A stretch of 64,000 nucleotides of DNA. Source: Rhizobiaceae bacterium. Its GTDB lineage: Bacteria; Pseudomonadota; Alphaproteobacteria; Rhizobiales; Rhizobiaceae. Below, piece by piece: positions 1 through 64,000 of the stretch. The translations under genes and the position numbers were made by a program. The notes below the pieces were generated by a model. That model had not been told where the DNA came from and did not search any database. It saw nothing but the letters and a program-made list of their open reading frames with translations. Position 1 is the first letter of the stretch. The number at the start of each line of letters is the position of its first letter. The DNA is taken from assembly GCA_017644105.1 (NCBI GenBank), contig JAEPMD010000010.1, positions 1 to 64,000 of the forward strand. Reading direction: 5' to 3'.

Positions 1-483
1 CATAATTTTAGTCCTTTTAAGTTTGGTGCGTAAAGTTTGTGGTGCACCGGTTTGTTTCATAAAGTTTCAAGTTTGTTTTCATCGAAGCGCTTGAGAGCTT
101 TTGTGGAAACCCGTGTTCGTTTCGATGAGCTCAATGTAGGGGTTCAAAACGAGAAAATAAATTAACATCTAAACACGCATCTGTGAGCGGGCGTGTGATC
201 ACAAAGCCCCTCACGTGATGGCCAATGCGCAAAGCCCTAAAAACAAAGGTTAACGGCGATTAACCCTTCACGGATAAGCTCGCGAAAAAAGTTGGAACTT
301 TTATTAAAAAGGCTGTTTTTAGTCCCAAAATGAGTGGGCAAATCCGCCTCAAACTGAGCCTTTGTGAGCAGATGTGAGCGTTACAGTGAGAAAACAACAC
401 TCTTTTCTGATCAAAAATCTTGTATTTGATATCCTCAGATCCAAACAGATCGATGCAATTGGAGATGCTTGTCACTTCACATC
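1..483. other. Gene-free left edge with a possible minus-strand start codon at the boundary
   Basis: No convincing gene lies here. Bases 1-3 read CAT, so an ATG on the minus strand sits exactly at the window edge, preceded by AAAAGGA at a spacing of about eight bases. A gene running leftward out of the window is therefore likely; its product cannot be read. In many Rhizobiales rpmG lies near pleD-type genes, but nothing here proves that. A short inverted repeat GGTTAA/TTAACC with a six-base loop lies near 254-271. The only long minus-strand frame (260-475) begins with GTG, has no ribosome site and resembles nothing known to me. Confidence 0.4.
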
Positions 484-523
484 AAATAAGAAAACCACCC
501 AAAGATTTCTCCCTGGGCGGTTT
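484..523 (-). terminator. Rho-independent terminator after the diguanylate cyclase gene
   Basis: Read on the minus strand, AAACCGCCC (523-515) pairs with GGGTGGTTT (500-492), nine pairs including one G-U, with a 14-base loop, followed by TTCTTATTT. It lies about 70 bases past the stop of the minus-strand gene at 592. Confidence 0.75.
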
Positions 524-591
524 AGCGCTTTCCCTATAAAGCGTATTTTATAATATGGCCGACCGGCGGCGCCTTTTAAACTTTCAAAGCG

Positions 592-1923
592 CTACGCAGA
601 TTGTTTTATTGCGTTCACGGGCTGACACACGACGCAATTGCGGCCCTTATCTTTTGCCTCGTGCAAATAGACATCTGCCACATTTAATACAGAGTCAATT
701 GATTCACCTGGCGCAAATTGGGCGACGCCAAATGATGCGGACAATCGAATGGATTTGCCGTTTGCTTGCAGTGGAGTGTTTTCAATTCTTGTTCTGATTT
801 GCTCTGCCAATGCAGCGGCAGCGTCCAATCCCCCATCGGAAATAAAGACACCAAATTCTTCGCCGCCAAGACGGACAACAAGTTTGTCGTCTGCATCGGC
901 AAGATCCATTGTCACACTTGCGATTGTTTTGAGAACTTTGTCGCCTACAGCATAACCATATTTGTCATTGAAACTTTTGAAATGATCAAGATCAAACATG
1001 ACAACAGCTGGTTTGGCACCTGCTTTGTGGGCTTGAGCGATGACTTCCGCACCTTCATTGAAGAGATACCGACGGTTATATACGTTCGTTAGGAAATCTG
1101 TAAGTGCCATGCCGTTGAGTTTATGAACCAAACGGACAGTTTCCACGTTTTCACCCACACGCCAGTGGAATTCTTCGGCTGCAAATGGGCGTTGCATAAA
1201 GTCATTGGCGCCAGCCTTCAGGAATTGAGCTGACATCAAGCTGTTACCGGTAGAGGAAACACCCAGGATGCGCATATTTTTGCCATATCCACCTTTGCGA
1301 ATGCGCGCTGTTAGCTCATCGCCATTCATGCCAGGCATATTGTAATCTGTGATCACCAAATCAAATTCATGACCTTGCTTTAAGAGGTGTAGCGCTTCTT
1401 CGCCACCATAAACGGCATGAACCTGGTAAAGTTGCTGTTCAAGCAATGACACCATGACGCTTTGGGTGGTCTTTTGATCGTCCACGACAAGAATGCGAGA
1501 ATAACGGTTCAAGAGTGCTTTGCGTGCTGTTTCTGCTAGAATTGAGACTGAATCTGGACTGTCCTTCACCACATAGTCGACTACTCGGCGGCTGAGCATG
1601 CGATCACGCACTTCTTCGGAGAATGTGCCAGTAAATACGATTGTTGGAATGCTGCGCGACAACAGCTCGTCCATCACCTCACCATTTGGAGCGCCTGGAA
1701 CGTTTAGATCGGTCATGGCAATGTCGTATTGATCTGGATTACTCACCACACAATCAAGAACTTCCTCGTAACTCGCGCAGACAGTTATGTTGGCTGCAAA
1801 ATTCTCTTCCAGTTTTGTAGTGATGATTTCCTGATAAGTGCGCGAATCCTCGACCAATAAGATATTGATATTGCCGAGTACCTGAGATGCACCGGCACCT
1901 CGTTTAGAATTTCTAAAGCGCAT
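592..1923 (-). CDS. Diguanylate cyclase response regulator with two receiver domains (REC-REC-GGDEF)
   Basis: Predicted cytoplasmic enzyme making cyclic di-GMP from two GTP, controlled by phosphorylation. With the ATG at 1923 it has 443 residues: receiver 1 at about 20-135 (phospho-Asp 72 in MTDLNVPG), receiver 2 at about 143-260 (ILVVDD, Asp193 in VITDYNMPG) and a GGDEF domain at about 274-433 with active-site GGEEF at 353-357. The order is that of PleD, but the receiver sequences do not look like orthologous PleD, so I give no symbol. The RxxD inhibitory site expected five residues before GGEEF reads ADDK, so product inhibition at the I-site is probably absent. A TTG start seven codons upstream is possible, but CAGGAG seven bases before the ATG favours 1923. 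No partner kinase is adjacent. Confidence 0.9.
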   Translation of the reverse strand: MRFRNSKRGAGASQVLGNINILLVEDSRTYQEIITTKLEENFAANITVCASYEEVLDCVVSNPDQYDIAMTDLNVPGAPNGEVMDELLSRSIPTIVFTGTFSEEVRDRMLSRRVVDYVVKDSPDSVSILAETARKALLNRYSRILVVDDQKTTQSVMVSLLEQQLYQVHAVYGGEEALHLLKQGHEFDLVITDYNMPGMNGDELTARIRKGGYGKNMRILGVSSTGNSLMSAQFLKAGANDFMQRPFAAEEFHWRVGENVETVRLVHKLNGMALTDFLTNVYNRRYLFNEGAEVIAQAHKAGAKPAVVMFDLDHFKSFNDKYGYAVGDKVLKTIASVTMDLADADDKLVVRLGGEEFGVFISDGGLDAAAALAEQIRTRIENTPLQANGKSIRLSASFGVAQFAPGESIDSVLNVADVYLHEAKDKGRNCVVCQPVNAIKQSA

Positions 1924-2055
1924 TAAAATCTCCTGAAGTCGCAAATATTCACAACCGACATTTTAATAAAAGCCTTACGATGTTCTTAAAATTTTATCTG
2001 GATTCTAGTAAACCTACGGATTTAAAGATCTCAACAAATCTATAAACCATTGAAT

Positions 2056-2505
2056 TTACGCCTTTTTTACCCATCTGCGTTCCGGCGTTTGCTGCCAGTA
2101 GGTTTTTTCAACGCCAGCTGTGCTGAGCTGCTTCCATTGAGCCCGCGCTTGTTCAAGCTGAACCTGGTCATGGCCATCAAATATGTAAACTATCCGCTCA
2201 CAAGGCTCACTCTCTGGTTCGGGTCCCATATCGACCACGAACCGAACCTGTGCATCATTTTCTGCAATATCGGTTGTGGTCAATAAAATTGGTTGCTGAT
2301 TGCCAAACGCATCACCTGCCAATCCGTGGGCTAAAAAACTATCATCCCGATATGTCCAAAGATGTTGGTCAAGCGCTGTCATTTTGTCTTCATCGCCACA
2401 ATGAACACAAGCACGCCATCCCTTTTCGAGGGTTTTTTCGAGCAATTGCGGAAGTGTTTCCTCAAGGCGCGTTTCCGTCAGGTGATAAAACAACACCTCA
2501 GCCAT
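2056..2505 (-). CDS. holC: DNA polymerase III chi subunit
   Basis: Chi subunit of the replicative polymerase clamp-loader assembly, which links the holoenzyme to single-strand-binding protein. The 149-residue product starts MAEVLFYHLTE, the usual opening of alphaproteobacterial HolC, and contains the conserved core region around GWRACVHCGDE and the later LLTTTDIAEND and RIVYIFDGHD segments. A second ATG four codons upstream (2517) is possible, but it abuts the AAGGA sequence with no spacer, while GGGG lies six bases before the ATG at 2505. The gene follows pepA by about 30 bases on the same strand, the common alphaproteobacterial pepA-holC pair, and is probably cotranscribed with it. Confidence 0.9.
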   Translation of the reverse strand: MAEVLFYHLTETRLEETLPQLLEKTLEKGWRACVHCGDEDKMTALDQHLWTYRDDSFLAHGLAGDAFGNQQPILLTTTDIAENDAQVRFVVDMGPEPESEPCERIVYIFDGHDQVQLEQARAQWKQLSTAGVEKTYWQQTPERRWVKKA

Positions 2506-2534
2506 GAATTGCCCCATCCTTGTATATTTGCAAT

Positions 2535-4013
2535 CTAGCTCTCGTAGTTTTCAGCAACCAGTTCATTGAGCAAACGGACACCAAAACCAGACGCCCATGT
2601 TGATGAAATATCGGTCTTGGGGGAGTTCATGGCTGTGCCTGCAACATCAAGGTGCGCCCAGGGTGTTTCACCTACAAAACGATGTAGGAACTGAGCTGCC
2701 GTGATCGAACCGGCAAATCGTCCTCCGGTATTTTTCATATCCGCAAACCGGGAATCGATCATTTTGTCATAAGCTTTATCAATCGGCAGGCGCCAAACGC
2801 GTTCGCGAGTTTTAAGGCCAGCTTGCGTAATCTGCTCGGACAGTTCGTCATCATTAGAGAACAGACCGGCATGTTCTTGCCCAAGCGCCACCAATACGGC
2901 ACCTGTCAAAGTCGCAAGATTGATCATAAACTTTGGCTTGAACCTTTCATTACAATAGTGAAGTGCGTCACATAAAACGAGACGCCCTTCGGCATCTGTA
3001 TTGATGATTTCGATCGTTTGACCAGACATTGAGGTAACGATATCGCCAGGGCGTTGCGCTTTGCCATCAGGCATATTCTCAACTAGCCCCAAAATCCCGA
3101 CAACATTGGCTTTAGCCTTGCGTCCCGCCAAAGCTTTCATCAAGCCAATGACCGCTGCCGCACCTCCCATATCACCTTTCATATCTTCCATGCCCCCGCC
3201 AGGTTTGAGTGAAATGCCGCCCGTATCAAACACAACACCCTTGCCGATGAATGCAATTGGTTCATCTGATTTTTTCCCGCCATTCCACGTCATAATCGCA
3301 AGACGAGGCGGGCGTTCAGAACCAACAGCCACACCCAAAAGTGCATTCATGCCTAGTTTAGTCATTTGCTTTTCAGTTAAGATTTCAGTTTTGATGCCAA
3401 GCTCTTCCAGCGCTTTGGCCTCTGCTGCAAATTCTACAGGGCCGAGCGTATTGGCAGGCTCGTTGACCAAACGGCGTGCTAAAACAACACCATCGGCAAC
3501 CGCCGAACGCGAGTTGAAGGCTTTTTTCACAGCGAGATAATTGCTCGCCATAATTTTGATTTTACGCGTCTTTTCAGAACCTTTTTTCTTTGTGACGGTT
3601 TTATATTCGTCGAAGTCATAGGCTCGCAGCGTCAATCCAAGGGCAAATTCTGACAAATGCTCCGGATCTTGCCCATCTTTTTCAACATCTGCAAAGATGT
3701 GAATTTTCTCAGACGATCCCGTTTTCGAAAGCGTCTTGCCACCTAAATTGAGCCAAGTGTTTTCTGCGTTGTTTCCCAACTTGCCGACGCCAATAACAAT
3801 AACTTTGCCAAAAGGCGAAGAATTGGGCGCGACAAGAGAAAAAGACCCACCTTCCTGCGGATCAAAACCGGCAATATCGGCAGCTTTTGTAACAAGTTCT
3901 TCATCACCAATAAATTCTGCATGGGCAGGATATTTGCCATCTTCTCCCACAAGAAAAATCGCCAAATCGCAGGCAGTTTTTGAGGGTTTCGAGAAGCTAA
4001 GGTCAATTTTCAT
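2535..4013 (-). CDS. pepA: Leucyl aminopeptidase (family M17)
   Basis: Cytosolic two-metal aminopeptidase that removes N-terminal residues from peptides; in some bacteria it also binds DNA. The 492-residue protein has the N-terminal M17 domain (about 1-165) and the catalytic domain (about 175-490). The signature NTDAEGRL is at 338-345. Likely metal ligands include Asp263 (VFDTGG), Asp281 (KGDMGG), Asp340 and Glu342, with Lys258 in IGKGV. Length and motifs are normal for the family. It is the first gene of a minus-strand pair with holC and is divergent from the lptF operon across a 313-base gap. Confidence 0.96.
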   Translation of the reverse strand: MKIDLSFSKPSKTACDLAIFLVGEDGKYPAHAEFIGDEELVTKAADIAGFDPQEGGSFSLVAPNSSPFGKVIVIGVGKLGNNAENTWLNLGGKTLSKTGSSEKIHIFADVEKDGQDPEHLSEFALGLTLRAYDFDEYKTVTKKKGSEKTRKIKIMASNYLAVKKAFNSRSAVADGVVLARRLVNEPANTLGPVEFAAEAKALEELGIKTEILTEKQMTKLGMNALLGVAVGSERPPRLAIMTWNGGKKSDEPIAFIGKGVVFDTGGISLKPGGGMEDMKGDMGGAAAVIGLMKALAGRKAKANVVGILGLVENMPDGKAQRPGDIVTSMSGQTIEIINTDAEGRLVLCDALHYCNERFKPKFMINLATLTGAVLVALGQEHAGLFSNDDELSEQITQAGLKTRERVWRLPIDKAYDKMIDSRFADMKNTGGRFAGSITAAQFLHRFVGETPWAHLDVAGTAMNSPKTDISSTWASGFGVRLLNELVAENYES

Positions 4014-4326
4014 GGGAGTATACTCTTTTTAACGGGGTCTAATGGGGAATCATCGTGCGATTCGGGTCATATTTGATTGAACAAATTATAGCGCTTTTCG
4101 AATGGTTGCAAAAGCATTGGAAAGCGTGATAATCGCGCCACATTCTTGACAGAATATTAACCATATTCCTTTGTCAAATATTACCCATTTTCTGAACATA
4201 TGATATGATGTAAGGGTCGGCTTGGCTTGCATTGATGACCAAGGTATTTTCATAAATAAAATGCCTTATTTACAATGACTTACCTGACCACAACCAATGC
4301 ATAAACAGGGCGATTTTACACGTTAG
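4014..4326. other. Divergent intergenic region between pepA and lptF
   Basis: This AT-rich 313-base gap must hold promoters for pepA (leftward) and the lpt operon (rightward). A TTGACA at 4146-4151 and a TTGTCA at 4171-4176 occur, with TATGAT-like hexamers near 4199-4209, but the spacings (about 22 or more) do not make a clean sigma-70 promoter. No coding frame or strong hairpin is seen. Confidence 0.35.
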
Positions 4327-5517
4327 ATGAAGCAGATTGAACGCTACATATTTGGCCGAATTGCCACGATAACCCTTTGGGCAGCTGCTTTAATTACCAT
4401 TTTGGCACTGACAAGCCAGGTTCTTATTCGCGTAAATGTACTGACGACTTCAGGAAGTGCGCTAACGACTTTTATGACACTCGCGGCATCGCTAGTCCCT
4501 AAAATGTTTGTCACCATTGTTCCATTTGCGCTTTTGATTGGCATTGGTCGAATTTTGACAACGATGAATGATGACAGTGAATTGGTGGTCATTGAAGCTT
4601 CGGGCGCATCCAATAAATTTATTGTAAAACCTGTTGTCTTCATTTCAGTTCTAATTAGCGTTTTGACAATCCTCATAGCCAATTTCGTCACGCCCCCAGC
4701 GGCCAGATTACTATATTCTACGATTTCGAACGCCAATTCCGACATTATCTCTATTGCAATTAATGCTGGTGGTTTTCAAAAGATTGAAGATGACCTTTAT
4801 ATTCATGTGGGTGAAAAACTAAGCAATGGTGAGATGAGTGGTATTTTTCTATCAGATCGCAGAGACCCTTCTGCAGAATTGCTTTATTACGCGAGATCTG
4901 GCGCGATCATTAATACTGACGCGTCAAACTTACTGGTAATGCGAGATGGGCAAGTGCACCGTGGAACGGGCGCTGATGATCAAACATCCGTGATTCAATT
5001 TTCATCTTACGCACTCGACATGCAGAGCTTTATTCCCACTTCTGAGGCCGCTCTTTTGAGACCCGCAGAACTCTATCTAAATGAATTACTTAATCCTGAG
5101 ACTGCCGAGAACCCAGATCTGAACTGGCAACGGTTTTACGCATCAGAGATCCACGAACGACTATCAGGCTGGCTCTATCCCATCGTTTTTGGATTAATTA
5201 TGGTGGCTTTTTTAGGCCGTGCACAATCTCATCGCTCCGAAAAAATTCACCTAATCTCAACCGCCGTTTGGACATGTGTCCTTGTTCGTCTGGCCGGCGG
5301 AATAGCCCTCGAACAAACCGAAAAAAGGCCCGAAGCTGCATATTTTGCCTATATAATTCCGATTGTCACAATGATGTATTTTTCAATGATCATTATTCGT
5401 GGTCGACGGATCAAATTACCAAAATTCTGGGTTAAGTTCGGCGAAGTGTTTATCTCTTTGGCCGAAAGATTGCTCAACCGTCCGAAGCCAGATGATAAAC
5501 AGGTGGGGTTAGTATGA
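4327..5517 (+). CDS. lptF: LPS export ABC transporter permease LptF
   Basis: Inner-membrane permease of the LptB2FGC machine that extracts lipopolysaccharide and passes it to the periplasmic bridge. The 396-residue protein has the YjgP/YjgQ fold: N-terminal membrane segments (about 12-35, 55-80 and 100-122), a large periplasmic jellyroll-type segment (about 125-270) and C-terminal membrane segments (about 280-300, 310-330 and 340-358). It is the first gene of lptF-lptG-lptD-surA-pdxA-ksgA and its stop overlaps the lptG start by four bases (ATGA), typical translational coupling. The name LptF rather than LptG rests on its first position and on the sequence style. Confidence 0.92.
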   Translation: MKQIERYIFGRIATITLWAAALITILALTSQVLIRVNVLTTSGSALTTFMTLAASLVPKMFVTIVPFALLIGIGRILTTMNDDSELVVIEASGASNKFIVKPVVFISVLISVLTILIANFVTPPAARLLYSTISNANSDIISIAINAGGFQKIEDDLYIHVGEKLSNGEMSGIFLSDRRDPSAELLYYARSGAIINTDASNLLVMRDGQVHRGTGADDQTSVIQFSSYALDMQSFIPTSEAALLRPAELYLNELLNPETAENPDLNWQRFYASEIHERLSGWLYPIVFGLIMVAFLGRAQSHRSEKIHLISTAVWTCVLVRLAGGIALEQTEKRPEAAYFAYIIPIVTMMYFSMIIIRGRRIKLPKFWVKFGEVFISLAERLLNRPKPDDKQVGLV

Positions 5518-6617
5518 GCGCATATTCCGCCAAATTTGGAACCTTACAGCGTTATATTGGACGCAAATACATGCTTGCGTTCGGGATAAATTTCCTCGTA
5601 CTCATCGCATTGATTTTTTTGGTAGATTTTAGTGAGAACGCCCGTCGCTTCTCAGCGGTGCCGGGTTATTCTGCTGGCATCATGGCATATCTTACGATCT
5701 TGAAAATTCCAGAACTCATCCAGATTACAATTCCCTTTGTTATTCTCATTGCTTCGATGTCGACACTTATGGGTTTAAACCGAAAATATGAACTCGTTAT
5801 TGCGCGCGCCAGTGGACTTTCAGCATGGCAGTTTTTGACACCCTTGCTGTTTTGCAATCTGATTATAGGCATATTGAGTGTCGGCGTGCTCAACCCTCTG
5901 GGCGCATACACAGCAAAATTAGGTACGCAAATTGCTGCCGAAGTCGGATTTGGCAGCGGACTTCGATCCGTAGGCAATAATGCGCCATGGTTACGACAAA
6001 TTACCGACGAAGGCAGCGCGATTATTGGTGGCCGCAGCTCTACGGAAAATGGAAAAGTTTTAATTCAAGTCACAATCCTGCGATTTAATGACGACAACAC
6101 GGTGCGAGATCGGGTTGACGCGGATAAAGCCACATTGACAGATGGGTTTTGGGTGCTGGACAACGCACGCATCACAACAAGCAATCAACCGATTGTTTCA
6201 CAGGAGCAATTGCTAATTAAGACGAATTTGCAGGCGGAATTTATCGAAGAAACATTTGCTTCGGCAGATTCGGTGTCATTTTTTGAACTCCCGAGTAAGA
6301 TAAAAGCCGCAAACTCGTTTGGGTTGAAGGCGAATGCATATGTCACAAAATTACACCAATTGATTGCTTTGCCTGCCCTATTGGTTGCCATGACATTACT
6401 TGCGGCGATGGTTTCCCTCACATTTGTGCGGTTTGGGCAATCACTTTATTCGATTCTTGGTGGAATCCTTTGCGGCTTTCTGCTTTATGTCGTATCAGAA
6501 CTTATAACCGCATTTGGTGAGACAGGTTCTGTGCCACCAATTGTGGCTGCTTGGGTGCCTGTAATAGTCGCCTCAACCATTGGAACAACAGTGCTTTTAC
6601 ATAAGGAGGATGGTTAG
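5514..6617 (+). CDS. lptG: LPS export ABC transporter permease LptG
   Basis: Second permease of the LptB2FG complex. The 367-residue protein begins with the family-typical opening (GRKYMLAFGINFLVLIALIF), has the periplasmic beta-rich middle (about 125-265) and three C-terminal membrane segments ending at about residue 360. It overlaps lptF by ATGA and is followed at once by lptD, whose start codon directly follows this stop. The ATPase gene lptB is not in the window. Confidence 0.93.
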   Translation: MSAYSAKFGTLQRYIGRKYMLAFGINFLVLIALIFLVDFSENARRFSAVPGYSAGIMAYLTILKIPELIQITIPFVILIASMSTLMGLNRKYELVIARASGLSAWQFLTPLLFCNLIIGILSVGVLNPLGAYTAKLGTQIAAEVGFGSGLRSVGNNAPWLRQITDEGSAIIGGRSSTENGKVLIQVTILRFNDDNTVRDRVDADKATLTDGFWVLDNARITTSNQPIVSQEQLLIKTNLQAEFIEETFASADSVSFFELPSKIKAANSFGLKANAYVTKLHQLIALPALLVAMTLLAAMVSLTFVRFGQSLYSILGGILCGFLLYVVSELITAFGETGSVPPIVAAWVPVIVASTIGTTVLLHKEDG

Positions 6618-8978
6618 TTGAGTATTGAGTACCACAAACGTATGTGGAAAACGACTAGCGGTCTGAAGACTCGAAAACTAGCAATTATTTCCGCCTGCGC
6701 GGTCATATCGCCATTGTTGTTAGCTCCCTTATCACCTTCGCTGGCGCAGAGCCTGAATTCGGGCAACCTTCAGGCACCGCAAGTTCCAGAAGGCACTAAA
6801 CTTTTGCTCGCTGCTGATGAACTGACCTATAATCAGGATCTTGATGTGGTGATTGCGCGCGGTGGTGTCCAAATCGACTATGGCGCTTACCAACTCGTCG
6901 CGCGCCAAGTTGAATATAATCAAGTGACCGGGCGCGTTCGCGCATTTGGCAATGTGGAATTGATTGAGCCAAACGGCAATCGCATTTTTGCGGATGAGCT
7001 TGACATCACAGATAATTTCTCTGATGGCTTCGTTGAAGCACTTCGCATTGAAACACCAGATCGAACCCGAATTGCAGCTTCAAGCGCGCAACGTAGCGGT
7101 GATAATATAACAGTTTTAAATAACGGTGTTTATACGGCATGTCCGAAATGTGAAAAGGATCCAACCAAGCCGCCATTTTGGCAGATTAAGGCTGCGCGTG
7201 TAATCCAAAATGATCAGGAACGGACAATTCGATTTGAAAGCCCGGTATTTGAAATTGGTGGTGTTCCTATTTTACGCCTACCTTCATTTACCATTCCAAA
7301 CCACGAAAACAGACGTCGCAGTGGATTTTTAATCCCATCTGCTGGTTATTCTACCAAATTGGGTGTGTTTGCGAAAGTCCCCTATTATTTTGCTTTAGCC
7401 CCTGATATGGACGCAACCGTAACCGCGAGTGGTTTCAGCCAAGCTGGGTTTTTGACTGAAGTTGAGTTTAGGCAGAAATTTAACAAGGGTAATCACACCC
7501 TCCTTCTAGCTGGTGCGCATCAACATGACCCTGCGCATTTTAGCACATTTGCTGTCCCAACATCGCCAGACGAGCTTGAAACCAACCGGGGTTTTGTGGC
7601 GTCCAAGGCCGAATTTCAGTTGAATGATAAATGGAAGCTGGGTTGGAATGGGATGTTGCAATCCGATCAAAATTTTGCTCGGACTTATTCAATTGAAGGG
7701 TATGACTCGGTTCGCCAAACCTCTGAGGCTTATATTACCGGCCTGGGTACCACCAGTTACTTCGACGCTCATGTTTTTAAGTTTGATGTCCAAAGTGACG
7801 ATCTCGCTGCGGGCACGACTGCAGAAAATCAACAAGCGATTGTTTATCCAGTTGTCGACTACCACCGTATTTTTAATGAGGGCATGACCGGCGGCGATCT
7901 TAAATTCACTTTCAACACACAACATTTGTCTCGTGAATTACAACAAGTACCAACTTACACCACTCGCACCACTGGTCTTGATGGATCAAATGGTCGTTTG
8001 ACAGCAGAACTTGAATGGAAAAAGCAGTTTGTAACCGATTTCGGCCTTGTTTTAACACCGATTCTGGCAGCGCGTGGTGATTTCCATCACTTTGATGTCA
8101 ATACAGCGCCAGCAGGCCTTACAAGCGGAACCAGTGCCTCACGCGGCACTGTAACCGCTGGAATTGAAGCAAAATATCCATTACTTATGACCGCGGGGTC
8201 TTCGACCCATGTTCTTGAACCTATTGCACAAGTTTTTGCGCGCAATGATGAAAAACTATCTGGCGGCCTTCCAAATGAGGATGCACAAAGCTTTGTCTTT
8301 GACGCATCTAATCTGTTTGAACGCGATAAGTTTTCAGGTTTTGACCGCATTGAGGGCGGAACACGCGCAAATGTTGGCTTCCGTTACACCGGTTCGTACT
8401 CCAATGGGTTTACCACGCATGCTGTATTCGGTCAGTCCTTCCATCTTGGTGGGCAAAACTCATTTGCTCAAACTGATTTGACAGGTGCTGGCGCTGATTC
8501 TGGTTTGGAGACAGATCGTAGTGACTTTGTCGGCGCGTTTACAGTCGATAATGGCCAAGGATTTTCTGTGACCGCGGGAGCGCGGTTCGATAAGGACAAT
8601 TTCAATATCGAGCGATCCACTTTGGCTGCCAATTATTCCAACACCAATTTCTCTGCCAATTTATCTCATACAAAAATTGCGGCGCAAACAGGCTATGGTT
8701 CGATATCTGGTGAAGAAGTGACGGCAAACGCGTCGCTTAAATTTGCGGACGATTGGCGTGTGTTTGGTGGCACAACCTATGACATTGATCGCAAGGACTT
8801 CACAAAATCCTCTGCGGGCTTGGCCTATGAAAATGAATGTTTCATCATAACAGGTGTTTATAACCACACGCATTCCACGCCAACGGCGCAATCGGAATGG
8901 GATGTTGGATTACGCATCAGTTTCCGCACATTGGGAACTCTCAATGTCGGAGATTCTGCAGTTGGGCGAGAATTTTAA
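6618..8978 (+). CDS. lptD: LPS-assembly outer-membrane protein LptD
   Basis: Outer-membrane barrel that, with LptE, inserts lipopolysaccharide into the outer leaflet. The 786-residue protein has a signal peptide (hydrophobic about 20-42, cleavage near SLAQS), an OstA/LptA-like periplasmic domain (about 55-180, including the DELTYNQDLDVVIARGGV stretch) and a C-terminal barrel. Cysteines occur as CPKC near residue 175 and one in the C-terminal ECFII segment, compatible with the inter-domain disulfide known for LptD. The start is TTG immediately after the lptG stop; AAGGAGGA at 6603-6610, seven bases upstream, strongly supports it. An ATG at 6642 is the alternative. The codon context and the missing gap to lptG suggest strict coupling. 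Confidence 0.94.
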   Translation: MSIEYHKRMWKTTSGLKTRKLAIISACAVISPLLLAPLSPSLAQSLNSGNLQAPQVPEGTKLLLAADELTYNQDLDVVIARGGVQIDYGAYQLVARQVEYNQVTGRVRAFGNVELIEPNGNRIFADELDITDNFSDGFVEALRIETPDRTRIAASSAQRSGDNITVLNNGVYTACPKCEKDPTKPPFWQIKAARVIQNDQERTIRFESPVFEIGGVPILRLPSFTIPNHENRRRSGFLIPSAGYSTKLGVFAKVPYYFALAPDMDATVTASGFSQAGFLTEVEFRQKFNKGNHTLLLAGAHQHDPAHFSTFAVPTSPDELETNRGFVASKAEFQLNDKWKLGWNGMLQSDQNFARTYSIEGYDSVRQTSEAYITGLGTTSYFDAHVFKFDVQSDDLAAGTTAENQQAIVYPVVDYHRIFNEGMTGGDLKFTFNTQHLSRELQQVPTYTTRTTGLDGSNGRLTAELEWKKQFVTDFGLVLTPILAARGDFHHFDVNTAPAGLTSGTSASRGTVTAGIEAKYPLLMTAGSSTHVLEPIAQVFARNDEKLSGGLPNEDAQSFVFDASNLFERDKFSGFDRIEGGTRANVGFRYTGSYSNGFTTHAVFGQSFHLGGQNSFAQTDLTGAGADSGLETDRSDFVGAFTVDNGQGFSVTAGARFDKDNFNIERSTLAANYSNTNFSANLSHTKIAAQTGYGSISGEEVTANASLKFADDWRVFGGTTYDIDRKDFTKSSAGLAYENECFIITGVYNHTHSTPTAQSEWDVGLRISFRTLGTLNVGDSAVGREF

Positions 8979-9069
8979 TATTGGGGAAATCCATTGTCAT
9001 ATTTTGACCCGATAGATAGGTCATATAACATTGGGTTTTAATAATGGGGCAAGCTTGGAGGAGCCGACT

Positions 9070-10023
9070 ATGGCGGTTTTAACGGCATCAAAAACGAAAC
9101 AATTACTTTTCACATGCGCAATCGCAATGGGATTGACATTGAGCGCAGGTATTTACGCACCGACGACGGTTCAAGCCTCAAGTGAAATTAAAATCGTTGT
9201 AAATAAACAGGCAATTACCAGTCGAGATTTGAAACGACGAACCGCATTGCTTCGACTTCAAAGGCAGTCGGGAAAACTATCAACAAAAGCACGAGAACAA
9301 CTCATTGAAGAAGCACTCATTCGCCAGGAGCTGACCAACCGTCGCGCACTCCCTGGTCAATCGGAGGTTGATAACGCCTTTGCCAATTTTGCCGCTGGAA
9401 ACGGATTAAGTGTCAAGCGTATGAGCCAGATCCTCAACCAAGCTGGTGTGGGTGCTAAGCATTTTAAAGAATTTATTCGATTGCAAATTGGCTGGCCACG
9501 TCTTGTTTCAGCCAGGTATGGAAGTTCAGGAAAACTAAGCACTCAAGATCTGGTTTCAAAAATGTTGGAACGCGGGAATGATAAACCCACAACGACAGAG
9601 TATATTCTCCAACAGGTTATCTTTGTTGTTCCATCGTCAAAGCGCAGCAAATCAGCACTTAACCGACGTAACACTGAGGCCAAGCGTTTTCGCCCACAGA
9701 TCGATAGTTGTGAGACAACCAAGCAAAAGGCAGTTGGCTTAAAAGACGTGACAGTTCGCAATCTTGGTCGTTTTTTACAACCTGAACTCCCTACAGAATG
9801 GAGTCCGCTGATATCTAAAACAGATATCAACAAGCCAACAGGAACTCGGGTTACTGACAAAGGTGTTGAATTCTTGGTTATTTGTAAGTCGCGAAGTGTG
9901 TCGGATGATAAGGCGGCTGAGATGGTGTTTCGTCTGGAGCAAGCGGAATCTGGTGAAGCTAGTGCGAATTCAAAGAAATATCTAGATGAGTTGCGCCGTC
10001 GAGCAGTTGTCGCTGATCGTTAA
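9070..10023 (+). CDS. surA: SurA-type periplasmic chaperone / peptidyl-prolyl isomerase
   Basis: Predicted periplasmic chaperone for outer-membrane barrels such as the LptD encoded just upstream. From the ATG at 9070 it has 317 residues: a signal peptide (about 1-37, ending near VQASS), a SurA N-terminal helical domain (about 40-165, IKIVVNKQAITSRDLKRR) and one diverged parvulin-like domain (about 175-290). E. coli SurA is longer, with two parvulin domains, whereas the alphaproteobacterial form is usually shorter like this. GGAGGAG seven bases before 9070 fixes the start; an in-frame TTG at 9031 lacks a site. Assignment is helped by the lptD-surA-pdxA-ksgA order, which is widely conserved. 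Confidence 0.88.
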   Translation: MAVLTASKTKQLLFTCAIAMGLTLSAGIYAPTTVQASSEIKIVVNKQAITSRDLKRRTALLRLQRQSGKLSTKAREQLIEEALIRQELTNRRALPGQSEVDNAFANFAAGNGLSVKRMSQILNQAGVGAKHFKEFIRLQIGWPRLVSARYGSSGKLSTQDLVSKMLERGNDKPTTTEYILQQVIFVVPSSKRSKSALNRRNTEAKRFRPQIDSCETTKQKAVGLKDVTVRNLGRFLQPELPTEWSPLISKTDINKPTGTRVTDKGVEFLVICKSRSVSDDKAAEMVFRLEQAESGEASANSKKYLDELRRRAVVADR

Positions 10024-10050
10024 ACCAATACGACATTAAGGAATGAAAAG

Positions 10051-11070
10051 ATGCGTGCTGCGCCACTTGGTCTGACTATGGGCGATCCATCAGGCATTGG
10101 TCTTGATCTGAGTTTAAAAGCCTGGAGCAGACGTCATGAACTTGATCTCCCTGGCTTCATCTATATCGGCGATATCAATGCACTTGGAGCCCGCGCGTCA
10201 ACCTTAGGGTATGATGCACCGATTAAAGAAACAGACCCGGGTGAAGCGCCCGACATCTTTGATCAATGCATACCTGCAATACACATACCAGCGTCTGAGA
10301 ACGTTGTTGCCGGGGATCCAAACTCTAATAATGCGCAAGCTGTGATTGGCTCCATTGATAGGGCTGTTGAACTGGCAAAAACCGGCGCAATTTCGGCCGT
10401 CGTTACCAATCCAATTGCAAAATCCGTCTTGTATGATGCTGGATTTAAGCATCCCGGTCATACAGAATATCTAGCGCATTTATCAAAAAATAATGAGGGG
10501 TATGAACCCCTTCCTGTGATGATGTTGTCAGGTCCGGAACTTCGCACTGTGCCGGTTACAATTCATATTCCACTCATGTCCGTGATGGAATATCTGACAA
10601 CAGAGCTAATTGTCCAAACATGTGAAATTACAGCACGAGATCTGACAAACAGATTTGGTATTAAAGCGCCGCGCCTTGCGATTTCAGGATTAAACCCGCA
10701 TGCGGGTGAAGATGGTGCTTTAGGTCATGAAGACGCAAAATACATCGCACCTGCAATTGCACACTTACGAGCCAAAGGCATCGATGTCACAGGTCCCCTA
10801 CCCGCCGATACAATGTTTCACGAAGATGCGCGCCCAAATTATGACGTGGCAATTTGCATGTATCATGATCAAGCGTTGATTCCAGCAAAAGCACTTGGTT
10901 TTCATGATGCGGTCAATGTCACACTCGGCTTGCCGTTTATTCGTACTTCGCCTGACCATGGCACTGCATTTTCGATCGCCGGCAAAAACATAGCGCGTGA
11001 AGACAGTTTGGTGGCGGCGATAAAGTTAGCGCGTGAAATGGCTAATTTTAGTCAACAGAAAGATATCTAA
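10051..11070 (+). CDS. pdxA: 4-hydroxythreonine-4-phosphate dehydrogenase
   Basis: Enzyme of the DXP-dependent pyridoxal phosphate pathway; it oxidises 4-phosphohydroxy-L-threonine with NAD(P). The 339-residue protein shows the family opening [10 protein letters not shown], the [15 protein letters not shown] and HPGHTEYLA metal/substrate segments, [11 protein letters not shown] and [14 protein letters not shown], and ends with the [14 protein letters not shown] motif. Its divalent metal is expected to be bound by the histidines of these motifs. It lies 27 bases after surA and one base before ksgA, so the three are cotranscribed. Confidence 0.96.
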
Positions 11071-11071
11071 T

Positions 11072-11899
11072 ATGGCGACCATCGACGGGTTACCACCGCT
11101 TAGAGACGTGATCGAAACTTACGACCTTGCTGCCAAAAAGGCACTTGGACAAAACTTTCTGCTGGATCTAAACCTAACCCAGAAAATCGCCCGTGATGCC
11201 GGAGATCTGAGCGGTTACACTATTGTCGAAATTGGTCCAGGACCTGGCGGCCTGACACGTGCAATCTTATCACTTAATGCCAAGAAGCTTATCTCGATTG
11301 AACGAGATCCGCGTTGTTTGCCTGCACTTGCAGAAATTTCTGATTATCATAATGGGCGACTTGAGGTCATCGAAGGTGATGCACTCAAAGTTGATTTGGC
11401 ACAATTTGCACAGGATGGGCAAATCAAGATCATTGCAAATCTACCTTATAATGTCGGCACTCAATTGCTAACCAATTGGCTCACAGCTTCCGTTGATAAT
11501 CCGTTTTGGTCGACCATGACCTTGATGTTTCAAAAGGAAGTGGGTCAGCGCATTGTCGCACGGGTGGGAGATAAGCATTATGGTCGATTGGGTGTTTTAT
11601 GTGGTTGGATGACCCATGCGAGCATCTCGTTTGATGTCAATAAAGAGGCTTTCAGTCCGCCACCCAAAGTGACATCCTCCATCGTGCATTTGGAGCCAAA
11701 TCCAAGCCGTATTCCATGCGAATTGAAGAAGCTTGAGCGAGTAACGCAAAGCGCGTTCGGACAGCGCCGTAAAATGTTACGGCAGAGCCTTAAACCATTG
11801 GGAGGTGAAGCATTGTTGGAGAAAGTTGGCATCGACCCAACACGCCGTGCTGAAACACTAGAAATAGAAGAATTTTGCGTGCTTGCAAATGCAATCTAA
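11072..11899 (+). CDS. ksgA: 16S rRNA adenine dimethyltransferase
   Basis: Dimethylates two adjacent adenines in the 3'-terminal hairpin of 16S rRNA during late 30S maturation (also called rsmA). The 275-residue protein has the SAM-binding motif [15 protein letters not shown], the acidic motif ISIERD and the catalytic NLPYNVGT (NLPY) motif. The start at 11072, one base after the pdxA stop, gives the usual N-terminus; a longer frame inside pdxA adds 13 unlikely residues. The gene ends in a four-base overlap with the stop of convergent gmk. Confidence 0.95.
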
Positions 11900-12546
11900 G
11901 AGCCTTTGGAAAGGCTTTCGATAAATCCAAATAATCCGGGTCTGCGATCACGCCGTAAGCGTTCTGCATCCACGATGCTTTTGACGGATGAGAATGCTAT
12001 GTTCAGATCTTCATTGACGACCACATAGTCGTATTCACCCCAATGAGACATTTCTTCAGCTGCATTGGCGAGGCGCTTTTCAATGACTTCCGCAGTGTCT
12101 TCTGCCCGACGATTTAGACGCGCGCGCAGCTCTTCAAATGAGGGTGGTAAAATAAAGATTGAGACCACATCTGCTGCCATTTTGTCCTGCAGCTGAAGAG
12201 CGCCTTGCCAATCGATATCAAACAGCATATCACGGCCTTCAGATAGTGCCTGCTCGGCTGCCTCACGTGGTGTGCCATAAAAATTACCATGCACTTCGGC
12301 CCATTCAAGCAGACCGTCGCTATCTCTTAGACGCTTAAACTCTGTTTCACTGACAAAGTGATAATGCACGCCCTCAATTTCACTGTCACGTCGCTGGCGC
12401 GTTGTCACACTCACAGACAGGCTTAAACCTTTATCTTTTTCCAAAAGAGTTCGGGCTATTGTCGACTTTCCTGCGCCTGATGGCGAGGAAAGCACCAGCA
12501 TAAGGCCACGACGTTGGATGGATTGAGAATTAGGCGCATCACTCAT
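11896..12546 (-). CDS. gmk: Guanylate kinase
   Basis: Phosphorylates GMP to GDP with ATP in purine salvage and supply. The product of about 216 residues carries the P-loop [10 protein letters not shown], the GMP-binding [19 protein letters not shown] segment, and the lid region ending in [14 protein letters not shown]. The start is ambiguous: an ATG at 12555 overlaps the yicC stop (ATGA) but has GTGGA touching it, while the ATG at 12546 has the same GTGGA nine bases upstream, so I favour 12546. It is the last gene of the minus-strand fabF-mltG-yicC-gmk series. Confidence 0.95.
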
Positions 12547-12551
12547 GTTTA

Positions 12552-13436
12552 TCATTCCACATTTTGGATTTGCTCGCGAAACTGATCAACGAGAACTTTG
12601 AGCTCAAGACCAACCGCTGTCACCGCGGCTGCATTTGATTTTGAACAAATCGTATTGCATTCACGATTAAATTCTTGGGCGAGAAAATCAAGTCTACGTC
12701 CAATTGCCCCCCCTTCATCCAACAACGCATTGGCTGAATCGATATGTGCCAGAAGACGATCTATTTCTTCCTGTAAATCCGCTTTGGTGGCAAGGATGGC
12801 AGCTTCGACATAAAGCCGCTCTTCGTCGAAATTCGAATTGCTATCGATGAGGTTTTGGACCTGATGTTGCAATCGCTCCTTAATTGCTTTTTGGCTACGG
12901 GAGGGATCTGCTATGACTTTTTCAACACCCTCTTCGATCTGTGAAATTTGTCCACGTAATACATCTGCAAGGGCATTTCCTTCTGTCTCGCGCGCTTTGA
13001 CAAGTTCACCTAACGCTTTGTAAAATCCATCTTCGATGGACTTAAGAAGCTGCGATTGCTCTTCATCCGAGCGTTCGATGTGGCGCTCTTCCAAAACACC
13101 ACGTATACTCAAAAGTCCATCGGTACTTGATTTGTCGAACCCATGATCCTCGAGATCTTTAGCGATTTTTATGATGCTGTTCAAAGCGGACTGATTAACA
13201 ACCAATTCGGTTGCCGCGCCTTGTTCTTTGGCAGTTAGAGAGATTTGCAGATTTCCGCGCGTTAACACATCAGCACATTTACCGCGCAATTTCTGTTCAA
13301 GCCCCTCAAATCCAGATGGAATGCGCATACGGATATCCAAGCCCTTGCCATTAACCGCACGAAGTTCCCACATCCAAGCGACATTGCAAGCGATCCCATC
13401 GGAACTTGCATATCCGGTCATTGAGCGTACTGCCAT
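12552..13436 (-). CDS. yicC: YicC family protein
   Basis: Member of the YicC/YloC family, for which endoribonuclease activity has been reported in E. coli. The 294-residue protein has the N-terminal opening [11 protein letters not shown], a central coiled-coil-prone region (about 150-230) and the conserved C-terminal [16 protein letters not shown] segment with ICSKS. AAGGGGA lies six bases before the ATG. Its stop overlaps the upstream ATG candidate of gmk, and the yicC-gmk pair is widely conserved, suggesting coupled expression. Confidence 0.94.
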
Positions 13437-13493
13437 GATGTCCCCTTAGATTGTCAAACAGCCTTTGGCACAAACTATAGACTAAATGCCCTC

Positions 13494-14639
13494 TTAGTTT
13501 GAAGAACTATTTGATTCAGCAGCTTTTCTGCGCTCAGCTTCGATTTTGCGCCATGCCGCAACATTGGCATTATGTTCAGCGAGCGTTTTTGCAAATGCGT
13601 GACCGCCTGTACCATCGGCCACAAAGAACAGATCTTCAGTGCGAGATGGATTAATCACAGCTTCCATAGCTTGCAAACCAGGATTAGCGATCGGTGTCGG
13701 CGGCAATCTGTCGATTTGGTAGGTGTTATATTCAGTCTTTTTGTCGAGATCGCTCTGATAAATCGGGCGGCCAGATGGTTTGCCCTCACCACCAAAAATC
13801 CCGTAAATAATGGTCGGATCAGACTGCAGACGCATGCCTTTATTCAAGCGATTGATAAAGACGCCAGCCACCAATGGGCGCTCGTCGGCTTGACCAGTCT
13901 CTTTTTCAACAATCGACGCGAGGATTACCATTTCCTCTTTTGTTTCAATCGGAAGATTGTCAACACGACGCGCCCACAAGCGATCAACCGCACGGGTTTG
14001 CGCTGCAATCATCTGATCAACAATTTCCTGACGGGTGGTTCCGCGTGAATATTTATAGGTATTAGGTAGCAGACTACCTTCCGGTGGTAATTCTTCAGGT
14101 AAGTCACCTGTCAGGTCTTCATCATTTCTCAGACGTTCGAAAATCTGAAACACCGTTAAACCTTCAGGCGCAGTGAAGGAATATAAAATCGACTTCCCTG
14201 ATTGCAGCAAGACCATAATGTCACGCATGGAGGAACCAGCTTTGATCTCATATTCACCGGCTTTGAGGGAATCGCCATCTAAAAGCACGTTGGAAGCATG
14301 TCTGAAAATACGCGAATCTGTCACAAGACCGGCTGATTCCAAATCATTGGCGATGGATCCTAAACTGGCTCCATCGCGGACAACAAAGCTTGTATTTTGC
14401 TTCAGTGGGCCTTCGCGTTCAAACAGAATTTTTCCTAGATAAAGCGCGCCACCCGCAGCCAAAGTGGCCAAAAACAAAGATGTCATCAAAAAATTCAAGA
14501 AGATAACTGTCTGAGAACGCGCACGTTTTGAGCGCACACGCTTGGGCGGCTGAGGTGCTTTTTGCGGCGTGAGTGCTTGTGTTGGAGAGACCGGAATTAT
14601 CGGTCGTCTGCTCTCATTATTGCTATTATCGTCACTCAA
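13494..14639 (-). CDS. mltG: Endolytic murein transglycosylase MltG
   Basis: Inner-membrane lytic transglycosylase thought to cut nascent glycan strands and end their growth. The 381-residue protein has a cytoplasmic, basic N-terminus, one membrane segment (about 45-68), a LysM-like subdomain (about 85-150, DGASLGSIANDLESAGLV) and the YceG catalytic domain with VEKETGQ, whose Glu is the expected catalytic acid, followed by RLQSDPTIIYG. The start is TTG, with GGGA five bases upstream; no ATG lies before the membrane segment. It sits between fabF and yicC, as in many alphaproteobacteria. Confidence 0.94.
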   Translation of the reverse strand: MSDDNSNNESRRPIIPVSPTQALTPQKAPQPPKRVRSKRARSQTVIFLNFLMTSLFLATLAAGGALYLGKILFEREGPLKQNTSFVVRDGASLGSIANDLESAGLVTDSRIFRHASNVLLDGDSLKAGEYEIKAGSSMRDIMVLLQSGKSILYSFTAPEGLTVFQIFERLRNDEDLTGDLPEELPPEGSLLPNTYKYSRGTTRQEIVDQMIAAQTRAVDRLWARRVDNLPIETKEEMVILASIVEKETGQADERPLVAGVFINRLNKGMRLQSDPTIIYGIFGGEGKPSGRPIYQSDLDKKTEYNTYQIDRLPPTPIANPGLQAMEAVINPSRTEDLFFVADGTGGHAFAKTLAEHNANVAAWRKIEAERRKAAESNSSSN

Positions 14640-14737
14640 ATTGATCCCAACCCTATATTAGGTTTCCCAGAAATTACTACCGCATTTATATCCATCTTTT
14701 ATGGCAAAAACAGAGCAAAAAGAACAATTAAGCTGAA

Positions 14738-15997
14738 TTATTCATATCTTTTCAGGATCAAAGACGCGTTCGTGCCCCCGAAACCAAATGAGTTGGACAA
14801 CGCTACATTGACCTCTTTCTTGCGCGCAACTTTTGGTACCAAGTCAATCTGGCTTTCAACAGCTGGATTATCAAGGTTCAATGTTGGCGGTACAATATTG
14901 TCGCGTATAGCAAGCGCTGAGAAGATAGCTTCCACAGAACCAGCGGCACCCAATAAGTGACCAATTGCAGATTTTGTCGATGACATGGAAACTTTGCTTG
15001 CGCTGTCACCCACCAAGCGTTCGACAGCACCAAGTTCGATGGTGTCAGCCATGGTTGAAGTACCATGCGCGTTGATATAGTCCAATTCGCTTGCATCCAT
15101 ACCAGCACGTTTGAGTGCCATTTTCATGCAGCGATATGCGCCGTCACCATCTTCCGATGGGGCTGTGATGTGATACGCGTCACCTGAAAGGCCGTAACCC
15201 ACGATTTCCGCAATGATGTTTGCACCACGCGCTTTTGCATGCTCAAGCTCTTCAAGCACCATAATGCCGGAACCTTCACCCATGACAAAACCGTCACGAT
15301 CAATATCGTATGGACGAGACGCGCTTTGCGGATCATCATTATACTTTGTAGAGAGCGCTTTACAGGCAGCAAAGCCGGCGATTGAAATGCGGCATACGGG
15401 CGATTCCGCACCACCTGCCACCATGACATCGGCATCACCCAATGCGATCAAGCGGCTCGCATCCCCAATGGCGTGAGCCCCTGTTGAACAGGCTGTTACA
15501 ACTGAATGGTTTGGACCTTTCAGACCAAAACGAATAGACACCTGACCGGCTGCAAGATTAATCAATCGGCCAGGGATAAAGAAAGGAGAAATTCGACGCG
15601 GACCGCGTTCTTTTAATGTGTCGCCGGCATCAACAATACCTTGCAAGCCACCAATACCAGATCCGATCAAAACACCTGTTGCACAACGTTCGTCTTCGGT
15701 TTTTGGCTCCCATCCCGCATCTTTAAGCGCAAGTTCTGAGGCTGCTAACGCATAAGTGATAAACGGATCGACCTTACGCTGCTCTTTGGGCTCCATCCAA
15801 TCATCGGCAATATATGCACCTTCTACACTTGGATCGGTTGGTAATTGGCAAGCAATTTGTGCAGCAATATCATCCACCTGAAAATCGGTGATCCGCTTCG
15901 CAGCGTTTTGGCCTTCAAGTAATCGTTTCCAAGAAATTTCGGTCCCGCTACCTAGCGGAGACACCATACCTGTACCGGTAATGACAACACGTCTCAT
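14738..15997 (-). CDS. fabF: Beta-ketoacyl-ACP synthase II
   Basis: Condensing enzyme that elongates acyl-ACP with malonyl-ACP. The 419-residue protein has the full Cys-His-His triad: Cys170 in VTACSTG, His311 in NAHGTST and His347 in SAIGHLLGAAGS, and ends with the glycine-rich NSFGFGGTNASL segment. Length is normal. It follows acpP, but a strong hairpin terminator lies between the two genes, so fabF probably depends partly on read-through or on its own promoter in the 112 bases before it. Confidence 0.96.
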   Translation of the reverse strand: MRRVVITGTGMVSPLGSGTEISWKRLLEGQNAAKRITDFQVDDIAAQIACQLPTDPSVEGAYIADDWMEPKEQRKVDPFITYALAASELALKDAGWEPKTEDERCATGVLIGSGIGGLQGIVDAGDTLKERGPRRISPFFIPGRLINLAAGQVSIRFGLKGPNHSVVTACSTGAHAIGDASRLIALGDADVMVAGGAESPVCRISIAGFAACKALSTKYNDDPQSASRPYDIDRDGFVMGEGSGIMVLEELEHAKARGANIIAEIVGYGLSGDAYHITAPSEDGDGAYRCMKMALKRAGMDASELDYINAHGTSTMADTIELGAVERLVGDSASKVSMSSTKSAIGHLLGAAGSVEAIFSALAIRDNIVPPTLNLDNPAVESQIDLVPKVARKKEVNVALSNSFGFGGTNASLILKRYE

Positions 15998-16095
15998 TGT
16001 GGATTGGCCCCTTAGTGGTCTCTGTTCAAATGTGGATTCGAGTTAAGAGTAAAACGTTGAGCAAATGATTGGCTAAAATGGCTAAGACCAAATAG

Positions 16096-16125
16096 CAAAA
16101 AAAGGGCTGGCGCTATACCAACCCT
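16096..16125 (-). terminator. Terminator or attenuator between acpP and fabF
   Basis: On the minus strand AGGGTTGG (16125-16118) pairs with CCAGCCCT (16110-16103), eight pairs with one G-U, seven-base loop, followed by TTTTTTTGCTATTT. It starts about 20 bases after the acpP stop and would let acpP be made in excess over fabF. Confidence 0.85.
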
Positions 16126-16145
16126 CTTTTGAATTTTAGATCGAA

Positions 16146-16382
16146 TTAAGCTTGTGCTTTTTCGATGAATGAAACAGCGTCACCAACTGTTAGGATAGTG
16201 TCAGCTGCATCATCAGGAATTTCAATGCTGAATTCTTCTTCGAAGGCCATAACCAACTCGACTGTGTCGAGAGAATCTGCGCCCAAATCATCGATGAAGC
16301 TAGCGCCTGGAATTACTTTTTCAGCTTCTACACCTAGGTGCTCGACTACGATTTTACCTACGCGATCTTTAATATCACTCAT
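16146..16382 (-). CDS. acpP: Acyl carrier protein
   Basis: Small acidic carrier of growing acyl chains. The 78-residue protein has the phosphopantetheine attachment site GADSLD with Ser37 and the conserved helix-2 sequence [12 protein letters not shown]. In most relatives acpP directly follows fabG. Here 2.1 kb of other genes separates them, and a 527-base upstream region must contain an independent acpP promoter. Confidence 0.98.
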
Positions 16383-16909
16383 GTCGGTTCATGACCTCTT
16401 TTTGTTTAATTTCATTTTTTGGTAGCTCTATACCACCAACAAATCAAGTTTTGTCTGCCTCAATTTAGTTCAAAAAGCGCATTGTTCAACACTTAACTTG
16501 CGTTTCTCAACAGGCTTACAACCCTTTTATGTCCCCTTAAAACATAAAAAGCAACGCCCACTAGCACTGTTTTAACGGCGTGAAAACCCTAAAAATAAGC
16601 AAAAACGTAATTTTACAAGCTCGAAACCGTTATTTATCGGGGACGATCCCTAATGGCCAAATAATGAGACCAATAATACTTGCAAAAAGCTCTTTTTACT
16701 ATCACCAATCGCTTCGTAGATCATGGTGCGACGCACAATAATATCTGCAAAAATATCAACCTAATTAACGAGCTGCAGAAACCACATTCTGAACAACCTG
16801 TTCACTTGTTTTGACTGTATTTTCTCGAAAGAGATCTGGTAATTGCCGTTTGATATGTTAGAGGTCGAGAACCGTTGAATGTGATGCTGGCTTTGTCGAG
16901 GAGACAAAT
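16383..16909. other. Intergenic region between acpP and a plus-strand anchored protein gene
   Basis: No gene is supported in these 527 bases. They must hold the acpP promoter (leftward) and that of the gene at 16910. An inverted repeat TTTTATGT (16525-16532) / ACATAAAA (16542-16549) with a nine-base loop is present; it is AT-rich and lacks a T-tract, so it is more likely a protein-binding site than a terminator. Confidence 0.4.
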
Positions 16910-17419
16910 ATGAAAATATTTGTGGGTTTAGTGCTACTTGGTTTTGGTGGATTTATCGCATTCTCGTTTTTCACCAACAGTAATTCCGGTGATACCAATC
17001 TCGACCAGCTTCGGCAGCAGGCTTTTATCAGTCTTTTCAAAGACAATGCTGATGAAGGCACTCAGGACTTCTATTTTATCGGCACACATTGCATGACGGT
17101 CGAGGCAGATCTTGATTTACCGGAGTACTTTACCGAGCATTATAATGAAGTGGCGGCGGCACCGATCATATTCTCCGTTGAAAATGGTATTCAGAGCGAT
17201 GATGACCCTGCTTATAAAACTTTTCTCAGCAATCATGCGGCAAAACTTGCTCCGCAACGGGCAGATATAGAAGCGCAATCTGTAAATGAAGATGAAGTCA
17301 TGAAGGAAGCAATGCAAAAAGTTGCCGAATTTGCGACTGGCGACCAGCGCGGCCTTTATAATTGTATCGGGGATCGACTAATTGAAGAGCAATCTGGCAG
17401 TTTATCGCGCAGCAATTAG
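16910..17419 (+). CDS. Membrane-anchored or secreted protein of unknown function
   Basis: I do not recognise this 169-residue protein. Residues 1-20 form a hydrophobic signal or anchor (VGLVLLGFGGFIAFSFF), followed by an acidic, mostly helical periplasmic domain (net negative, two cysteines in GTHCMTV and YNCIGDR that could form a disulfide). The start is well supported by GAGGAG seven bases upstream. It converges on the TetR gene and the two stop codons overlap (TTAG at 17416-17419). It lies in the block that separates acpP from fabG, so it may be part of a small transferred or rearranged module. Confidence 0.75.
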   Translation: MKIFVGLVLLGFGGFIAFSFFTNSNSGDTNLDQLRQQAFISLFKDNADEGTQDFYFIGTHCMTVEADLDLPEYFTEHYNEVAAAPIIFSVENGIQSDDDPAYKTFLSNHAAKLAPQRADIEAQSVNEDEVMKEAMQKVAEFATGDQRGLYNCIGDRLIEEQSGSLSRSN

Positions 17420-17997
17420 TTCAATATCTTTTGTAATAATCGATGCATGCCTGTTCGTAAGTCAGCCAGATCTTCTATCGCGAGTATCTCCAACCCGATC
17501 AAACCAGCATAGAGTATTTCAGCCGATGCTCGTGCCGATTTCTCATCAAAACCCGCCGCCATTAATTGCTGCGTGAGATAGTTCAGCCTTTGCGTATCAA
17601 CGCGTTTGACCATCTCACCTGCTTCATCACTATATTTACCCCAATCCCTGATCGCTGCTTCGACTGACACGCCTCCATAGGGTTCGCTTTTATTGCTCGT
17701 TGCAATATCCACCAAAGTGGACAGACGATCCGCAGGTGAGCCTTTGACTTGATTAACCTGCGCGATGATTTCTTGCGTCGCTGCCTCGTACCAATGGGTC
17801 AACATTTTCGTTTTAAGGTCGGCAACATTGGTGAAATGCCAATAGAATGATCCTTTGCTGACGCCCAGATCGCGCGCGATTGCTTCGGCTTTAATGGCCT
17901 GGGGCCCACCTTTTGAAAGAGCGCGGAAAGCGGCCCCGATCCATTCTTGAGCGGACAACTTAGTTTGCTGCTTGGTAGCGGAATTTGCCTTGTTCAT
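17416..17997 (-). CDS. TetR/AcrR family transcriptional repressor
   Basis: 193-residue one-component regulator. The N-terminal helix-turn-helix is at about 15-62 (IKAEAIARDLGVSKGSFYWHF region, the classic TetR recognition helix) and the remainder is a helical ligand-binding and dimerisation domain. It is divergent from the small membrane protein at 18068; the 70-base gap carries two matching palindromes, which makes self-control and control of the neighbour very likely. The ligand is unknown. It overlaps the stop of the upstream-facing gene at 16910 by four bases. Confidence 0.93.
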   Translation of the reverse strand: MNKANSATKQQTKLSAQEWIGAAFRALSKGGPQAIKAEAIARDLGVSKGSFYWHFTNVADLKTKMLTHWYEAATQEIIAQVNQVKGSPADRLSTLVDIATSNKSEPYGGVSVEAAIRDWGKYSDEAGEMVKRVDTQRLNYLTQQLMAAGFDEKSARASAEILYAGLIGLEILAIEDLADLRTGMHRLLQKILN

Positions 17998-18005
17998 AAC
18001 TCACC

Positions 18006-18056
18006 ATACGCCTGCGTATTGACATGTGCAAGAAATTATACCATACGCTACCGTAT
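18006..18056. promoter_or_regulatory. Two TetR-type operators in the divergent promoter
   Basis: ATACGCCTGCGTAT (18006-18019) and ATACGCTACCGTAT (18043-18056) share the pattern ATACG-N4-CGTAT; both are 14-base perfect inverted repeats, their centres 37 bases apart. A TTGACA overlaps the edge of the first (18019-18024). They fill the gap between the TetR gene and the divergent membrane-protein gene. Confidence 0.85.
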
Positions 18057-18067
18057 TGAAATGAAAT

Positions 18068-18475
18068 ATGGATATGAAGATGATCAATAAAACTATCGCG
18101 ACCGCTGGCATTTTGTCGGCCATCTTAACCGCAATTCACATTTTTGGCGGAGGTGCCGATGTGCATGCGCCGATATTAGCGAGTGAATTGGATCCGTTGA
18201 TGAAAGGCTATTCATCCGTTCTATGGCACGGGATCACAGCCTCTCTCGCACTATGCAGCACGATCTTACTTCTCGCGGCAAAGCGTAGCGCTGAGAGAGA
18301 ATTACTTACCTGGATTGTTATTATTCAGTTCGCCGCATTTGCAGCAATCTTCGCCTATTACGGCATCACCCGTTTTGGCACTTTGTTTTTAATGCCGCAA
18401 TGGATTGCATTCCTCGTCATTATCGCGGTGAGTTATTTGGGGATACAAACCCATCGCAAACAGGCAGCGGATTAA
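18068..18475 (+). CDS. Small integral membrane protein, probably TetR-controlled
   Basis: 135-residue protein with about four predicted membrane helices (roughly 7-25, 46-68, 80-100 and 105-125) and short loops; no catalytic motif is recognised. The helix packing and the HIFGGGADVHAPIL loop after helix 1 recall small DUF-type membrane proteins often paired with TetR repressors, but I cannot name the family. Its start lies 12 bases after the second TetR operator, so repressor binding should block its transcription directly. Possible roles are small-molecule stress response or efflux accessory; this is only inference. Confidence 0.8.
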   Translation: MDMKMINKTIATAGILSAILTAIHIFGGGADVHAPILASELDPLMKGYSSVLWHGITASLALCSTILLLAAKRSAERELLTWIVIIQFAAFAAIFAYYGITRFGTLFLMPQWIAFLVIIAVSYLGIQTHRKQAAD

Positions 18476-18485
18476 GATCGAAAAC

Positions 18486-18519
18486 GAAAAAACCACCCCC
18501 GACGGTTCGGAGGTGGTTT
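18486..18519 (-). terminator. Terminator downstream of fabG
   Basis: AAACCACC (18490-18497) pairs with GGTGGTTT (18512-18519), and an inner CCGA/TCGG stem extends the hairpin. On the minus strand it is followed by TTTTTTCGTTTT, a good U-tract ending the fabD-fabG transcript. For the plus-strand gene ending at 18475 the T-tract is poor, though the hairpin may still help. Confidence 0.85.
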
Positions 18520-18546
18520 CCTATCAATTGGAATGGGCCCTGAGGC

Positions 18547-19284
18547 TTAAATCATTGCCATGCCGCCATTTACGTGCAGTGTTTGACCTGTCACGTAACC
18601 AGCTTCATCAGAGGCAAGATACGTCACAGCGCTTGCGATATCGGAACCTTCTCCCATCTTTTTCATCGGCACAGCGCCCAAAATGCCTTCTTTCTGCTTA
18701 TCATTCAGCTTATCGGTCATGGCTGACTTGATAAAGCCTGGTGCAACACAGTTCACAGTGATGCCACGCGGTGCAACTTCTTGGGCAAGAGATTTTGAGA
18801 ACCCAATAAGACCGGCTTTAGACGCACAATAGTTTGCTTGTCCTGGATTACCCGTTACACCCACAACAGATGTGATATTGATAATCCGGCCTGCGCGGCG
18901 ACGCATCATTGGATGCGTAAGCTCACGTGTGAGATGAAAGACAGCTGTCAGGTTCACGTTCAATACATCGTTCCAGTTTTCGTCGGACATGCGCACAAAC
19001 AGACCATCACGTGTGATACCGGCATTATTGACCAAAATATCCACGCCTTCCATGTCTTCTTCAGCCTTTTTGCCCAAGGCTTTGACTTCATCCATGTCAG
19101 ACATATTTGCTGGAAGAATATGTACACGATCACCAAGCTCAGCAGCCAAGGCCTCAAGCTTTTCAACGCGCGTTCCGTGAATACCAACGATCGCACCTTG
19201 TGCGTGAAGCTGCTTTGCAATTGCTTCACCTAAACCACCACTAGCACCTGTGACCAGCGCTTTACGTCCTGTTAAATCAAACAT
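18547..19284 (-). CDS. fabG: 3-oxoacyl-ACP reductase
   Basis: NADPH-dependent reductase of the fatty-acid elongation cycle, short-chain dehydrogenase fold. Using the ATG at 19284 (245 residues), the cofactor motif TGASGGLG is near the N-terminus, NNAG follows strand 4, and the catalytic residues are Ser139, Tyr152 and Lys156 (YCASK). AAAGGA precedes two adjacent ATG codons (19287 and 19284); spacing favours the second. It follows fabD by about 20 bases and ends in a strong terminator, so it no longer shares a transcript with acpP. Confidence 0.95.
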   Translation of the reverse strand: MFDLTGRKALVTGASGGLGEAIAKQLHAQGAIVGIHGTRVEKLEALAAELGDRVHILPANMSDMDEVKALGKKAEEDMEGVDILVNNAGITRDGLFVRMSDENWNDVLNVNLTAVFHLTRELTHPMMRRRAGRIINITSVVGVTGNPGQANYCASKAGLIGFSKSLAQEVAPRGITVNCVAPGFIKSAMTDKLNDKQKEGILGAVPMKKMGEGSDIASAVTYLASDEAGYVTGQTLHVNGGMAMI

Positions 19285-19304
19285 CATTGTTTCCTTTAAA
19301 TTTC

Positions 19305-20267
19305 TTAGCCGTTCAGCTTTTCAAGAGCTGCTTCTAAATCTGATGGTGCGTTGACAGCAACACCTGCCAAAGATCGATCAATGCGTCGCGCAAGACCCGT
19401 TAATACTTTGCCTGATCCAACCTCAAACAAAGTTTCCATGCCGTTTGCACCAAGCCATGCAATGCTTTCACGCCAACGAACTTGTCCTGTCACTTGCTCG
19501 ACCAATAGCTTTGTGATGTCTTGTGCATCTGTCACCGGTTCAGCGCGCACATTTGCGATCACCGGAACAGATGGGTTTTGTTTTTCCACACCTGCCAAAG
19601 CTTCTGCCATTGCATCACCTGCCGGACCCATGAGAGTTGAATGGAAGGGCGCAGATACTGGCAACATGATCGCCCGTTTAGCACCTTTATCTGACGCAAG
19701 TGCCGCAGCGGCTTCCACGGCTGCTTTGCCTCCTGAGATTACCAATTGACCACCACCATTATCATTGGCGATCTGACAGGGCCCCTGTGCGGAGGCTTCG
19801 GAGCAAACTGCTTCAACATCAGAATGTTCAAGTCCGATGATCGCTGCCATGGCGCCCTCACCTGCCGGCACTGCTGCTTGCATGGCATTGCCTCGGATGC
19901 GCAGTAAGCGTGCAGTGTCAGAAATTGAAAACATACCCGCTGCACACAAAGCTGAATATTCACCAAGCGAGTGACCTGCGACATATGCAACAGAATTTGG
20001 CAATACGAAACCTTCAGATTCCATGACTTTGATGATTGCCATAGAGACTGCCATCAAGGCAGGCTGTGCGTTTGCTGTAAGTGTCAGCGTGTCTTCTGGG
20101 CCTTCAAACATAGTTGCAGATAGTTTTTCACCTAAAGCGTCATCCACTTCATCAAAAACCGCCTTCGCAACACTGAAATTATCAGCCCATTCTTTACCCA
20201 TGCCAACTGCTTGGCTTCCTTGTCCGGGAAATGTCATTGCGATTTTAGACGCTGTAGCCATTTTCAT
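19305..20267 (-). CDS. fabD: Malonyl-CoA:ACP transacylase
   Basis: Transfers malonyl groups from CoA to ACP, supplying the extender unit used by FabF. The 320-residue protein starts with FPGQGSQAVGMG and has the nucleophile motif GHSLGE with Ser100 and the partner His209 in APFHSTLMGP. Length is typical. It is the first gene of fabD-fabG on the minus strand and is divergent from the aldo-keto reductase gene. Confidence 0.96.
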   Translation of the reverse strand: MKMATASKIAMTFPGQGSQAVGMGKEWADNFSVAKAVFDEVDDALGEKLSATMFEGPEDTLTLTANAQPALMAVSMAIIKVMESEGFVLPNSVAYVAGHSLGEYSALCAAGMFSISDTARLLRIRGNAMQAAVPAGEGAMAAIIGLEHSDVEAVCSEASAQGPCQIANDNGGGQLVISGGKAAVEAAAALASDKGAKRAIMLPVSAPFHSTLMGPAGDAMAEALAGVEKQNPSVPVIANVRAEPVTDAQDITKLLVEQVTGQVRWRESIAWLGANGMETLFEVGSGKVLTGLARRIDRSLAGVAVNAPSDLEAALEKLNG

Positions 20268-20467
20268 TCATTCCTATCGGTAAAATTTTAAGATTGGCCC
20301 ATGTCCACAATCTCATGGCCAATGTCAAGTTTTCCGGTCGCTTGATCTAATATTTTGCAGGTAATACCGCATCAAAAAACAAATTTTAGCGGAAATGATC
20401 GCCATGGGTATTGTCAATTACATATCAGCCCTTATCTTGTTCAGATACACCATGAGGGAAAAATCAT

Positions 20468-21514
20468 ATGAAAATGAATAAATTGGGTCGCACTGATATC
20501 AGTGTGAGTGAGATTTGCCTTGGCACAATGACGTGGGGCGGCAACCAAAATACAGAAGCTGAAGGCCATGAACAAATGGATTATGCCGTTGAAAACGGTG
20601 TGAACTTTTTTGATACGGCCGAGCTATATTCCGTCAATCCCGTTGCTCCTGAAACGCACGGCAACTCAGAGAGATGTGTTGGAACATGGTTCGAAAAAAC
20701 CGGAAAGCGCCAAGACATTGTACTTGCGACCAAGATTATTGGTGGCGGCCCTGCTTGGATCCGTGGCGGCGGCATTCCAACACGCGAGGCTGTAAGCGAA
20801 GCCGTCGAAACCAGCCTTGAGCGCCTCAAAACTGACTATATCGATCTCTATCAAATTCACTGGCCATCACGTGGATCTATCGCTTTTCGTCAAAACTGGG
20901 GTTTTGATGCTTCCAAGCAAGACACCCAGCAATCGCTCGATGAAATTCATGACACGCTTCGTGGCTTAGATGATGCGGTCAAGGCAGGCAAGGTGCGCGC
21001 TGTAGGTCTGTCCAACGAAACGACCTGGGGCACAATGCAATATCTGAAGCTTTCAGAAGAGCATGGTTTGCCGCGTGTGGCGACCATTCAAAACGAATAC
21101 AGCTTGCTTTACCGTCATTATGACACTGACCTTGCTGAAATGTCCCACCACGAAGATATTGGATGTTTGCCATATAGCCCATTGGCGACTGGGATCTTAA
21201 GCGGCAAGTATCGCAACGGTGTGGTCCCAGAAGGTTCTCGACGTTCTATTGAAAAAACTTTGGGCGGGCGCTTCACCGAGCGGGCTCAAGAAGCGACAGA
21301 CGCATATCTTGCTCTTGCGGATGAGCATGGATTGGATCCAAACCAAATGGCGATCGCATTCTGTAACAGCAGATATTTTGTGCCATCAACGATTATCGGT
21401 GCAACTAAAATGGATCAGCTTGAAACATGTGTGAAAGCTGGCGGCGTGACACTTTCAGCTGACGTATTGGATGGCATCGAAAAAATTAATCGTAGCATGC
21501 CTTGGCCATATTAA
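20468..21514 (+). CDS. Tas-like NADP(H)-dependent aldo-keto reductase
   Basis: 348-residue TIM-barrel oxidoreductase. The catalytic tetrad is visible as Asp49, Tyr54 (FFDTAELY), Lys89 (LATKI) and His131 (YQIHWPS). The N-terminal LGRTDISVSEICLGTMTWG, the insert after AELYSVNPVAPETHG and the C-terminal STIIGATKMDQLETC resemble E. coli Tas closely, so it belongs to that subgroup; the natural substrate is unknown. It is transcribed alone, divergently from fabD, and ends in a strong terminator. Confidence 0.92.
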   Translation: MKMNKLGRTDISVSEICLGTMTWGGNQNTEAEGHEQMDYAVENGVNFFDTAELYSVNPVAPETHGNSERCVGTWFEKTGKRQDIVLATKIIGGGPAWIRGGGIPTREAVSEAVETSLERLKTDYIDLYQIHWPSRGSIAFRQNWGFDASKQDTQQSLDEIHDTLRGLDDAVKAGKVRAVGLSNETTWGTMQYLKLSEEHGLPRVATIQNEYSLLYRHYDTDLAEMSHHEDIGCLPYSPLATGILSGKYRNGVVPEGSRRSIEKTLGGRFTERAQEATDAYLALADEHGLDPNQMAIAFCNSRYFVPSTIIGATKMDQLETCVKAGGVTLSADVLDGIEKINRSMPWPY

Positions 21515-21538
21515 TGTCTGGCGAATTATCGAGCAAGA

Positions 21539-21575
21539 AAGGCGGCGAGTTTAAAACTCTCCGCCTTTTTTGTTT
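21539..21575 (+). terminator. Terminator after the aldo-keto reductase
   Basis: AAGGCGG-c-GAGTT pairs with AACTC-t-CCGCCTT around a short loop, followed by TTTTTTGTTTTT on the plus strand. It may also serve the convergent chemoreceptor gene ending at 21589, though the minus-strand T-tract is weaker. Confidence 0.92.
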
Positions 21576-21588
21576 TTATCTGATCCAG

Positions 21589-23790
21589 CTACGCAGCTCG
21601 CGTTTCGCGCGGCATGACTGGCTTTAACGAAAACCCGCCTACCATCTCAGACAGATGATCAACATCTTCGGCTGTTTGGTGTGCAAGAGCTGTTGATTCT
21701 TCCACCATTGCCGCATTTTGTTGGGTCATTTGATCCATCTGACTCACGGCGGAATTAACATTGCGAACGCCGTCGAGCTGTTCACTTGCTGCACGGGCAA
21801 TTGTCGCAATCTGTTCATTAATATTCGTCACATGATCAGAAATCTGCTCAAGAGATTCACCTGTTGCTTTCACAAGCGCAACACCGCTTTCAACTTCACT
21901 GCTTGATTTGGAGATCAGTTCTTTAATCTGCTTCGCAGCATCTGCTGAACGCTGCGCCAGTTCTCTAACTTCCTGTGCAACAACAGCAAAGCCTTTACCT
22001 GCTTCGCCAGCTCTTGCCGCTTCAACACCAGCATTTAACGCCAAGAGGTTGGTTTGGAAGGCAATCTCATCAATCACATTGATGATATTGGAAATGTCCG
22101 CGGAGGCCTTTTCGATGCCTTCCATGGCTTGAACTGCATTGCCGACAACCTCGCTGGATTTATCGGTATCCGCTTTGGCTTGATTGGCGCGTTCAGCAGC
22201 TTCAGTCGCTCGCGTTGATGTTTCCTGAACCGTTGCCGTGATTTCTTCCAGAGCTGCAGATGTTTCTTCTAGTGAGGACGCTTGCTGCTCTGTCCGACGT
22301 GCCAAATCGTCTGCAGAACTTTTCATTTCAACCGAATTACCTTCGATGGATTGTGTGTTCGTTGCAATTTTTGACAATGCACCGTTGATTTTGATGATGG
22401 AGTTATTGAAATCAACACGCAACGCATCAAACTCATCTGGGAATTGCTCTTTGATCTCCAAAGTCAAATCCCCATCGGCAAGGCTTTTCAAATTTTGACC
22501 GAGCTGATCAACCACAACGCTGATCTCCCGCTTGGCTTCTGCCTTTTCACGCTCACGAATTTCACGTTCCTTCTCAGCGCGATTTGCATCTTCCTGCGCT
22601 TTTTGTTCCTGCAATTTTTGCTTCTCAACTGCAGCTTCTTGGAAGACAAGAAGCGTATCCGCCATTTTGCCAATTTCGTCTTTTTGGCCAAGAGCCGGAA
22701 TATCGACATCCAGATCGCCATCGGCGAGCTGGCGCATACTGTCGGTAATCTTCACGATCGGAGAGGCAATCAAACGTCCGATAAAGAACGAAAGTGCTAA
22801 TCCAAACAAGACAATGGCGATCGATGTATAATCTGTCGCTTTAACGGCAAAATTCATCTCAGCTGTCGCGCGCGGTCCTAACTCGTCCTGAAACGCTTTG
22901 TTTTCAAGTTTTAAGTCTTCCATTTGCCTAGCAAGTCTTGGTCCAATCTTGTCCAATGTGCCCGTGATAATGCCATTGCGTTCATTGATAATGACCACAA
23001 CTTGGTCGAATGCAGACCGATATTCGCCAGAAATATTGACGGTGCTTTCCGCCAATTCACGACGCGTTGGATTTTGCAACTCATTGAACATTTTTTCGCT
23101 GAGTTGATTGAACTGATCCAATTCTGAAATTGCTCGCTCAGAACTTGCAGCTTCATTATCCACCAGGAAGCGGTTAGCATAAAGTCGCGCAAGCAACAGA
23201 CTGCGTAATGCAGAACCAGCTGCATGGCTGGCCGCTGGATCTTGATCCTTAAAAGCACTATCCATGATCTGTGTGAGATTTTTCTCAGCCTGTGGCCCGA
23301 GTGCGTTGAGCTGGTCAACCAGCACATTTCGCTGCTTCACCAATTCTGTGACATCAGCAAATGACTTTTGATAAGTTGCAATTGCGACACTTGCACCCGA
23401 CATAATGTCCTTCGCATCCTGGCGCGTGAACAAGCCCTGCCCTTCATTGATATATAATGATGTGGCCGCAATGCGATCTGATACTTTTTCTGCAGCTTCA
23501 TCTGTGTTCTTTAAAATGAAGTCCTTAGAATTCAATCGAGCTTCCAGCAAATTCGCCTGGATCCGGCCCATTTGATTGGTTTGGAGCGCTAAAGCGCGAT
23601 AATCTTTAAAATTTTTGTCGGCTTGGTAGAGACCAAAATGGGCAACCACAGCGACACATATGAGAAAAATTAGAATTATCCCAGAGCCTAGTGTGACCTT
23701 TGTGCCCACATTTAAATTAGAAAATTTGTTTTTAAGTCCAGACGACTTTTTGACCACCTTTTGGGTAGCCTGTTCTTGGTTATGTTCCAT
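21589..23790 (-). CDS. Methyl-accepting chemotaxis protein with a large helical sensor domain
   Basis: 733-residue transmembrane chemoreceptor. Membrane helix 1 lies at about 34-55 and helix 2 at about 322-341, enclosing a roughly 265-residue, almost wholly helical periplasmic domain, the size of a helical bimodular (HBM) domain. A HAMP domain follows (about 342-395), then a coiled linker rich in Glu/Lys, a second HAMP-like segment (GDLTLEIKEQF) and the signalling hairpin with the conserved tip [18 protein letters not shown]. The C-terminus ends ETRAA, with no CheR-tethering pentapeptide. No che genes are nearby. Ligand unknown; small organic acids are common for HBM receptors. Confidence 0.94.
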   Translation of the reverse strand: MEHNQEQATQKVVKKSSGLKNKFSNLNVGTKVTLGSGIILIFLICVAVVAHFGLYQADKNFKDYRALALQTNQMGRIQANLLEARLNSKDFILKNTDEAAEKVSDRIAATSLYINEGQGLFTRQDAKDIMSGASVAIATYQKSFADVTELVKQRNVLVDQLNALGPQAEKNLTQIMDSAFKDQDPAASHAAGSALRSLLLARLYANRFLVDNEAASSERAISELDQFNQLSEKMFNELQNPTRRELAESTVNISGEYRSAFDQVVVIINERNGIITGTLDKIGPRLARQMEDLKLENKAFQDELGPRATAEMNFAVKATDYTSIAIVLFGLALSFFIGRLIASPIVKITDSMRQLADGDLDVDIPALGQKDEIGKMADTLLVFQEAAVEKQKLQEQKAQEDANRAEKEREIREREKAEAKREISVVVDQLGQNLKSLADGDLTLEIKEQFPDEFDALRVDFNNSIIKINGALSKIATNTQSIEGNSVEMKSSADDLARRTEQQASSLEETSAALEEITATVQETSTRATEAAERANQAKADTDKSSEVVGNAVQAMEGIEKASADISNIINVIDEIAFQTNLLALNAGVEAARAGEAGKGFAVVAQEVRELAQRSADAAKQIKELISKSSSEVESGVALVKATGESLEQISDHVTNINEQIATIARAASEQLDGVRNVNSAVSQMDQMTQQNAAMVEESTALAHQTAEDVDHLSEMVGGFSLKPVMPRETRAA

Positions 23791-24160
23791 CAGCCTAGCT
23801 CTCTTTTGGCAAAATGCATTAAAGATTGCTCAGCCCGCACTGAAATTATGTAGCGCTCATTCATTGAAACTGGCGAAGTATCACATTTCCCTGTTAGATC
23901 TACCAACAAAGGACGCCCATGTGCGACAATTCGTGCATGTGTCATACATGCCCATTTCTACGTCGCTAAATTCCACAGCATAATGGTCAACAAGTGGTTA
24001 ATTTCGAAAACCAAATTTCCATAAAACAAATATTCATGTTTTAAATATTTGATTTATATTTAATAATTATAAGTATATAAATTATATTACATATCTATAC
24101 TTGGAAACTGCAAAATAGTGTTTTCAAATTAAATCGGCGAAAAACTATAAGTTTTCTCGA
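23791..24160. other. AT-rich intergenic region upstream of the chemoreceptor gene
   Basis: 370 bases between two minus-strand genes, strongly AT-rich at 24000-24110. It contains CAAATATT/AATATTTG with a nine-base loop near 24029-24053, lacking a GC stem. It presumably holds the chemoreceptor promoter and the end of the aminotransferase transcript. No gene is seen. Confidence 0.35.
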
Positions 24161-25378
24161 TCAACTTGTCTTCAAATGCTGGGTGCAAATTAAAGCTGCA
24201 TTGTCTATCGCATGTTTTCCGTGCGCTATATCAAAGTGCATAAGACCCGCTTCAATGGACGAAAGTGTGCCCAATAGCATATGCGCATTCAGGTGTCCCA
24301 TGTGACCAATACGGAAATAACTGTTGATTTCCGGATCATTCATATCCGCCATGCCCAATCCTATACCAAGCGTAAGACCAAAATTCTCTTCCAGCCAAAT
24401 TCGTAACGGTGTTGCGCGTTGATTTGAAATTTTTGCAGATGTCACTGCATGACTGCGAAGAATAGGATCCTTCACGTTCATTATCACAGCCGGGTCTTGC
24501 ACATCAGCCCAAGCATCAAAAGCTGCCCAAATTGCTTTGGCTAAGGTCTCGTGACGTCGCCAAATATTTTCAAGACCTTCTTCGTCGAGGATCATTTTCA
24601 ACGCTTCATTTAAACCAAACAAATGATGCGTTGGTGCTGTACCGCCATAATACTGATAAAAGATCTGCGGATTAAGCCGCGGCTTCCAATCCCAATACGG
24701 AGATACATTTTCAACGCTTTCACGCATCCCCTTTGCCTTTTCATTGGCAAACACAAAAGCAATGCCTGGCGGGGTCATCAAACCTTTTTGGCTGGCCGCA
24801 ATCATCACATCGACGCCCCATTCATCCATCTCGAATTCATCACAGCCAAGCGACGCGATGCAATCCACCATCAAAAGCGCTGGATGACCAACTTCATCTA
24901 AGATCGCCCTAATCTTAGGGATTTCATATTTGATGGAGCTGGACGTATCGACATGAGTAGTGATGAGAAGCTTTATCTCATGGGATTTATCAGCCGCAAG
25001 CGCATCTCGCAATTCTTGCTCGTCAAAGCTCTTGTGAACACCATAATTGAGCAGTTGTACTTCACCACCTAAGCGCTTTGCAACATGTGCCCAGCCCTCA
25101 CCGAATCTCCCACTGGCAAGCGCCAGCACTTTGTCACCCCTGTTCATCACATTTGCGAGTGAGGCTTCCCAAACACCGTGTCCGTTGGAGATATAAATCG
25201 CGACATCACCTTTGGTAAGGGCCACGCGCTTTAGATCTGCAATGACAGAATAGGTGATTTCCTCCATTAAACCGCTATAGATGTTTGGCGCTGGGCGATG
25301 CATAGCCTGCAACACACGGTCAGGCATGATGGATGGACCAGGAATTGCCAACATATGGCGGCCGTTTGAAAGTGTCAT
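24161..25378 (-). CDS. Class-V PLP aminotransferase, serine-glyoxylate aminotransferase-like
   Basis: 405-residue cytosolic enzyme of the alanine/serine-glyoxylate transaminase group. The PLP-binding lysine is Lys198 in AASQKGLMTPPG, the PLP ring-stacking and phosphate region is at ISNGHGVWEA, and the Asp that holds the pyridine nitrogen is in LLMVDCIASLG (about 172). The N-terminal LAIPGPSIMPDRVLQAM is typical of SGA/AGT enzymes. Substrate pair cannot be fixed from sequence: serine:glyoxylate, alanine:glyoxylate or serine:pyruvate are all possible. AAGG lies seven bases before the ATG. It is a single-gene unit with no serine-cycle genes nearby. Confidence 0.88.
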   Translation of the reverse strand: MTLSNGRHMLAIPGPSIMPDRVLQAMHRPAPNIYSGLMEEITYSVIADLKRVALTKGDVAIYISNGHGVWEASLANVMNRGDKVLALASGRFGEGWAHVAKRLGGEVQLLNYGVHKSFDEQELRDALAADKSHEIKLLITTHVDTSSSIKYEIPKIRAILDEVGHPALLMVDCIASLGCDEFEMDEWGVDVMIAASQKGLMTPPGIAFVFANEKAKGMRESVENVSPYWDWKPRLNPQIFYQYYGGTAPTHHLFGLNEALKMILDEEGLENIWRRHETLAKAIWAAFDAWADVQDPAVIMNVKDPILRSHAVTSAKISNQRATPLRIWLEENFGLTLGIGLGMADMNDPEINSYFRIGHMGHLNAHMLLGTLSSIEAGLMHFDIAHGKHAIDNAALICTQHLKTS

Positions 25379-25539
25379 GAAAATACCTTGGCAACTTAGA
25401 CTGAGAATTGAGACGTCACCATAACGGAAAATAACGCGAAAAATAAAGAGCTATATTTTCAAACTAATCCGCAATTCCTGATCTTAAATAGCACGACCAA
25501 CGTATACGGGTGTAACTGAAACAAAATTGGACCAATTCT

Positions 25540-26103
25540 ATGCCCTTTCGTGCACAATCCGTCTGCGTCTCACTTATTGTTGCTCTTGCCGGAGCAACAA
25601 CCTCCCATCATGCTCTGGCATCTGGTGACAGCTGCCGACTGGATTTAAATGTAAAGTTCATCGAAAGTGCGCCACGGGATCGTTTTGTCATATCAAATAA
25701 CTCAACAAGCAATATCGAAATTTTATCGGCATCTCTTGATCTGTCAAAATCTCAAGGAAATTTGATCTTTGACACGGAAGATGGTGGTGTCGGTGTGGAG
25801 GTATTTCAAAAGTTCCGATCTGAAACAGATGCGGTTAAGCTTGTTTTATCTCCGGAAATAAACGATGGCGACAACCAACTAGATATCGCATTTGAATCCT
25901 TTGCGAGGGATAAAGTATATCAATTTAGCATTGATGTTAATGATCAAAATAAGCAGTCAGATCTTGGGCAAATACGTGTGACGGGTGGTGAGCTATCCGG
26001 TGCTGAGGTCACTTTCCTGATCAAAGAAAACGATGCTCGGCGGACGGTTTCAGCATTGTTTGATGATGCCAATCGCTCCCGCGTTCATCAGAATTACGCG
26101 TAG
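25540..26103 (+). CDS. Secreted protein of unknown function
   Basis: Not recognised. The 187-residue product has a clear signal peptide (about 1-27, cleavage near HALASG) and a mature part that alternates short beta-type segments (IEILSASLDL, NLIFDTEDG, YQFSIDVND, IRVTGGELSGAEVTFLI), suggesting an immunoglobulin-like or jellyroll beta sandwich. There is a single cysteine after the signal, so no lipobox. It is flanked by short gaps on both sides and divergent from the aminotransferase; no neighbour suggests a role. Confidence 0.7.
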   Translation: MPFRAQSVCVSLIVALAGATTSHHALASGDSCRLDLNVKFIESAPRDRFVISNNSTSNIEILSASLDLSKSQGNLIFDTEDGGVGVEVFQKFRSETDAVKLVLSPEINDGDNQLDIAFESFARDKVYQFSIDVNDQNKQSDLGQIRVTGGELSGAEVTFLIKENDARRTVSALFDDANRSRVHQNYA

Positions 26104-26301
26104 TCCCATAATTCTGGCGATTTGATGAATACACACAAAAACTTTACATCAATTTTATGGGTTTAATCGATTAGTCCTTGAAAAATGCGGTATAATATAC
26201 CAAGTGAATCTTGAATACTCTGAAACTAAAATACTAGTCGACCAGTTCAATCATCTATATAGAGTTGATTTGAGAATCGTTGACGAAGAAAGACTTAACC
26301 T

Positions 26302-27255
26302 ATGGGTAAATCTCACCGCATTGCAAATTGCCTGAAAGGCGCGTTGATCGCTGATGCTGCATCTCTTGGTGTACATTGGATATACGATGTAGATCGGGTC
26401 GCTAAAATTTCGAAGGCAAACGGCGGATCAGCGAGTTTCGTTCCAGTTGACGAAGCCAATTATGAAAACACCAAGGGCTATTTTGCCCACCCGTTGCGCG
26501 CATCTGGCGCCAATACGCAATATGGTGAAGTTACACATCTGGCGATTGACTGCCTATTGGGCAATCACGGCAATTTTGACGCTGACGATTACAAAAAGCG
26601 TTTCGTAGCCCATTTTGGACCCGGCGGCACCTATATCGGCTATATCGACCATGCAACGCGCGGAACACTCGACAATATCGCTGCAGAAAAAGAAGAAACT
26701 GGAACGGATGATGTGCAAATGCCAGCGCTTGTTGCGTTACCTGCAATTATTGCACTCGACCCTTCAGACGCTGCAAAAGCAACGCGGATTACCAATGACA
26801 ATCCCATCTCTAATAACGCCGTTAAAGTCTTCCATGGCTTATTAACTGCGGTCCTCAATGGTTCAGAGCTTGAAGATGCTTTAAAAGAAGCATCACTCAT
26901 TGGAGAAGAAGAGCTCTCCGAACTGTTGCAAAATGCGCTGAACACCGACGTAACTGACAGTGTTGTTTATGGCGGCGAAACCGGTCGTGCATGTTATCTA
27001 AAAAGCGCATTGCCGCTTGGTTTTCACATCCTAAAACATACAAACTCTTATGAAGAAGCGATTGAATTGAACAATATGTGCGCTGGCGATAATGCCGGTC
27101 GCTCCGTATTCATAGGCGCGGTCGCTGGCGCTTATTATAATGGTGTTGCAGAGCGCGGCATCCCGCAGAAATGGGTTGAAAAATATCACAATGGCGAAGA
27201 GATTTTCGACAAATGTGATCGGCTCGCTACGATGGCTGAGAATTCGACTCTTTAA
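26302..27255 (+). CDS. ADP-ribosylglycohydrolase-fold protein, J1-crystallin-like
   Basis: 317-residue all-helical protein of the ADP-ribosylglycohydrolase (DraG/ARH) superfamily. The opening CLKGALIADAASLGVHWIYD and the C-terminal MCAGDNAGRSVFIGAVAGA correspond to the first and last metal-binding regions of the fold. In ARH enzymes two magnesium ions are held by TDDT and GGDTDT motifs; here the first reads YGEVTHLAID and the last AGDNAGRS, so most of the acidic ligands are gone. The HWIYD opening is reminiscent of jellyfish J1-crystallin relatives. It may have another hydrolase activity or a binding role; de-ADP-ribosylation is doubtful. Confidence 0.8.
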   Translation: MGKSHRIANCLKGALIADAASLGVHWIYDVDRVAKISKANGGSASFVPVDEANYENTKGYFAHPLRASGANTQYGEVTHLAIDCLLGNHGNFDADDYKKRFVAHFGPGGTYIGYIDHATRGTLDNIAAEKEETGTDDVQMPALVALPAIIALDPSDAAKATRITNDNPISNNAVKVFHGLLTAVLNGSELEDALKEASLIGEEELSELLQNALNTDVTDSVVYGGETGRACYLKSALPLGFHILKHTNSYEEAIELNNMCAGDNAGRSVFIGAVAGAYYNGVAERGIPQKWVEKYHNGEEIFDKCDRLATMAENSTL

Positions 27256-27273
27256 AAACTCGCTCATTAAACA

Positions 27274-27304
27274 AAAAAACCCGGATCTGATCCGGGTTTT
27301 TTAT
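27274..27304. terminator. Bidirectional terminator between convergent genes
   Basis: CCCGGAT (27280-27286) pairs with ATCCGGG (27290-27296) around CTG, with A-runs before and T-runs after the stem. TTTTTTATT follows on the plus strand and TTTTTTTGTTT on the minus strand, so it can serve both the gene ending at 27255 and the chemoreceptor ending at 27354. Confidence 0.93.
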
Positions 27305-27353
27305 TGCTGGAATAAGTTCCGCTTTTTGTTGCGGCTTTACTTAGAATTAGAAT

Positions 27354-29171
27354 TTAAGCAGCAGCCCGCGCATAGTTTGCGGAGTGCCCTTGTTGATTGG
27401 TTTTAAACTTCTCAATCATATTCAAAAGCTCGGTTGTGTCTTGTGCCAGAACTTCAGCAGACGCCGTTGTTTGTTCTGCCATAGCCGCATTGTTCTGAGT
27501 CTGTGTATCAAGCTGATTAACCGATGATGTGATTGAAGCAAGTGTCATATCCTGCTCTTTGGCAGAACCTGCAATTTTTGTCACAATCTCGCTTGCGGAG
27601 GTAATTTGCTCAGAAATTCTAGCCAAAGCCTCTCCTGTTTGACCCACGAGCTCAACACCATTTTTAACTTGCGTAGACGATTGAGAAATACGCTCTTTGA
27701 TCTCTTTCGCAGCATCTGCAGAACGTTGAGCAAGTTCACGAACTTCTTGAGCAACAACGGCAAAGCCTTTGCCACTTTCACCTGCTCGGGCCGCTTCCAC
27801 ACCCGCGTTCAACGCCAAGAGATTTGTTTGGAAGGCAATCTCATCGATAACGCCAATGATTTTCCCAATCTCATCAGATGAGTTTTCAATCTCACTCATC
27901 GCAGCAATAGCATTTTTCACAATATCGTCAGAGCGCGTTGTTTCTTCGCTGACCACTGACACTCGCTCTGCGGCATCACTTGCTCCATCCGCTGTTTGCT
28001 TGACGGTGACCGATAATTCTTCAATCGCAGCAGATGTTTCTTCCAAGGAAGCGGCCTGCAATTCTGTTCTCTGTGCAAGATCACCTGAAGCACGTTTGAT
28101 CTGCTCTTTAGATTCACCAATCTCGAAACCCTTTGAGCTGACATTTTGCATCGCGCTATCAAGACGGGAGATTGCATCGTTGAAGTTGTTTTTAACATCA
28201 ACATATTTCTCGCCCAGATCATCACAACGCGTTGTGAGATCTCCGTCTGCCAAACGCTCCAGCAAAACACCAATGGCTGAAACGAATTGAGCTTGTTCAG
28301 CCGCTTCTGCTTCTTTGACTTTTGCCGCGTTAGAGCGTTGAACTTGAAGTTCTTCGTCCTGAGATTCTTGTTGTGCGCTTAATGCAAGGCGCTCGCGAAC
28401 TTTGTCCTGTAGTGCTGCCGTTGCTTGCGCCATAGAACCAACTTCATTGTTCATGTCCGTAAACGGAACAGTAATATCCACATTATCTGTCGACACTTCG
28501 ACCAATGTGTCACGAATAGCATTTAAAGGTCCTGTAATTGAACGGATGATAAAGAATGCAACTGAGGATAAAGCAGCCAGAACAATTGCACCCAGCACCA
28601 ATTGAGTCATGAGCTCTTTCATAAATACGGCACTTAGATCGTCAAAATAGACCCCTGTTCCGACAATTACGCCCCAGGGAGCATAATCCATGGAATAAGA
28701 GCCCTTTAGATATAAGGCACCCTCTTCACCGCCTGGTTTTGCCCACATATATTCCGTGCGGCCACCACCTGATCTGGCAGTTGCGACCATATCGACGATA
28801 AATGTATTTCCGCTCTCATCTTTCACATCAGAGAAATCTCTACCCACCACAGATGCTGTTGGGTGGAAGACATTAACCGCTTGATAATTGAAACCGAACA
28901 GATAACCGGCAGGCTCGTATTTAATCTTGGTGATGACACCAAACGCTTCAGTTTTGGCTTGCTCTAGCGTTAACTCACCAGCTTTGACACGTTCATTATA
29001 TGCATCCATGATGGATAAACTGCTCTCAACCTGCGTACGCAGCATGTTGTAACGTTCATCCGTAATCGATGTCATTTTTGATTGAACCGAGAAGTATGAA
29101 ATTGCGACAAGTGCAAGCATAAACCCAGCTACTAAAACAAGTAACTGTTTGGAAATTGTAAGGTTCTTCAT
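27354..29171 (-). CDS. Methyl-accepting chemotaxis protein with a single-Cache sensor domain
   Basis: 605-residue chemoreceptor. Helix 1 (about 10-30) and helix 2 (about 188-212) enclose a periplasmic domain of about 155 residues with the sCache_2 hallmark [20 protein letters not shown] and the later [15 protein letters not shown]; this family commonly binds small organic acids. HAMP follows (about 213-265), then a linker with a second HAMP-like part, and the signalling tip [18 protein letters not shown]. It ends NYARAAA, without a CheR-binding pentapeptide. It stands alone, with a bidirectional terminator at its end. Confidence 0.95.
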
Positions 29172-29409
29172 TCGGGCGCTTTCTTGATAAAGCTTATAGA
29201 TTTATTTTTTGGGGAATTCGCGTCATGCGGAAGAACCAGCACATCATGCGCTGAATAGAAAATTTCTGAAATGCCAACCTAATAAGCGAAGCCTATTAAA
29301 ATTCCAGATTTTGTTTTGATAGAATAATTAGCCTTAACAAAAGTTTAAGTAGGGCCCGGAATTCTGGGTGTTTTCACGTGATAAAAAATAATCCAGCGAA
29401 AATACGGGC

Positions 29410-29437
29410 TTGCATTCTGGATCATTCGCTGTATAAG
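29410..29437 (+). promoter_or_regulatory. Candidate promoter of the rpsF operon
   Basis: TTGCAT (29410-29415) and TATAAG (29432-29437) are separated by 16 bases, a reasonable sigma-70-type pair. Transcription from about 29444 would give a leader of some 220 bases that contains the structured region at 29476-29544. Confidence 0.5.
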
Positions 29438-29475
29438 CGCACCTATTAACGATCCGGTCTTTGGCTGGTGGCTGA

Positions 29476-29544
29476 ACGGAGGGCAAATGCTCGCTAGACT
29501 TTAGCGTCCCATTTGCAGGTGCATGAAGTGCTCCGGCCTCCCGT
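29476..29544 (+). ncRNA. Structured leader of the rpsF operon, possible three-way junction
   Basis: Nested pairings are visible. GCAAATG (29483-29489) pairs with CATTTGC (29510-29516), and inside it CGCTA (29492-29496) pairs with TAGCG (29502-29506). Next to it GG-T-GCA (29518-29523) pairs with TGC-T-CC (29529-29534). The whole is closed by ACGGAGG (29476-29482) with CCTCC-C-GT (29537-29544). This makes a plausible three-way junction in the 5' leader. It could be an autoregulatory ribosomal-protein site or a small RNA. I do not recognise a named family. Confidence 0.55.
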
Positions 29545-29617
29545 GTCTCCGCTCACGATCATCGCTCAAAACGTCTTTCTTGCCTAAGGCTTTATGCTTT
29601 ACTGGATTGCTCGTTGA

Positions 29618-29634
29618 GGCTTAGCCGCTAAGGT
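29618..29634 (+). promoter_or_regulatory. rpsF: CCG-loop hairpin just before rpsF, candidate S6:S18 site
   Basis: CTTAG (29620-29624) pairs with CTAAG (29628-29632), leaving CCG as the loop, about 35 bases before the rpsF start. The known S6:S18 leader element displays an unpaired CCG trinucleotide that mimics the 16S rRNA site, so this may be the operon's feedback site. The match is short and unproven. Confidence 0.4.
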
Positions 29635-29665
29635 CCAGATCAAAACGCAAGAAAGGTGAAGCCTA

Positions 29666-30091
29666 ATGGCTCTTTATGAACATATTTTCCTTGCACGTCA
29701 GGATTTGTCTGGCGCACAAGTGGATGAACTTATCCAAAACTACAAATCTCTTTTGGAAGAGAACGGTGGTTCTGTTGGTCGCATTGAGAACTGGGGTCTT
29801 AAATCCCTAACTTACCGCATCAAGAAAAACCGTAAAGCACATTATGCACTATTGAACATCGAAGCTCCTGGTGCTGCGATCCACGAAATGGAACGTCAAA
29901 TGCGCATTAACGAAGACATCCTTCGTTATATGACTGTATCTGTTGAAGAGCACGAAGAAGGTCCTTCAGTGATGATGCAAAAACGTGACCGTGACGACCG
30001 TGGTCGTGGTGGAGATCGTGGCGACCGTGGTGGTCGTGGCGAACGCGGTGAAAGCGGCCGTCGTCCTCGCGAAGCAGCAGCACAAGAATAG
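29666..30091 (+). CDS. rpsF: 30S ribosomal protein S6
   Basis: S6 binds the central domain of 16S rRNA as a heterodimer with S18. The 141-residue protein has the normal S6 fold in residues 1-95 ([41 protein letters not shown]), then a roughly 40-residue tail made of arginine-, glycine- and aspartate-rich repeats ([13 protein letters not shown]). Such tails occur in alphaproteobacterial S6 and are probably disordered and RNA-binding. The gene opens the rpsF-rpsR-DUF2232-rplI operon, following a long structured leader. Confidence 0.98.
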
Positions 30092-30102
30092 GAATTAGAC
30101 CC

Positions 30103-30351
30103 ATGGTAGATATCAATCAAATCCCATCACGTCGTCCTTTTAGCCGTCGTCGTAAAACTTGCCCATTTTCTGGTGATAACGCACCGAAAATTGATTACAA
30201 AGACGTTCGTACTTTGCAGCGCTACATTTCTGAGCGTGGCAAAATCGTTCCTTCACGTATCACAGCTGTAAGCCACAAAAAACAACGCGAATTGGCTAAA
30301 GCCATCAAGCGTGCACGTTTCTTGGGCCTATTGCCTTACGTCGTGAAGTAA
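30103..30351 (+). CDS. rpsR: 30S ribosomal protein S18
   Basis: 82-residue basic protein with the S18 core: the [19 protein letters not shown] segment, then [18 protein letters not shown] and [20 protein letters not shown]. It pairs with S6 on the 30S platform. It starts 11 bases after rpsF, and a GC-rich hairpin follows its stop, which may reduce transcription into the downstream membrane protein and rplI genes. Confidence 0.98.
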
Positions 30352-30363
30352 GAAATTTTGAGC

Positions 30364-30385
30364 GGGCGGCTTTTGTTAGCCGCCC
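30364..30385 (+). terminator. GC-rich hairpin after rpsR, probable partial terminator
   Basis: GGGCGGCT (30364-30371) pairs perfectly with AGCCGCCC (30378-30385) around TTTGTT. The following CTCCTTTTACC is a weak T-tract, so this is more likely an attenuator or mRNA-end stabiliser inside the operon than a full stop. Confidence 0.6.
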
Positions 30386-30505
30386 CTCCTTTTACCGTTT
30401 ATGGGGTGGGCTCATAAACGTGATTTGAAAACCCATGTTGGGGCCCGGGCATTTGTCCGGAACATATTGCCTCTAACTGCACTTTGAAAAGCAGGACAGC
30501 GAAGA

Positions 30506-31492
30506 ATGACATTGAATGCAAATTCAATATTGATCGGTTTATTAGCAGGACTTGCCAGCGCGTTGTTGTTGGTTGGTGCTGGTACGCCGTCTTTTCTGAC
30601 CATTTTCCTGTTTGCAAGTGCTGCGCTGCCAATTTTCATTGCTGGACTTGGCTGGTCCAATCAAGCTGCCATTGCCGCTGTGATCACGTCCTTTGCAATC
30701 CTCTTATTCACCGCAACACCTGAAGCAGCTATGACAAGCGCGGTGACGACTTTGTTGCCATCTGCATGGCTGGCGCATTTAAGCACTTTAGCGCGCCCTG
30801 CAAGCGAACTGGGTGGCCCAGATGATCAACTTGTTTGGTATCCGCTCCCTCAACTCATGCTGCATAGCGCGACATTTATGGTGATTGCAACGCTCATAAT
30901 CGGTTGGATGATTGGTTATAATGCAGAGATCGTTGATCAGGTTGTTGATAATTTTATTTTAGCACTCAACCAATCGGGTCAAGGTGCACAAGCGAATTTT
31001 GTTTTGGCCAATCCTGAAGGCACAAAAGCTGCGCTCGCGAAGATGATCCCATTTGTGCAAAGCGCCATGTGGCTGATCATCTTGTTTTCTGCTTGGTATT
31101 TTGCCACGCATATTGTGCGTTTATCTGGCCGTTCAAAGCGCCCACGGGATAATGTGCATCTCACTTTACGCATGCCTCAATTGGCATTGATCTTTTTGGG
31201 CGTCGGCCTTGTGCTCATGTTCTTTGACGGCACGATCTCATATATTGGTGCGGCCATTGCTGGTGCTTTTGCATCTGGGTTCATGATGGCAGGATTAGCC
31301 GTTTTGCATATGAAGGCAGCGGGCAAAATGTGGCGCAATGCCGCCATATGGGGCTCATATCTATCCATTTTACTTTTCTCATTTCCAGCAGCCATTTTTG
31401 CCGTAATCGGACTGTTTGAAACTGGAAAACCAACACCATTGCTGGTCAGCGAAAACAAAGCTGATCAAGCTCAAGACAATTTGAAGACTTAA
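30506..31492 (+). CDS. DUF2232 family integral membrane protein
   Basis: 328-residue inner-membrane protein with about eight predicted helices (for example about 8-24, 30-45, 50-70, 110-135, 180-200, 230-250, 255-275 and 288-310). Its place between rpsR and rplI is the conserved alphaproteobacterial location of DUF2232 proteins, which supports the family call; the biochemical role is unknown. Proteins of this family have been compared with energy-coupling S-components, but no substrate motif can be read. It begins after an intragenic hairpin and ends 14 bases before rplI. Confidence 0.85.
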
Positions 31493-31506
31493 AAAGGAAC
31501 CAAATC

Positions 31507-32133
31507 ATGAAAGTTATTCTACTCGAACGCGTTGCGAAACTTGGCTATATGGGCGAAGAAGTCAGCGTTAAAGACGGTTACGCACGTAACTTCCTATTGC
31601 CAGAAGGCAAAGCACTCCGTGCAAATGCTGCAAACCGCGCACGTTTTGAAGCTGAAAAAGAAGCACTTGAAGCACGCAACAAAGAGCGCATGTCTTCAGC
31701 TGAAGAAATTGGCGCAGCATTGGGCGGCAAAAGCTTCATCGTTATCCGCTCTGCTGGTGAAACTGGTCAGCTTTATGGCTCAGTGGCATCTCGCGATGTG
31801 GTCTCAATCTTGGAAGAAAACGGCTTTAAAGTTGCACGTAGCCAGGTTGATCTAAACACACCAATTAAAACACTCGGTATCCACTCTGTTGCTCTTAACC
31901 TTCACGCAGACGTTCAGGTTTCTGTTGAGTTCAACATTGCACGTACACCTGACGAAGCTGAGCTACAAGCACAAGGCGTTGACATGTCATCTGCAGATGC
32001 GATGTTCGAGCTTGAAGATCAGGCCGAAGCTGAAGCTGCTGCTGAAGAAGCAGCTGCCGAGGAAGAAGGTTCTGAAGAGGAAGCTTCTGCAGACGCTGAA
32101 ACAAGCGAAGAAGCTTCTGACGAAGACGCATAA
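31507..32133 (+). CDS. rplI: 50S ribosomal protein L9
   Basis: L9 binds 23S rRNA through its N-terminal domain and stretches across the ribosome surface. The 208-residue protein has the signature [19 protein letters not shown] and [16 protein letters not shown] in residues 1-40, the long connecting helix (about 41-75) and the C-terminal domain (about 80-150). A further tail of about 45 residues is built almost only from Ala, Glu, Asp and Ser. That acidic tail is common in Rhizobiales. The last three codons, the stop and the terminator recur 3.3 kb downstream (see the repeat entries). Confidence 0.98.
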
Positions 32134-32190
32134 GTCTTTTATAGAACTAAATTTCGAAGCCCCGCGTGAGATCATCATGCGGGGCTTTTT
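32122..32190 (+). repeat. Direct repeat copy 1: rplI tail and terminator
   Basis: A 69-base segment starting with the last three rplI codons (GAAGACGCA) and stop, running through the terminator T-tract. It matches 35427-35495 at 64 of 69 positions without gaps. Two of the five differences are compensating changes in the terminator stem. Confidence 0.95.
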
Positions 32191-32192
32191 TT
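32157..32192 (+). terminator. Terminator of the rpsF-rplI operon
   Basis: AAGCCCCGC (32157-32165) pairs with GCGGGGCTT (32179-32187) around a 13-base loop, followed by a run of seven T. This is a strong rho-independent terminator 25 bases after the rplI stop. Confidence 0.95.
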
Positions 32193-32569
32193 GTTGAATG
32201 TCAGCTCAAGGTAACCATTCAATCTGAGTACGTTGGACCAATAAAATTTTACGTCCGAGCTTTGAGTTGTACTTACAAATAATTTCTAATTTGGCTGAGC
32301 CAGCCTGATCTAAAAAGCAAGAGCAAGAAAAGCGCTTTTAAAGCTGTGATTCGAGCGCTGAAATATTGAGTGGAAATTAAACGCGAAAGTTTACCTCTTC
32401 AAGCGCAACAACTCTCTTAAATTGCATATAATATCTATACACAATCCAAGATATAAATTTTGCAGTAAATACTGAGTATTATACAATATATTACAATTAT
32501 TATTTAATACAAAATAAGTATTTCGAATCAATTATTAAATATATTCGAACAAGAAGAGGGAAGAATTCG
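32191..32569. other. AT-rich region between rplI and the solute-binding protein gene
   Basis: 379 bases without a supported gene. From about 32420 on the sequence is very AT-rich (runs such as TATTATACAATATATTAC), richer than most gaps in the window. It must hold the promoter of the binding protein/chemoreceptor pair and lies just inside the left direct repeat, consistent with inserted DNA. Confidence 0.45.
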
Positions 32570-35417
<2,848 letters not shown>

Positions 35418-35426
35418 GGTCAAATA

Positions 35427-35495
35427 GAAGACGCATAAGTCTTTTGTAGAACTAAGTTTCGAAGCCCCGTGTGAGATGATCATACGGGGCTTTTT
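35427..35495 (+). repeat. Direct repeat copy 2: displaced rplI tail and terminator
   Basis: Copy of 32122-32190, ten bases after the chemoreceptor stop. It still reads GAAGACGCATAA, the rplI Glu-Asp-Ala-stop codons, but here it is in noncoding DNA. Differences from copy 1 are A to G (twice), C to T, C to G and G to A. Confidence 0.95.
35462..35495 (+). terminator. Terminator of the binding-protein/chemoreceptor unit
   Basis: AAGCCCCGT (35462-35470) pairs with ACGGGGCTT (35484-35492), then a T-run to 35495. The stem's outermost loop-side pair is T-A where the rplI terminator has C-G, so pairing is preserved by two matched changes. Confidence 0.92.
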
Positions 35496-35648
35496 GGTGT
35501 TTACTCCGAAAGAACTCTAAGCCGGTTGAAACTGATCTCTTCCTTCCATTCTCACACCTTGATTTAAGTCAAAGATCTTAAGTTGCCACAGGCGTATCTT
35601 ACGCTAAACCGAGATGTGCAGCATCCAATAAACGAAGGGTGTGATCAA

Positions 35649-35759
35649 ATGATCCATAATGCCCAAGCTGCACTCAAAGTTCTTAGGCTACGTGTCAGTA
35701 AATCTCGCAATATTGAGGTTTGGTTTACGCGCTTGGTCAAATTGGAGATTGCCGAATGA
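35649..35759 (+). CDS. Short 36-residue ORF coupled to the permease gene
   Basis: ATG at 35649 is preceded by CGAAGGG at a spacing of about nine bases. The frame runs 36 codons (MIHNAQAALKVLRLRV at the start, LVKLEIAE at the end). Its TGA at 35757-35759 overlaps the ATG of the APC permease as ATGA, the same coupling seen between true genes in this window. The peptide is basic and amphipathic, without a signal sequence. It could be a leader peptide that controls the permease, a small protein, or chance. I recognise no relative. Confidence 0.45.
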   Translation: MIHNAQAALKVLRLRVSKSRNIEVWFTRLVKLEIAE

Positions 35760-37000
35760 ATTACACAAAATCGAACGACACCTCGCCCCATAACCAGTTA
35801 AAACGAACCCTCACGCTAACATATGTAGTTCTCTATGGCCTGGGTGTGACGGTCGGCGCCGGAATCTATGTTTTGCTTGGCGAAGTTATCGCCCGCTCAG
35901 GCAATTTTGCGCCCATGTCCTTCCTAATCGCCGGTTTTGTTATGTTAATGCCGGCTGCATGCTTTGCTGAATTAACGGGTCGAATGCCCTATGCTGCAGC
36001 GGAAGCCCATTTTGTCGGCACAGGATTTAAATCATCAAAATTGTTCTTGCTGGTTGGTTTGGCAGTCGCAGTTGTTGGTCTGGTTTCCTCTGCTGCTATT
36101 GCGCATGGTGCGGTGGGTTATCTTTCTCAATTGATCGATTGGCCCGCCATTGTGCTTTTGATTTTGGTTATTATCGCAACTGGGATCATTTCCGGTGTTG
36201 ATATTCGAAACTCGATTGCCATGGCGGGGCTGCTTACTTTGATCGAAGTTGGTGGACTTTTGTCAATTGTTCTAGGCTCTATCTGGGCAGGTAATGATCT
36301 GGGCGCACAGGCAATTAAGGCCGTACCAACCTCAATGTCCCCAGTCATATGGAGTGGCATTGCCGCATCGAGCCTGCTGGCTTTCTTTGCATTTATCGGT
36401 TTTGAAGACATTGATTCCATCGCCGAGGAGACCGTTAACCCACAAAAGACGCTATCTCGTGGAATATTCATCACCCTGTTCTTAACCGTTTTAATCTATG
36501 TGATTGTAATATTAGCAGCATTGGCTGCGGTGCCGATTTCAGAAATCACCGGCAGTAGCGCACCGCTCACAATCGTCTTTGCCGAGACCACCGCTTTCTC
36601 TCCTTTAATCATCACTCTGATTGCAATCGTTGCAACCGTGAACGGGATTATTGTCCAACTCATCATGTCCTCGCGGGTATTATATGGTCTTGCAAATCGC
36701 GGTTCATTGCCGAAAGTCTTGGCCGAAATACATCCCGCAACGAACACGCCCCTTATCGCAACGGGACTTTCAGTCATTCTTGTTCTTGGGCTAGCGATCG
36801 CATTCCCAATTGACCGGTTAGCAGAATGGACTTCAGCTATCACTCTAACAATTTTCATTTTAGTTTGCGCGGCACTTATTCTGATTAAAAAGGATGGAAA
36901 ACCTGCACCAACAGGCACCTTTGTTGTACCGGTTTGGGTGCCATATGCGGGTATTTTTGCCTGTGCGGCGCTGTTACTCACCGGATTGCTGTCAGGATAA
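35756..37000 (+). CDS. APC-superfamily amino acid/polyamine permease
   Basis: 414-residue inner-membrane transporter with about twelve helices. The first helix carries the APC hallmark VTVGAGIYVLLG, whose unwound glycine region binds the substrate amine and carboxylate; FIGFEDIDSIAEE after helix 6 is typical of the CAT/YfnA-like branch. The ATG at 35756 with GGAG nine bases upstream is preferred over a TTG at 35720. A short ORF overlaps its start, and a CaCA exchanger follows 18 bases after its stop. Substrate not predictable. Confidence 0.9.
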   Translation: MNYTKSNDTSPHNQLKRTLTLTYVVLYGLGVTVGAGIYVLLGEVIARSGNFAPMSFLIAGFVMLMPAACFAELTGRMPYAAAEAHFVGTGFKSSKLFLLVGLAVAVVGLVSSAAIAHGAVGYLSQLIDWPAIVLLILVIIATGIISGVDIRNSIAMAGLLTLIEVGGLLSIVLGSIWAGNDLGAQAIKAVPTSMSPVIWSGIAASSLLAFFAFIGFEDIDSIAEETVNPQKTLSRGIFITLFLTVLIYVIVILAALAAVPISEITGSSAPLTIVFAETTAFSPLIITLIAIVATVNGIIVQLIMSSRVLYGLANRGSLPKVLAEIHPATNTPLIATGLSVILVLGLAIAFPIDRLAEWTSAITLTIFILVCAALILIKKDGKPAPTGTFVVPVWVPYAGIFACAALLLTGLLSG

Positions 37001-37018
37001 TTCAGAAAGGGAAGTTCG

Positions 37019-38065
37019 ATGAATATAGCTGCGCTTCCGCTGATTATAGTTGCCGCATTATTCTTAGTCTCTGCTATCCTTGTCTGGACTGCTGGAACAC
37101 GCCTTGCAATTTACGGCGACGAATTGTCGGAAAGATTTAATCTCAGTCGAGAATTTATTGGGCTTATTTTTCTTGCAACTGTGACAGAACTTCCTGAAAT
37201 CGTGACGACGGTAACCGGCGCAATGAGAGATAATGCTGCTCTTGTTTTAGGTAATCTGTTTGGTGGCATCACTATGAATACAGCTATATTGGCTGTGATA
37301 GATTTCTTCATCGTCCGTCACGCGTTGACGTCCTGGCCGCGTAAACCCAATCATGTCCTTCCTGCCGTTCTACTCATAGTCTTACTGGCATTACTCTTAG
37401 CAGTTACATTTGTCGGTGATGTTGCGTTGTTTCTAAATGTCGGTTTGGCCGCCATCTGCCTCTCCGCAGGCTACCCCATTGTGATCGGCCTCTTGAGAAA
37501 ATTTGATAGCAAGGACACATGGGCTCCAATTGATTTGCCTGAAGACAGTAAACGTGAAGTTGCTCAGTTGATCACTAATAATCCGCTTAAGAATATATCT
37601 ACCAGAACATTGATATTTTATGCTCTCGCAACAAGTTTGATTATCTTAGTAGCGGGTGTATTTTTAGCTATATCAGCGGATATGATAGCCAAAAAAACGT
37701 CAATTGGTTCATCCTTTATCGGAGTGACATTGCTCGCCGCGGCGACTTCTTTTCCAGAACTCAGTACAACTTTAGCAGCTGCACGCATGGGCGCCTACAC
37801 AATGGCGTTATCCAATATTTTTGGTAGCAACCTTATCATGCTGGCGCTCATACTACCTTCTGACGTGAGCTATTCCTCCGGTCCAATTTTGTCTCAAGCA
37901 GACCCGATAACGCAATTGAGTATAGCGATTGGCATCGTTGTCACTGCGATTTATGTCGTGGGTATTCTCATTCGCAGAACGCCAACATTGCTGGGCGCTG
38001 GATTGGATTCATGGTTAGTCGTACTGGTCTATTTGGGCCTACTTATTTCAATCTACTATCTTTAA
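37019..38065 (+). CDS. CaCA-type sodium/calcium (cation/proton) exchanger family protein
   Basis: 348-residue membrane protein with about ten helices in two inverted halves. The alpha-1 repeat reads LIFLATVTELPEIVTTVTGA and the alpha-2 repeat VTLLAAATSFPELSTTLAAA with LSNIFGSN after it; the two Glu residues (ELPE, SFPE) are the expected cation ligands. The usual GTSxPE motif is altered to VTELPE in repeat 1, so the ion specificity is uncertain. GAAAGGGA precedes the ATG. It is probably cotranscribed with the APC permease. Confidence 0.88.
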   Translation: MNIAALPLIIVAALFLVSAILVWTAGTRLAIYGDELSERFNLSREFIGLIFLATVTELPEIVTTVTGAMRDNAALVLGNLFGGITMNTAILAVIDFFIVRHALTSWPRKPNHVLPAVLLIVLLALLLAVTFVGDVALFLNVGLAAICLSAGYPIVIGLLRKFDSKDTWAPIDLPEDSKREVAQLITNNPLKNISTRTLIFYALATSLIILVAGVFLAISADMIAKKTSIGSSFIGVTLLAAATSFPELSTTLAAARMGAYTMALSNIFGSNLIMLALILPSDVSYSSGPILSQADPITQLSIAIGIVVTAIYVVGILIRRTPTLLGAGLDSWLVVLVYLGLLISIYYL

Positions 38066-38195
38066 ATAGCACGACATCAACTCCACTCACTATCGCGTTC
38101 TTTTACCAAAAATCATCCGCAACCAATTCGCATTTTGACATAACAAGCCGAGTCTAACTGAACACACATGTGTGATTGCCCTTCAATCCTTCAAT

Positions 38196-39116
38196 TCAAA
38201 GGCTTTGAACGGCCAATTTCACCCGTTCGTGAAACCAGTCAATTTCTCTTCTATCCCCTAATGTGGCGCTTCTAAACAGTGAAAGCTCCAAAGGATCAAA
38301 TTCAAAAGGAAGATCACGCTGCTCCAACTCATAGACCTTAGCTGCAGCATCCATCGCCATAGATGGGACAGATAGCAACATATCTGTATTCGCCAATATT
38401 GGTGCTGCCATCGAAAATTGCGGAATAACGGCACCGATTTGCCTGACCATACCGAACTTTGCGATCTTATCATCAATGGGTCCACGACCGGGTGATGAAG
38501 ACATACCTACCTGTAAATGGGGGAACTGCGCCCAGCTTTCCAGTGACCAATTTTCAAAAACCGGATGATTTTTACGTGCAAAAACTTGCCAGTACCACGC
38601 GCCAATTCTTTCGCTGCGAACCTCATGGCTCTGTCTAAGAGTTGGTGCGACAAGGGCATCATGTTGACCCTGGCTCAATTCGGTCACAGCCGTTTTTGAA
38701 TATGACATCAATTCCAACCTCACATGGGGTGCCTCTTTGGCAAGAATATTGAGTAATATCGGGATCAAGGGCGAGATAAAATCAGGTGCCGACAACCGAA
38801 AAACTCGATCCGATGTTGCCGGGTTAAATGCCTCTGACGTTGCGAGAGTCTGGGTGACCTGAACCAAAAGGATCGGCAATGCTTTAGCTAATTCCTCACC
38901 CCTTGCAGTCGGCACCATGCGACGTCCATCTCGAACCAGGAGCTCATTGTCAAAAAGTGTTCGAAGACGTTTGAGCGCATGGCTGACAGCAGACGACGTG
39001 ATGTTGAGCCGATCCGCAGCACGTGTGACACTTTTCTCCCGCAATAAAACGTCGAGCACCACAAGTAGATTGAGGTCAATTTTAGATAGTTGAATCTCTT
39101 TCATAGTGAATTTCAT
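38196..39116 (-). CDS. LysR family transcriptional regulator
   Basis: 306-residue regulator: winged helix-turn-helix at about 12-70 (VTRAADRLNITSSAVSHALKRL), helical linker, and a periplasmic-binding-like effector domain (about 100-300). It is divergent from the secreted beta-propeller gene, and an LTTR-type box in the gap overlaps its own start, so it likely represses itself and activates the neighbour. An alternative ATG lies four codons downstream (39104); neither has a good ribosome site. Effector unknown. The NodD/NahR/SyrM-type N-terminus (LSKIDLNLLVVLDVLL) is seen. Confidence 0.92.
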   Translation of the reverse strand: MKFTMKEIQLSKIDLNLLVVLDVLLREKSVTRAADRLNITSSAVSHALKRLRTLFDNELLVRDGRRMVPTARGEELAKALPILLVQVTQTLATSEAFNPATSDRVFRLSAPDFISPLIPILLNILAKEAPHVRLELMSYSKTAVTELSQGQHDALVAPTLRQSHEVRSERIGAWYWQVFARKNHPVFENWSLESWAQFPHLQVGMSSSPGRGPIDDKIAKFGMVRQIGAVIPQFSMAAPILANTDMLLSVPSMAMDAAAKVYELEQRDLPFEFDPLELSLFRSATLGDRREIDWFHERVKLAVQSL

Positions 39117-39130
39117 TCATCATATGTGAA
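39116..39130. promoter_or_regulatory. LysR-type regulator box
   Basis: TTCATCATATGTGAA is a TTCA-N7-TGAA inverted repeat that contains the T-N11-A core expected of LysR sites. A further palindrome, CATCT-N4-AGATG, lies at 39147-39160. Both are in the gap between the LysR gene and the divergent secreted-protein genes. Confidence 0.65.
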
Positions 39131-39242
39131 AATGTTTCATTTGATTCATCTTATGAGATGGACGACATTTAAGCAAGTTGTCTTGTGGTTCCAAGAAGGT
39201 TGAGGAGCACCATCGGAACCAATTATGAAAGGGAAAACGACT

Positions 39243-40517
39243 ATGCCAAAACTCAATAAAATCGCCCGCACTTTATCAGCAGCTTTGCTGATCGGCACAA
39301 GTGCGATCGCCGCCGCATCAGCCGACGACACATCACTGGACATTAAGTTTGCAGGTGCGCTTGAATTCACTGAAAACGGCACGCTTTTTGTTGGCGATAA
39401 TCACAACGGCGCAATTTATGCATTTGAATTGCCTGCTGCGGGTGAAGCAACACAAGTTAAGCCAAGCACCATTGCCAATATCGACACCAAGATTGCGGAA
39501 TTATTGGGAGTCGGCGCTGGCGCCATCCAGATCAACGATATTGCTGCACATCCAGTTTCAAACGATATCTACATCTCAGTCACACGGATCGGTAATTTCG
39601 TCTCTCAGCCGGCAATTGTTGCCGTATCACAAGATCAGAGCTTGAACCTTATTGATCTGGCTGCGCTCACGTTTCAAAAACAAGAACTTAATGAGTTCCC
39701 CGATGATGATCTCACTTTCAACGGTCGTCCCGGTGGCCCTGGAGACGGACCAATGGTACGTGATCTTGCCAAGAAGGCCGTGCCCTTAAACACGCTGGCA
39801 ATTATGGATATGGAGTATTACGAGGGTGAACTTTTCGTAGCAGGCGTCGCAACAGATAATTTCCTGTCGTCGCTCCGACGCATCTCCTATCCATTTGACG
39901 GCACGCAGAGCATTGCCAATGTTGAAATGTACCATATTGCCCACGATCAATATGAGAGCCGCGCCCCGATTCGAGCGATGTCAATTCAAGAGGTTGATGG
40001 GGAGCCACAATTGGTCGCTGCTTATACCTGTAGTCCAATTGTATTGGTTCCATTATCGGATATCAAAGATGGCGCAAAGATTTCGGCACACACAATCATG
40101 GATTATGGCAACGGACAGCCACTAGACATGATCGCCTATAATCACCAAAGTCCATTTGGTGGCGACGCGCAACCTACTCTGTTTGTCACGAGCAACAGCC
40201 GTTCACCGCAACTTATCCCCATCAGCGGACTACAAGGCGCAAATGCTGTTACACATGAAGACTTTCAGCGTGGGCCAAAACTGGACGACAACCCGCTTAT
40301 GCCATTCGGTCCTGTGGGCAAAAGTGTGATGTTTGAGGGTGTGCCTCTGCATATGGATTTAGTTGGCGGCGGCTTCTTCGTCTCGGTCAATCGCGATGCC
40401 TATACGGGTAATCTGAACCTTGACACAAATCCAGCTTGGTTTCCGAACCGCATTCACAATCTGCTCGCAGAGTTTGATTTCCCGCAATATAAACCTGACC
40501 CTTCTCGGTTGCAGTAA
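39243..40517 (+). CDS. Secreted beta-propeller-like protein of unknown function
   Basis: I do not recognise a named family. The product of about 424 residues has a Sec signal peptide (about 1-27, ending near AAASADD) and a mature domain made of repeating beta-type units with the NG-x-L-F-V-G-D, D-I-Y-I-S-V and G-E-L-F-V-A-G patterns usual in six- to seven-bladed propellers. It has one cysteine (YTCSP). A longer start at 39225 is possible. The stop overlaps the ATG of the next secreted protein by one base (TAATG), so the two are made together and may form a periplasmic or extracellular pair, probably under the divergent LysR protein. Confidence 0.75.
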   Translation: MPKLNKIARTLSAALLIGTSAIAAASADDTSLDIKFAGALEFTENGTLFVGDNHNGAIYAFELPAAGEATQVKPSTIANIDTKIAELLGVGAGAIQINDIAAHPVSNDIYISVTRIGNFVSQPAIVAVSQDQSLNLIDLAALTFQKQELNEFPDDDLTFNGRPGGPGDGPMVRDLAKKAVPLNTLAIMDMEYYEGELFVAGVATDNFLSSLRRISYPFDGTQSIANVEMYHIAHDQYESRAPIRAMSIQEVDGEPQLVAAYTCSPIVLVPLSDIKDGAKISAHTIMDYGNGQPLDMIAYNHQSPFGGDAQPTLFVTSNSRSPQLIPISGLQGANAVTHEDFQRGPKLDDNPLMPFGPVGKSVMFEGVPLHMDLVGGGFFVSVNRDAYTGNLNLDTNPAWFPNRIHNLLAEFDFPQYKPDPSRLQ

Positions 40518-41614
40518 TGGGCTGGAAATTTAACCCAATCAGCAGGGTCGCCAAGGTATTGGCGATCCTTTTGGCACTCACGAGCATGAACACAATTGTC
40601 TTCGCAGATGAAAATATTTTGTCTTTGCCAGAAAATGGTTCTGAGGCAATTGCCTTGAAGCTACCGGCTGATGGTTTTGAACTAGATGGCAAAGATTGGA
40701 GCAAAATGCTGCAAGTTTTTGTTGGCGCAAAAGATTTGTGTTGTGAAGGGCGAACGGCCGTTGCTGGGCGTTACGTGATTGAAAATCATTCGCTCTTATT
40801 CACACCAGCATTTGGTTTCGCTGAAGCTCAAGACTATGTTGCGCGCATTCAGCGACCTGGCGTAGACGACGCGCTTGTTCCGTTTAAAATTTCTTCTCAA
40901 GCTCCCGCGCCAACAGCGCAAGTTACTGGGATTTTTCCAAGTGGCGATATCATTCCAGAAAATACCTTGCGGTTTTATGTCCACTTTTCAGCCCCGATGC
41001 AGCCACATGTCGCATTTGATCATATAAAATTGGTGAACGCAGATGGAGTTGCGGATGAAGCCGCCTTTATGCGGTTCAAGCAAGAGCTTTGGAACGAAGA
41101 CCGGACACGATTGACAGTTTTGATGGATCCGGGACGGATTAAGCGAAATGTTGCAACAAATTTGGAATTTGGTCCCGCATTGCAGGAAGGCAACGATTAT
41201 CGGTTGGTAATCACAGGCGGCTGGATGCCAGTGCAAGGTGAAACCGCGCTTAAAAAGTTTTCGAAAACTTTTTCTGTAGGGCCGGCTTTAAGAGAACTGC
41301 CGAACTCGGATAAATGGCGAATCTCGTCGCCGAGATCAGACACGCGGGATGCGTTGACCATCAAGTTTGATAGACCATTTGATGCTGGGCAGCTCCAAAA
41401 ATCTATCAAAATCAAAACCGCTTCAGGTCATTTGGTCGATGGGACCGTGACAATCTCCGAAAACGAAACCTTTTGGTCTTTTAAGCCGGAAGACAATTGG
41501 TTGAATGATGGTCTTACCCTTGTTGTTGATCCTCATCTCGAAGATGTCGCAGGTAATAATTTCAAAGACCTTTTAGATCATCGCGCTGAATCAGATCAGA
41601 TCGAAAAACAGTAA
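40517..41614 (+). CDS. Secreted Ig-like (SbsA/Big_5-type) domain protein
   Basis: 365 residues with a signal peptide (about 1-31, ending near VFADE). Two to three Ig-like beta domains follow; segments such as GIFPSGDIIPENTLRFYVHFSAPM and the later DALTIKFDRPFDAGQL have the layout of SbsA/Big_5 domains (found in S-layer and surface proteins). A vicinal Cys pair lies in KDLCCEGRT, unusual for a secreted protein and a possible metal or disulfide site. It is coupled to the propeller protein by TAATG. No enzyme motif is seen; a binding or scaffold role with its partner is the simplest inference. Confidence 0.75.
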   Translation: MGWKFNPISRVAKVLAILLALTSMNTIVFADENILSLPENGSEAIALKLPADGFELDGKDWSKMLQVFVGAKDLCCEGRTAVAGRYVIENHSLLFTPAFGFAEAQDYVARIQRPGVDDALVPFKISSQAPAPTAQVTGIFPSGDIIPENTLRFYVHFSAPMQPHVAFDHIKLVNADGVADEAAFMRFKQELWNEDRTRLTVLMDPGRIKRNVATNLEFGPALQEGNDYRLVITGGWMPVQGETALKKFSKTFSVGPALRELPNSDKWRISSPRSDTRDALTIKFDRPFDAGQLQKSIKIKTASGHLVDGTVTISENETFWSFKPEDNWLNDGLTLVVDPHLEDVAGNNFKDLLDHRAESDQIEKQ

Positions 41615-41659
41615 ATGGTCATTCCGATAAAATTGCAAAATAGAAGGATTTGACCAAGA

Positions 41660-41690
41660 TTGTTTCGCGATCGTCGCATTTGCGAAACAA
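41660..41690. repeat. Perfect 9-base inverted repeat upstream of gtrA
   Basis: TTGTTTCGC (41660-41668) and GCGAAACAA (41682-41690) are exact reverse complements with a 13-base spacer and no T-tract on either side. It lies about 100 bases before the envelope-sugar operon and could be a regulator site or the end of the preceding transcript. Confidence 0.7.
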
Positions 41691-41788
41691 CTGGCCATTT
41701 CGTTATGATCGGGCTATGAAACAATCTCATCTCAGATATTCAAAATACATTTGAGCTCAGATTTCAAATCCATGTTGAGATAACAAAC

Positions 41789-42169
41789 ATGTTCAGTCGG
41801 TTTCCAGTTTTCTTAGTTGGCTCTGTTATTGGCGCAGCAATTGATTATTTGGTGACCTTGTTGGCCAGTAGTTTGCTCAACATCAACCCGTTGATTGCAT
41901 TGGCATTATCGATGATCATCAGCGGGTCATTTGTGTTTTACTTCCATCTCAAAGTTACATTTGAGGACACTCAGGGAAAGCGATTCCGAAGATATATAGT
42001 GTTTATGACTTGGACAGGAGTCATCTATGTGCTTCGCGCGCTATTGCTAGAACTCGGGCTATTTATGGGCATGCCCTTGGCCATCTCGCTTGCTGTTGCG
42101 ATAGGACTAGCATCAATCATCAACTTCGCCTTTTCATCTGTGTTCGTATTCGCTAAAAGACAATCATGA
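41789..42169 (+). CDS. GtrA family membrane protein
   Basis: 126-residue protein with four membrane helices (about 5-25, 33-53, 68-90 and 97-120), the GtrA fold. Such proteins are thought to flip polyprenyl-phosphate-linked sugars across the inner membrane, working with a GT2 transferase that loads the lipid and a GT-C transferase that uses it. Its stop overlaps the ATG of the GT2 gene (ATGA at 42166-42169), and the expected partners lie in the same operon. Confidence 0.9.
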   Translation: MFSRFPVFLVGSVIGAAIDYLVTLLASSLLNINPLIALALSMIISGSFVFYFHLKVTFEDTQGKRFRRYIVFMTWTGVIYVLRALLLELGLFMGMPLAISLAVAIGLASIINFAFSSVFVFAKRQS

Positions 42170-43146
42170 CCAAAAAGACTATCAGCATAGTCATCCCCAT
42201 TTTTAACGAGGCTGACAATTTAGGGCATCTTTTGAGCGAACTTTAAGCCGTTGCACAAAAGATAACAGAAGATTTTGACTTCGATATCGGGTTTGTATTT
42301 ATCGATGATGGAAGTACCGATGACAGCTTTGATATACTCAAGGCTTATGATTTTGGCACGCGCACAACTCGCTTGCTGCGCTTTTCTCGGAATTTCGGCA
42401 AAGAAGCCGCTCTCACGGCAGGTATTAAAGCTGCCGAAGATGCCGATGCCGCTATTTTAATGGACGCTGACCTTCAACATCCACCTGAATTGATCCATGA
42501 ATTTATTCGCATCTGGCAAACTGAGAATGCCGACAGCGTCTATGCCTATAAAGCCAGCCGTCGAAATTCCGAGGGTATATTAAAAGCTGCTCTTTCTCGC
42601 ATATTTTTTTGGCTCATCAATCGTGATTTGCGTTATGAAATTACTCCGGGTGCCGGAGATTTCCGTCTTGTCAATCAGCGAGTTATGAAAGCTCTTCTCA
42701 GTCTGCCTGAAAGCGATCGCTTTATGAAAGGGCTTTACGGTTGGGTTGGTTTTAAGCAAATTGGCCTGCCCTTCACTCCTCTGCCTCGGGTTCGGGGTAA
42801 AAGTCATCACAACATGCTTAAATTATTATCGATGACAATTGCAGCCATAACCAGTTTCTCGACGGCGCCCTTGCGTTTGACTGCGCTGGTGGGAATTGTT
42901 CTTGCCCTTTCGAGCTTCATCTACGGGTTTTATATTGTGATCGAATATTTCTTTTTTCCAGGAGTTCCAGATGGTGTCGCTTCCATTCTTACTCTGATCG
43001 CATTCTTTGGTGGAATTCAATTGATGTTTCTTGGAATTTTGGGAGAATATATTGGCAAATCGGTTCTCGAAGCCAAGAAGCGGCCAATCTATATCATGGC
43101 TGAGGAGATACATCGGGGAGATAATCTGAGTGCGGATCGCAGATGA
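42166..43146 (+). pseudogene. GT2 polyprenyl-phosphate glycosyltransferase interrupted by a nonsense codon
   Basis: Read from the ATG coupled to gtrA, the frame encodes a DPM1/GtrB-like transferase: ISIVIPIFNEADNLG at the N-terminus, FIDDGSTDDS, the metal motif ILMDADLQHPP, then two C-terminal membrane helices. Codon 27 is TAA (42244-42246), giving SEL-stop-AVAQ. The same frame stays open for the remaining 299 codons, and all later motifs are intact. A single base change, a sequencing error, or read-through are the options. If truncated, internal initiation at the ATG at 42373 would lack the nucleotide-binding N-terminus. The following gene starts inside its 3' end. Confidence 0.85.
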
Positions 43147-43879
43147 TTTTGGGCTTGGACGAGCCCATGACCGCGTGATCCTGTCATTGCTCGAGACGGG
43201 TCGCCTTGATGGTACTTCGGTTATGATGAGCAGTGCTTTAAGGTCTGATGACATTGCGAAATTGCAAGAACTGCGCCGGGATGGAGTCAAGATCGGACTT
43301 CATCTTAACCTCACTGAGGAACTTCCTGGAACTGCTCCCAAATGGCCATTGCCCCAAATTTTACGACCCATGCTCAGCAAACAAACTTTGGACGCGATTT
43401 CTAAGTCGCTTTCGGAGCAGGCAACAGCATTTATCGAACTATTTGGAAGTCCACCGGACTATTACGATGGTCACCAGCACTGCCATTGTTTCCCATCGAT
43501 TGCACCTCTTGTGTCCCGCCTGCCCTATGGGCCTTCGACCTGGGTGCGTGCGCCATTGCCAGCAACACTTCAAGGTATCTGGCTTAATTTTCGCGCAGGC
43601 GGTGCCAAAACGCTTTTGGTCATGGCGTATGCCGCAAGAGCGAAACGTCTGTTCATAAGAGATGGGCTTCAAACGAATATTGACTTCTCAGGTTTTCTTC
43701 GACTTGATGATCCTGCAAGTGTTCGTCAATGGTTACCTCGTCTTTTATCATCAGCAGGTCCCCAATGCCTGATCATGCTTCACCCCGGCGATGATACCGA
43801 CCCGATACAATGCAAAGGGCACGCGCCAGCAAGCCGCTCCGTCGAAGCCAAAATCCTGGAAGGTTCTTTAAAAGAATGA
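43130..43879 (+). CDS. ChbG/HpnK (YdjC) family deacetylase
   Basis: 249-residue carbohydrate deacetylase-fold protein. Metal and catalytic features are visible: the Asp pair in RIADDFGLG, GLHLNLTE, and the histidines of DGHQHCHCFP; the C-terminal MLHPGDD completes the set. HpnK and ChbG remove acetyl groups from amino sugars. The GTG start at 43130 is supported by GGGGAG nine bases upstream and lies inside the GT2 gene. Its stop overlaps the next start as ATGA. The likely role is to deacetylate the lipid-linked sugar before transfer. Confidence 0.87.
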   Translation: MRIADDFGLGRAHDRVILSLLETGRLDGTSVMMSSALRSDDIAKLQELRRDGVKIGLHLNLTEELPGTAPKWPLPQILRPMLSKQTLDAISKSLSEQATAFIELFGSPPDYYDGHQHCHCFPSIAPLVSRLPYGPSTWVRAPLPATLQGIWLNFRAGGAKTLLVMAYAARAKRLFIRDGLQTNIDFSGFLRLDDPASVRQWLPRLLSSAGPQCLIMLHPGDDTDPIQCKGHAPASRSVEAKILEGSLKE

Positions 43880-45273
43880 ACAAATTTGGTCTCTTACTTT
43901 TCGGTCTTATCTTATTGCTTGCATTGCGCCTGTTAGCGATGATCTGGTTACCCATTTTAGATTCGACCGAGGCGCGTTATGCGGAAATTGCCCGCAAGAT
44001 GGTCGAAACTGGGAACTGGATTACGCCGCAATTTGACTATGGTGTTTCGTTCTGGGCAAAACCGCCATTACATACATGGCTGTCAGCAATAGGGATGGAT
44101 CTGTTTGGTGTCTCACCATTTACTGCGCGATTAGGAATATTGCTTTCAGCCATGGCGACACTAACAATACTATGGCGATGGGCGCGTTCAGTTACCGAAG
44201 ATCAAACAGCGATTGCCGCCACATTGGTTGCAGCCAGTTCGGTCCTTTTCTTTGCTTCTTCAGCCTTTGTTCAAACAGACATGGTGCTCACGCTCGGCGT
44301 AACAGCCGGTATGGCCGGGTTCTATAATGGTCTGAACGGAAGCCGACGCTGGGGGTTACTCTTTTTCCTTGGCATAGCGATTGGTCTTTTGGCCAAAGGT
44401 CCCATAGCAGGCGTCTTAACGATGACACCTATAACGATCTGGATGTTATGGCGCGGAAGCTGGCGCGACCTTTTCAGATTGCCGTGGATTACAGGTGTGG
44501 CTTTGGTCTGTGTTCTTGTCATTCCTTGGTACGCAGCCGCTGAAATCGCAACGCCCGGATTCCTCGAATATTTCATTATTGGTGAGCATATCCAACGCTT
44601 TCTTCAGCCAGGCTGGTCAGGAGATCTTTATGGAGCTGGCCGCGAACAACCAAAGGGATTTATTTGGCTGTTTTGGATAATTGCAACGCTGCCGTGGAGC
44701 CCATTGTTGCCATTTTTGATCTACAAACTAAGGAAAAATCGAGTTTCGATCAAAGACGGTCTTTACATCTATCTGTTAGCGTTTGCATTAACACCATTGG
44801 TTTTCTTTACTTTCGCAGCGAATATATTGATCGCATATGTGTTGCCAGGGATCCCTGCCGCAGCATTGCTGGCCGTCATATTGTGGAGAAAATCGGGTTA
44901 TAAAGGCGCGTTTTGGCTTAAACTTGGTACAGCCGAAGTTGTGGTGATCTCATCGATTTTAGTCGGCATTTCAATCCTTGGTTTGGATCGCTCATTTGCC
45001 CCGAGTGAAGGGCGGCTTATCGCTGACTATCCCGGGCAAGGTCGATTGGCAATTCTGGGTGGGCGCAATTACTCCTCCGAATTTTATACCGAGGGAAAAA
45101 TCCTCCGCTTTCAAACACCAGAAGAATTAGACGGCTGGCTTGAACCAGGAGATGGGGTGTTGGTGCCAAAATATCTAGCAGAACCCTTCAAGGCTCAATT
45201 TGCGAACGCGCCTGAAGCCTTTGCCGAAGATCGAAAATACTTTCTATTCATACCCATATCAGCGACTGAGTAA
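43876..45273 (+). CDS. ArnT-like GT-C family glycosyltransferase
   Basis: 465-residue polytopic membrane transferase of the PMT/ArnT group, using polyprenyl-phosphate sugars as donors in the periplasm. About ten membrane helices follow the first periplasmic loop, which holds the signature DSTEARYAEIARKMVETG and the catalytic acidic residues. The start at 43876 overlaps the deacetylase stop (ATGA). With GtrA, GT2 and ChbG/HpnK it forms a complete pathway to decorate lipid A, a polysaccharide or a protein with a deacetylated amino sugar. The acceptor is not shown by sequence. Confidence 0.88.
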   Translation: MNKFGLLLFGLILLLALRLLAMIWLPILDSTEARYAEIARKMVETGNWITPQFDYGVSFWAKPPLHTWLSAIGMDLFGVSPFTARLGILLSAMATLTILWRWARSVTEDQTAIAATLVAASSVLFFASSAFVQTDMVLTLGVTAGMAGFYNGLNGSRRWGLLFFLGIAIGLLAKGPIAGVLTMTPITIWMLWRGSWRDLFRLPWITGVALVCVLVIPWYAAAEIATPGFLEYFIIGEHIQRFLQPGWSGDLYGAGREQPKGFIWLFWIIATLPWSPLLPFLIYKLRKNRVSIKDGLYIYLLAFALTPLVFFTFAANILIAYVLPGIPAAALLAVILWRKSGYKGAFWLKLGTAEVVVISSILVGISILGLDRSFAPSEGRLIADYPGQGRLAILGGRNYSSEFYTEGKILRFQTPEELDGWLEPGDGVLVPKYLAEPFKAQFANAPEAFAEDRKYFLFIPISATE

Positions 45274-45385
45274 TCCAGAACAATCCATTCCTTAACGCTG
45301 TGAGTAGGTGAACTGCGTGTATTAGAATTCACAATCCGTCGCAAATTTTGCAATCCTATTTAGATTTGTACAGCTGTTTGCTGGA

Positions 45386-45706
45386 TCAGCTTTCTTGTTC
45401 CAACCACCAATGATGCATGGCCTCAAAAACCGGTTTAAGCTGCAAGCCTCGCGCGGTCGCGGAATATTCAACACGTGGCGGCACCTCCGCATACACTTTA
45501 CGGCTGATCAACCCATCGGTTTCTAACGCGCGAAGTTGCTGTGTCAGCATGGTCTGAGTGATGCCCTCAACTTCGCGGCGCAATTCTCCAAATCGTTTCG
45601 TGCCTTTGAAAATTAGCGCTTTTAGAATTGAGAGTTTCCATTTCCCGCCAATCATTGAGAAAATAATTGGCGCGGGGCAAATATCTTTTTCACTCAATTT
45701 GTCCAT
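45386..45706 (-). CDS. HxlR family transcriptional regulator
   Basis: 106-residue winged-helix regulator with the family motif GGKWKLSILKAL, the RFGELRREVEGITQTMLTQQL recognition region, and Cys10 in KDICPAP at the place where many HxlR proteins carry a redox- or aldehyde-reactive cysteine. It is divergent from the YciI-like gene at 45836 and probably regulates it. A second HxlR gene lies 1.8 kb to the right, at the far side of the same cluster. Confidence 0.93.
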   Translation of the reverse strand: MDKLSEKDICPAPIIFSMIGGKWKLSILKALIFKGTKRFGELRREVEGITQTMLTQQLRALETDGLISRKVYAEVPPRVEYSATARGLQLKPVFEAMHHWWLEQES

Positions 45707-45773
45707 GTAAACTCGAATAGTCTAATTTTCATACTAAATAAGAAAAAACTGCCTTCTTGTCAAAATAGAGTAT

Positions 45774-45789
45774 AGGATTGATATATCCT
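45774..45789. promoter_or_regulatory. Candidate HxlR operator
   Basis: AGGAT and ATCCT form a five-base inverted repeat with a six-base spacer in the divergent gap between the HxlR gene and the YciI-like gene, overlapping a possible promoter region (TTGTCA at 45757-45762). Short and tentative. Confidence 0.35.
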
Positions 45790-45835
45790 GCATCAACATA
45801 AAGGTTGAACCCAACCGCACAATGAAGGATGAAAC

Positions 45836-46120
45836 ATGCAAGTCATTTTATTGAAATTTGGACCCAACAAATCGGATGCCTCTCAACATATGGACGGACA
45901 CAAGGCCTGGATCAAAGAAGGTTTGGATGACGGCGTTTTTCACATTGTTGGCTCTTTAGACATTGGCGGCGGCTTTATCCTTGCCAATGAGAAAGACAAA
46001 TCTGCGCTTGAAGATCGATTGTCGAAAGACCCTTTTGTGGAACACGATATCGTCTCCGTTGAAACTTACCAGATCGACATCAATCAGACTTCTGAAATCT
46101 TCAATCAGCTCAAATCGTAA
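45836..46120 (+). CDS. YciI-like protein
   Basis: 94-residue small protein with a ferredoxin-like alpha/beta fold. MQVILLKFGPNKS, HKAWIKEGLDDGVFHIVGSLDIGGG and the final PFVEHDIVSVETYQID match the YciI layout, where a His-Asp pair is thought to form the active site. Function is unknown in most members; some act in aromatic compound breakdown. Its 3' end overlaps the convergent luciferase-domain gene by 11 bases. Regulated, by position, by the divergent HxlR protein. Confidence 0.82.
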   Translation: MQVILLKFGPNKSDASQHMDGHKAWIKEGLDDGVFHIVGSLDIGGGFILANEKDKSALEDRLSKDPFVEHDIVSVETYQIDINQTSEIFNQLKS

Positions 46121-46589
46121 CTTCCTTGCCCGTCGCAAATGTGTAAGATTTGGCGACGATCCGCTTGACGACATTAAGTTCCGTATCGTCCCGCGGCGAA
46201 AAGACCATGATCAACCCGGCTGGATAGTGACCTTGGGTAACAAGATAATGGTCTTCCCCCCACCCCGCATCGACAACTGTTTTGGCATCCCCTGCAGAGA
46301 GTTTCACATGCATGGAGCCATTATCGGGATGCGGGTGGATATGCGCGAATTCACGACCAACCATAAATGCATCATGGTTGCACTCGGTTCCTTCGTGCAA
46401 AACAAGCGCCCGCGCACCTGGCACAGATATGCCACTATGCTCGTTAGCAACTGACGGCAAAGCAAAACACCAATCATGCAATTTTTGAATGACATCGTCT
46501 GGCCCGTGCTGCGTGACTTGCGAATGCGGCAGTTTATTCGTGGTTCCGGGCGGGAGCCCATCGCGTTGCGGGAGTTCAAAAATCGCCAT
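46110..46589 (-). CDS. Luciferase-domain (PF17648-like) protein
   Basis: 159-residue protein matching, from memory, the small family named luciferase domain: VPGARALVLHEG, AFMVGREFAHIHPHPDNGSM and the C-terminal AGLIMVFSPRDD. The family relates to a domain seen in fungal and bacterial proteins; light emission is not implied. The HIHPHPDNGSMH stretch holds several histidines that could bind metal. The ATG at 46589 has GGAGG five bases upstream; an ATG four codons earlier lacks a site. It directly follows the globin gene, so the two are likely cotranscribed and may share a redox or nitric-oxide related task. Confidence 0.72.
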   Translation of the reverse strand: MAIFELPQRDGLPPGTTNKLPHSQVTQHGPDDVIQKLHDWCFALPSVANEHSGISVPGARALVLHEGTECNHDAFMVGREFAHIHPHPDNGSMHVKLSAGDAKTVVDAGWGEDHYLVTQGHYPAGLIMVFSPRDDTELNVVKRIVAKSYTFATGKEVTI

Positions 46590-46624
46590 GATGGCCTCCA
46601 TTATGTTGGTTATTTAGTGACGCC

Positions 46625-47380
46625 TCAAAGCATCAGCGCTTTACTGACCAAAGCTTCTTTGGTCTGATACTGAGACACATCAACACCTTGCTCGGCTAAA
46701 GCCTCGCTAAGCTCTTGTTCGCTTAATGCTTCAATAGCCCCTTCCGTCATTTTCATGAAGTTGAGCCGACGTCTGAGCGGTGGATTGGTCTCACCAAAGA
46801 GGTGCCTATCCTCAAACCCAAAATCTTCAGCATATTTCGTCATGAAATAGGCAAGAAACGTATTGATGCTTCGGCGCACGCGTGGATCATCGGTCATCAG
46901 ATCAGATGAGGTTTCTAATGTCTCACGCATGAGCTTCACCCATCTCTCCGCACCTTTGTCGTTCATCAAAGCGATGGCATTATGCGTGTGATGGAAGTTC
47001 AAACGAAATTCCGCGCCATGATAATATGGCCCGCCACCCATCACATCGATCCACATTGATGCTTGCGTTCCGATATGATGGTTGAGACTGCCAACTTTTT
47101 CAAACACGGAGGTAAACCAAGGTTCATCAGCGAAAACGCGTTCATAGAAGCGTTTTACAATACCAACGATTGGGTCTTGCCCCAGAACTGAGAAAAGTTG
47201 CCAGAACTGAATAGGTTTTGAAACATCACCAGGTGCCGTTAAAGACAGAACATTAGCCATGCGAAGTGCATCTTTGGGCAGCAATCCTTTGTCAATTGCT
47301 GATGTGATATAGGCATGCTGGATCTTCTCACTCATATATCCATGCTGGGTTGGAAATTTTGGTAAATCGATACGTGTCAT
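46625..47380 (-). CDS. Truncated-hemoglobin-like protein with long N- and C-terminal extensions
   Basis: 251-residue protein whose middle (about 70-190) resembles a group II/III truncated globin: FYERVFADEPWFTSVF, then HHIGTQASMWIDVMGGGPYYHGAEFRLNFHHTHNAIA, where the histidine of the YHGAEFR or FHH region is the expected heme ligand, and WVKLMRETLE. The usual truncated globin has about 130 residues; the extra N-terminal 65 and C-terminal 55 residues are unassigned. It is the first gene of the pair with the luciferase-domain gene and is divergent from the HxlR gene at 47490. Confidence 0.82.
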   Translation of the reverse strand: MTRIDLPKFPTQHGYMSEKIQHAYITSAIDKGLLPKDALRMANVLSLTAPGDVSKPIQFWQLFSVLGQDPIVGIVKRFYERVFADEPWFTSVFEKVGSLNHHIGTQASMWIDVMGGGPYYHGAEFRLNFHHTHNAIALMNDKGAERWVKLMRETLETSSDLMTDDPRVRRSINTFLAYFMTKYAEDFGFEDRHLFGETNPPLRRRLNFMKMTEGAIEALSEQELSEALAEQGVDVSQYQTKEALVSKALML

Positions 47381-47489
47381 AATATGTCTCTAGGGAGGCT
47401 TAAAACGCGCTCCATTGTATTTCTGTGATTTTGCCTCTATTTAATTTCACAAGATCACAACAACAAGTACGATCATTTAGGATACTGTT

Positions 47490-47825
47490 ATGAGCAATCT
47501 CCCATCCGCCGATGAATGCCGCATCGAACCGCTTGTATCCGCCATTTCAGGGCGATGGAAATTACTGGTCATTTATCGGCTGGCGCAGCGAACATTTCGA
47601 TTTAATGAGCTACAGCGCTCTTTAGGCAATATTACACACAGAACACTCACACGTCAGTTGAGCGAGCTGCAAGATGCAGGCTTTGTGGCGCGAAAAGATT
47701 TCAAATCCATCCCACCACATGTTGAATATAGTTTAACCCCATTAGGCCAGAGTTTAATCCCCCTGCTGGAAGCCATGCATGAATGGGCGACAGATAATGC
47801 CGACAAACTACCCGGGGCGGAGTGA
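47490..47825 (+). CDS. HxlR family transcriptional regulator
   Basis: 111-residue HxlR regulator with CRIEPLVSAISGRWKLLVIYRL at the start and RFNELQRSLGNITHRTLTRQL as the helix-turn-helix. The cysteine at about residue 10 is in the position of the redox-active Cys in other HxlR proteins. AGGATACTGTT precedes the ATG. It is divergent from the globin gene across 109 bases and probably regulates the globin pair. Confidence 0.93.
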   Translation: MSNLPSADECRIEPLVSAISGRWKLLVIYRLAQRTFRFNELQRSLGNITHRTLTRQLSELQDAGFVARKDFKSIPPHVEYSLTPLGQSLIPLLEAMHEWATDNADKLPGAE

Positions 47826-47856
47826 GGAAGTTTTAGAGAGGATTGGCTTCAATTTG

Positions 47857-49452
47857 TTAAAATAACACTTTTGCTTCTTCCTCTTTTAGCCACAACATTC
47901 GGCGCAAATCAGCATCGTAAAGTATGGCATCATTCAATTTTTCGACACCTAATTTTTCGATCAGGTTTTGTTTTTGTGAAAGCAGCGAGATGCCGAGACC
48001 CGCTGCATCATCGGTGATATCATAACCTAAAATATCTAAAATTGTGGGAAAGACATCCATCATGGAAGCAGGTCGCTCTATTCGTTTAGGTTCTATACCT
48101 GGACCAAAAGCTATGAATAGATTTCGACGTTCCATTTGATTGAGTCGGGAGGCAAGTTCTGATCCCATCAGCAAATGATCACTCTGAATTATGACGACGG
48201 TATTTTCCAACAGGCCATCAGCTTCGAGTCGATCCAGCATATTTTTGGCCATTACATTTGCGCATTCCAACCCAACGGCTATTGGTTTTTTCGACTTGAT
48301 CTCGACTGATCCATCGAGACAAGATGGTAACGCAAATCCAGCAGGCCCATGACCACCTGTTGAACTTAGAGTCATCAAGAATGGTTGGTTATTGCCAGAC
48401 AGCTGGCGAAACACCTTTTCACTGTAGTCAAAAACAGCGCTATCACCTAAAAAATTATGAACCTTGTGTGAGCTATAACCATCATATATTTCATCAAAAC
48501 CTGTAACTTTCGAGAATCCGTGATCAAAATAAAATCTTGCTTTACCCGCGAAGTTTCGATCAGCCCCCGTAATATGTTCTGCATGGTACCCATTTTTCTT
48601 CAAAATTTCACCGAGGCATATAGTATTTGGAAGAAAACGGTCACCGGTTGAACTAAGATTTCGACTAGAAACTAGCCAAGGCTGGATCAATGGTACACCG
48701 CAATTCGACGCGACCATGCCAGCGATAGTCCATTCGGTATTTTTCGTCTGGTGAATGTTTATCGCGCTCATGCCCCGCCCTTCAAGTTCCATAATCGGCC
48801 GCATTACAGGGCCAAAAAAATGTTCATTTGCGAGAGTGCGCTCAGCGCTTTCTAGATAGATATGCAAAACATTAGGCTTTTCTGGCTTGTTTAGTTTGAG
48901 TGTTGTTAAAGGCTTATAATGTGACGGTAAAATTTGCTTGCCAGAGGCGCCAAACCCTAATCCTTTTACCGTTTCAACCGACAGTGGATTAAACAAAACC
49001 AAAGGAACCAATGCAATTATGTCGAAGCGAGAGAAAAACTTGCTTTGAGCAACTCCGACAGACATTGCCAACCCGATGATTACAATTCCAGAAAAAATGA
49101 GACCGCTCAGTTCTAAATAAAGATCTGGAATCCCGAATGAAGCAAATCCGTAGATTGCATGATAGATGATTGCCTGAATGTTAAAATCATCGAACATGGC
49201 TTGCATAGTTGCCCAGAATCCAAGCATTAATAGAGGGATGGTCAAAAAACTAAACTGCCGTTCTGTTTTTACCTCACCTGTCAATGCTACACGTACGATC
49301 AGTGCAGTCAAAAACACCAAAAAAGACGCGGCAAAAGCGAATTTTGGAACGTTGGGTAGCAGTAGGAAATAACCCAACCCCACGACTGTCGCGAGCGTTA
49401 TCGCAAGAACAAGGAAAATTGTGAAGTTGGGAATCGCGAAATACTTGAACAT
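47857..49452 (-). CDS. OpgB-like phosphoglycerol transferase (LTA synthase family)
   Basis: 531-residue inner-membrane alkaline-phosphatase-fold enzyme. Five N-terminal helices (about 5-150) are followed by a periplasmic sulfatase-type domain (about 190-500): VLHIYLESAERTL with the nucleophile Thr, WTIAGMVASNCGVPL, and IIQSDHLLMG with metal ligands. These motifs match OpgB/MdoB, which transfers phosphoglycerol to periplasmic glucans; rhizobial CgmB does the same to cyclic glucans. The ATG at 49452 is chosen; a TTG at 49485 would add 11 residues. No glucan synthase gene is nearby. Confidence 0.82.
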   Translation of the reverse strand: MFKYFAIPNFTIFLVLAITLATVVGLGYFLLLPNVPKFAFAASFLVFLTALIVRVALTGEVKTERQFSFLTIPLLMLGFWATMQAMFDDFNIQAIIYHAIYGFASFGIPDLYLELSGLIFSGIVIIGLAMSVGVAQSKFFSRFDIIALVPLVLFNPLSVETVKGLGFGASGKQILPSHYKPLTTLKLNKPEKPNVLHIYLESAERTLANEHFFGPVMRPIMELEGRGMSAINIHQTKNTEWTIAGMVASNCGVPLIQPWLVSSRNLSSTGDRFLPNTICLGEILKKNGYHAEHITGADRNFAGKARFYFDHGFSKVTGFDEIYDGYSSHKVHNFLGDSAVFDYSEKVFRQLSGNNQPFLMTLSSTGGHGPAGFALPSCLDGSVEIKSKKPIAVGLECANVMAKNMLDRLEADGLLENTVVIIQSDHLLMGSELASRLNQMERRNLFIAFGPGIEPKRIERPASMMDVFPTILDILGYDITDDAAGLGISLLSQKQNLIEKLGVEKLNDAILYDADLRRMLWLKEEEAKVLF

Positions 49453-49803
49453 GTGGCAATACTTTCTAGTTTTTGTATATGCCAAACCAATAACTATTAG
49501 TTGTTAAAGCGGTACTTAATACAACTCATATCCAAGCTGAAAATCTAGAATATTGGTATGTATAATAAACGCCGAATTAACCGCCTAACGAAGACGGTTA
49601 ACGGTCGCCTTATCAGACAAGAGCATTGGTAACATAAGCTCGGTGTGACAGACATTTGTCTGAATTAGTTTTATGTGCGGCGATGTAAGTTTTAGGCGCA
49701 GCTAAATATGTGTTTTATTTTATTCAATTTCTAAGAATTATCTTAAAAGCATGCTTCGATATCGGTGATAATATCCAATTTCTGTCAAAGTCAGAGGTTT
49801 ATA
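49453..49803. other. Intergenic region with two palindromes before the PilZ-like gene
   Basis: No gene is supported. TTAACCG (49577-49583) / CGGTTAA (49595-49601) is a seven-base inverted repeat with an 11-base loop, and CAGACATTTGTCTG (49649-49662) is a perfect 6-2-6 palindrome; both look like regulator sites. The gap holds the promoter of the divergent OpgB-like gene and of the gene at 49804. Confidence 0.5.
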
Positions 49804-50298
49804 ATGGGAAATGATCTTACAAGCCGAAGCGCGAACCCACGTGTTCCGACACAATTTCCTGTCACAGTCTTAACGCCGAGACGCCAGTCGCGTGGCCAGG
49901 TTATGACCATGTCGGATACCAGCTTAAAGATTAATTTAAAAGTTGATCTCGTTTTGAACAAAGGCGACGAAATCGCGCTGTCATTCTCTGGGGGACGGCT
50001 TCAAGGGTTCATGCACAGAGATGAATTTTACGGACAAATCATTCGCAGAGACGGCAGAGAGTTACAGGTCTATTTTGGACAAAATGATGATATGACAAGG
50101 CGATATTTAGCAGCGTTAAAAGATTACAAACTCAAAGCATCCGCTGCTATGTACCGCCCTAAAAAAATCGTATCCGGCAACACCCAATCTTTTGACGGCA
50201 ATGAAATTGATAAGCTCATCGCCAAACTCACATCTGTTGAATATCGACATAAAAACGAAGCCAAACCTTATATCCCGAGCCAGGTTACGTTTACATAA
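49804..50298 (+). CDS. Small basic protein, possibly a divergent PilZ domain
   Basis: 164 residues. TPRRQSRGQVMTMSDTSLKI, followed by LVLNKGDEIALSF and GQIIRRDGRELQVYFG, has the strand order and the Arg-rich start of a PilZ c-di-GMP-binding domain, but the usual DxSxxG motif reads MSDTSLKI and is degenerate. The C-terminal 70 residues are basic and unassigned. AGAGG six bases before the ATG fixes the start. The gene is alone. PilZ-like is a tentative reading; otherwise unknown. Confidence 0.6.
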   Translation: MGNDLTSRSANPRVPTQFPVTVLTPRRQSRGQVMTMSDTSLKINLKVDLVLNKGDEIALSFSGGRLQGFMHRDEFYGQIIRRDGRELQVYFGQNDDMTRRYLAALKDYKLKASAAMYRPKKIVSGNTQSFDGNEIDKLIAKLTSVEYRHKNEAKPYIPSQVTFT

Positions 50299-50406
50299 TT
50301 GAAGCGGGGATGTTGTTCTCGCTCCCCCACCCGTTTTACACAGCCGATTCCCTGCCCGTTTGGTAATTTGCTTTATAAATTGATCGACGCGGATTATATT
50401 TGATCT

Positions 50407-51342
50407 ATGACCGATCAAACATCACAAAACCTGCAGGATATAACCCCGCAAATGGCTGCAGCCATGCTGCAATTTTATGCCGAAGCGGGAGTGGTGGATT
50501 TGCTCGAAGATGATCCTGTTGATCGCTATGCTGATACCATCAAACAGCTTGAAGAACGCAAAGCGAAAAAAGCTGCACAGATGGATCAGATGTTATCTGC
50601 CAATAAGGCGCGTGCGAATAATATTCGCCCGCAAGGAAATGGTGGGCAGGGCAATGGCGGGTCTGCACTAGGCCAACGCGCGAACCAGCCGCGACCAGCA
50701 CCGACACAATCTGCCACAACACTTGCTGTGCCCGATCAGGCAGCGATGGATGAAGCACGTAGTTTGGCAAAATCCGCCGATTCCATTGACGAGCTAAGAA
50801 CCATTATCTCCTCGTTTAAGGGCTGCAATCTGTGCCATAGCGCGAAAAATACGGTCTTTGCCGATGGCAATCCGGAAGCACCGATTATGTTGGTGGGCGA
50901 AGCACCTGGGCGCGATGAAGACATGCATGGCATTCCCTTTGTCGGACCATCTGGTCAATTGCTCGATAAAATGCTGGCAGCGATTTCACTTGATCGTACA
51001 TCCACTTATATCGCTAATATTATTCCTTGGCGCCCGCCCGGCAATCGCACGCCTGTGGCCCATGAGATCGAACTGTGCCGTCCCTTCATTGAACGCCATA
51101 TTGAATTAGTAGAGCCCAAGCTTTTGGTCTTTATGGGCAATGTCTCAACCTCCACACTGCTCAATACCAATAAGGGTATATTATCGATCCGCGGCAAATG
51201 GGATGAATATAGAATTGGTGAGACAAGCGTGCCAGCAATGCCAACGCTTCACCCAGCTTATTTGCTGAAAAACCCAGCAGCCAAGCGCAATGCATGGCAT
51301 GATCTTTTGGCTATTCAGGCAAAGCTATCTGAGTTAACTTAA
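50407..51342 (+). CDS. Family-4-type uracil-DNA glycosylase
   Basis: 311-residue base-excision repair enzyme with a roughly 130-residue, low-complexity N-terminal extension and the UDG domain at about 140-308: LVGEAPGRDEDMHGIPFVGPSG (motif A), RPPGNRTPVAHE, LLVFMGNVSTS and the final LHPAYLLKN (motif B). Of the four Fe-S cysteines of family 4, CNLC and ELC are present, but the one in KCRPPGNR is Trp (IIPWRPPGNR). It overlaps the stop of the convergent DenD-like gene by nine bases. Confidence 0.88.
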   Translation: MTDQTSQNLQDITPQMAAAMLQFYAEAGVVDLLEDDPVDRYADTIKQLEERKAKKAAQMDQMLSANKARANNIRPQGNGGQGNGGSALGQRANQPRPAPTQSATTLAVPDQAAMDEARSLAKSADSIDELRTIISSFKGCNLCHSAKNTVFADGNPEAPIMLVGEAPGRDEDMHGIPFVGPSGQLLDKMLAAISLDRTSTYIANIIPWRPPGNRTPVAHEIELCRPFIERHIELVEPKLLVFMGNVSTSTLLNTNKGILSIRGKWDEYRIGETSVPAMPTLHPAYLLKNPAAKRNAWHDLLAIQAKLSELT

Positions 51343-52296
51343 CTCATCTTCAATATGGGCTTTGATGAAATCTTCAAAGCTCTTATCCTGATAAAAGCCA
51401 AGTTCCAGCGCACGTTCAGGGTTTAAATCCGAAACCCAGGTTAGCACGATCTTCTCAATCGTTTCATCGCGTTTAAACTCAACAAGATCCGCCACCTCAT
51501 CGCCTGCCACATTGCGCAAGGCGACCAGCATATTATTCACCGTTGCAGAAATACCCGGCAACATAAGGTTTCGATCATCGCCCAAGTCTTTCGCATCAAT
51601 TTCAGCCGCATGGATAATGTTTTTGATGATGGTACGCGGGGAAGAAAAGTAATGACGATAGTCTTCTGTCACTGGGCAAATGGCTTTTTCACCCACTAAA
51701 GGCTCACGAATGATCGATGATAAGAATGAGGACGCGGCCGCATTGGGTTTGCCCGGGCGCACAGTGATGGTGGGCAATCGCACCCCTCGCCCATCGACCA
51801 AGCCTTTGCGGGAATAATCATTGAGCAGCAATTCACAGATGACTTTTTGCGTGCCGTAAGAACTTTGCGGTGAACGGATGGAATAATCTTCAATCGGTTG
51901 CGGGGTTTCAGCGCTATAAACCGCTATAGATGATGAAAACACCAAAATCGGCGGTGTTGGCAATTGGCAGATGCGCTTTAACATATGCAGCATGCCATCA
52001 AGATTAACCTGATAGCCCAATTGCATATCCGCTTCTGCTTGGCCTGAGACGATTGAGGCTAAATGAAAAATCACATCCGTATCATCAGAAATGGCGGCAG
52101 AAACGCTTTTTTCATCCGTCATTTCAAGCTGAGTGAACTGGATGGGAAAATCCGCTTGGATCTGATTTTGCGGTTCCACCATGTCGCAAAGCGTGATCTT
52201 TCCGATGGCTTTGTCGCGCAAAAACCCATGTTCTGCGAGCTTGATTGCCAATTTTTGCCCGATAAAACCGGCCCCACCCAAAATCACAATATTCAT
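51334..52296 (-). CDS. denD: D-erythronate dehydrogenase-like NAD(P)-dependent epimerase/dehydratase family protein
   Basis: 320-residue Rossmann-fold oxidoreductase of the extended short-chain family. ILGGAGFIGQKLA binds the cofactor, SSSIAVYS and YGTQK hold the Ser-Tyr-Lys set, and the DGRGVRLPTITVRPGKPN and SSFLSSIIREPLVGEKAICPV segments match DenD (erythronate/threonate 2-dehydrogenases) as I recall. Those enzymes start a pathway with a kinase and an aldolase; neither is next door, so the substrate is uncertain. GAGGTGG precedes the ATG. Confidence 0.75.
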   Translation of the reverse strand: MNIVILGGAGFIGQKLAIKLAEHGFLRDKAIGKITLCDMVEPQNQIQADFPIQFTQLEMTDEKSVSAAISDDTDVIFHLASIVSGQAEADMQLGYQVNLDGMLHMLKRICQLPTPPILVFSSSIAVYSAETPQPIEDYSIRSPQSSYGTQKVICELLLNDYSRKGLVDGRGVRLPTITVRPGKPNAAASSFLSSIIREPLVGEKAICPVTEDYRHYFSSPRTIIKNIIHAAEIDAKDLGDDRNLMLPGISATVNNMLVALRNVAGDEVADLVEFKRDETIEKIVLTWVSDLNPERALELGFYQDKSFEDFIKAHIEDELS

Positions 52297-52531
52297 TTTT
52301 CCACCTCAACTTTTTTCCCATTATAATCAAATAGATAATTGCGAGAAGCGAAAATTGACTTTCAGCCACAACGATTTTGATTGCGCGCAGCTTTATCATA
52401 TGTCATTGGCGAAGTGCGATCTAATTTCGTGAAACAAGACCTCAGACCGTAAAAACGGCAGAAGGCAGCACCCAAACATTTTGATAAATTGCCTTGATTT
52501 CGGCGCCCGCATTGTAAGAAGGAATCCCACT

Positions 52532-53818
52532 ATGAGAGCTCTGCTTATTCCAGTATTTGCACTTTTATTGTCGACCTTGTTCATGCAAGTGGGTGGCGGC
52601 ATGGCCAGTTATCTCGTGCCATTGCGCGCAGCGGAAGAAGGTTGGCGCACAATCAATATCTCATTGATTGCAGCCGGATTTGCATTCGCATTTACGCTAG
52701 GCTGCATTGTGGTGCCGCGCCTTGTGTTCAAGGTCGGGCATGTGCGGGTCTTTTGTGCTCTGACCGCCTTGATGGCAATTTCGCTGCTGCTCCACGCGAT
52801 TATTGTTGATCCTGTTGCATGGGTTTTCTTCCGCGCATTGGCTGGTTTTGGTCTATCTGGCTGTTACATGGTGATCGAAAGCTGGCTCAATGAAAAAGCG
52901 CCCAACGAAAGCCGTGGTTCGCTGTTTTCTATCTATATGATTGTGACCATGGCCGGCATGACTATGGGGCAGTTTATCGTTCCGCAAGGTGATATTACCC
53001 AGACAACGCTGTTCATTGTGTGTGCCGTGACATTCTTGTTTGCACTCCTGCCAACGACTTTATCAAATGCCTCTTCACCGCAACCACTTAATGAAGTTGA
53101 GTTTGATCTCAAAGGCTTGTTTGAGCGTTCGCAGGTGTCTGTGGTCGTTTCCGCAATTTGCGGATTTATCACCGGATCCTGGATGAGTTTGGCACCCGTT
53201 TATTCCACCATGCAGGAATTAACCGCCACAGAGGGTGCGATCACACTCGCCATGGCCGTTATCGGTGGTGCTGTGTTCCAATATCCACTGGGCTGGCTGT
53301 CTGATAAAATGGATCGACGCTATGTCATGGTGCTCATCGCCATCATCGGCTCCGTGGCGTGTCTTTTGGCCATGTTCTTGGGCGTGGATAACCGGATCAT
53401 CTTCTATGGTGTGGTGGTTCTCATCGGCGCATCAATCTTCCCACTTTATTCCGTCACAATCGCCCATGCGAATGACTATTCAGCTGCGGATGAGTTTGTT
53501 GAAACATCATCGGGGCTTCTCATCGTTTATGGTGTGGGGTCGATTATCGGTCCGCTCTTGGGTGCGGTGGCTATGGAAAGCTTTGGTCCTTATGGATTAT
53601 TTGCCATGATTGCCATTTGTTTCGTCGCGGTCGGTGTTTTTGCTGCTTACAGATCTCTGCAACGCGAGCAAGCGCCGGAAGAAGAACGTACAGACTTCTT
53701 GGCAACGCCGATGGCGCGTGCAGCTTCTCCACAATTGTTCGAGCTTGATCCCCGTTCTGACCCTGAATGGGGCTTATCGGATGACGAAGACGAGACCAGC
53801 GCGCAGCCTAGTGCCTAG
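52532..53818 (+). CDS. MFS transporter, YcaD-like
   Basis: 428-residue transporter with twelve predicted helices and a short charged C-terminal tail (about 395-428, rich in Asp/Glu). The N-terminal pattern (GGMASYLVPLRAAEEGW, then WVFFRALAGFGLSGCYMVIESWL) resembles E. coli YcaD, whose substrate is unknown. AAGGAA seven bases before the ATG at 52532 fixes the start over a longer frame. It converges on the EamA transporter gene with 19 bases between. Confidence 0.88.
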   Translation: MRALLIPVFALLLSTLFMQVGGGMASYLVPLRAAEEGWRTINISLIAAGFAFAFTLGCIVVPRLVFKVGHVRVFCALTALMAISLLLHAIIVDPVAWVFFRALAGFGLSGCYMVIESWLNEKAPNESRGSLFSIYMIVTMAGMTMGQFIVPQGDITQTTLFIVCAVTFLFALLPTTLSNASSPQPLNEVEFDLKGLFERSQVSVVVSAICGFITGSWMSLAPVYSTMQELTATEGAITLAMAVIGGAVFQYPLGWLSDKMDRRYVMVLIAIIGSVACLLAMFLGVDNRIIFYGVVVLIGASIFPLYSVTIAHANDYSAADEFVETSSGLLIVYGVGSIIGPLLGAVAMESFGPYGLFAMIAICFVAVGVFAAYRSLQREQAPEEERTDFLATPMARAASPQLFELDPRSDPEWGLSDDEDETSAQPSA

Positions 53819-53837
53819 TAAGTGTTAAGATTGGCTT

Positions 53838-54815
53838 TTAAGATTGACTGGCGGTAATGCGGCGCTGTTCTTTGCGCTGTAGTCCCAATTGATGTTCGCG
53901 ATAAATAATAAAGATACCGGCGGCCGCGACAATCGCGGTCCCGAGCAGCATCTGTCCTCCGGGAATATCGCCAAATAATATGAACCCAAGCACAATACCA
54001 AAAACGATCGATGTATAATCAAATGGCGCAATGGTCGACACACTTGCATGGCGATAGCATTCTGTCATCAAAATTTGGCCAACGCCGCCAAGCACGCCAG
54101 CGCCTATTAAAATCGTCGCATTATAAAGATCAAGCGGCGCCCAGCCAAAAAACGCCGTTAGCGCAGCGAAGAAGGACGCCATGGACGAGAAATATAGCAC
54201 TACTGTCGGTGATTTTTCGGTTTTCACCAAAGCGCGCACAAAGATTGTCGCCATGGCGGCAAACATTGTCGAGAGCACAATCGCGACAACACCATAAAGT
54301 TCATCCTGGCTTGTCGCACCATCTAACAGTGTGATGCGTGGCCATGAGATGATCAGCACACCGCTCAACCCAACGGCAACCGCCGCCCAACGATAAAAGC
54401 GAACTTTCTCGTGCAACAGAATTGCGGCAAAGACAACGGCAAATAATGGTGTTGCGTGACGCAAGGCAATCACATCTGGCAAAGGCAGCTTTGTTAGACC
54501 ATAAAAGCCAAGCCCCATACCGCAACATCCAACAATTGAGCGCCCCAAATGCCCCAATGGACGTTTGGTATGAAAGGCTTCCTTGAGCTGATGCCGATAG
54601 GCGAGATAGGCAAAAACAGGCACCATGGCAAAGAACGCCCTGAAGAAAATGATCTGACCAACGGGCACGCCGTCACCGACCAATTTGATCATGGCTGACA
54701 TTGAGACCAGAAACAAAACCGATGTCACCTTTAGACCAATGCCGACAAGTGCTGCCTGGCGGCCATCACTATCGATATCGCTTTTAGGTTGATCGCTTAT
54801 TTCTTTGGATGACAC
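53838..54815 (-). CDS. EamA/DMT family transporter
   Basis: 325-residue inner-membrane protein with ten helices in two EamA repeats (about 22-160 and 175-310). Typical motifs: FFRAFFAMVPVFAYLAYR after helix 2 and LGFILFGDIPGGQMLLGTAIV near the end. Members export amino acids, nucleosides or metabolites; the substrate is not predictable. A cytoplasmic N-terminus of about 20 residues is rich in Ser and Asp. It is transcribed alone, divergently from pepN. Confidence 0.9.
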   Translation of the reverse strand: MSSKEISDQPKSDIDSDGRQAALVGIGLKVTSVLFLVSMSAMIKLVGDGVPVGQIIFFRAFFAMVPVFAYLAYRHQLKEAFHTKRPLGHLGRSIVGCCGMGLGFYGLTKLPLPDVIALRHATPLFAVVFAAILLHEKVRFYRWAAVAVGLSGVLIISWPRITLLDGATSQDELYGVVAIVLSTMFAAMATIFVRALVKTEKSPTVVLYFSSMASFFAALTAFFGWAPLDLYNATILIGAGVLGGVGQILMTECYRHASVSTIAPFDYTSIVFGIVLGFILFGDIPGGQMLLGTAIVAAAGIFIIYREHQLGLQRKEQRRITASQS

Positions 54816-55082
54816 GACTCACATCTCACTTTCAGAGCACCTTCATACATCAAAAATGAACTAAGGTCTCATTCATAAGACTGATCGATTGAACGATAAA
54901 TGTGATCAGTTCCTTACCAAACCGCCCAAAAGGCTTGATATTTGAATAAAATCAAGCCTCAATACAGCCCGAAACCCTAGGTTTTGGACGAAATGATAAC
55001 GGTTCATTAGCTCTCTCGTGCCAGAAAGGTTCGGAGATTTAAAAAGAATCGATTAAAAAAGACACCGAATTGGGACATTGGC

Positions 55083-57725
55083 ATGCGAAGCAACACGGGA
55101 CAGGTTTTCCATCTATCAGAGTATCAACCTACTGATTTCGTTTTAGAAAGAACAGATCTCACCTTCGAGCTTCACCCCACAGAAACCAAACTTATCGCAA
55201 GGACCTTGATGCATCGCCGCGAAGGGGTTTCCATTGATGCGCCACTGGTGCTAGCAGGCGATGAATTGAATTTAGAATCAGTTCAAATCGACTCAGTAGA
55301 TGTTGTTGATGCTGATCGTGATGTGTCTCCCGATGAGCTGACTATTCGCAATTTGCCAGAAAGCGTTGCATTTGAGGTCACAGTCACAACAATTTTATCC
55401 CCAGAAACCAATACGAAGCTGATGGGACTTTATCGCACCAATGGTGTTTACTGCACACAATGTGAATCTGAAGGCTTTCGCCGGATGACATATTTCTACG
55501 ATCGCCCTGATGCGATGTGCGTCTACACCGTGACCATCATTGCTGACAAAGAAGACACACCGGTCTTGCTTTCCAATGGCAATTTCTTAGGTGTTGGCGG
55601 CTATGATGAAGGTCGTCATTTTGCCGCTTGGTATGACCCGCATCCAAAACCATCATATCTCTTCGCCCTTGTTGGCGGTGATCTAGGTGTCATTGAAGAC
55701 AAATTCACCACAATGTCTGGCAAAGATGTTGTTTTGAAAATCTTTGTCGAGCATGGCAAGGAATCTCGAGCATCATACGCGATGGATGCGCTTAAGCGCT
55801 CGATGAAATGGGATGAAGAGAAATTTGGTCGCGAATATGATCTTGATATCTTCCAAATTGTCGCCGTGTCAGATTTCAATATGGGCGCGATGGAAAATAA
55901 AGGGCTGAACGTCTTTAACGATAAATATGTTCTGGCTGACCCTGAAACAGCAACAGATGCCGACTACGCCAATATCGAACGCATCATTGCGCATGAATAT
56001 TTCCACAATTGGACAGGCAATCGCATTACCTGTCGTGATTGGTTCCAACTTTGCCTCAAAGAAGGCCTAACGGTTTACCGCGATCACGAATTTTCAGCCG
56101 ATGAACGCTCTCGTTCTGTTATTCGCATCGATGAAATTCGCACACTTAAATTGATCCAGTTCCCAGAAGATGCAGGCCCTTTAGCGCATCCTGTGCGTCC
56201 TGATACCTATAAAGAAATCAACAATTTCTACACCGCAACCGTTTACGAAAAAGGGTCTGAAGTCTGCCGCATGATCCGCACGATCTTGGGTGCTGAAGAT
56301 TTCCGCAAAGGCATGGATCTATATTTCCAGCGCCATGATGGTGATGCAGCAACAATCGAAGATTTTGTTGCATGTTTTGCTGAAGTTAGCGGCCGCGATT
56401 TCAGCCAATTCAGTCTTTGGTATGATCAGGCAGGCACACCAAGCGTAACTGTTTCCACATCATGGGATGAAAGCTCTTCAAGCTTTAAGGTAGAGCTAGA
56501 GCAAGCTTTAGCGCCAACACCAGGCCAGAGCAAAAAAGAAGTGATGCATATCCCGCTATATTATGCGCTGATTGGTGAAGATGGTGAGAACTACGACATC
56601 GCCCCAGAAGGAAGTGATGACAGCGAAGTTCTGCATCTCACCAAACGCAAACAGACATTTGAATTTAAAGGTCTTAAATCTCGCCCAGTTTTATCGATCA
56701 ATCGCGGTCTATCTGCGCCGATAAATGTCTATATGGAACAAAGCAATGAAGACTTAGCCCATATCGCCCGTAACGACACAGATGGTGTTGCGCAATGGCA
56801 AGCATTGCAGGATCTGGCGACACGTGTTTTGATTGACGGCACAAAAGCTGTTCAAGATGGCGGTGCAGCATCCGCTGATGATCAGTTGATCGACGCTTAT
56901 AAAGCAATCGCTGGCAATGCTGATCTTGAGCCGGCATTTAAAGCGCAAGCTCTGATGTTGCCAAGTGAAGCTGATATCGCTCGCGAAATTGGCAAAAATA
57001 TTGATCCAGATGCGATTGAAACTGCGATTTCAACCGTCAAGGATGCGATCGCTGCAGCATTGGCCGATATTTGTGAGACCTTCATTGCCGATATGAAAAC
57101 AGATGGCGAATTTGATCCTGGCGCAGAACCTGCTGGTAAACGCGCTCTATCCTCTGTTGCGCTATCTTACTTATCGCGCAGTGATGGCAATGCATCGCGC
57201 GCAGCTGAGGCTTATAAAGCTGCAAATAACATGACGGAGCAAAGCTCGGCTTTGCAAATCCTGACGAGCCAATATCCTGATGCGTCGGAGACGGAAGATG
57301 CTTTGCAGGATTTCAAGTCGAAATTTACTGACAATCCGCTTGTGATGGATAAGTGGTTGGCCCTTCAAGCAAAGATGCCTGGGGACAGCGCATTGGCAAA
57401 AGTTAAGGCTCTGCTCGAAGACGATGCTTATGACGCGAGTAATCCGAACCGCATTCGCTCATTGATCGGAACCTTTGCAGGCGGCAATGCAACAGGCTTT
57501 AATCGAACTGATGGCAAAGGTTATGATTTGCTAGCTGATCAGATTTTGGCAATTGATCCGAAAAACCCGCAAGTCGCAGCACGCCTTTTAACAACCATGC
57601 GGTCATGGCGAAATCTGGAGCCTGTTCGACAAGCTGCGGCAAAAGCTGCATTGGAAAAAATCTCGTCCAATGACAAGTTGTCGACCGATATATCTGATAT
57701 TGTTGAAAGAACACTTGCGGAATAA
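55083..57725 (+). CDS. pepN: Aminopeptidase N (family M1)
   Basis: 880-residue zinc aminopeptidase with broad specificity, cytosolic. Exopeptidase motif GAMEN is at 268-272, the zinc site HEYFH at 304-308 with the third ligand Glu327 in KEGLTVYRD, and the C-terminal helical domain (about 550-880) is that of the E. coli-type PepN with DUF3458. Length is usual. A hairpin terminator follows its stop. It is followed by the PleC-type kinase and glnE on the other strand, an order I recall from Rhizobiales. Confidence 0.96.
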   Translation: MRSNTGQVFHLSEYQPTDFVLERTDLTFELHPTETKLIARTLMHRREGVSIDAPLVLAGDELNLESVQIDSVDVVDADRDVSPDELTIRNLPESVAFEVTVTTILSPETNTKLMGLYRTNGVYCTQCESEGFRRMTYFYDRPDAMCVYTVTIIADKEDTPVLLSNGNFLGVGGYDEGRHFAAWYDPHPKPSYLFALVGGDLGVIEDKFTTMSGKDVVLKIFVEHGKESRASYAMDALKRSMKWDEEKFGREYDLDIFQIVAVSDFNMGAMENKGLNVFNDKYVLADPETATDADYANIERIIAHEYFHNWTGNRITCRDWFQLCLKEGLTVYRDHEFSADERSRSVIRIDEIRTLKLIQFPEDAGPLAHPVRPDTYKEINNFYTATVYEKGSEVCRMIRTILGAEDFRKGMDLYFQRHDGDAATIEDFVACFAEVSGRDFSQFSLWYDQAGTPSVTVSTSWDESSSSFKVELEQALAPTPGQSKKEVMHIPLYYALIGEDGENYDIAPEGSDDSEVLHLTKRKQTFEFKGLKSRPVLSINRGLSAPINVYMEQSNEDLAHIARNDTDGVAQWQALQDLATRVLIDGTKAVQDGGAASADDQLIDAYKAIAGNADLEPAFKAQALMLPSEADIAREIGKNIDPDAIETAISTVKDAIAAALADICETFIADMKTDGEFDPGAEPAGKRALSSVALSYLSRSDGNASRAAEAYKAANNMTEQSSALQILTSQYPDASETEDALQDFKSKFTDNPLVMDKWLALQAKMPGDSALAKVKALLEDDAYDASNPNRIRSLIGTFAGGNATGFNRTDGKGYDLLADQILAIDPKNPQVAARLLTTMRSWRNLEPVRQAAAKAALEKISSNDKLSTDISDIVERTLAE

Positions 57726-57730
57726 CGCAA

Positions 57731-57760
57731 ATCAGTTTCGCGTAAACTGATACTTTTCAT
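57731..57760 (+). terminator. Terminator after pepN
   Basis: ATCAGTTT (57731-57738) pairs with AAACTGAT (57744-57751) around CGCGT, followed by ACTTTTCATTTAT. The stem is AT-rich but perfect and starts five bases past the pepN stop. Confidence 0.7.
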
Positions 57761-57978
57761 TTATAAAACTAACAAAAAATTGTGACACTCTCGTTGTGCC
57801 GCATTTTTTTTGATCATTTAATTAAATTCTTAATAAAAAATTTACGAGTCATAACAGAAGGTTAACGCCAAACTTTGCCGAAGGGTGGCATGTGCCACTA
57901 GACACGAGGAATCTGCTCTGATTCATTAGGGTAGATTCGGGTGTTAGGGATGTCCGGATCACACGGGGATTTTAACAT

Positions 57979-60393
57979 ATGGTGAATGTGAATAGCATTC
58001 GTGCGGCTAATGACGCGCGTTTGAAAATGGAATCCGTTGCCAAACAATTTGATGAACGTGAGCTGGCGGGCCACGCGAAATTGTTTGCAAAACCAAGGTA
58101 CCGGCGGCTGGAAAATGCTGAACCGGTTTTAAAACGCTCAATTCCTATCCTTATCCTTACATTTCTGCTCTTTGTCGCGCTGGCGCGATGTATCACCGTC
58201 TATGAGCATTATGAACGCTACTCTGCGACTGCCCAGCAAGCCACGCAACTCACTTTGACAGCCATCTCCTCTGTCATTGGTGTGAATCCTGAACCAACAT
58301 TAAATGCTAATCGGCTAGAAACTGAAGCGCAAATTGGTCTCGTTTTGGATCAATTTGCAATTGATCAGGGCCGAATTGTTGCGATTGCAAACGCAAAAGG
58401 CCGCATATTTGCAAGTTCGAATATCGGAAGTGGTTTTGTTGGGCTTAATCTCTCCACTTTAATTGGCGAAGGTTCGGCCATTCAGATTTTCGGCAAACGT
58501 GCTGGTGTTCAACCGGTCACGCTTGGCGAAAACGCGTCAACGCATGCGGGTCGGGATATGTATGCAGCGCTCGCCCATATCGATGACAAAGTAGGGTCAA
58601 TTCTGGTGCTTTCCCCGCAATCACCTGATTTACTCTCTTGGTTCCGTAAGACAATATCACTTAATGTGACGCTGTTTATCGCAACTGCAGCTATCTTGAT
58701 CATGATCTTATATGCCTATTTCTTGCAAGTGGGTTATACTAAGGATGCGACTGATATTTATACAGAATCTCAAAGACGCGTCGACATGGCGCTCTCACGC
58801 GGCCGTTGCGGATTGTGGGAATGGGACATGGCGCATAGTCGGCTCTTTTGGTCGAGTTCCATGTACGAAATGTTGGGTCTACCCGCCAAAGACAGTGTGC
58901 TCAGCTTTGAGGAAGCAGCAAAACTTATGCATCCCGATGACGGGAATATTTATGTTTTAGCGCGTCTCGCTGCCCGTGGTGAGATCCGAGAGATCGACCA
59001 TGAGTTTCGCATGCGTCACGCTAATGGTGACTATGTCTGGTTACGAGCTCGTGCTCAGCTGATTGATCGCACAAGTTCTGGCAGATATCTTGTTGGTATT
59101 GCCATGGATGTGAGTGAACAACATCGTCTGCAGAAGCGAAAAGCTGAAGCTGATCAACGCTTGTTTGACGCGATTGAATCAACCCGTGAGGCCTTTGTCT
59201 TATGGGACAAGCAAGATGGCTTGGTGATTTGGAATGACTATTTCCAAAAAGTGCACAACCTCCCCGATGATGTGCTTCAAGCCGGCATGCACCGTGATAA
59301 AGTGATGGCCGCAGCCAAACGCCCAATTGTCGATCGCATCATCCCCGCGATCAGCCCCAATGGTTACACAAAGGCGTTCGAGATTAAACTTGCTGATGGC
59401 AGCTGGCTACAAATCAGTGAACGCCGTACCAAAGATGGCGGCTTGGTATCCGTTGGCACAGATATTACTGCGCTTAAGCTCAACCAAGATCGCCTACGCG
59501 ATTCAGAAAAACGATTGATGGCCACAATTGGCGATTTATCCAAATCGCAAAAAGCGCTTGAAGATAAGGCTGAGCAGCTCAGTAAACTCAACATAGATTA
59601 TCAACTTGAGAAAGAACGTGCACAAGCGGCGAATAAATCTAAGTCTGAATTCCTCGCCAATATGTCCCATGAGCTTCGCACACCGCTTAACGCTGTGATT
59701 GGTTTTTCTGAGATCATAAAAAATCGCATGTTCGGGCCGTTGGGCTCTGAAAAATATGAGGAATATAACAACGATATTCACTCAAGCGGCAAGCACTTGC
59801 TCGGTTTAATTAATGATATTTTGGACATGTCTAAAATTGAAGCAGGTCAGATGAAAATTGAGCGGGAAGACATCACCTTTGATCCGATCATTGATGAAGC
59901 TGTTCGCTTGATCGCTACTCAGGCTGAGAAAAAATCTATCGAAGTTAATGCGCAGATTGAGAAGGATCTTCAGCTACTTGCCGATCGTCGAGCGATGAAA
60001 CAAGTCATGCTCAATCTACTCTCAAATGCGGTGAAATTCACCGATGATGACGGGATGATTTTTGTCAGAGCCAGACAAGTTGGTGATGCCATCACCGTAT
60101 CTGTACGTGATACAGGCATAGGCATTCCACGCGCAGCACTTGCAAAAATCGGGCAGCCCTTTGAACAGGTTCAAAACCAATTTTCAAAAAGTAAAGATGG
60201 CTCTGGGCTTGGCTTAGCGATTTCGCGCTCTTTAACAAAATTGCATGGTGGTGCCATGCGCATAAGCTCGGAAGAACATATCGGCACAATTGTTTCCATT
60301 CGTGTGCCCGTTGCCGCACTATTAGATGATTGTGAAGACGAAGCGATTATTGAAGACACACAAACCGTTTCAGAAATTCACGCTGCGGAGTAA
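57979..60393 (+). CDS. pleC: PleC-type PAS-domain sensor histidine kinase
   Basis: 804-residue membrane kinase. Helix 1 at about 54-75 and helix 2 at about 228-250 enclose a periplasmic region of about 150 residues; two PAS domains follow (about 265-385 and 392-500), then a coiled coil (about 505-555), the dimerisation domain with His564 in MSHELRTPLNAVIGFSEII, and the ATPase domain with N-box NLLSNAVKF (Asn683) and DTGIGIP. The H-box and its FGPLGSEKYEEY extension are those of PleC/DivJ kinases that act on DivK. The place between pepN and glnE fits the rhizobial pleC locus as I recall it; orthology to pleC is inferred, not proven. Confidence 0.8.
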   Translation: MVNVNSIRAANDARLKMESVAKQFDERELAGHAKLFAKPRYRRLENAEPVLKRSIPILILTFLLFVALARCITVYEHYERYSATAQQATQLTLTAISSVIGVNPEPTLNANRLETEAQIGLVLDQFAIDQGRIVAIANAKGRIFASSNIGSGFVGLNLSTLIGEGSAIQIFGKRAGVQPVTLGENASTHAGRDMYAALAHIDDKVGSILVLSPQSPDLLSWFRKTISLNVTLFIATAAILIMILYAYFLQVGYTKDATDIYTESQRRVDMALSRGRCGLWEWDMAHSRLFWSSSMYEMLGLPAKDSVLSFEEAAKLMHPDDGNIYVLARLAARGEIREIDHEFRMRHANGDYVWLRARAQLIDRTSSGRYLVGIAMDVSEQHRLQKRKAEADQRLFDAIESTREAFVLWDKQDGLVIWNDYFQKVHNLPDDVLQAGMHRDKVMAAAKRPIVDRIIPAISPNGYTKAFEIKLADGSWLQISERRTKDGGLVSVGTDITALKLNQDRLRDSEKRLMATIGDLSKSQKALEDKAEQLSKLNIDYQLEKERAQAANKSKSEFLANMSHELRTPLNAVIGFSEIIKNRMFGPLGSEKYEEYNNDIHSSGKHLLGLINDILDMSKIEAGQMKIEREDITFDPIIDEAVRLIATQAEKKSIEVNAQIEKDLQLLADRRAMKQVMLNLLSNAVKFTDDDGMIFVRARQVGDAITVSVRDTGIGIPRAALAKIGQPFEQVQNQFSKSKDGSGLGLAISRSLTKLHGGAMRISSEEHIGTIVSIRVPVAALLDDCEDEAIIEDTQTVSEIHAAE

Positions 60394-60457
60394 GCATTAC
60401 CAAATTTGAGTAGACGTCGATTAAGCATTGCATTAGAAACGCCTCCCAAGACTTTAA

Positions 60458-60492
60458 ACGCCCCCATGATAAAAATGGGGGCGTCTTTTTTT
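60458..60492 (+). terminator. Terminator after the PleC-type kinase
   Basis: ACGCCCCCAT (60458-60467) pairs with ATGGGGGCGT (60475-60484) around GATAAAA, followed by CTTTTTTT. A ten-base GC-rich stem gives a very strong rho-independent terminator; it also lies 14 bases beyond the stop of the convergent EF-hand gene. Confidence 0.95.
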
Positions 60493-60505
60493 GAATTTGG
60501 ATTGC

Positions 60506-60967
60506 TTAGCGACGAAACCCTTTGCGCTTGCCACGCATTTTGCGGATTTCTTCTTCAGACAACGAACCATCTGAATTCAGATCGAGAACCGCAAATTGTT
60601 TATCCATGCGATCCTTGAGCTCTGCAACCGTTACAGAGCCATCACCGTTCACATCAAGACGCTTCATCATCGCCTCTTCACGGCGGCGTTTGCGCTCAGC
60701 TTCCATGGCCGCAGCAATTTCCTCTGTGGTCAAAACACCATCACCATCTTTGTCAGCGGCAATCATCTTACCCAAACCAACAGCGGCAAATTCTTCCGGA
60801 GAAATTGAACCTGATGCATCAGTGTCAATTCGCTCGATATTCATGCCTCGTTTTCCTTTACCTTTGCGTTTTTTATCATCTGCAAAAGCTGAACCAGTTG
60901 TTGCCAGCCCAACACCGATCATCGTCAATGTTGTGACTGAAACTAGCGTCAATTTTTTCATACTCAT
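60506..60967 (-). CDS. Secreted four-EF-hand calcium-binding protein
   Basis: 153-residue periplasmic protein. After a signal peptide (about 1-28, ending near SAFADD) it has four EF-hand loops: DTDASGSISPEEF, DKDGDGVLTTEEI, DVNGDGSVTVAEL and DLNSDGSLSEEEI, all with the expected Asp/Asn, Gly and Glu ligands. The linkers are very basic (KKRKGKGKRG, RKRRREE). The ATG at 60967 is fixed by AAGGAG seven bases upstream; a longer frame adds 43 unlikely residues. It may buffer or sense periplasmic calcium. It is alone between the kinase terminator and glnE. Confidence 0.88.
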   Translation of the reverse strand: MSMKKLTLVSVTTLTMIGVGLATTGSAFADDKKRKGKGKRGMNIERIDTDASGSISPEEFAAVGLGKMIAADKDGDGVLTTEEIAAAMEAERKRRREEAMMKRLDVNGDGSVTVAELKDRMDKQFAVLDLNSDGSLSEEEIRKMRGKRKGFRR

Positions 60968-61111
60968 TTTATGCTCCTTTTCGCATATGGTCGTCGCCCC
61001 ACATTGCGTGAAGTGGCAAATTGAGCGAACATATCCGCCAAACCTGCCTATGGTATGATCGAACCAGCCCCCAACAAACATGTTGTGGCCGATCATGCTA
61101 TGCGCCTTCTT

Positions 61112-64000
61112 TTAAGGAAGGCGCACAACCTCGTTAAATATCGTGCGTATCCGTTTTGAAGTTGTCTCAATCTCGGTTTGCAAGATATTCATATCCGGTA
61201 AGTTGACACTTCGCAGGATCACATCCTGAAACCCGCTAGGTGCCTCTTCCAATTCAAATTCACCCTCGATACAAAGCTTGATCATCTGCGAAAGTTCCGT
61301 CCAAAGTTTGAGCGCAGATGACAATTCATCGCTTTGTTCGACGCCCAGTTGCGGCACAGCTAATACTTCCAAAAGATGCGATGTGCTGGTCTCGTGGATT
61401 AAAGGTTCCCAACCATTGGCGCGCTCACGCAGGGATAAATACTGCACGACAAATTCAATATCGACGAGCCCGCCCGGGATCAGTTTGAAATCCCACATAT
61501 TTTGCGGTGGCTTTTCCTGATCAATGAGTTTACGCATTTTGGTGACTTCTTTCACCAAATTGGCATGATCACGCTCTGCAGCCAGAACTGCCCGGATCTC
61601 CGAATGCACCTTATCCATCAAGTCTGCATCACCTGCCACACAGCGCGCACGCGAAAGTGCCATATGTTCCCACACCCATGCTTCTTCGCGCTGGTATTTA
61701 GAGAATGCTTTGATCGAGGTCGCCACTGGGCCTTTATTCCCAGATGGGCGTAACCTTAAATCAACTTCGTATAAAACCCCTTCTGATGTTGGCGCGGAGA
61801 GCGCCGCGATCAGCCTTTGTGTCAGCCGCGCATAATAGCGAACAGGATCCAGCGCACGTTGCCCTTCGCTCACATCAGATTCCATGACATCTTGATCGTG
61901 ATCATAAATCAAGATCACATCGACATCAGAACCTGCTGTCATTTCTCTTGAGGCGAGTTTACCCATGCCCAAAACTGCAACTTTGCCACCGGGAATGGTG
62001 CCGTGCTTGCTGGCAACCTCGTCTTCAACAGCGCGCAACGCCTGACAGATCATAAGATCGGCGAGATCGGACAATGCCACTGCTGCTCTTGTTCCGGTGA
62101 TTGCGCCAGTGAGCAATCTGACACCAATGAGAAACTTTTGCTCGGCGTTGAAAATACGCAAGCGATCCAGCACGATTTCATAATAATCAGCGCCTTCAAG
62201 AAATAGATCTAGACGCGTTTCCAAATAATGGCGCGTGGGCAATTCTGACAAAGCTGCGGGATCGAGCATACCATCAAAAATATGAGGACGATGGGCGATG
62301 ATATCAGCTAAGCGCGGCGCACACGTCATGATCGTTTGCAACATCGATAAGAGGCTTGGATTATTGTTCAAAAGCGAAAAGAGCTGAATGCCGGCAGGTA
62401 ATCCCGATAAGAAAGCATCGAATTTAAGTAATGCCTCATCAGGCTCTTTGGCATCGCCAAAGCTACGCAACAATTGCGGCCCAAGCTCGGTCAAACGCTC
62501 CCGCGCCTTCTCACTTTGCGTCGCGCGATATCTTCCCCGATGCCAATTTCGGACAATTCGGATAATGTCAGATGGACGTTTATAACCAAAAGTTTGCAAT
62601 GTTTTTAAGGTATCTGGATCATCATCTTCGCTGGTAAAAGACAAATTCCCGGCTTCATCACTGAGCCCGACTTCTTTTTCAAACAGATCCGCATAGCCGG
62701 TTTCGACAGCGCCGAGATGTTCCAGGAGATTTTTGCCAAATGACTTGCTGGTCTTATCCCCCATCATCAAAGCAATCGCCTTGAGCTCGTCTTTGTCCTC
62801 CGGCAATTCGTGCAACTGCTGATCGGCAACCATTTGGATACGATGTTCCAGATCTCGCAAATACCAATAGCTTTTTAAAAGACTATCGGCTGTGGCCTTG
62901 TCCAACCAATGTGCTTCAACGAGTTTTTCCATCGCCTCATCTGTGCGGCAAACGCGCAGGTCTGGGTTTCTACCACCCGCGATGAGTTGTTGCGTTTGAA
63001 CGAAGAACTCAATTTCGCGAATACCGCCGCGACCCAATTTGACATTGTGACCTTCAACCGAGATATCACCTAACCCACGATGGGCGTGGATCTGGCGCTT
63101 GATCGAATGAATATCCGCAATGGCGGCAAAATCGAGATATTTGCGGAATATAAAAGGCTGCAACTCACTAAGAAAACGTCTGCCTGCCTCAAGATCACCC
63201 GCCACAGGTTGGGCTTTGATATAAGCAGCGCGTTCCCAGTTTTGACCGCGACTTTCATAGTAGTGCATCGCCGCTTCAATCGGGAATGCCAATGGCGTAG
63301 ATCCTGGATCAGGGCGCAGGCGCAGATCTGTTCGGAAGACATAACCATCACGCGTATAATGCTGCATGATATGAATAAGCCGGCGCGCCATTTTTGCAAA
63401 GACATCTGTCGCCTCGCCGCGATCTTCGACGATACCGGCATCCGCTTCAAAAAACACAACAATATCGATATCGGAGGAGTAGTTTAATTCTCCCGCCCCC
63501 AGCTTGCCCATGCCAAGCACAATCAGACCGCTATCTTTGCTCGGTTCAGTCACGTCCTTTAAGACGAGCTTGCCGCGGTCATGCGCTTCGTAAAGCAAAT
63601 GATCGATTGCCGCTGACAGTGTTGCAGACGCAAGGTCACTCAAATATTGCGTTGTGTCTTTGGCAGTCGTGATTTGGGCCAGATCATAGAGGGCAAGCGA
63701 CAAAGCAGCCTGTTTTTTGGCCTGACGCAATTCGCACATCAAATCCGCTTCAGATACCGGCTGACCATCTTCATCGCGCCAAGCACTTTTCGCCCGCGCC
63801 ATGATGTCATCCATTTGAGATTTAATATCGCTGTGAAGCGCATAAGCCAGTAAGTCCGGTTTGGCCGCGACAATACCATATAGAAATGGGCTCAGCGCCA
63901 AAGCAGCTGTTAAAAAGGAAAAACATTCACTATCTTTGTCCAATAGAGACGCGAGTGCTTCACTTTCGGATACCGCTTCACGTAACATATCGGACACATC
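61112..64000 (-). CDS. glnE: Bifunctional glutamine-synthetase adenylyltransferase/adenylyl-removing enzyme, 5' end missing
   Basis: Controls glutamine synthetase by adding or removing AMP according to PII signals. The visible 961 residues contain both nucleotidyltransferase domains: the N-terminal adenylyl-removase with GMGKLGAGELNYSSDIDIVVF and the C-terminal adenylyltransferase with GMGKLASREMTAGSDVDVILI, each with its GxxD/SDxD metal ligands, joined by the helical PII-sensing domain. The frame has no stop up to the window edge; the first in-frame start is GTG at 63997, but the usual family length (near 980-990 in Rhizobiales) suggests a few dozen residues lie beyond the edge. Confidence 0.95.
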   Translation of the reverse strand, partial: DVSDMLREAVSESEALASLLDKDSECFSFLTAALALSPFLYGIVAAKPDLLAYALHSDIKSQMDDIMARAKSAWRDEDGQPVSEADLMCELRQAKKQAALSLALYDLAQITTAKDTTQYLSDLASATLSAAIDHLLYEAHDRGKLVLKDVTEPSKDSGLIVLGMGKLGAGELNYSSDIDIVVFFEADAGIVEDRGEATDVFAKMARRLIHIMQHYTRDGYVFRTDLRLRPDPGSTPLAFPIEAAMHYYESRGQNWERAAYIKAQPVAGDLEAGRRFLSELQPFIFRKYLDFAAIADIHSIKRQIHAHRGLGDISVEGHNVKLGRGGIREIEFFVQTQQLIAGGRNPDLRVCRTDEAMEKLVEAHWLDKATADSLLKSYWYLRDLEHRIQMVADQQLHELPEDKDELKAIALMMGDKTSKSFGKNLLEHLGAVETGYADLFEKEVGLSDEAGNLSFTSEDDDPDTLKTLQTFGYKRPSDIIRIVRNWHRGRYRATQSEKARERLTELGPQLLRSFGDAKEPDEALLKFDAFLSGLPAGIQLFSLLNNNPSLLSMLQTIMTCAPRLADIIAHRPHIFDGMLDPAALSELPTRHYLETRLDLFLEGADYYEIVLDRLRIFNAEQKFLIGVRLLTGAITGTRAAVALSDLADLMICQALRAVEDEVASKHGTIPGGKVAVLGMGKLASREMTAGSDVDVILIYDHDQDVMESDVSEGQRALDPVRYYARLTQRLIAALSAPTSEGVLYEVDLRLRPSGNKGPVATSIKAFSKYQREEAWVWEHMALSRARCVAGDADLMDKVHSEIRAVLAAERDHANLVKEVTKMRKLIDQEKPPQNMWDFKLIPGGLVDIEFVVQYLSLRERANGWEPLIHETSTSHLLEVLAVPQLGVEQSDELSSALKLWTELSQMIKLCIEGEFELEEAPSGFQDVILRSVNLPDMNILQTEIETTSKRIRTIFNEVVRLP

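Follow-up and report, generated by a model that had tools for sequence, protein, structure and literature searches.

In the closest described pathways, the steps follow the order loading, flipping, deacetylation and transfer; NaxD is a YdjC-like deacetylase and FlmK an ArnT/PMT-like transferase. GtrB is described as the enzyme that makes undecaprenyl-phosphate glucose (PMC4728340). For the galactosamine of Francisella lipid A, flmF2 and flmK are reported to be glycosyltransferases (PMC4688374), and NaxD is reported as a GalNAc deacetylase (PMC6635527).

A four-gene operon with the order gtrA-GT2-ydjC-PMT is present in the window, i.e. the whole stretch of 64,000 nucleotides of Rhizobiaceae bacterium contig JAEPMD010000010.1 that was analysed, and its GT2 gene carries an early in-frame stop codon. 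The features of the operon are:

41789..42169, + strand: gtrA-like gene for a small membrane protein, putative lipid-linked sugar flippase (Pfam PF04138, E 3e-14); its stop overlaps the GT2 ATG
42166..43146, + strand: GT2 gene, GtrB/ArnC-like polyprenyl-phosphate glycosyltransferase by family, interrupted (Pfam PF00535; homologue L022)
42244..42246, + strand: in-frame TAA at codon 27 of GT2, a stop found in this genome only among the 14 matching genomes of 394
43115..43120, + strand: possible ribosome-binding site of ydjC, GGGGAG, 9 bases before the GTG, as read in the sequence
43130..43879, + strand: YdjC-family deacetylase gene, frame intact (Pfam PF04794, E 1e-34)
43876..45273, + strand: ArnT/PMT-like glycosyltransferase gene, frame intact (Pfam PF02366; ArnT NCBIfam model, below its cut-off)

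By family, the GT2 product is a GtrB/ArnC-like polyprenyl-phosphate glycosyltransferase. The part downstream of the stop matches PF00535 (Glycos_transf_2) with 63.9 bits, and the intact homologue L022 matches ArnC and, over its length, the solved Synechocystis polyisoprenyl-phosphate glycosyltransferase GtrB (sll0501, 5EKP; 230 bits). With this GtrB the GT2 gene shares the GT-A domain and an adjoining gtrA, and it may share two C-terminal membrane helices, but it is interrupted. Compared with GtrB systems, the window operon holds YdjC and PMT genes in place of a third gene of the gtr type. Likened by enzyme type, the operon also resembles the Francisella FlmF2/NaxD/FlmK lipid A galactosamine pathway, i.e. 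a GT2, a YdjC-like deacetylase and an ArnT/PMT-like transferase, but unlike that pathway it includes gtrA. GT2 and PMT further match the NCBIfam models of ArnC and ArnT, which act in the addition of L-Ara4N to lipid A, at E 9e-33 and 1.5e-43, but with 113.6 of 529 and 149.3 of 567 bits they lie far under the cut-offs and are thus not orthologues. All NCBIfam matches (PgfS and ArnC for GT2, chitin disaccharide deacetylase for YdjC, ArnT for PMT) were well below their cut-offs, so that the three proteins can be assigned to a type but not to a precise function. In base composition the operon resembles the surrounding genes, which gives no sign of fresh import. No plasmid record was found to hold the operon, the six records with matches showing short ones only (cover ≤12%), and no Rfam match was obtained anywhere in the window.

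The first-pass annotation had described a stop at codon 27 of an otherwise open frame, and reading of the codons bore this out. From ATG 42166, which overlaps the gtrA stop, the frame runs for 26 codons to TAA 42244-42246 and then for 299 open codons to TGA 43144-43146. At the stop frequency of the window, 299 open codons would arise by chance with p ~ 3e-6, and each of the other five frames contains 5 to 23 stops across the same post-stop stretch. The TAA splits the N-terminal nucleotide-binding region from the remainder of the protein. The predicted metal motif (MDADLQ) and the hydrophobic C-terminal stretches were both recognized in the translation downstream of the stop, the latter being spanned by the alignment of L022 with GtrB. 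The neighbouring genes proved to be intact and overlapping as previously noted; the ydjC GTG at 43130 lies inside the end of GT2, and the PMT ATG at 43876 overlaps the ydjC stop. A frameshift was ruled out, as the frame is identical on either side of the TAA and the relatives are ungapped across the stop column. A restart downstream of the TAA was likewise ruled out; between the TAA and TTG 42373 there is no common in-frame start, and that codon is already past the first strand and the nucleotide-binding region, so that no working GT2 enzyme is expected from it.

A contig scan of genomes yielded 51 loci, 12 of which (L022-L033) formed the full-operon set. All 12 carry gtrA, GT2, ydjC and PMT in the same order as the window, with GT2 identities of 64-68%. 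None has a stop in GT2, and the column of the window TAA is ungapped in every one of them and occupied by six different residues, i.e. it is a variable site. Besides the TAA, neither an extra stop nor a gap confined to the window was found in GT2, by reading of the frame and by alignment with the 12 relatives. In seven further loci (L034-L040) gtrA adjoins GT2 and ydjC lies further off, while one locus (L048) breaks off within GT2 and has the other two genes. A family-wide search with the L022 GT2 as query (1e-80) gave matches in 14 of 394 genomes, and a stop was present only in the genome of the window. The nearest relative, G003, matches window 20500-29563 (83%) and again from 47133 on; its contig ends at both places, and the operon region falls between them. 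A distant GT2 homologue (L011, 26%) showed one stop inside its tblastn match. For the PMT homologue of Sulfitobacter dubius (L068:3435-4773) the match fell into two parts that lie in different frames, which may reflect a frameshift. Within the genus, a related species has at G002:C1:487020-488800 (L003, L107) a GT2 that differs from this one (53-54%) and, after it, a YdjC-like gene (34%), possibly a parallel pathway.

Within the genome of the window, no second copy of GT2 was found, the best other match having 24% identity, and there is one YdjC. Of six GT2 matches, five are free of stops and only the window gene is interrupted. Internal stops were absent from all 137 ABC-transporter matches, which indicates that stops are not common in the assembly. 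In a scan of the window for interrupted genes the GT2 site ranked 4 of 161 stops, a weak result since the scoring had been revised with the site already known; the three stops ranked above it (10021, 36998 and 50401) mark the normal ends of genes, and an ATG follows each of them after 4 to 28 bases.

To assess the age of the stop, positions without variation among the 12 relatives were compared. The window differed at 12 of 156 such positions in GT2, 4 of 37 in GtrA, 5 of 99 in YdjC and 16 of 199 in PMT, and GT2 did not differ from its three neighbours joined (25/335; Fisher p 1.0). The GT2 rate of 0.077 is higher than in any of the 12 relatives, in a set that includes no near kin of the window. 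The fraction of the tree taken up by the window branch was also largest for GT2 (0.192, against 0.159, 0.135 and 0.164 for the other genes); compared with the joined neighbours it was 0.192 (0.153-0.222) vs 0.157 (0.138-0.178) and exceeded them in 9071 of 10000 bootstrap pairs. GT2 is without clear excess decay, and a slight relaxation is possible. From the invariant positions, the 95% upper bound for neutral divergence since the stop is ~2.2%, while the lack of a further stop sets only a loose bound of 10-14%. The stop, if real, is young, at less than ~2% neutral divergence.

Such good preservation past the TAA would suit a sequencing or assembly error equally well, or a change fixed in one cultured clone, the gene of the species then being intact. 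The assembly is a draft of 93 contigs, the rest of GT2 is preserved, and the variability of the TAA column in the relatives means that nothing else marks the site. Against this stand the stop-free ABC-transporter matches and the five stop-free GT2 matches, but they bound the error rate only loosely and are compatible with one wrong base. An artefact of this kind is unlikely on balance, but its chance is substantial.

The preserved frame would also be expected if readthrough or suppression of the TAA were frequent enough to be useful, so that the protein is made, and with six different residues at the column an inserted residue could be harmless. However, none of the 32 tRNAs found reads TAA (58 of 208 candidates were unscored), no suppressor tRNA was found in the window itself, and no relative has a stop at the same place. 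A stimulating RNA structure was ruled out, as the RNA downstream of the TAA folds no better than shuffled sequences (z 0.59). Useful readthrough is accordingly very unlikely. It is extremely improbable that low-level readthrough would let termination efficiency set the amount of lipid-linked sugar, at a surface position tolerating almost any residue.

A switch turning GT2 on and off at the population level had been offered as another reading, and it has a parallel in Francisella, where phase variation has been linked to flmF2 and flmK, two sugar genes for lipid A (PMC4688374). At the TAA of the window, however, the listed repeats include neither a homopolymer nor a short tandem repeat, and the flanking inverted pair (42227-42237/42253-42263) is imperfect and short, with 11 bases and 91% pairing, unlike the usual inverted arms. 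No donor copy is present in the genome, no other stop occurs in the 14 matching genomes, and a single substitution has no known means of fast reversal. The proposal has no support from these results and is highly unlikely.

The best explanation, with a probability of roughly 0.6, is that a recent point nonsense change inactivated GT2 in an otherwise intact operon, giving a fresh, ordinary pseudogene. The operon combines an early stop with intact neighbours, intact homologues in other genomes and no near paralogue; most probably, GT2 became a pseudogene by nonsense mutation only recently, although a sequencing or clonal artefact, as described above, keeps a substantial probability. Of the three readings first put forward, the best supported is that sugar loading was lost very recently, in view of the intact homologues, the lack of a second GT2 of this kind, the single ydjC and little or no excess decay. 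Its corollary, that flippase, deacetylase and transferase would now be stranded, fits the family assignments. Translation of GT2 would end after 26 residues, ahead of the catalytic motifs. The protein families suggest a pathway in which a sugar is placed on undecaprenyl phosphate by GT2, is flipped by GtrA, loses its acetyl group through YdjC and is finally passed on by the PMT protein to an acceptor outside, probably lipid A or LPS. With the sugar no longer loaded, the pathway would be off; we infer the pathway and its acceptor from these families and by comparison with the pathways of Francisella and Acinetobacter, and the loss of activity from the position of the stop. The early stop may have polar effects on ydjC and PMT, and ydjC may still be translated owing to its possible own ribosome-binding site.

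If the stop is real, the operon captures a cell-envelope sugar pathway soon after loss of its first step, with the later genes whole, and could be used to ask how the later enzymes behave when they have no substrate; in other respects GT2 is an ordinary pseudogene. The GT2 case also shows that a preserved frame past a stop needs a check of the reads ahead of any claim of recoding.

Some minor observations were made elsewhere in the window. The protein encoded at 39225-40514 was without match in the three genomes G001-G003. G003, which has 93% DNA identity alongside, lacks the 542-aa ORF at 47857-49485 (window 47828-49713); in its contig, window positions 49714 and 47827 are separated by 43 bases of other sequence. 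Many short matches to G003 on both strands were obtained at 21589-23790, 27607-27906 and 33534-35417, deriving from chemoreceptor-like genes in two orientations, which from reading of their ORFs are putatively of the methyl-accepting type.
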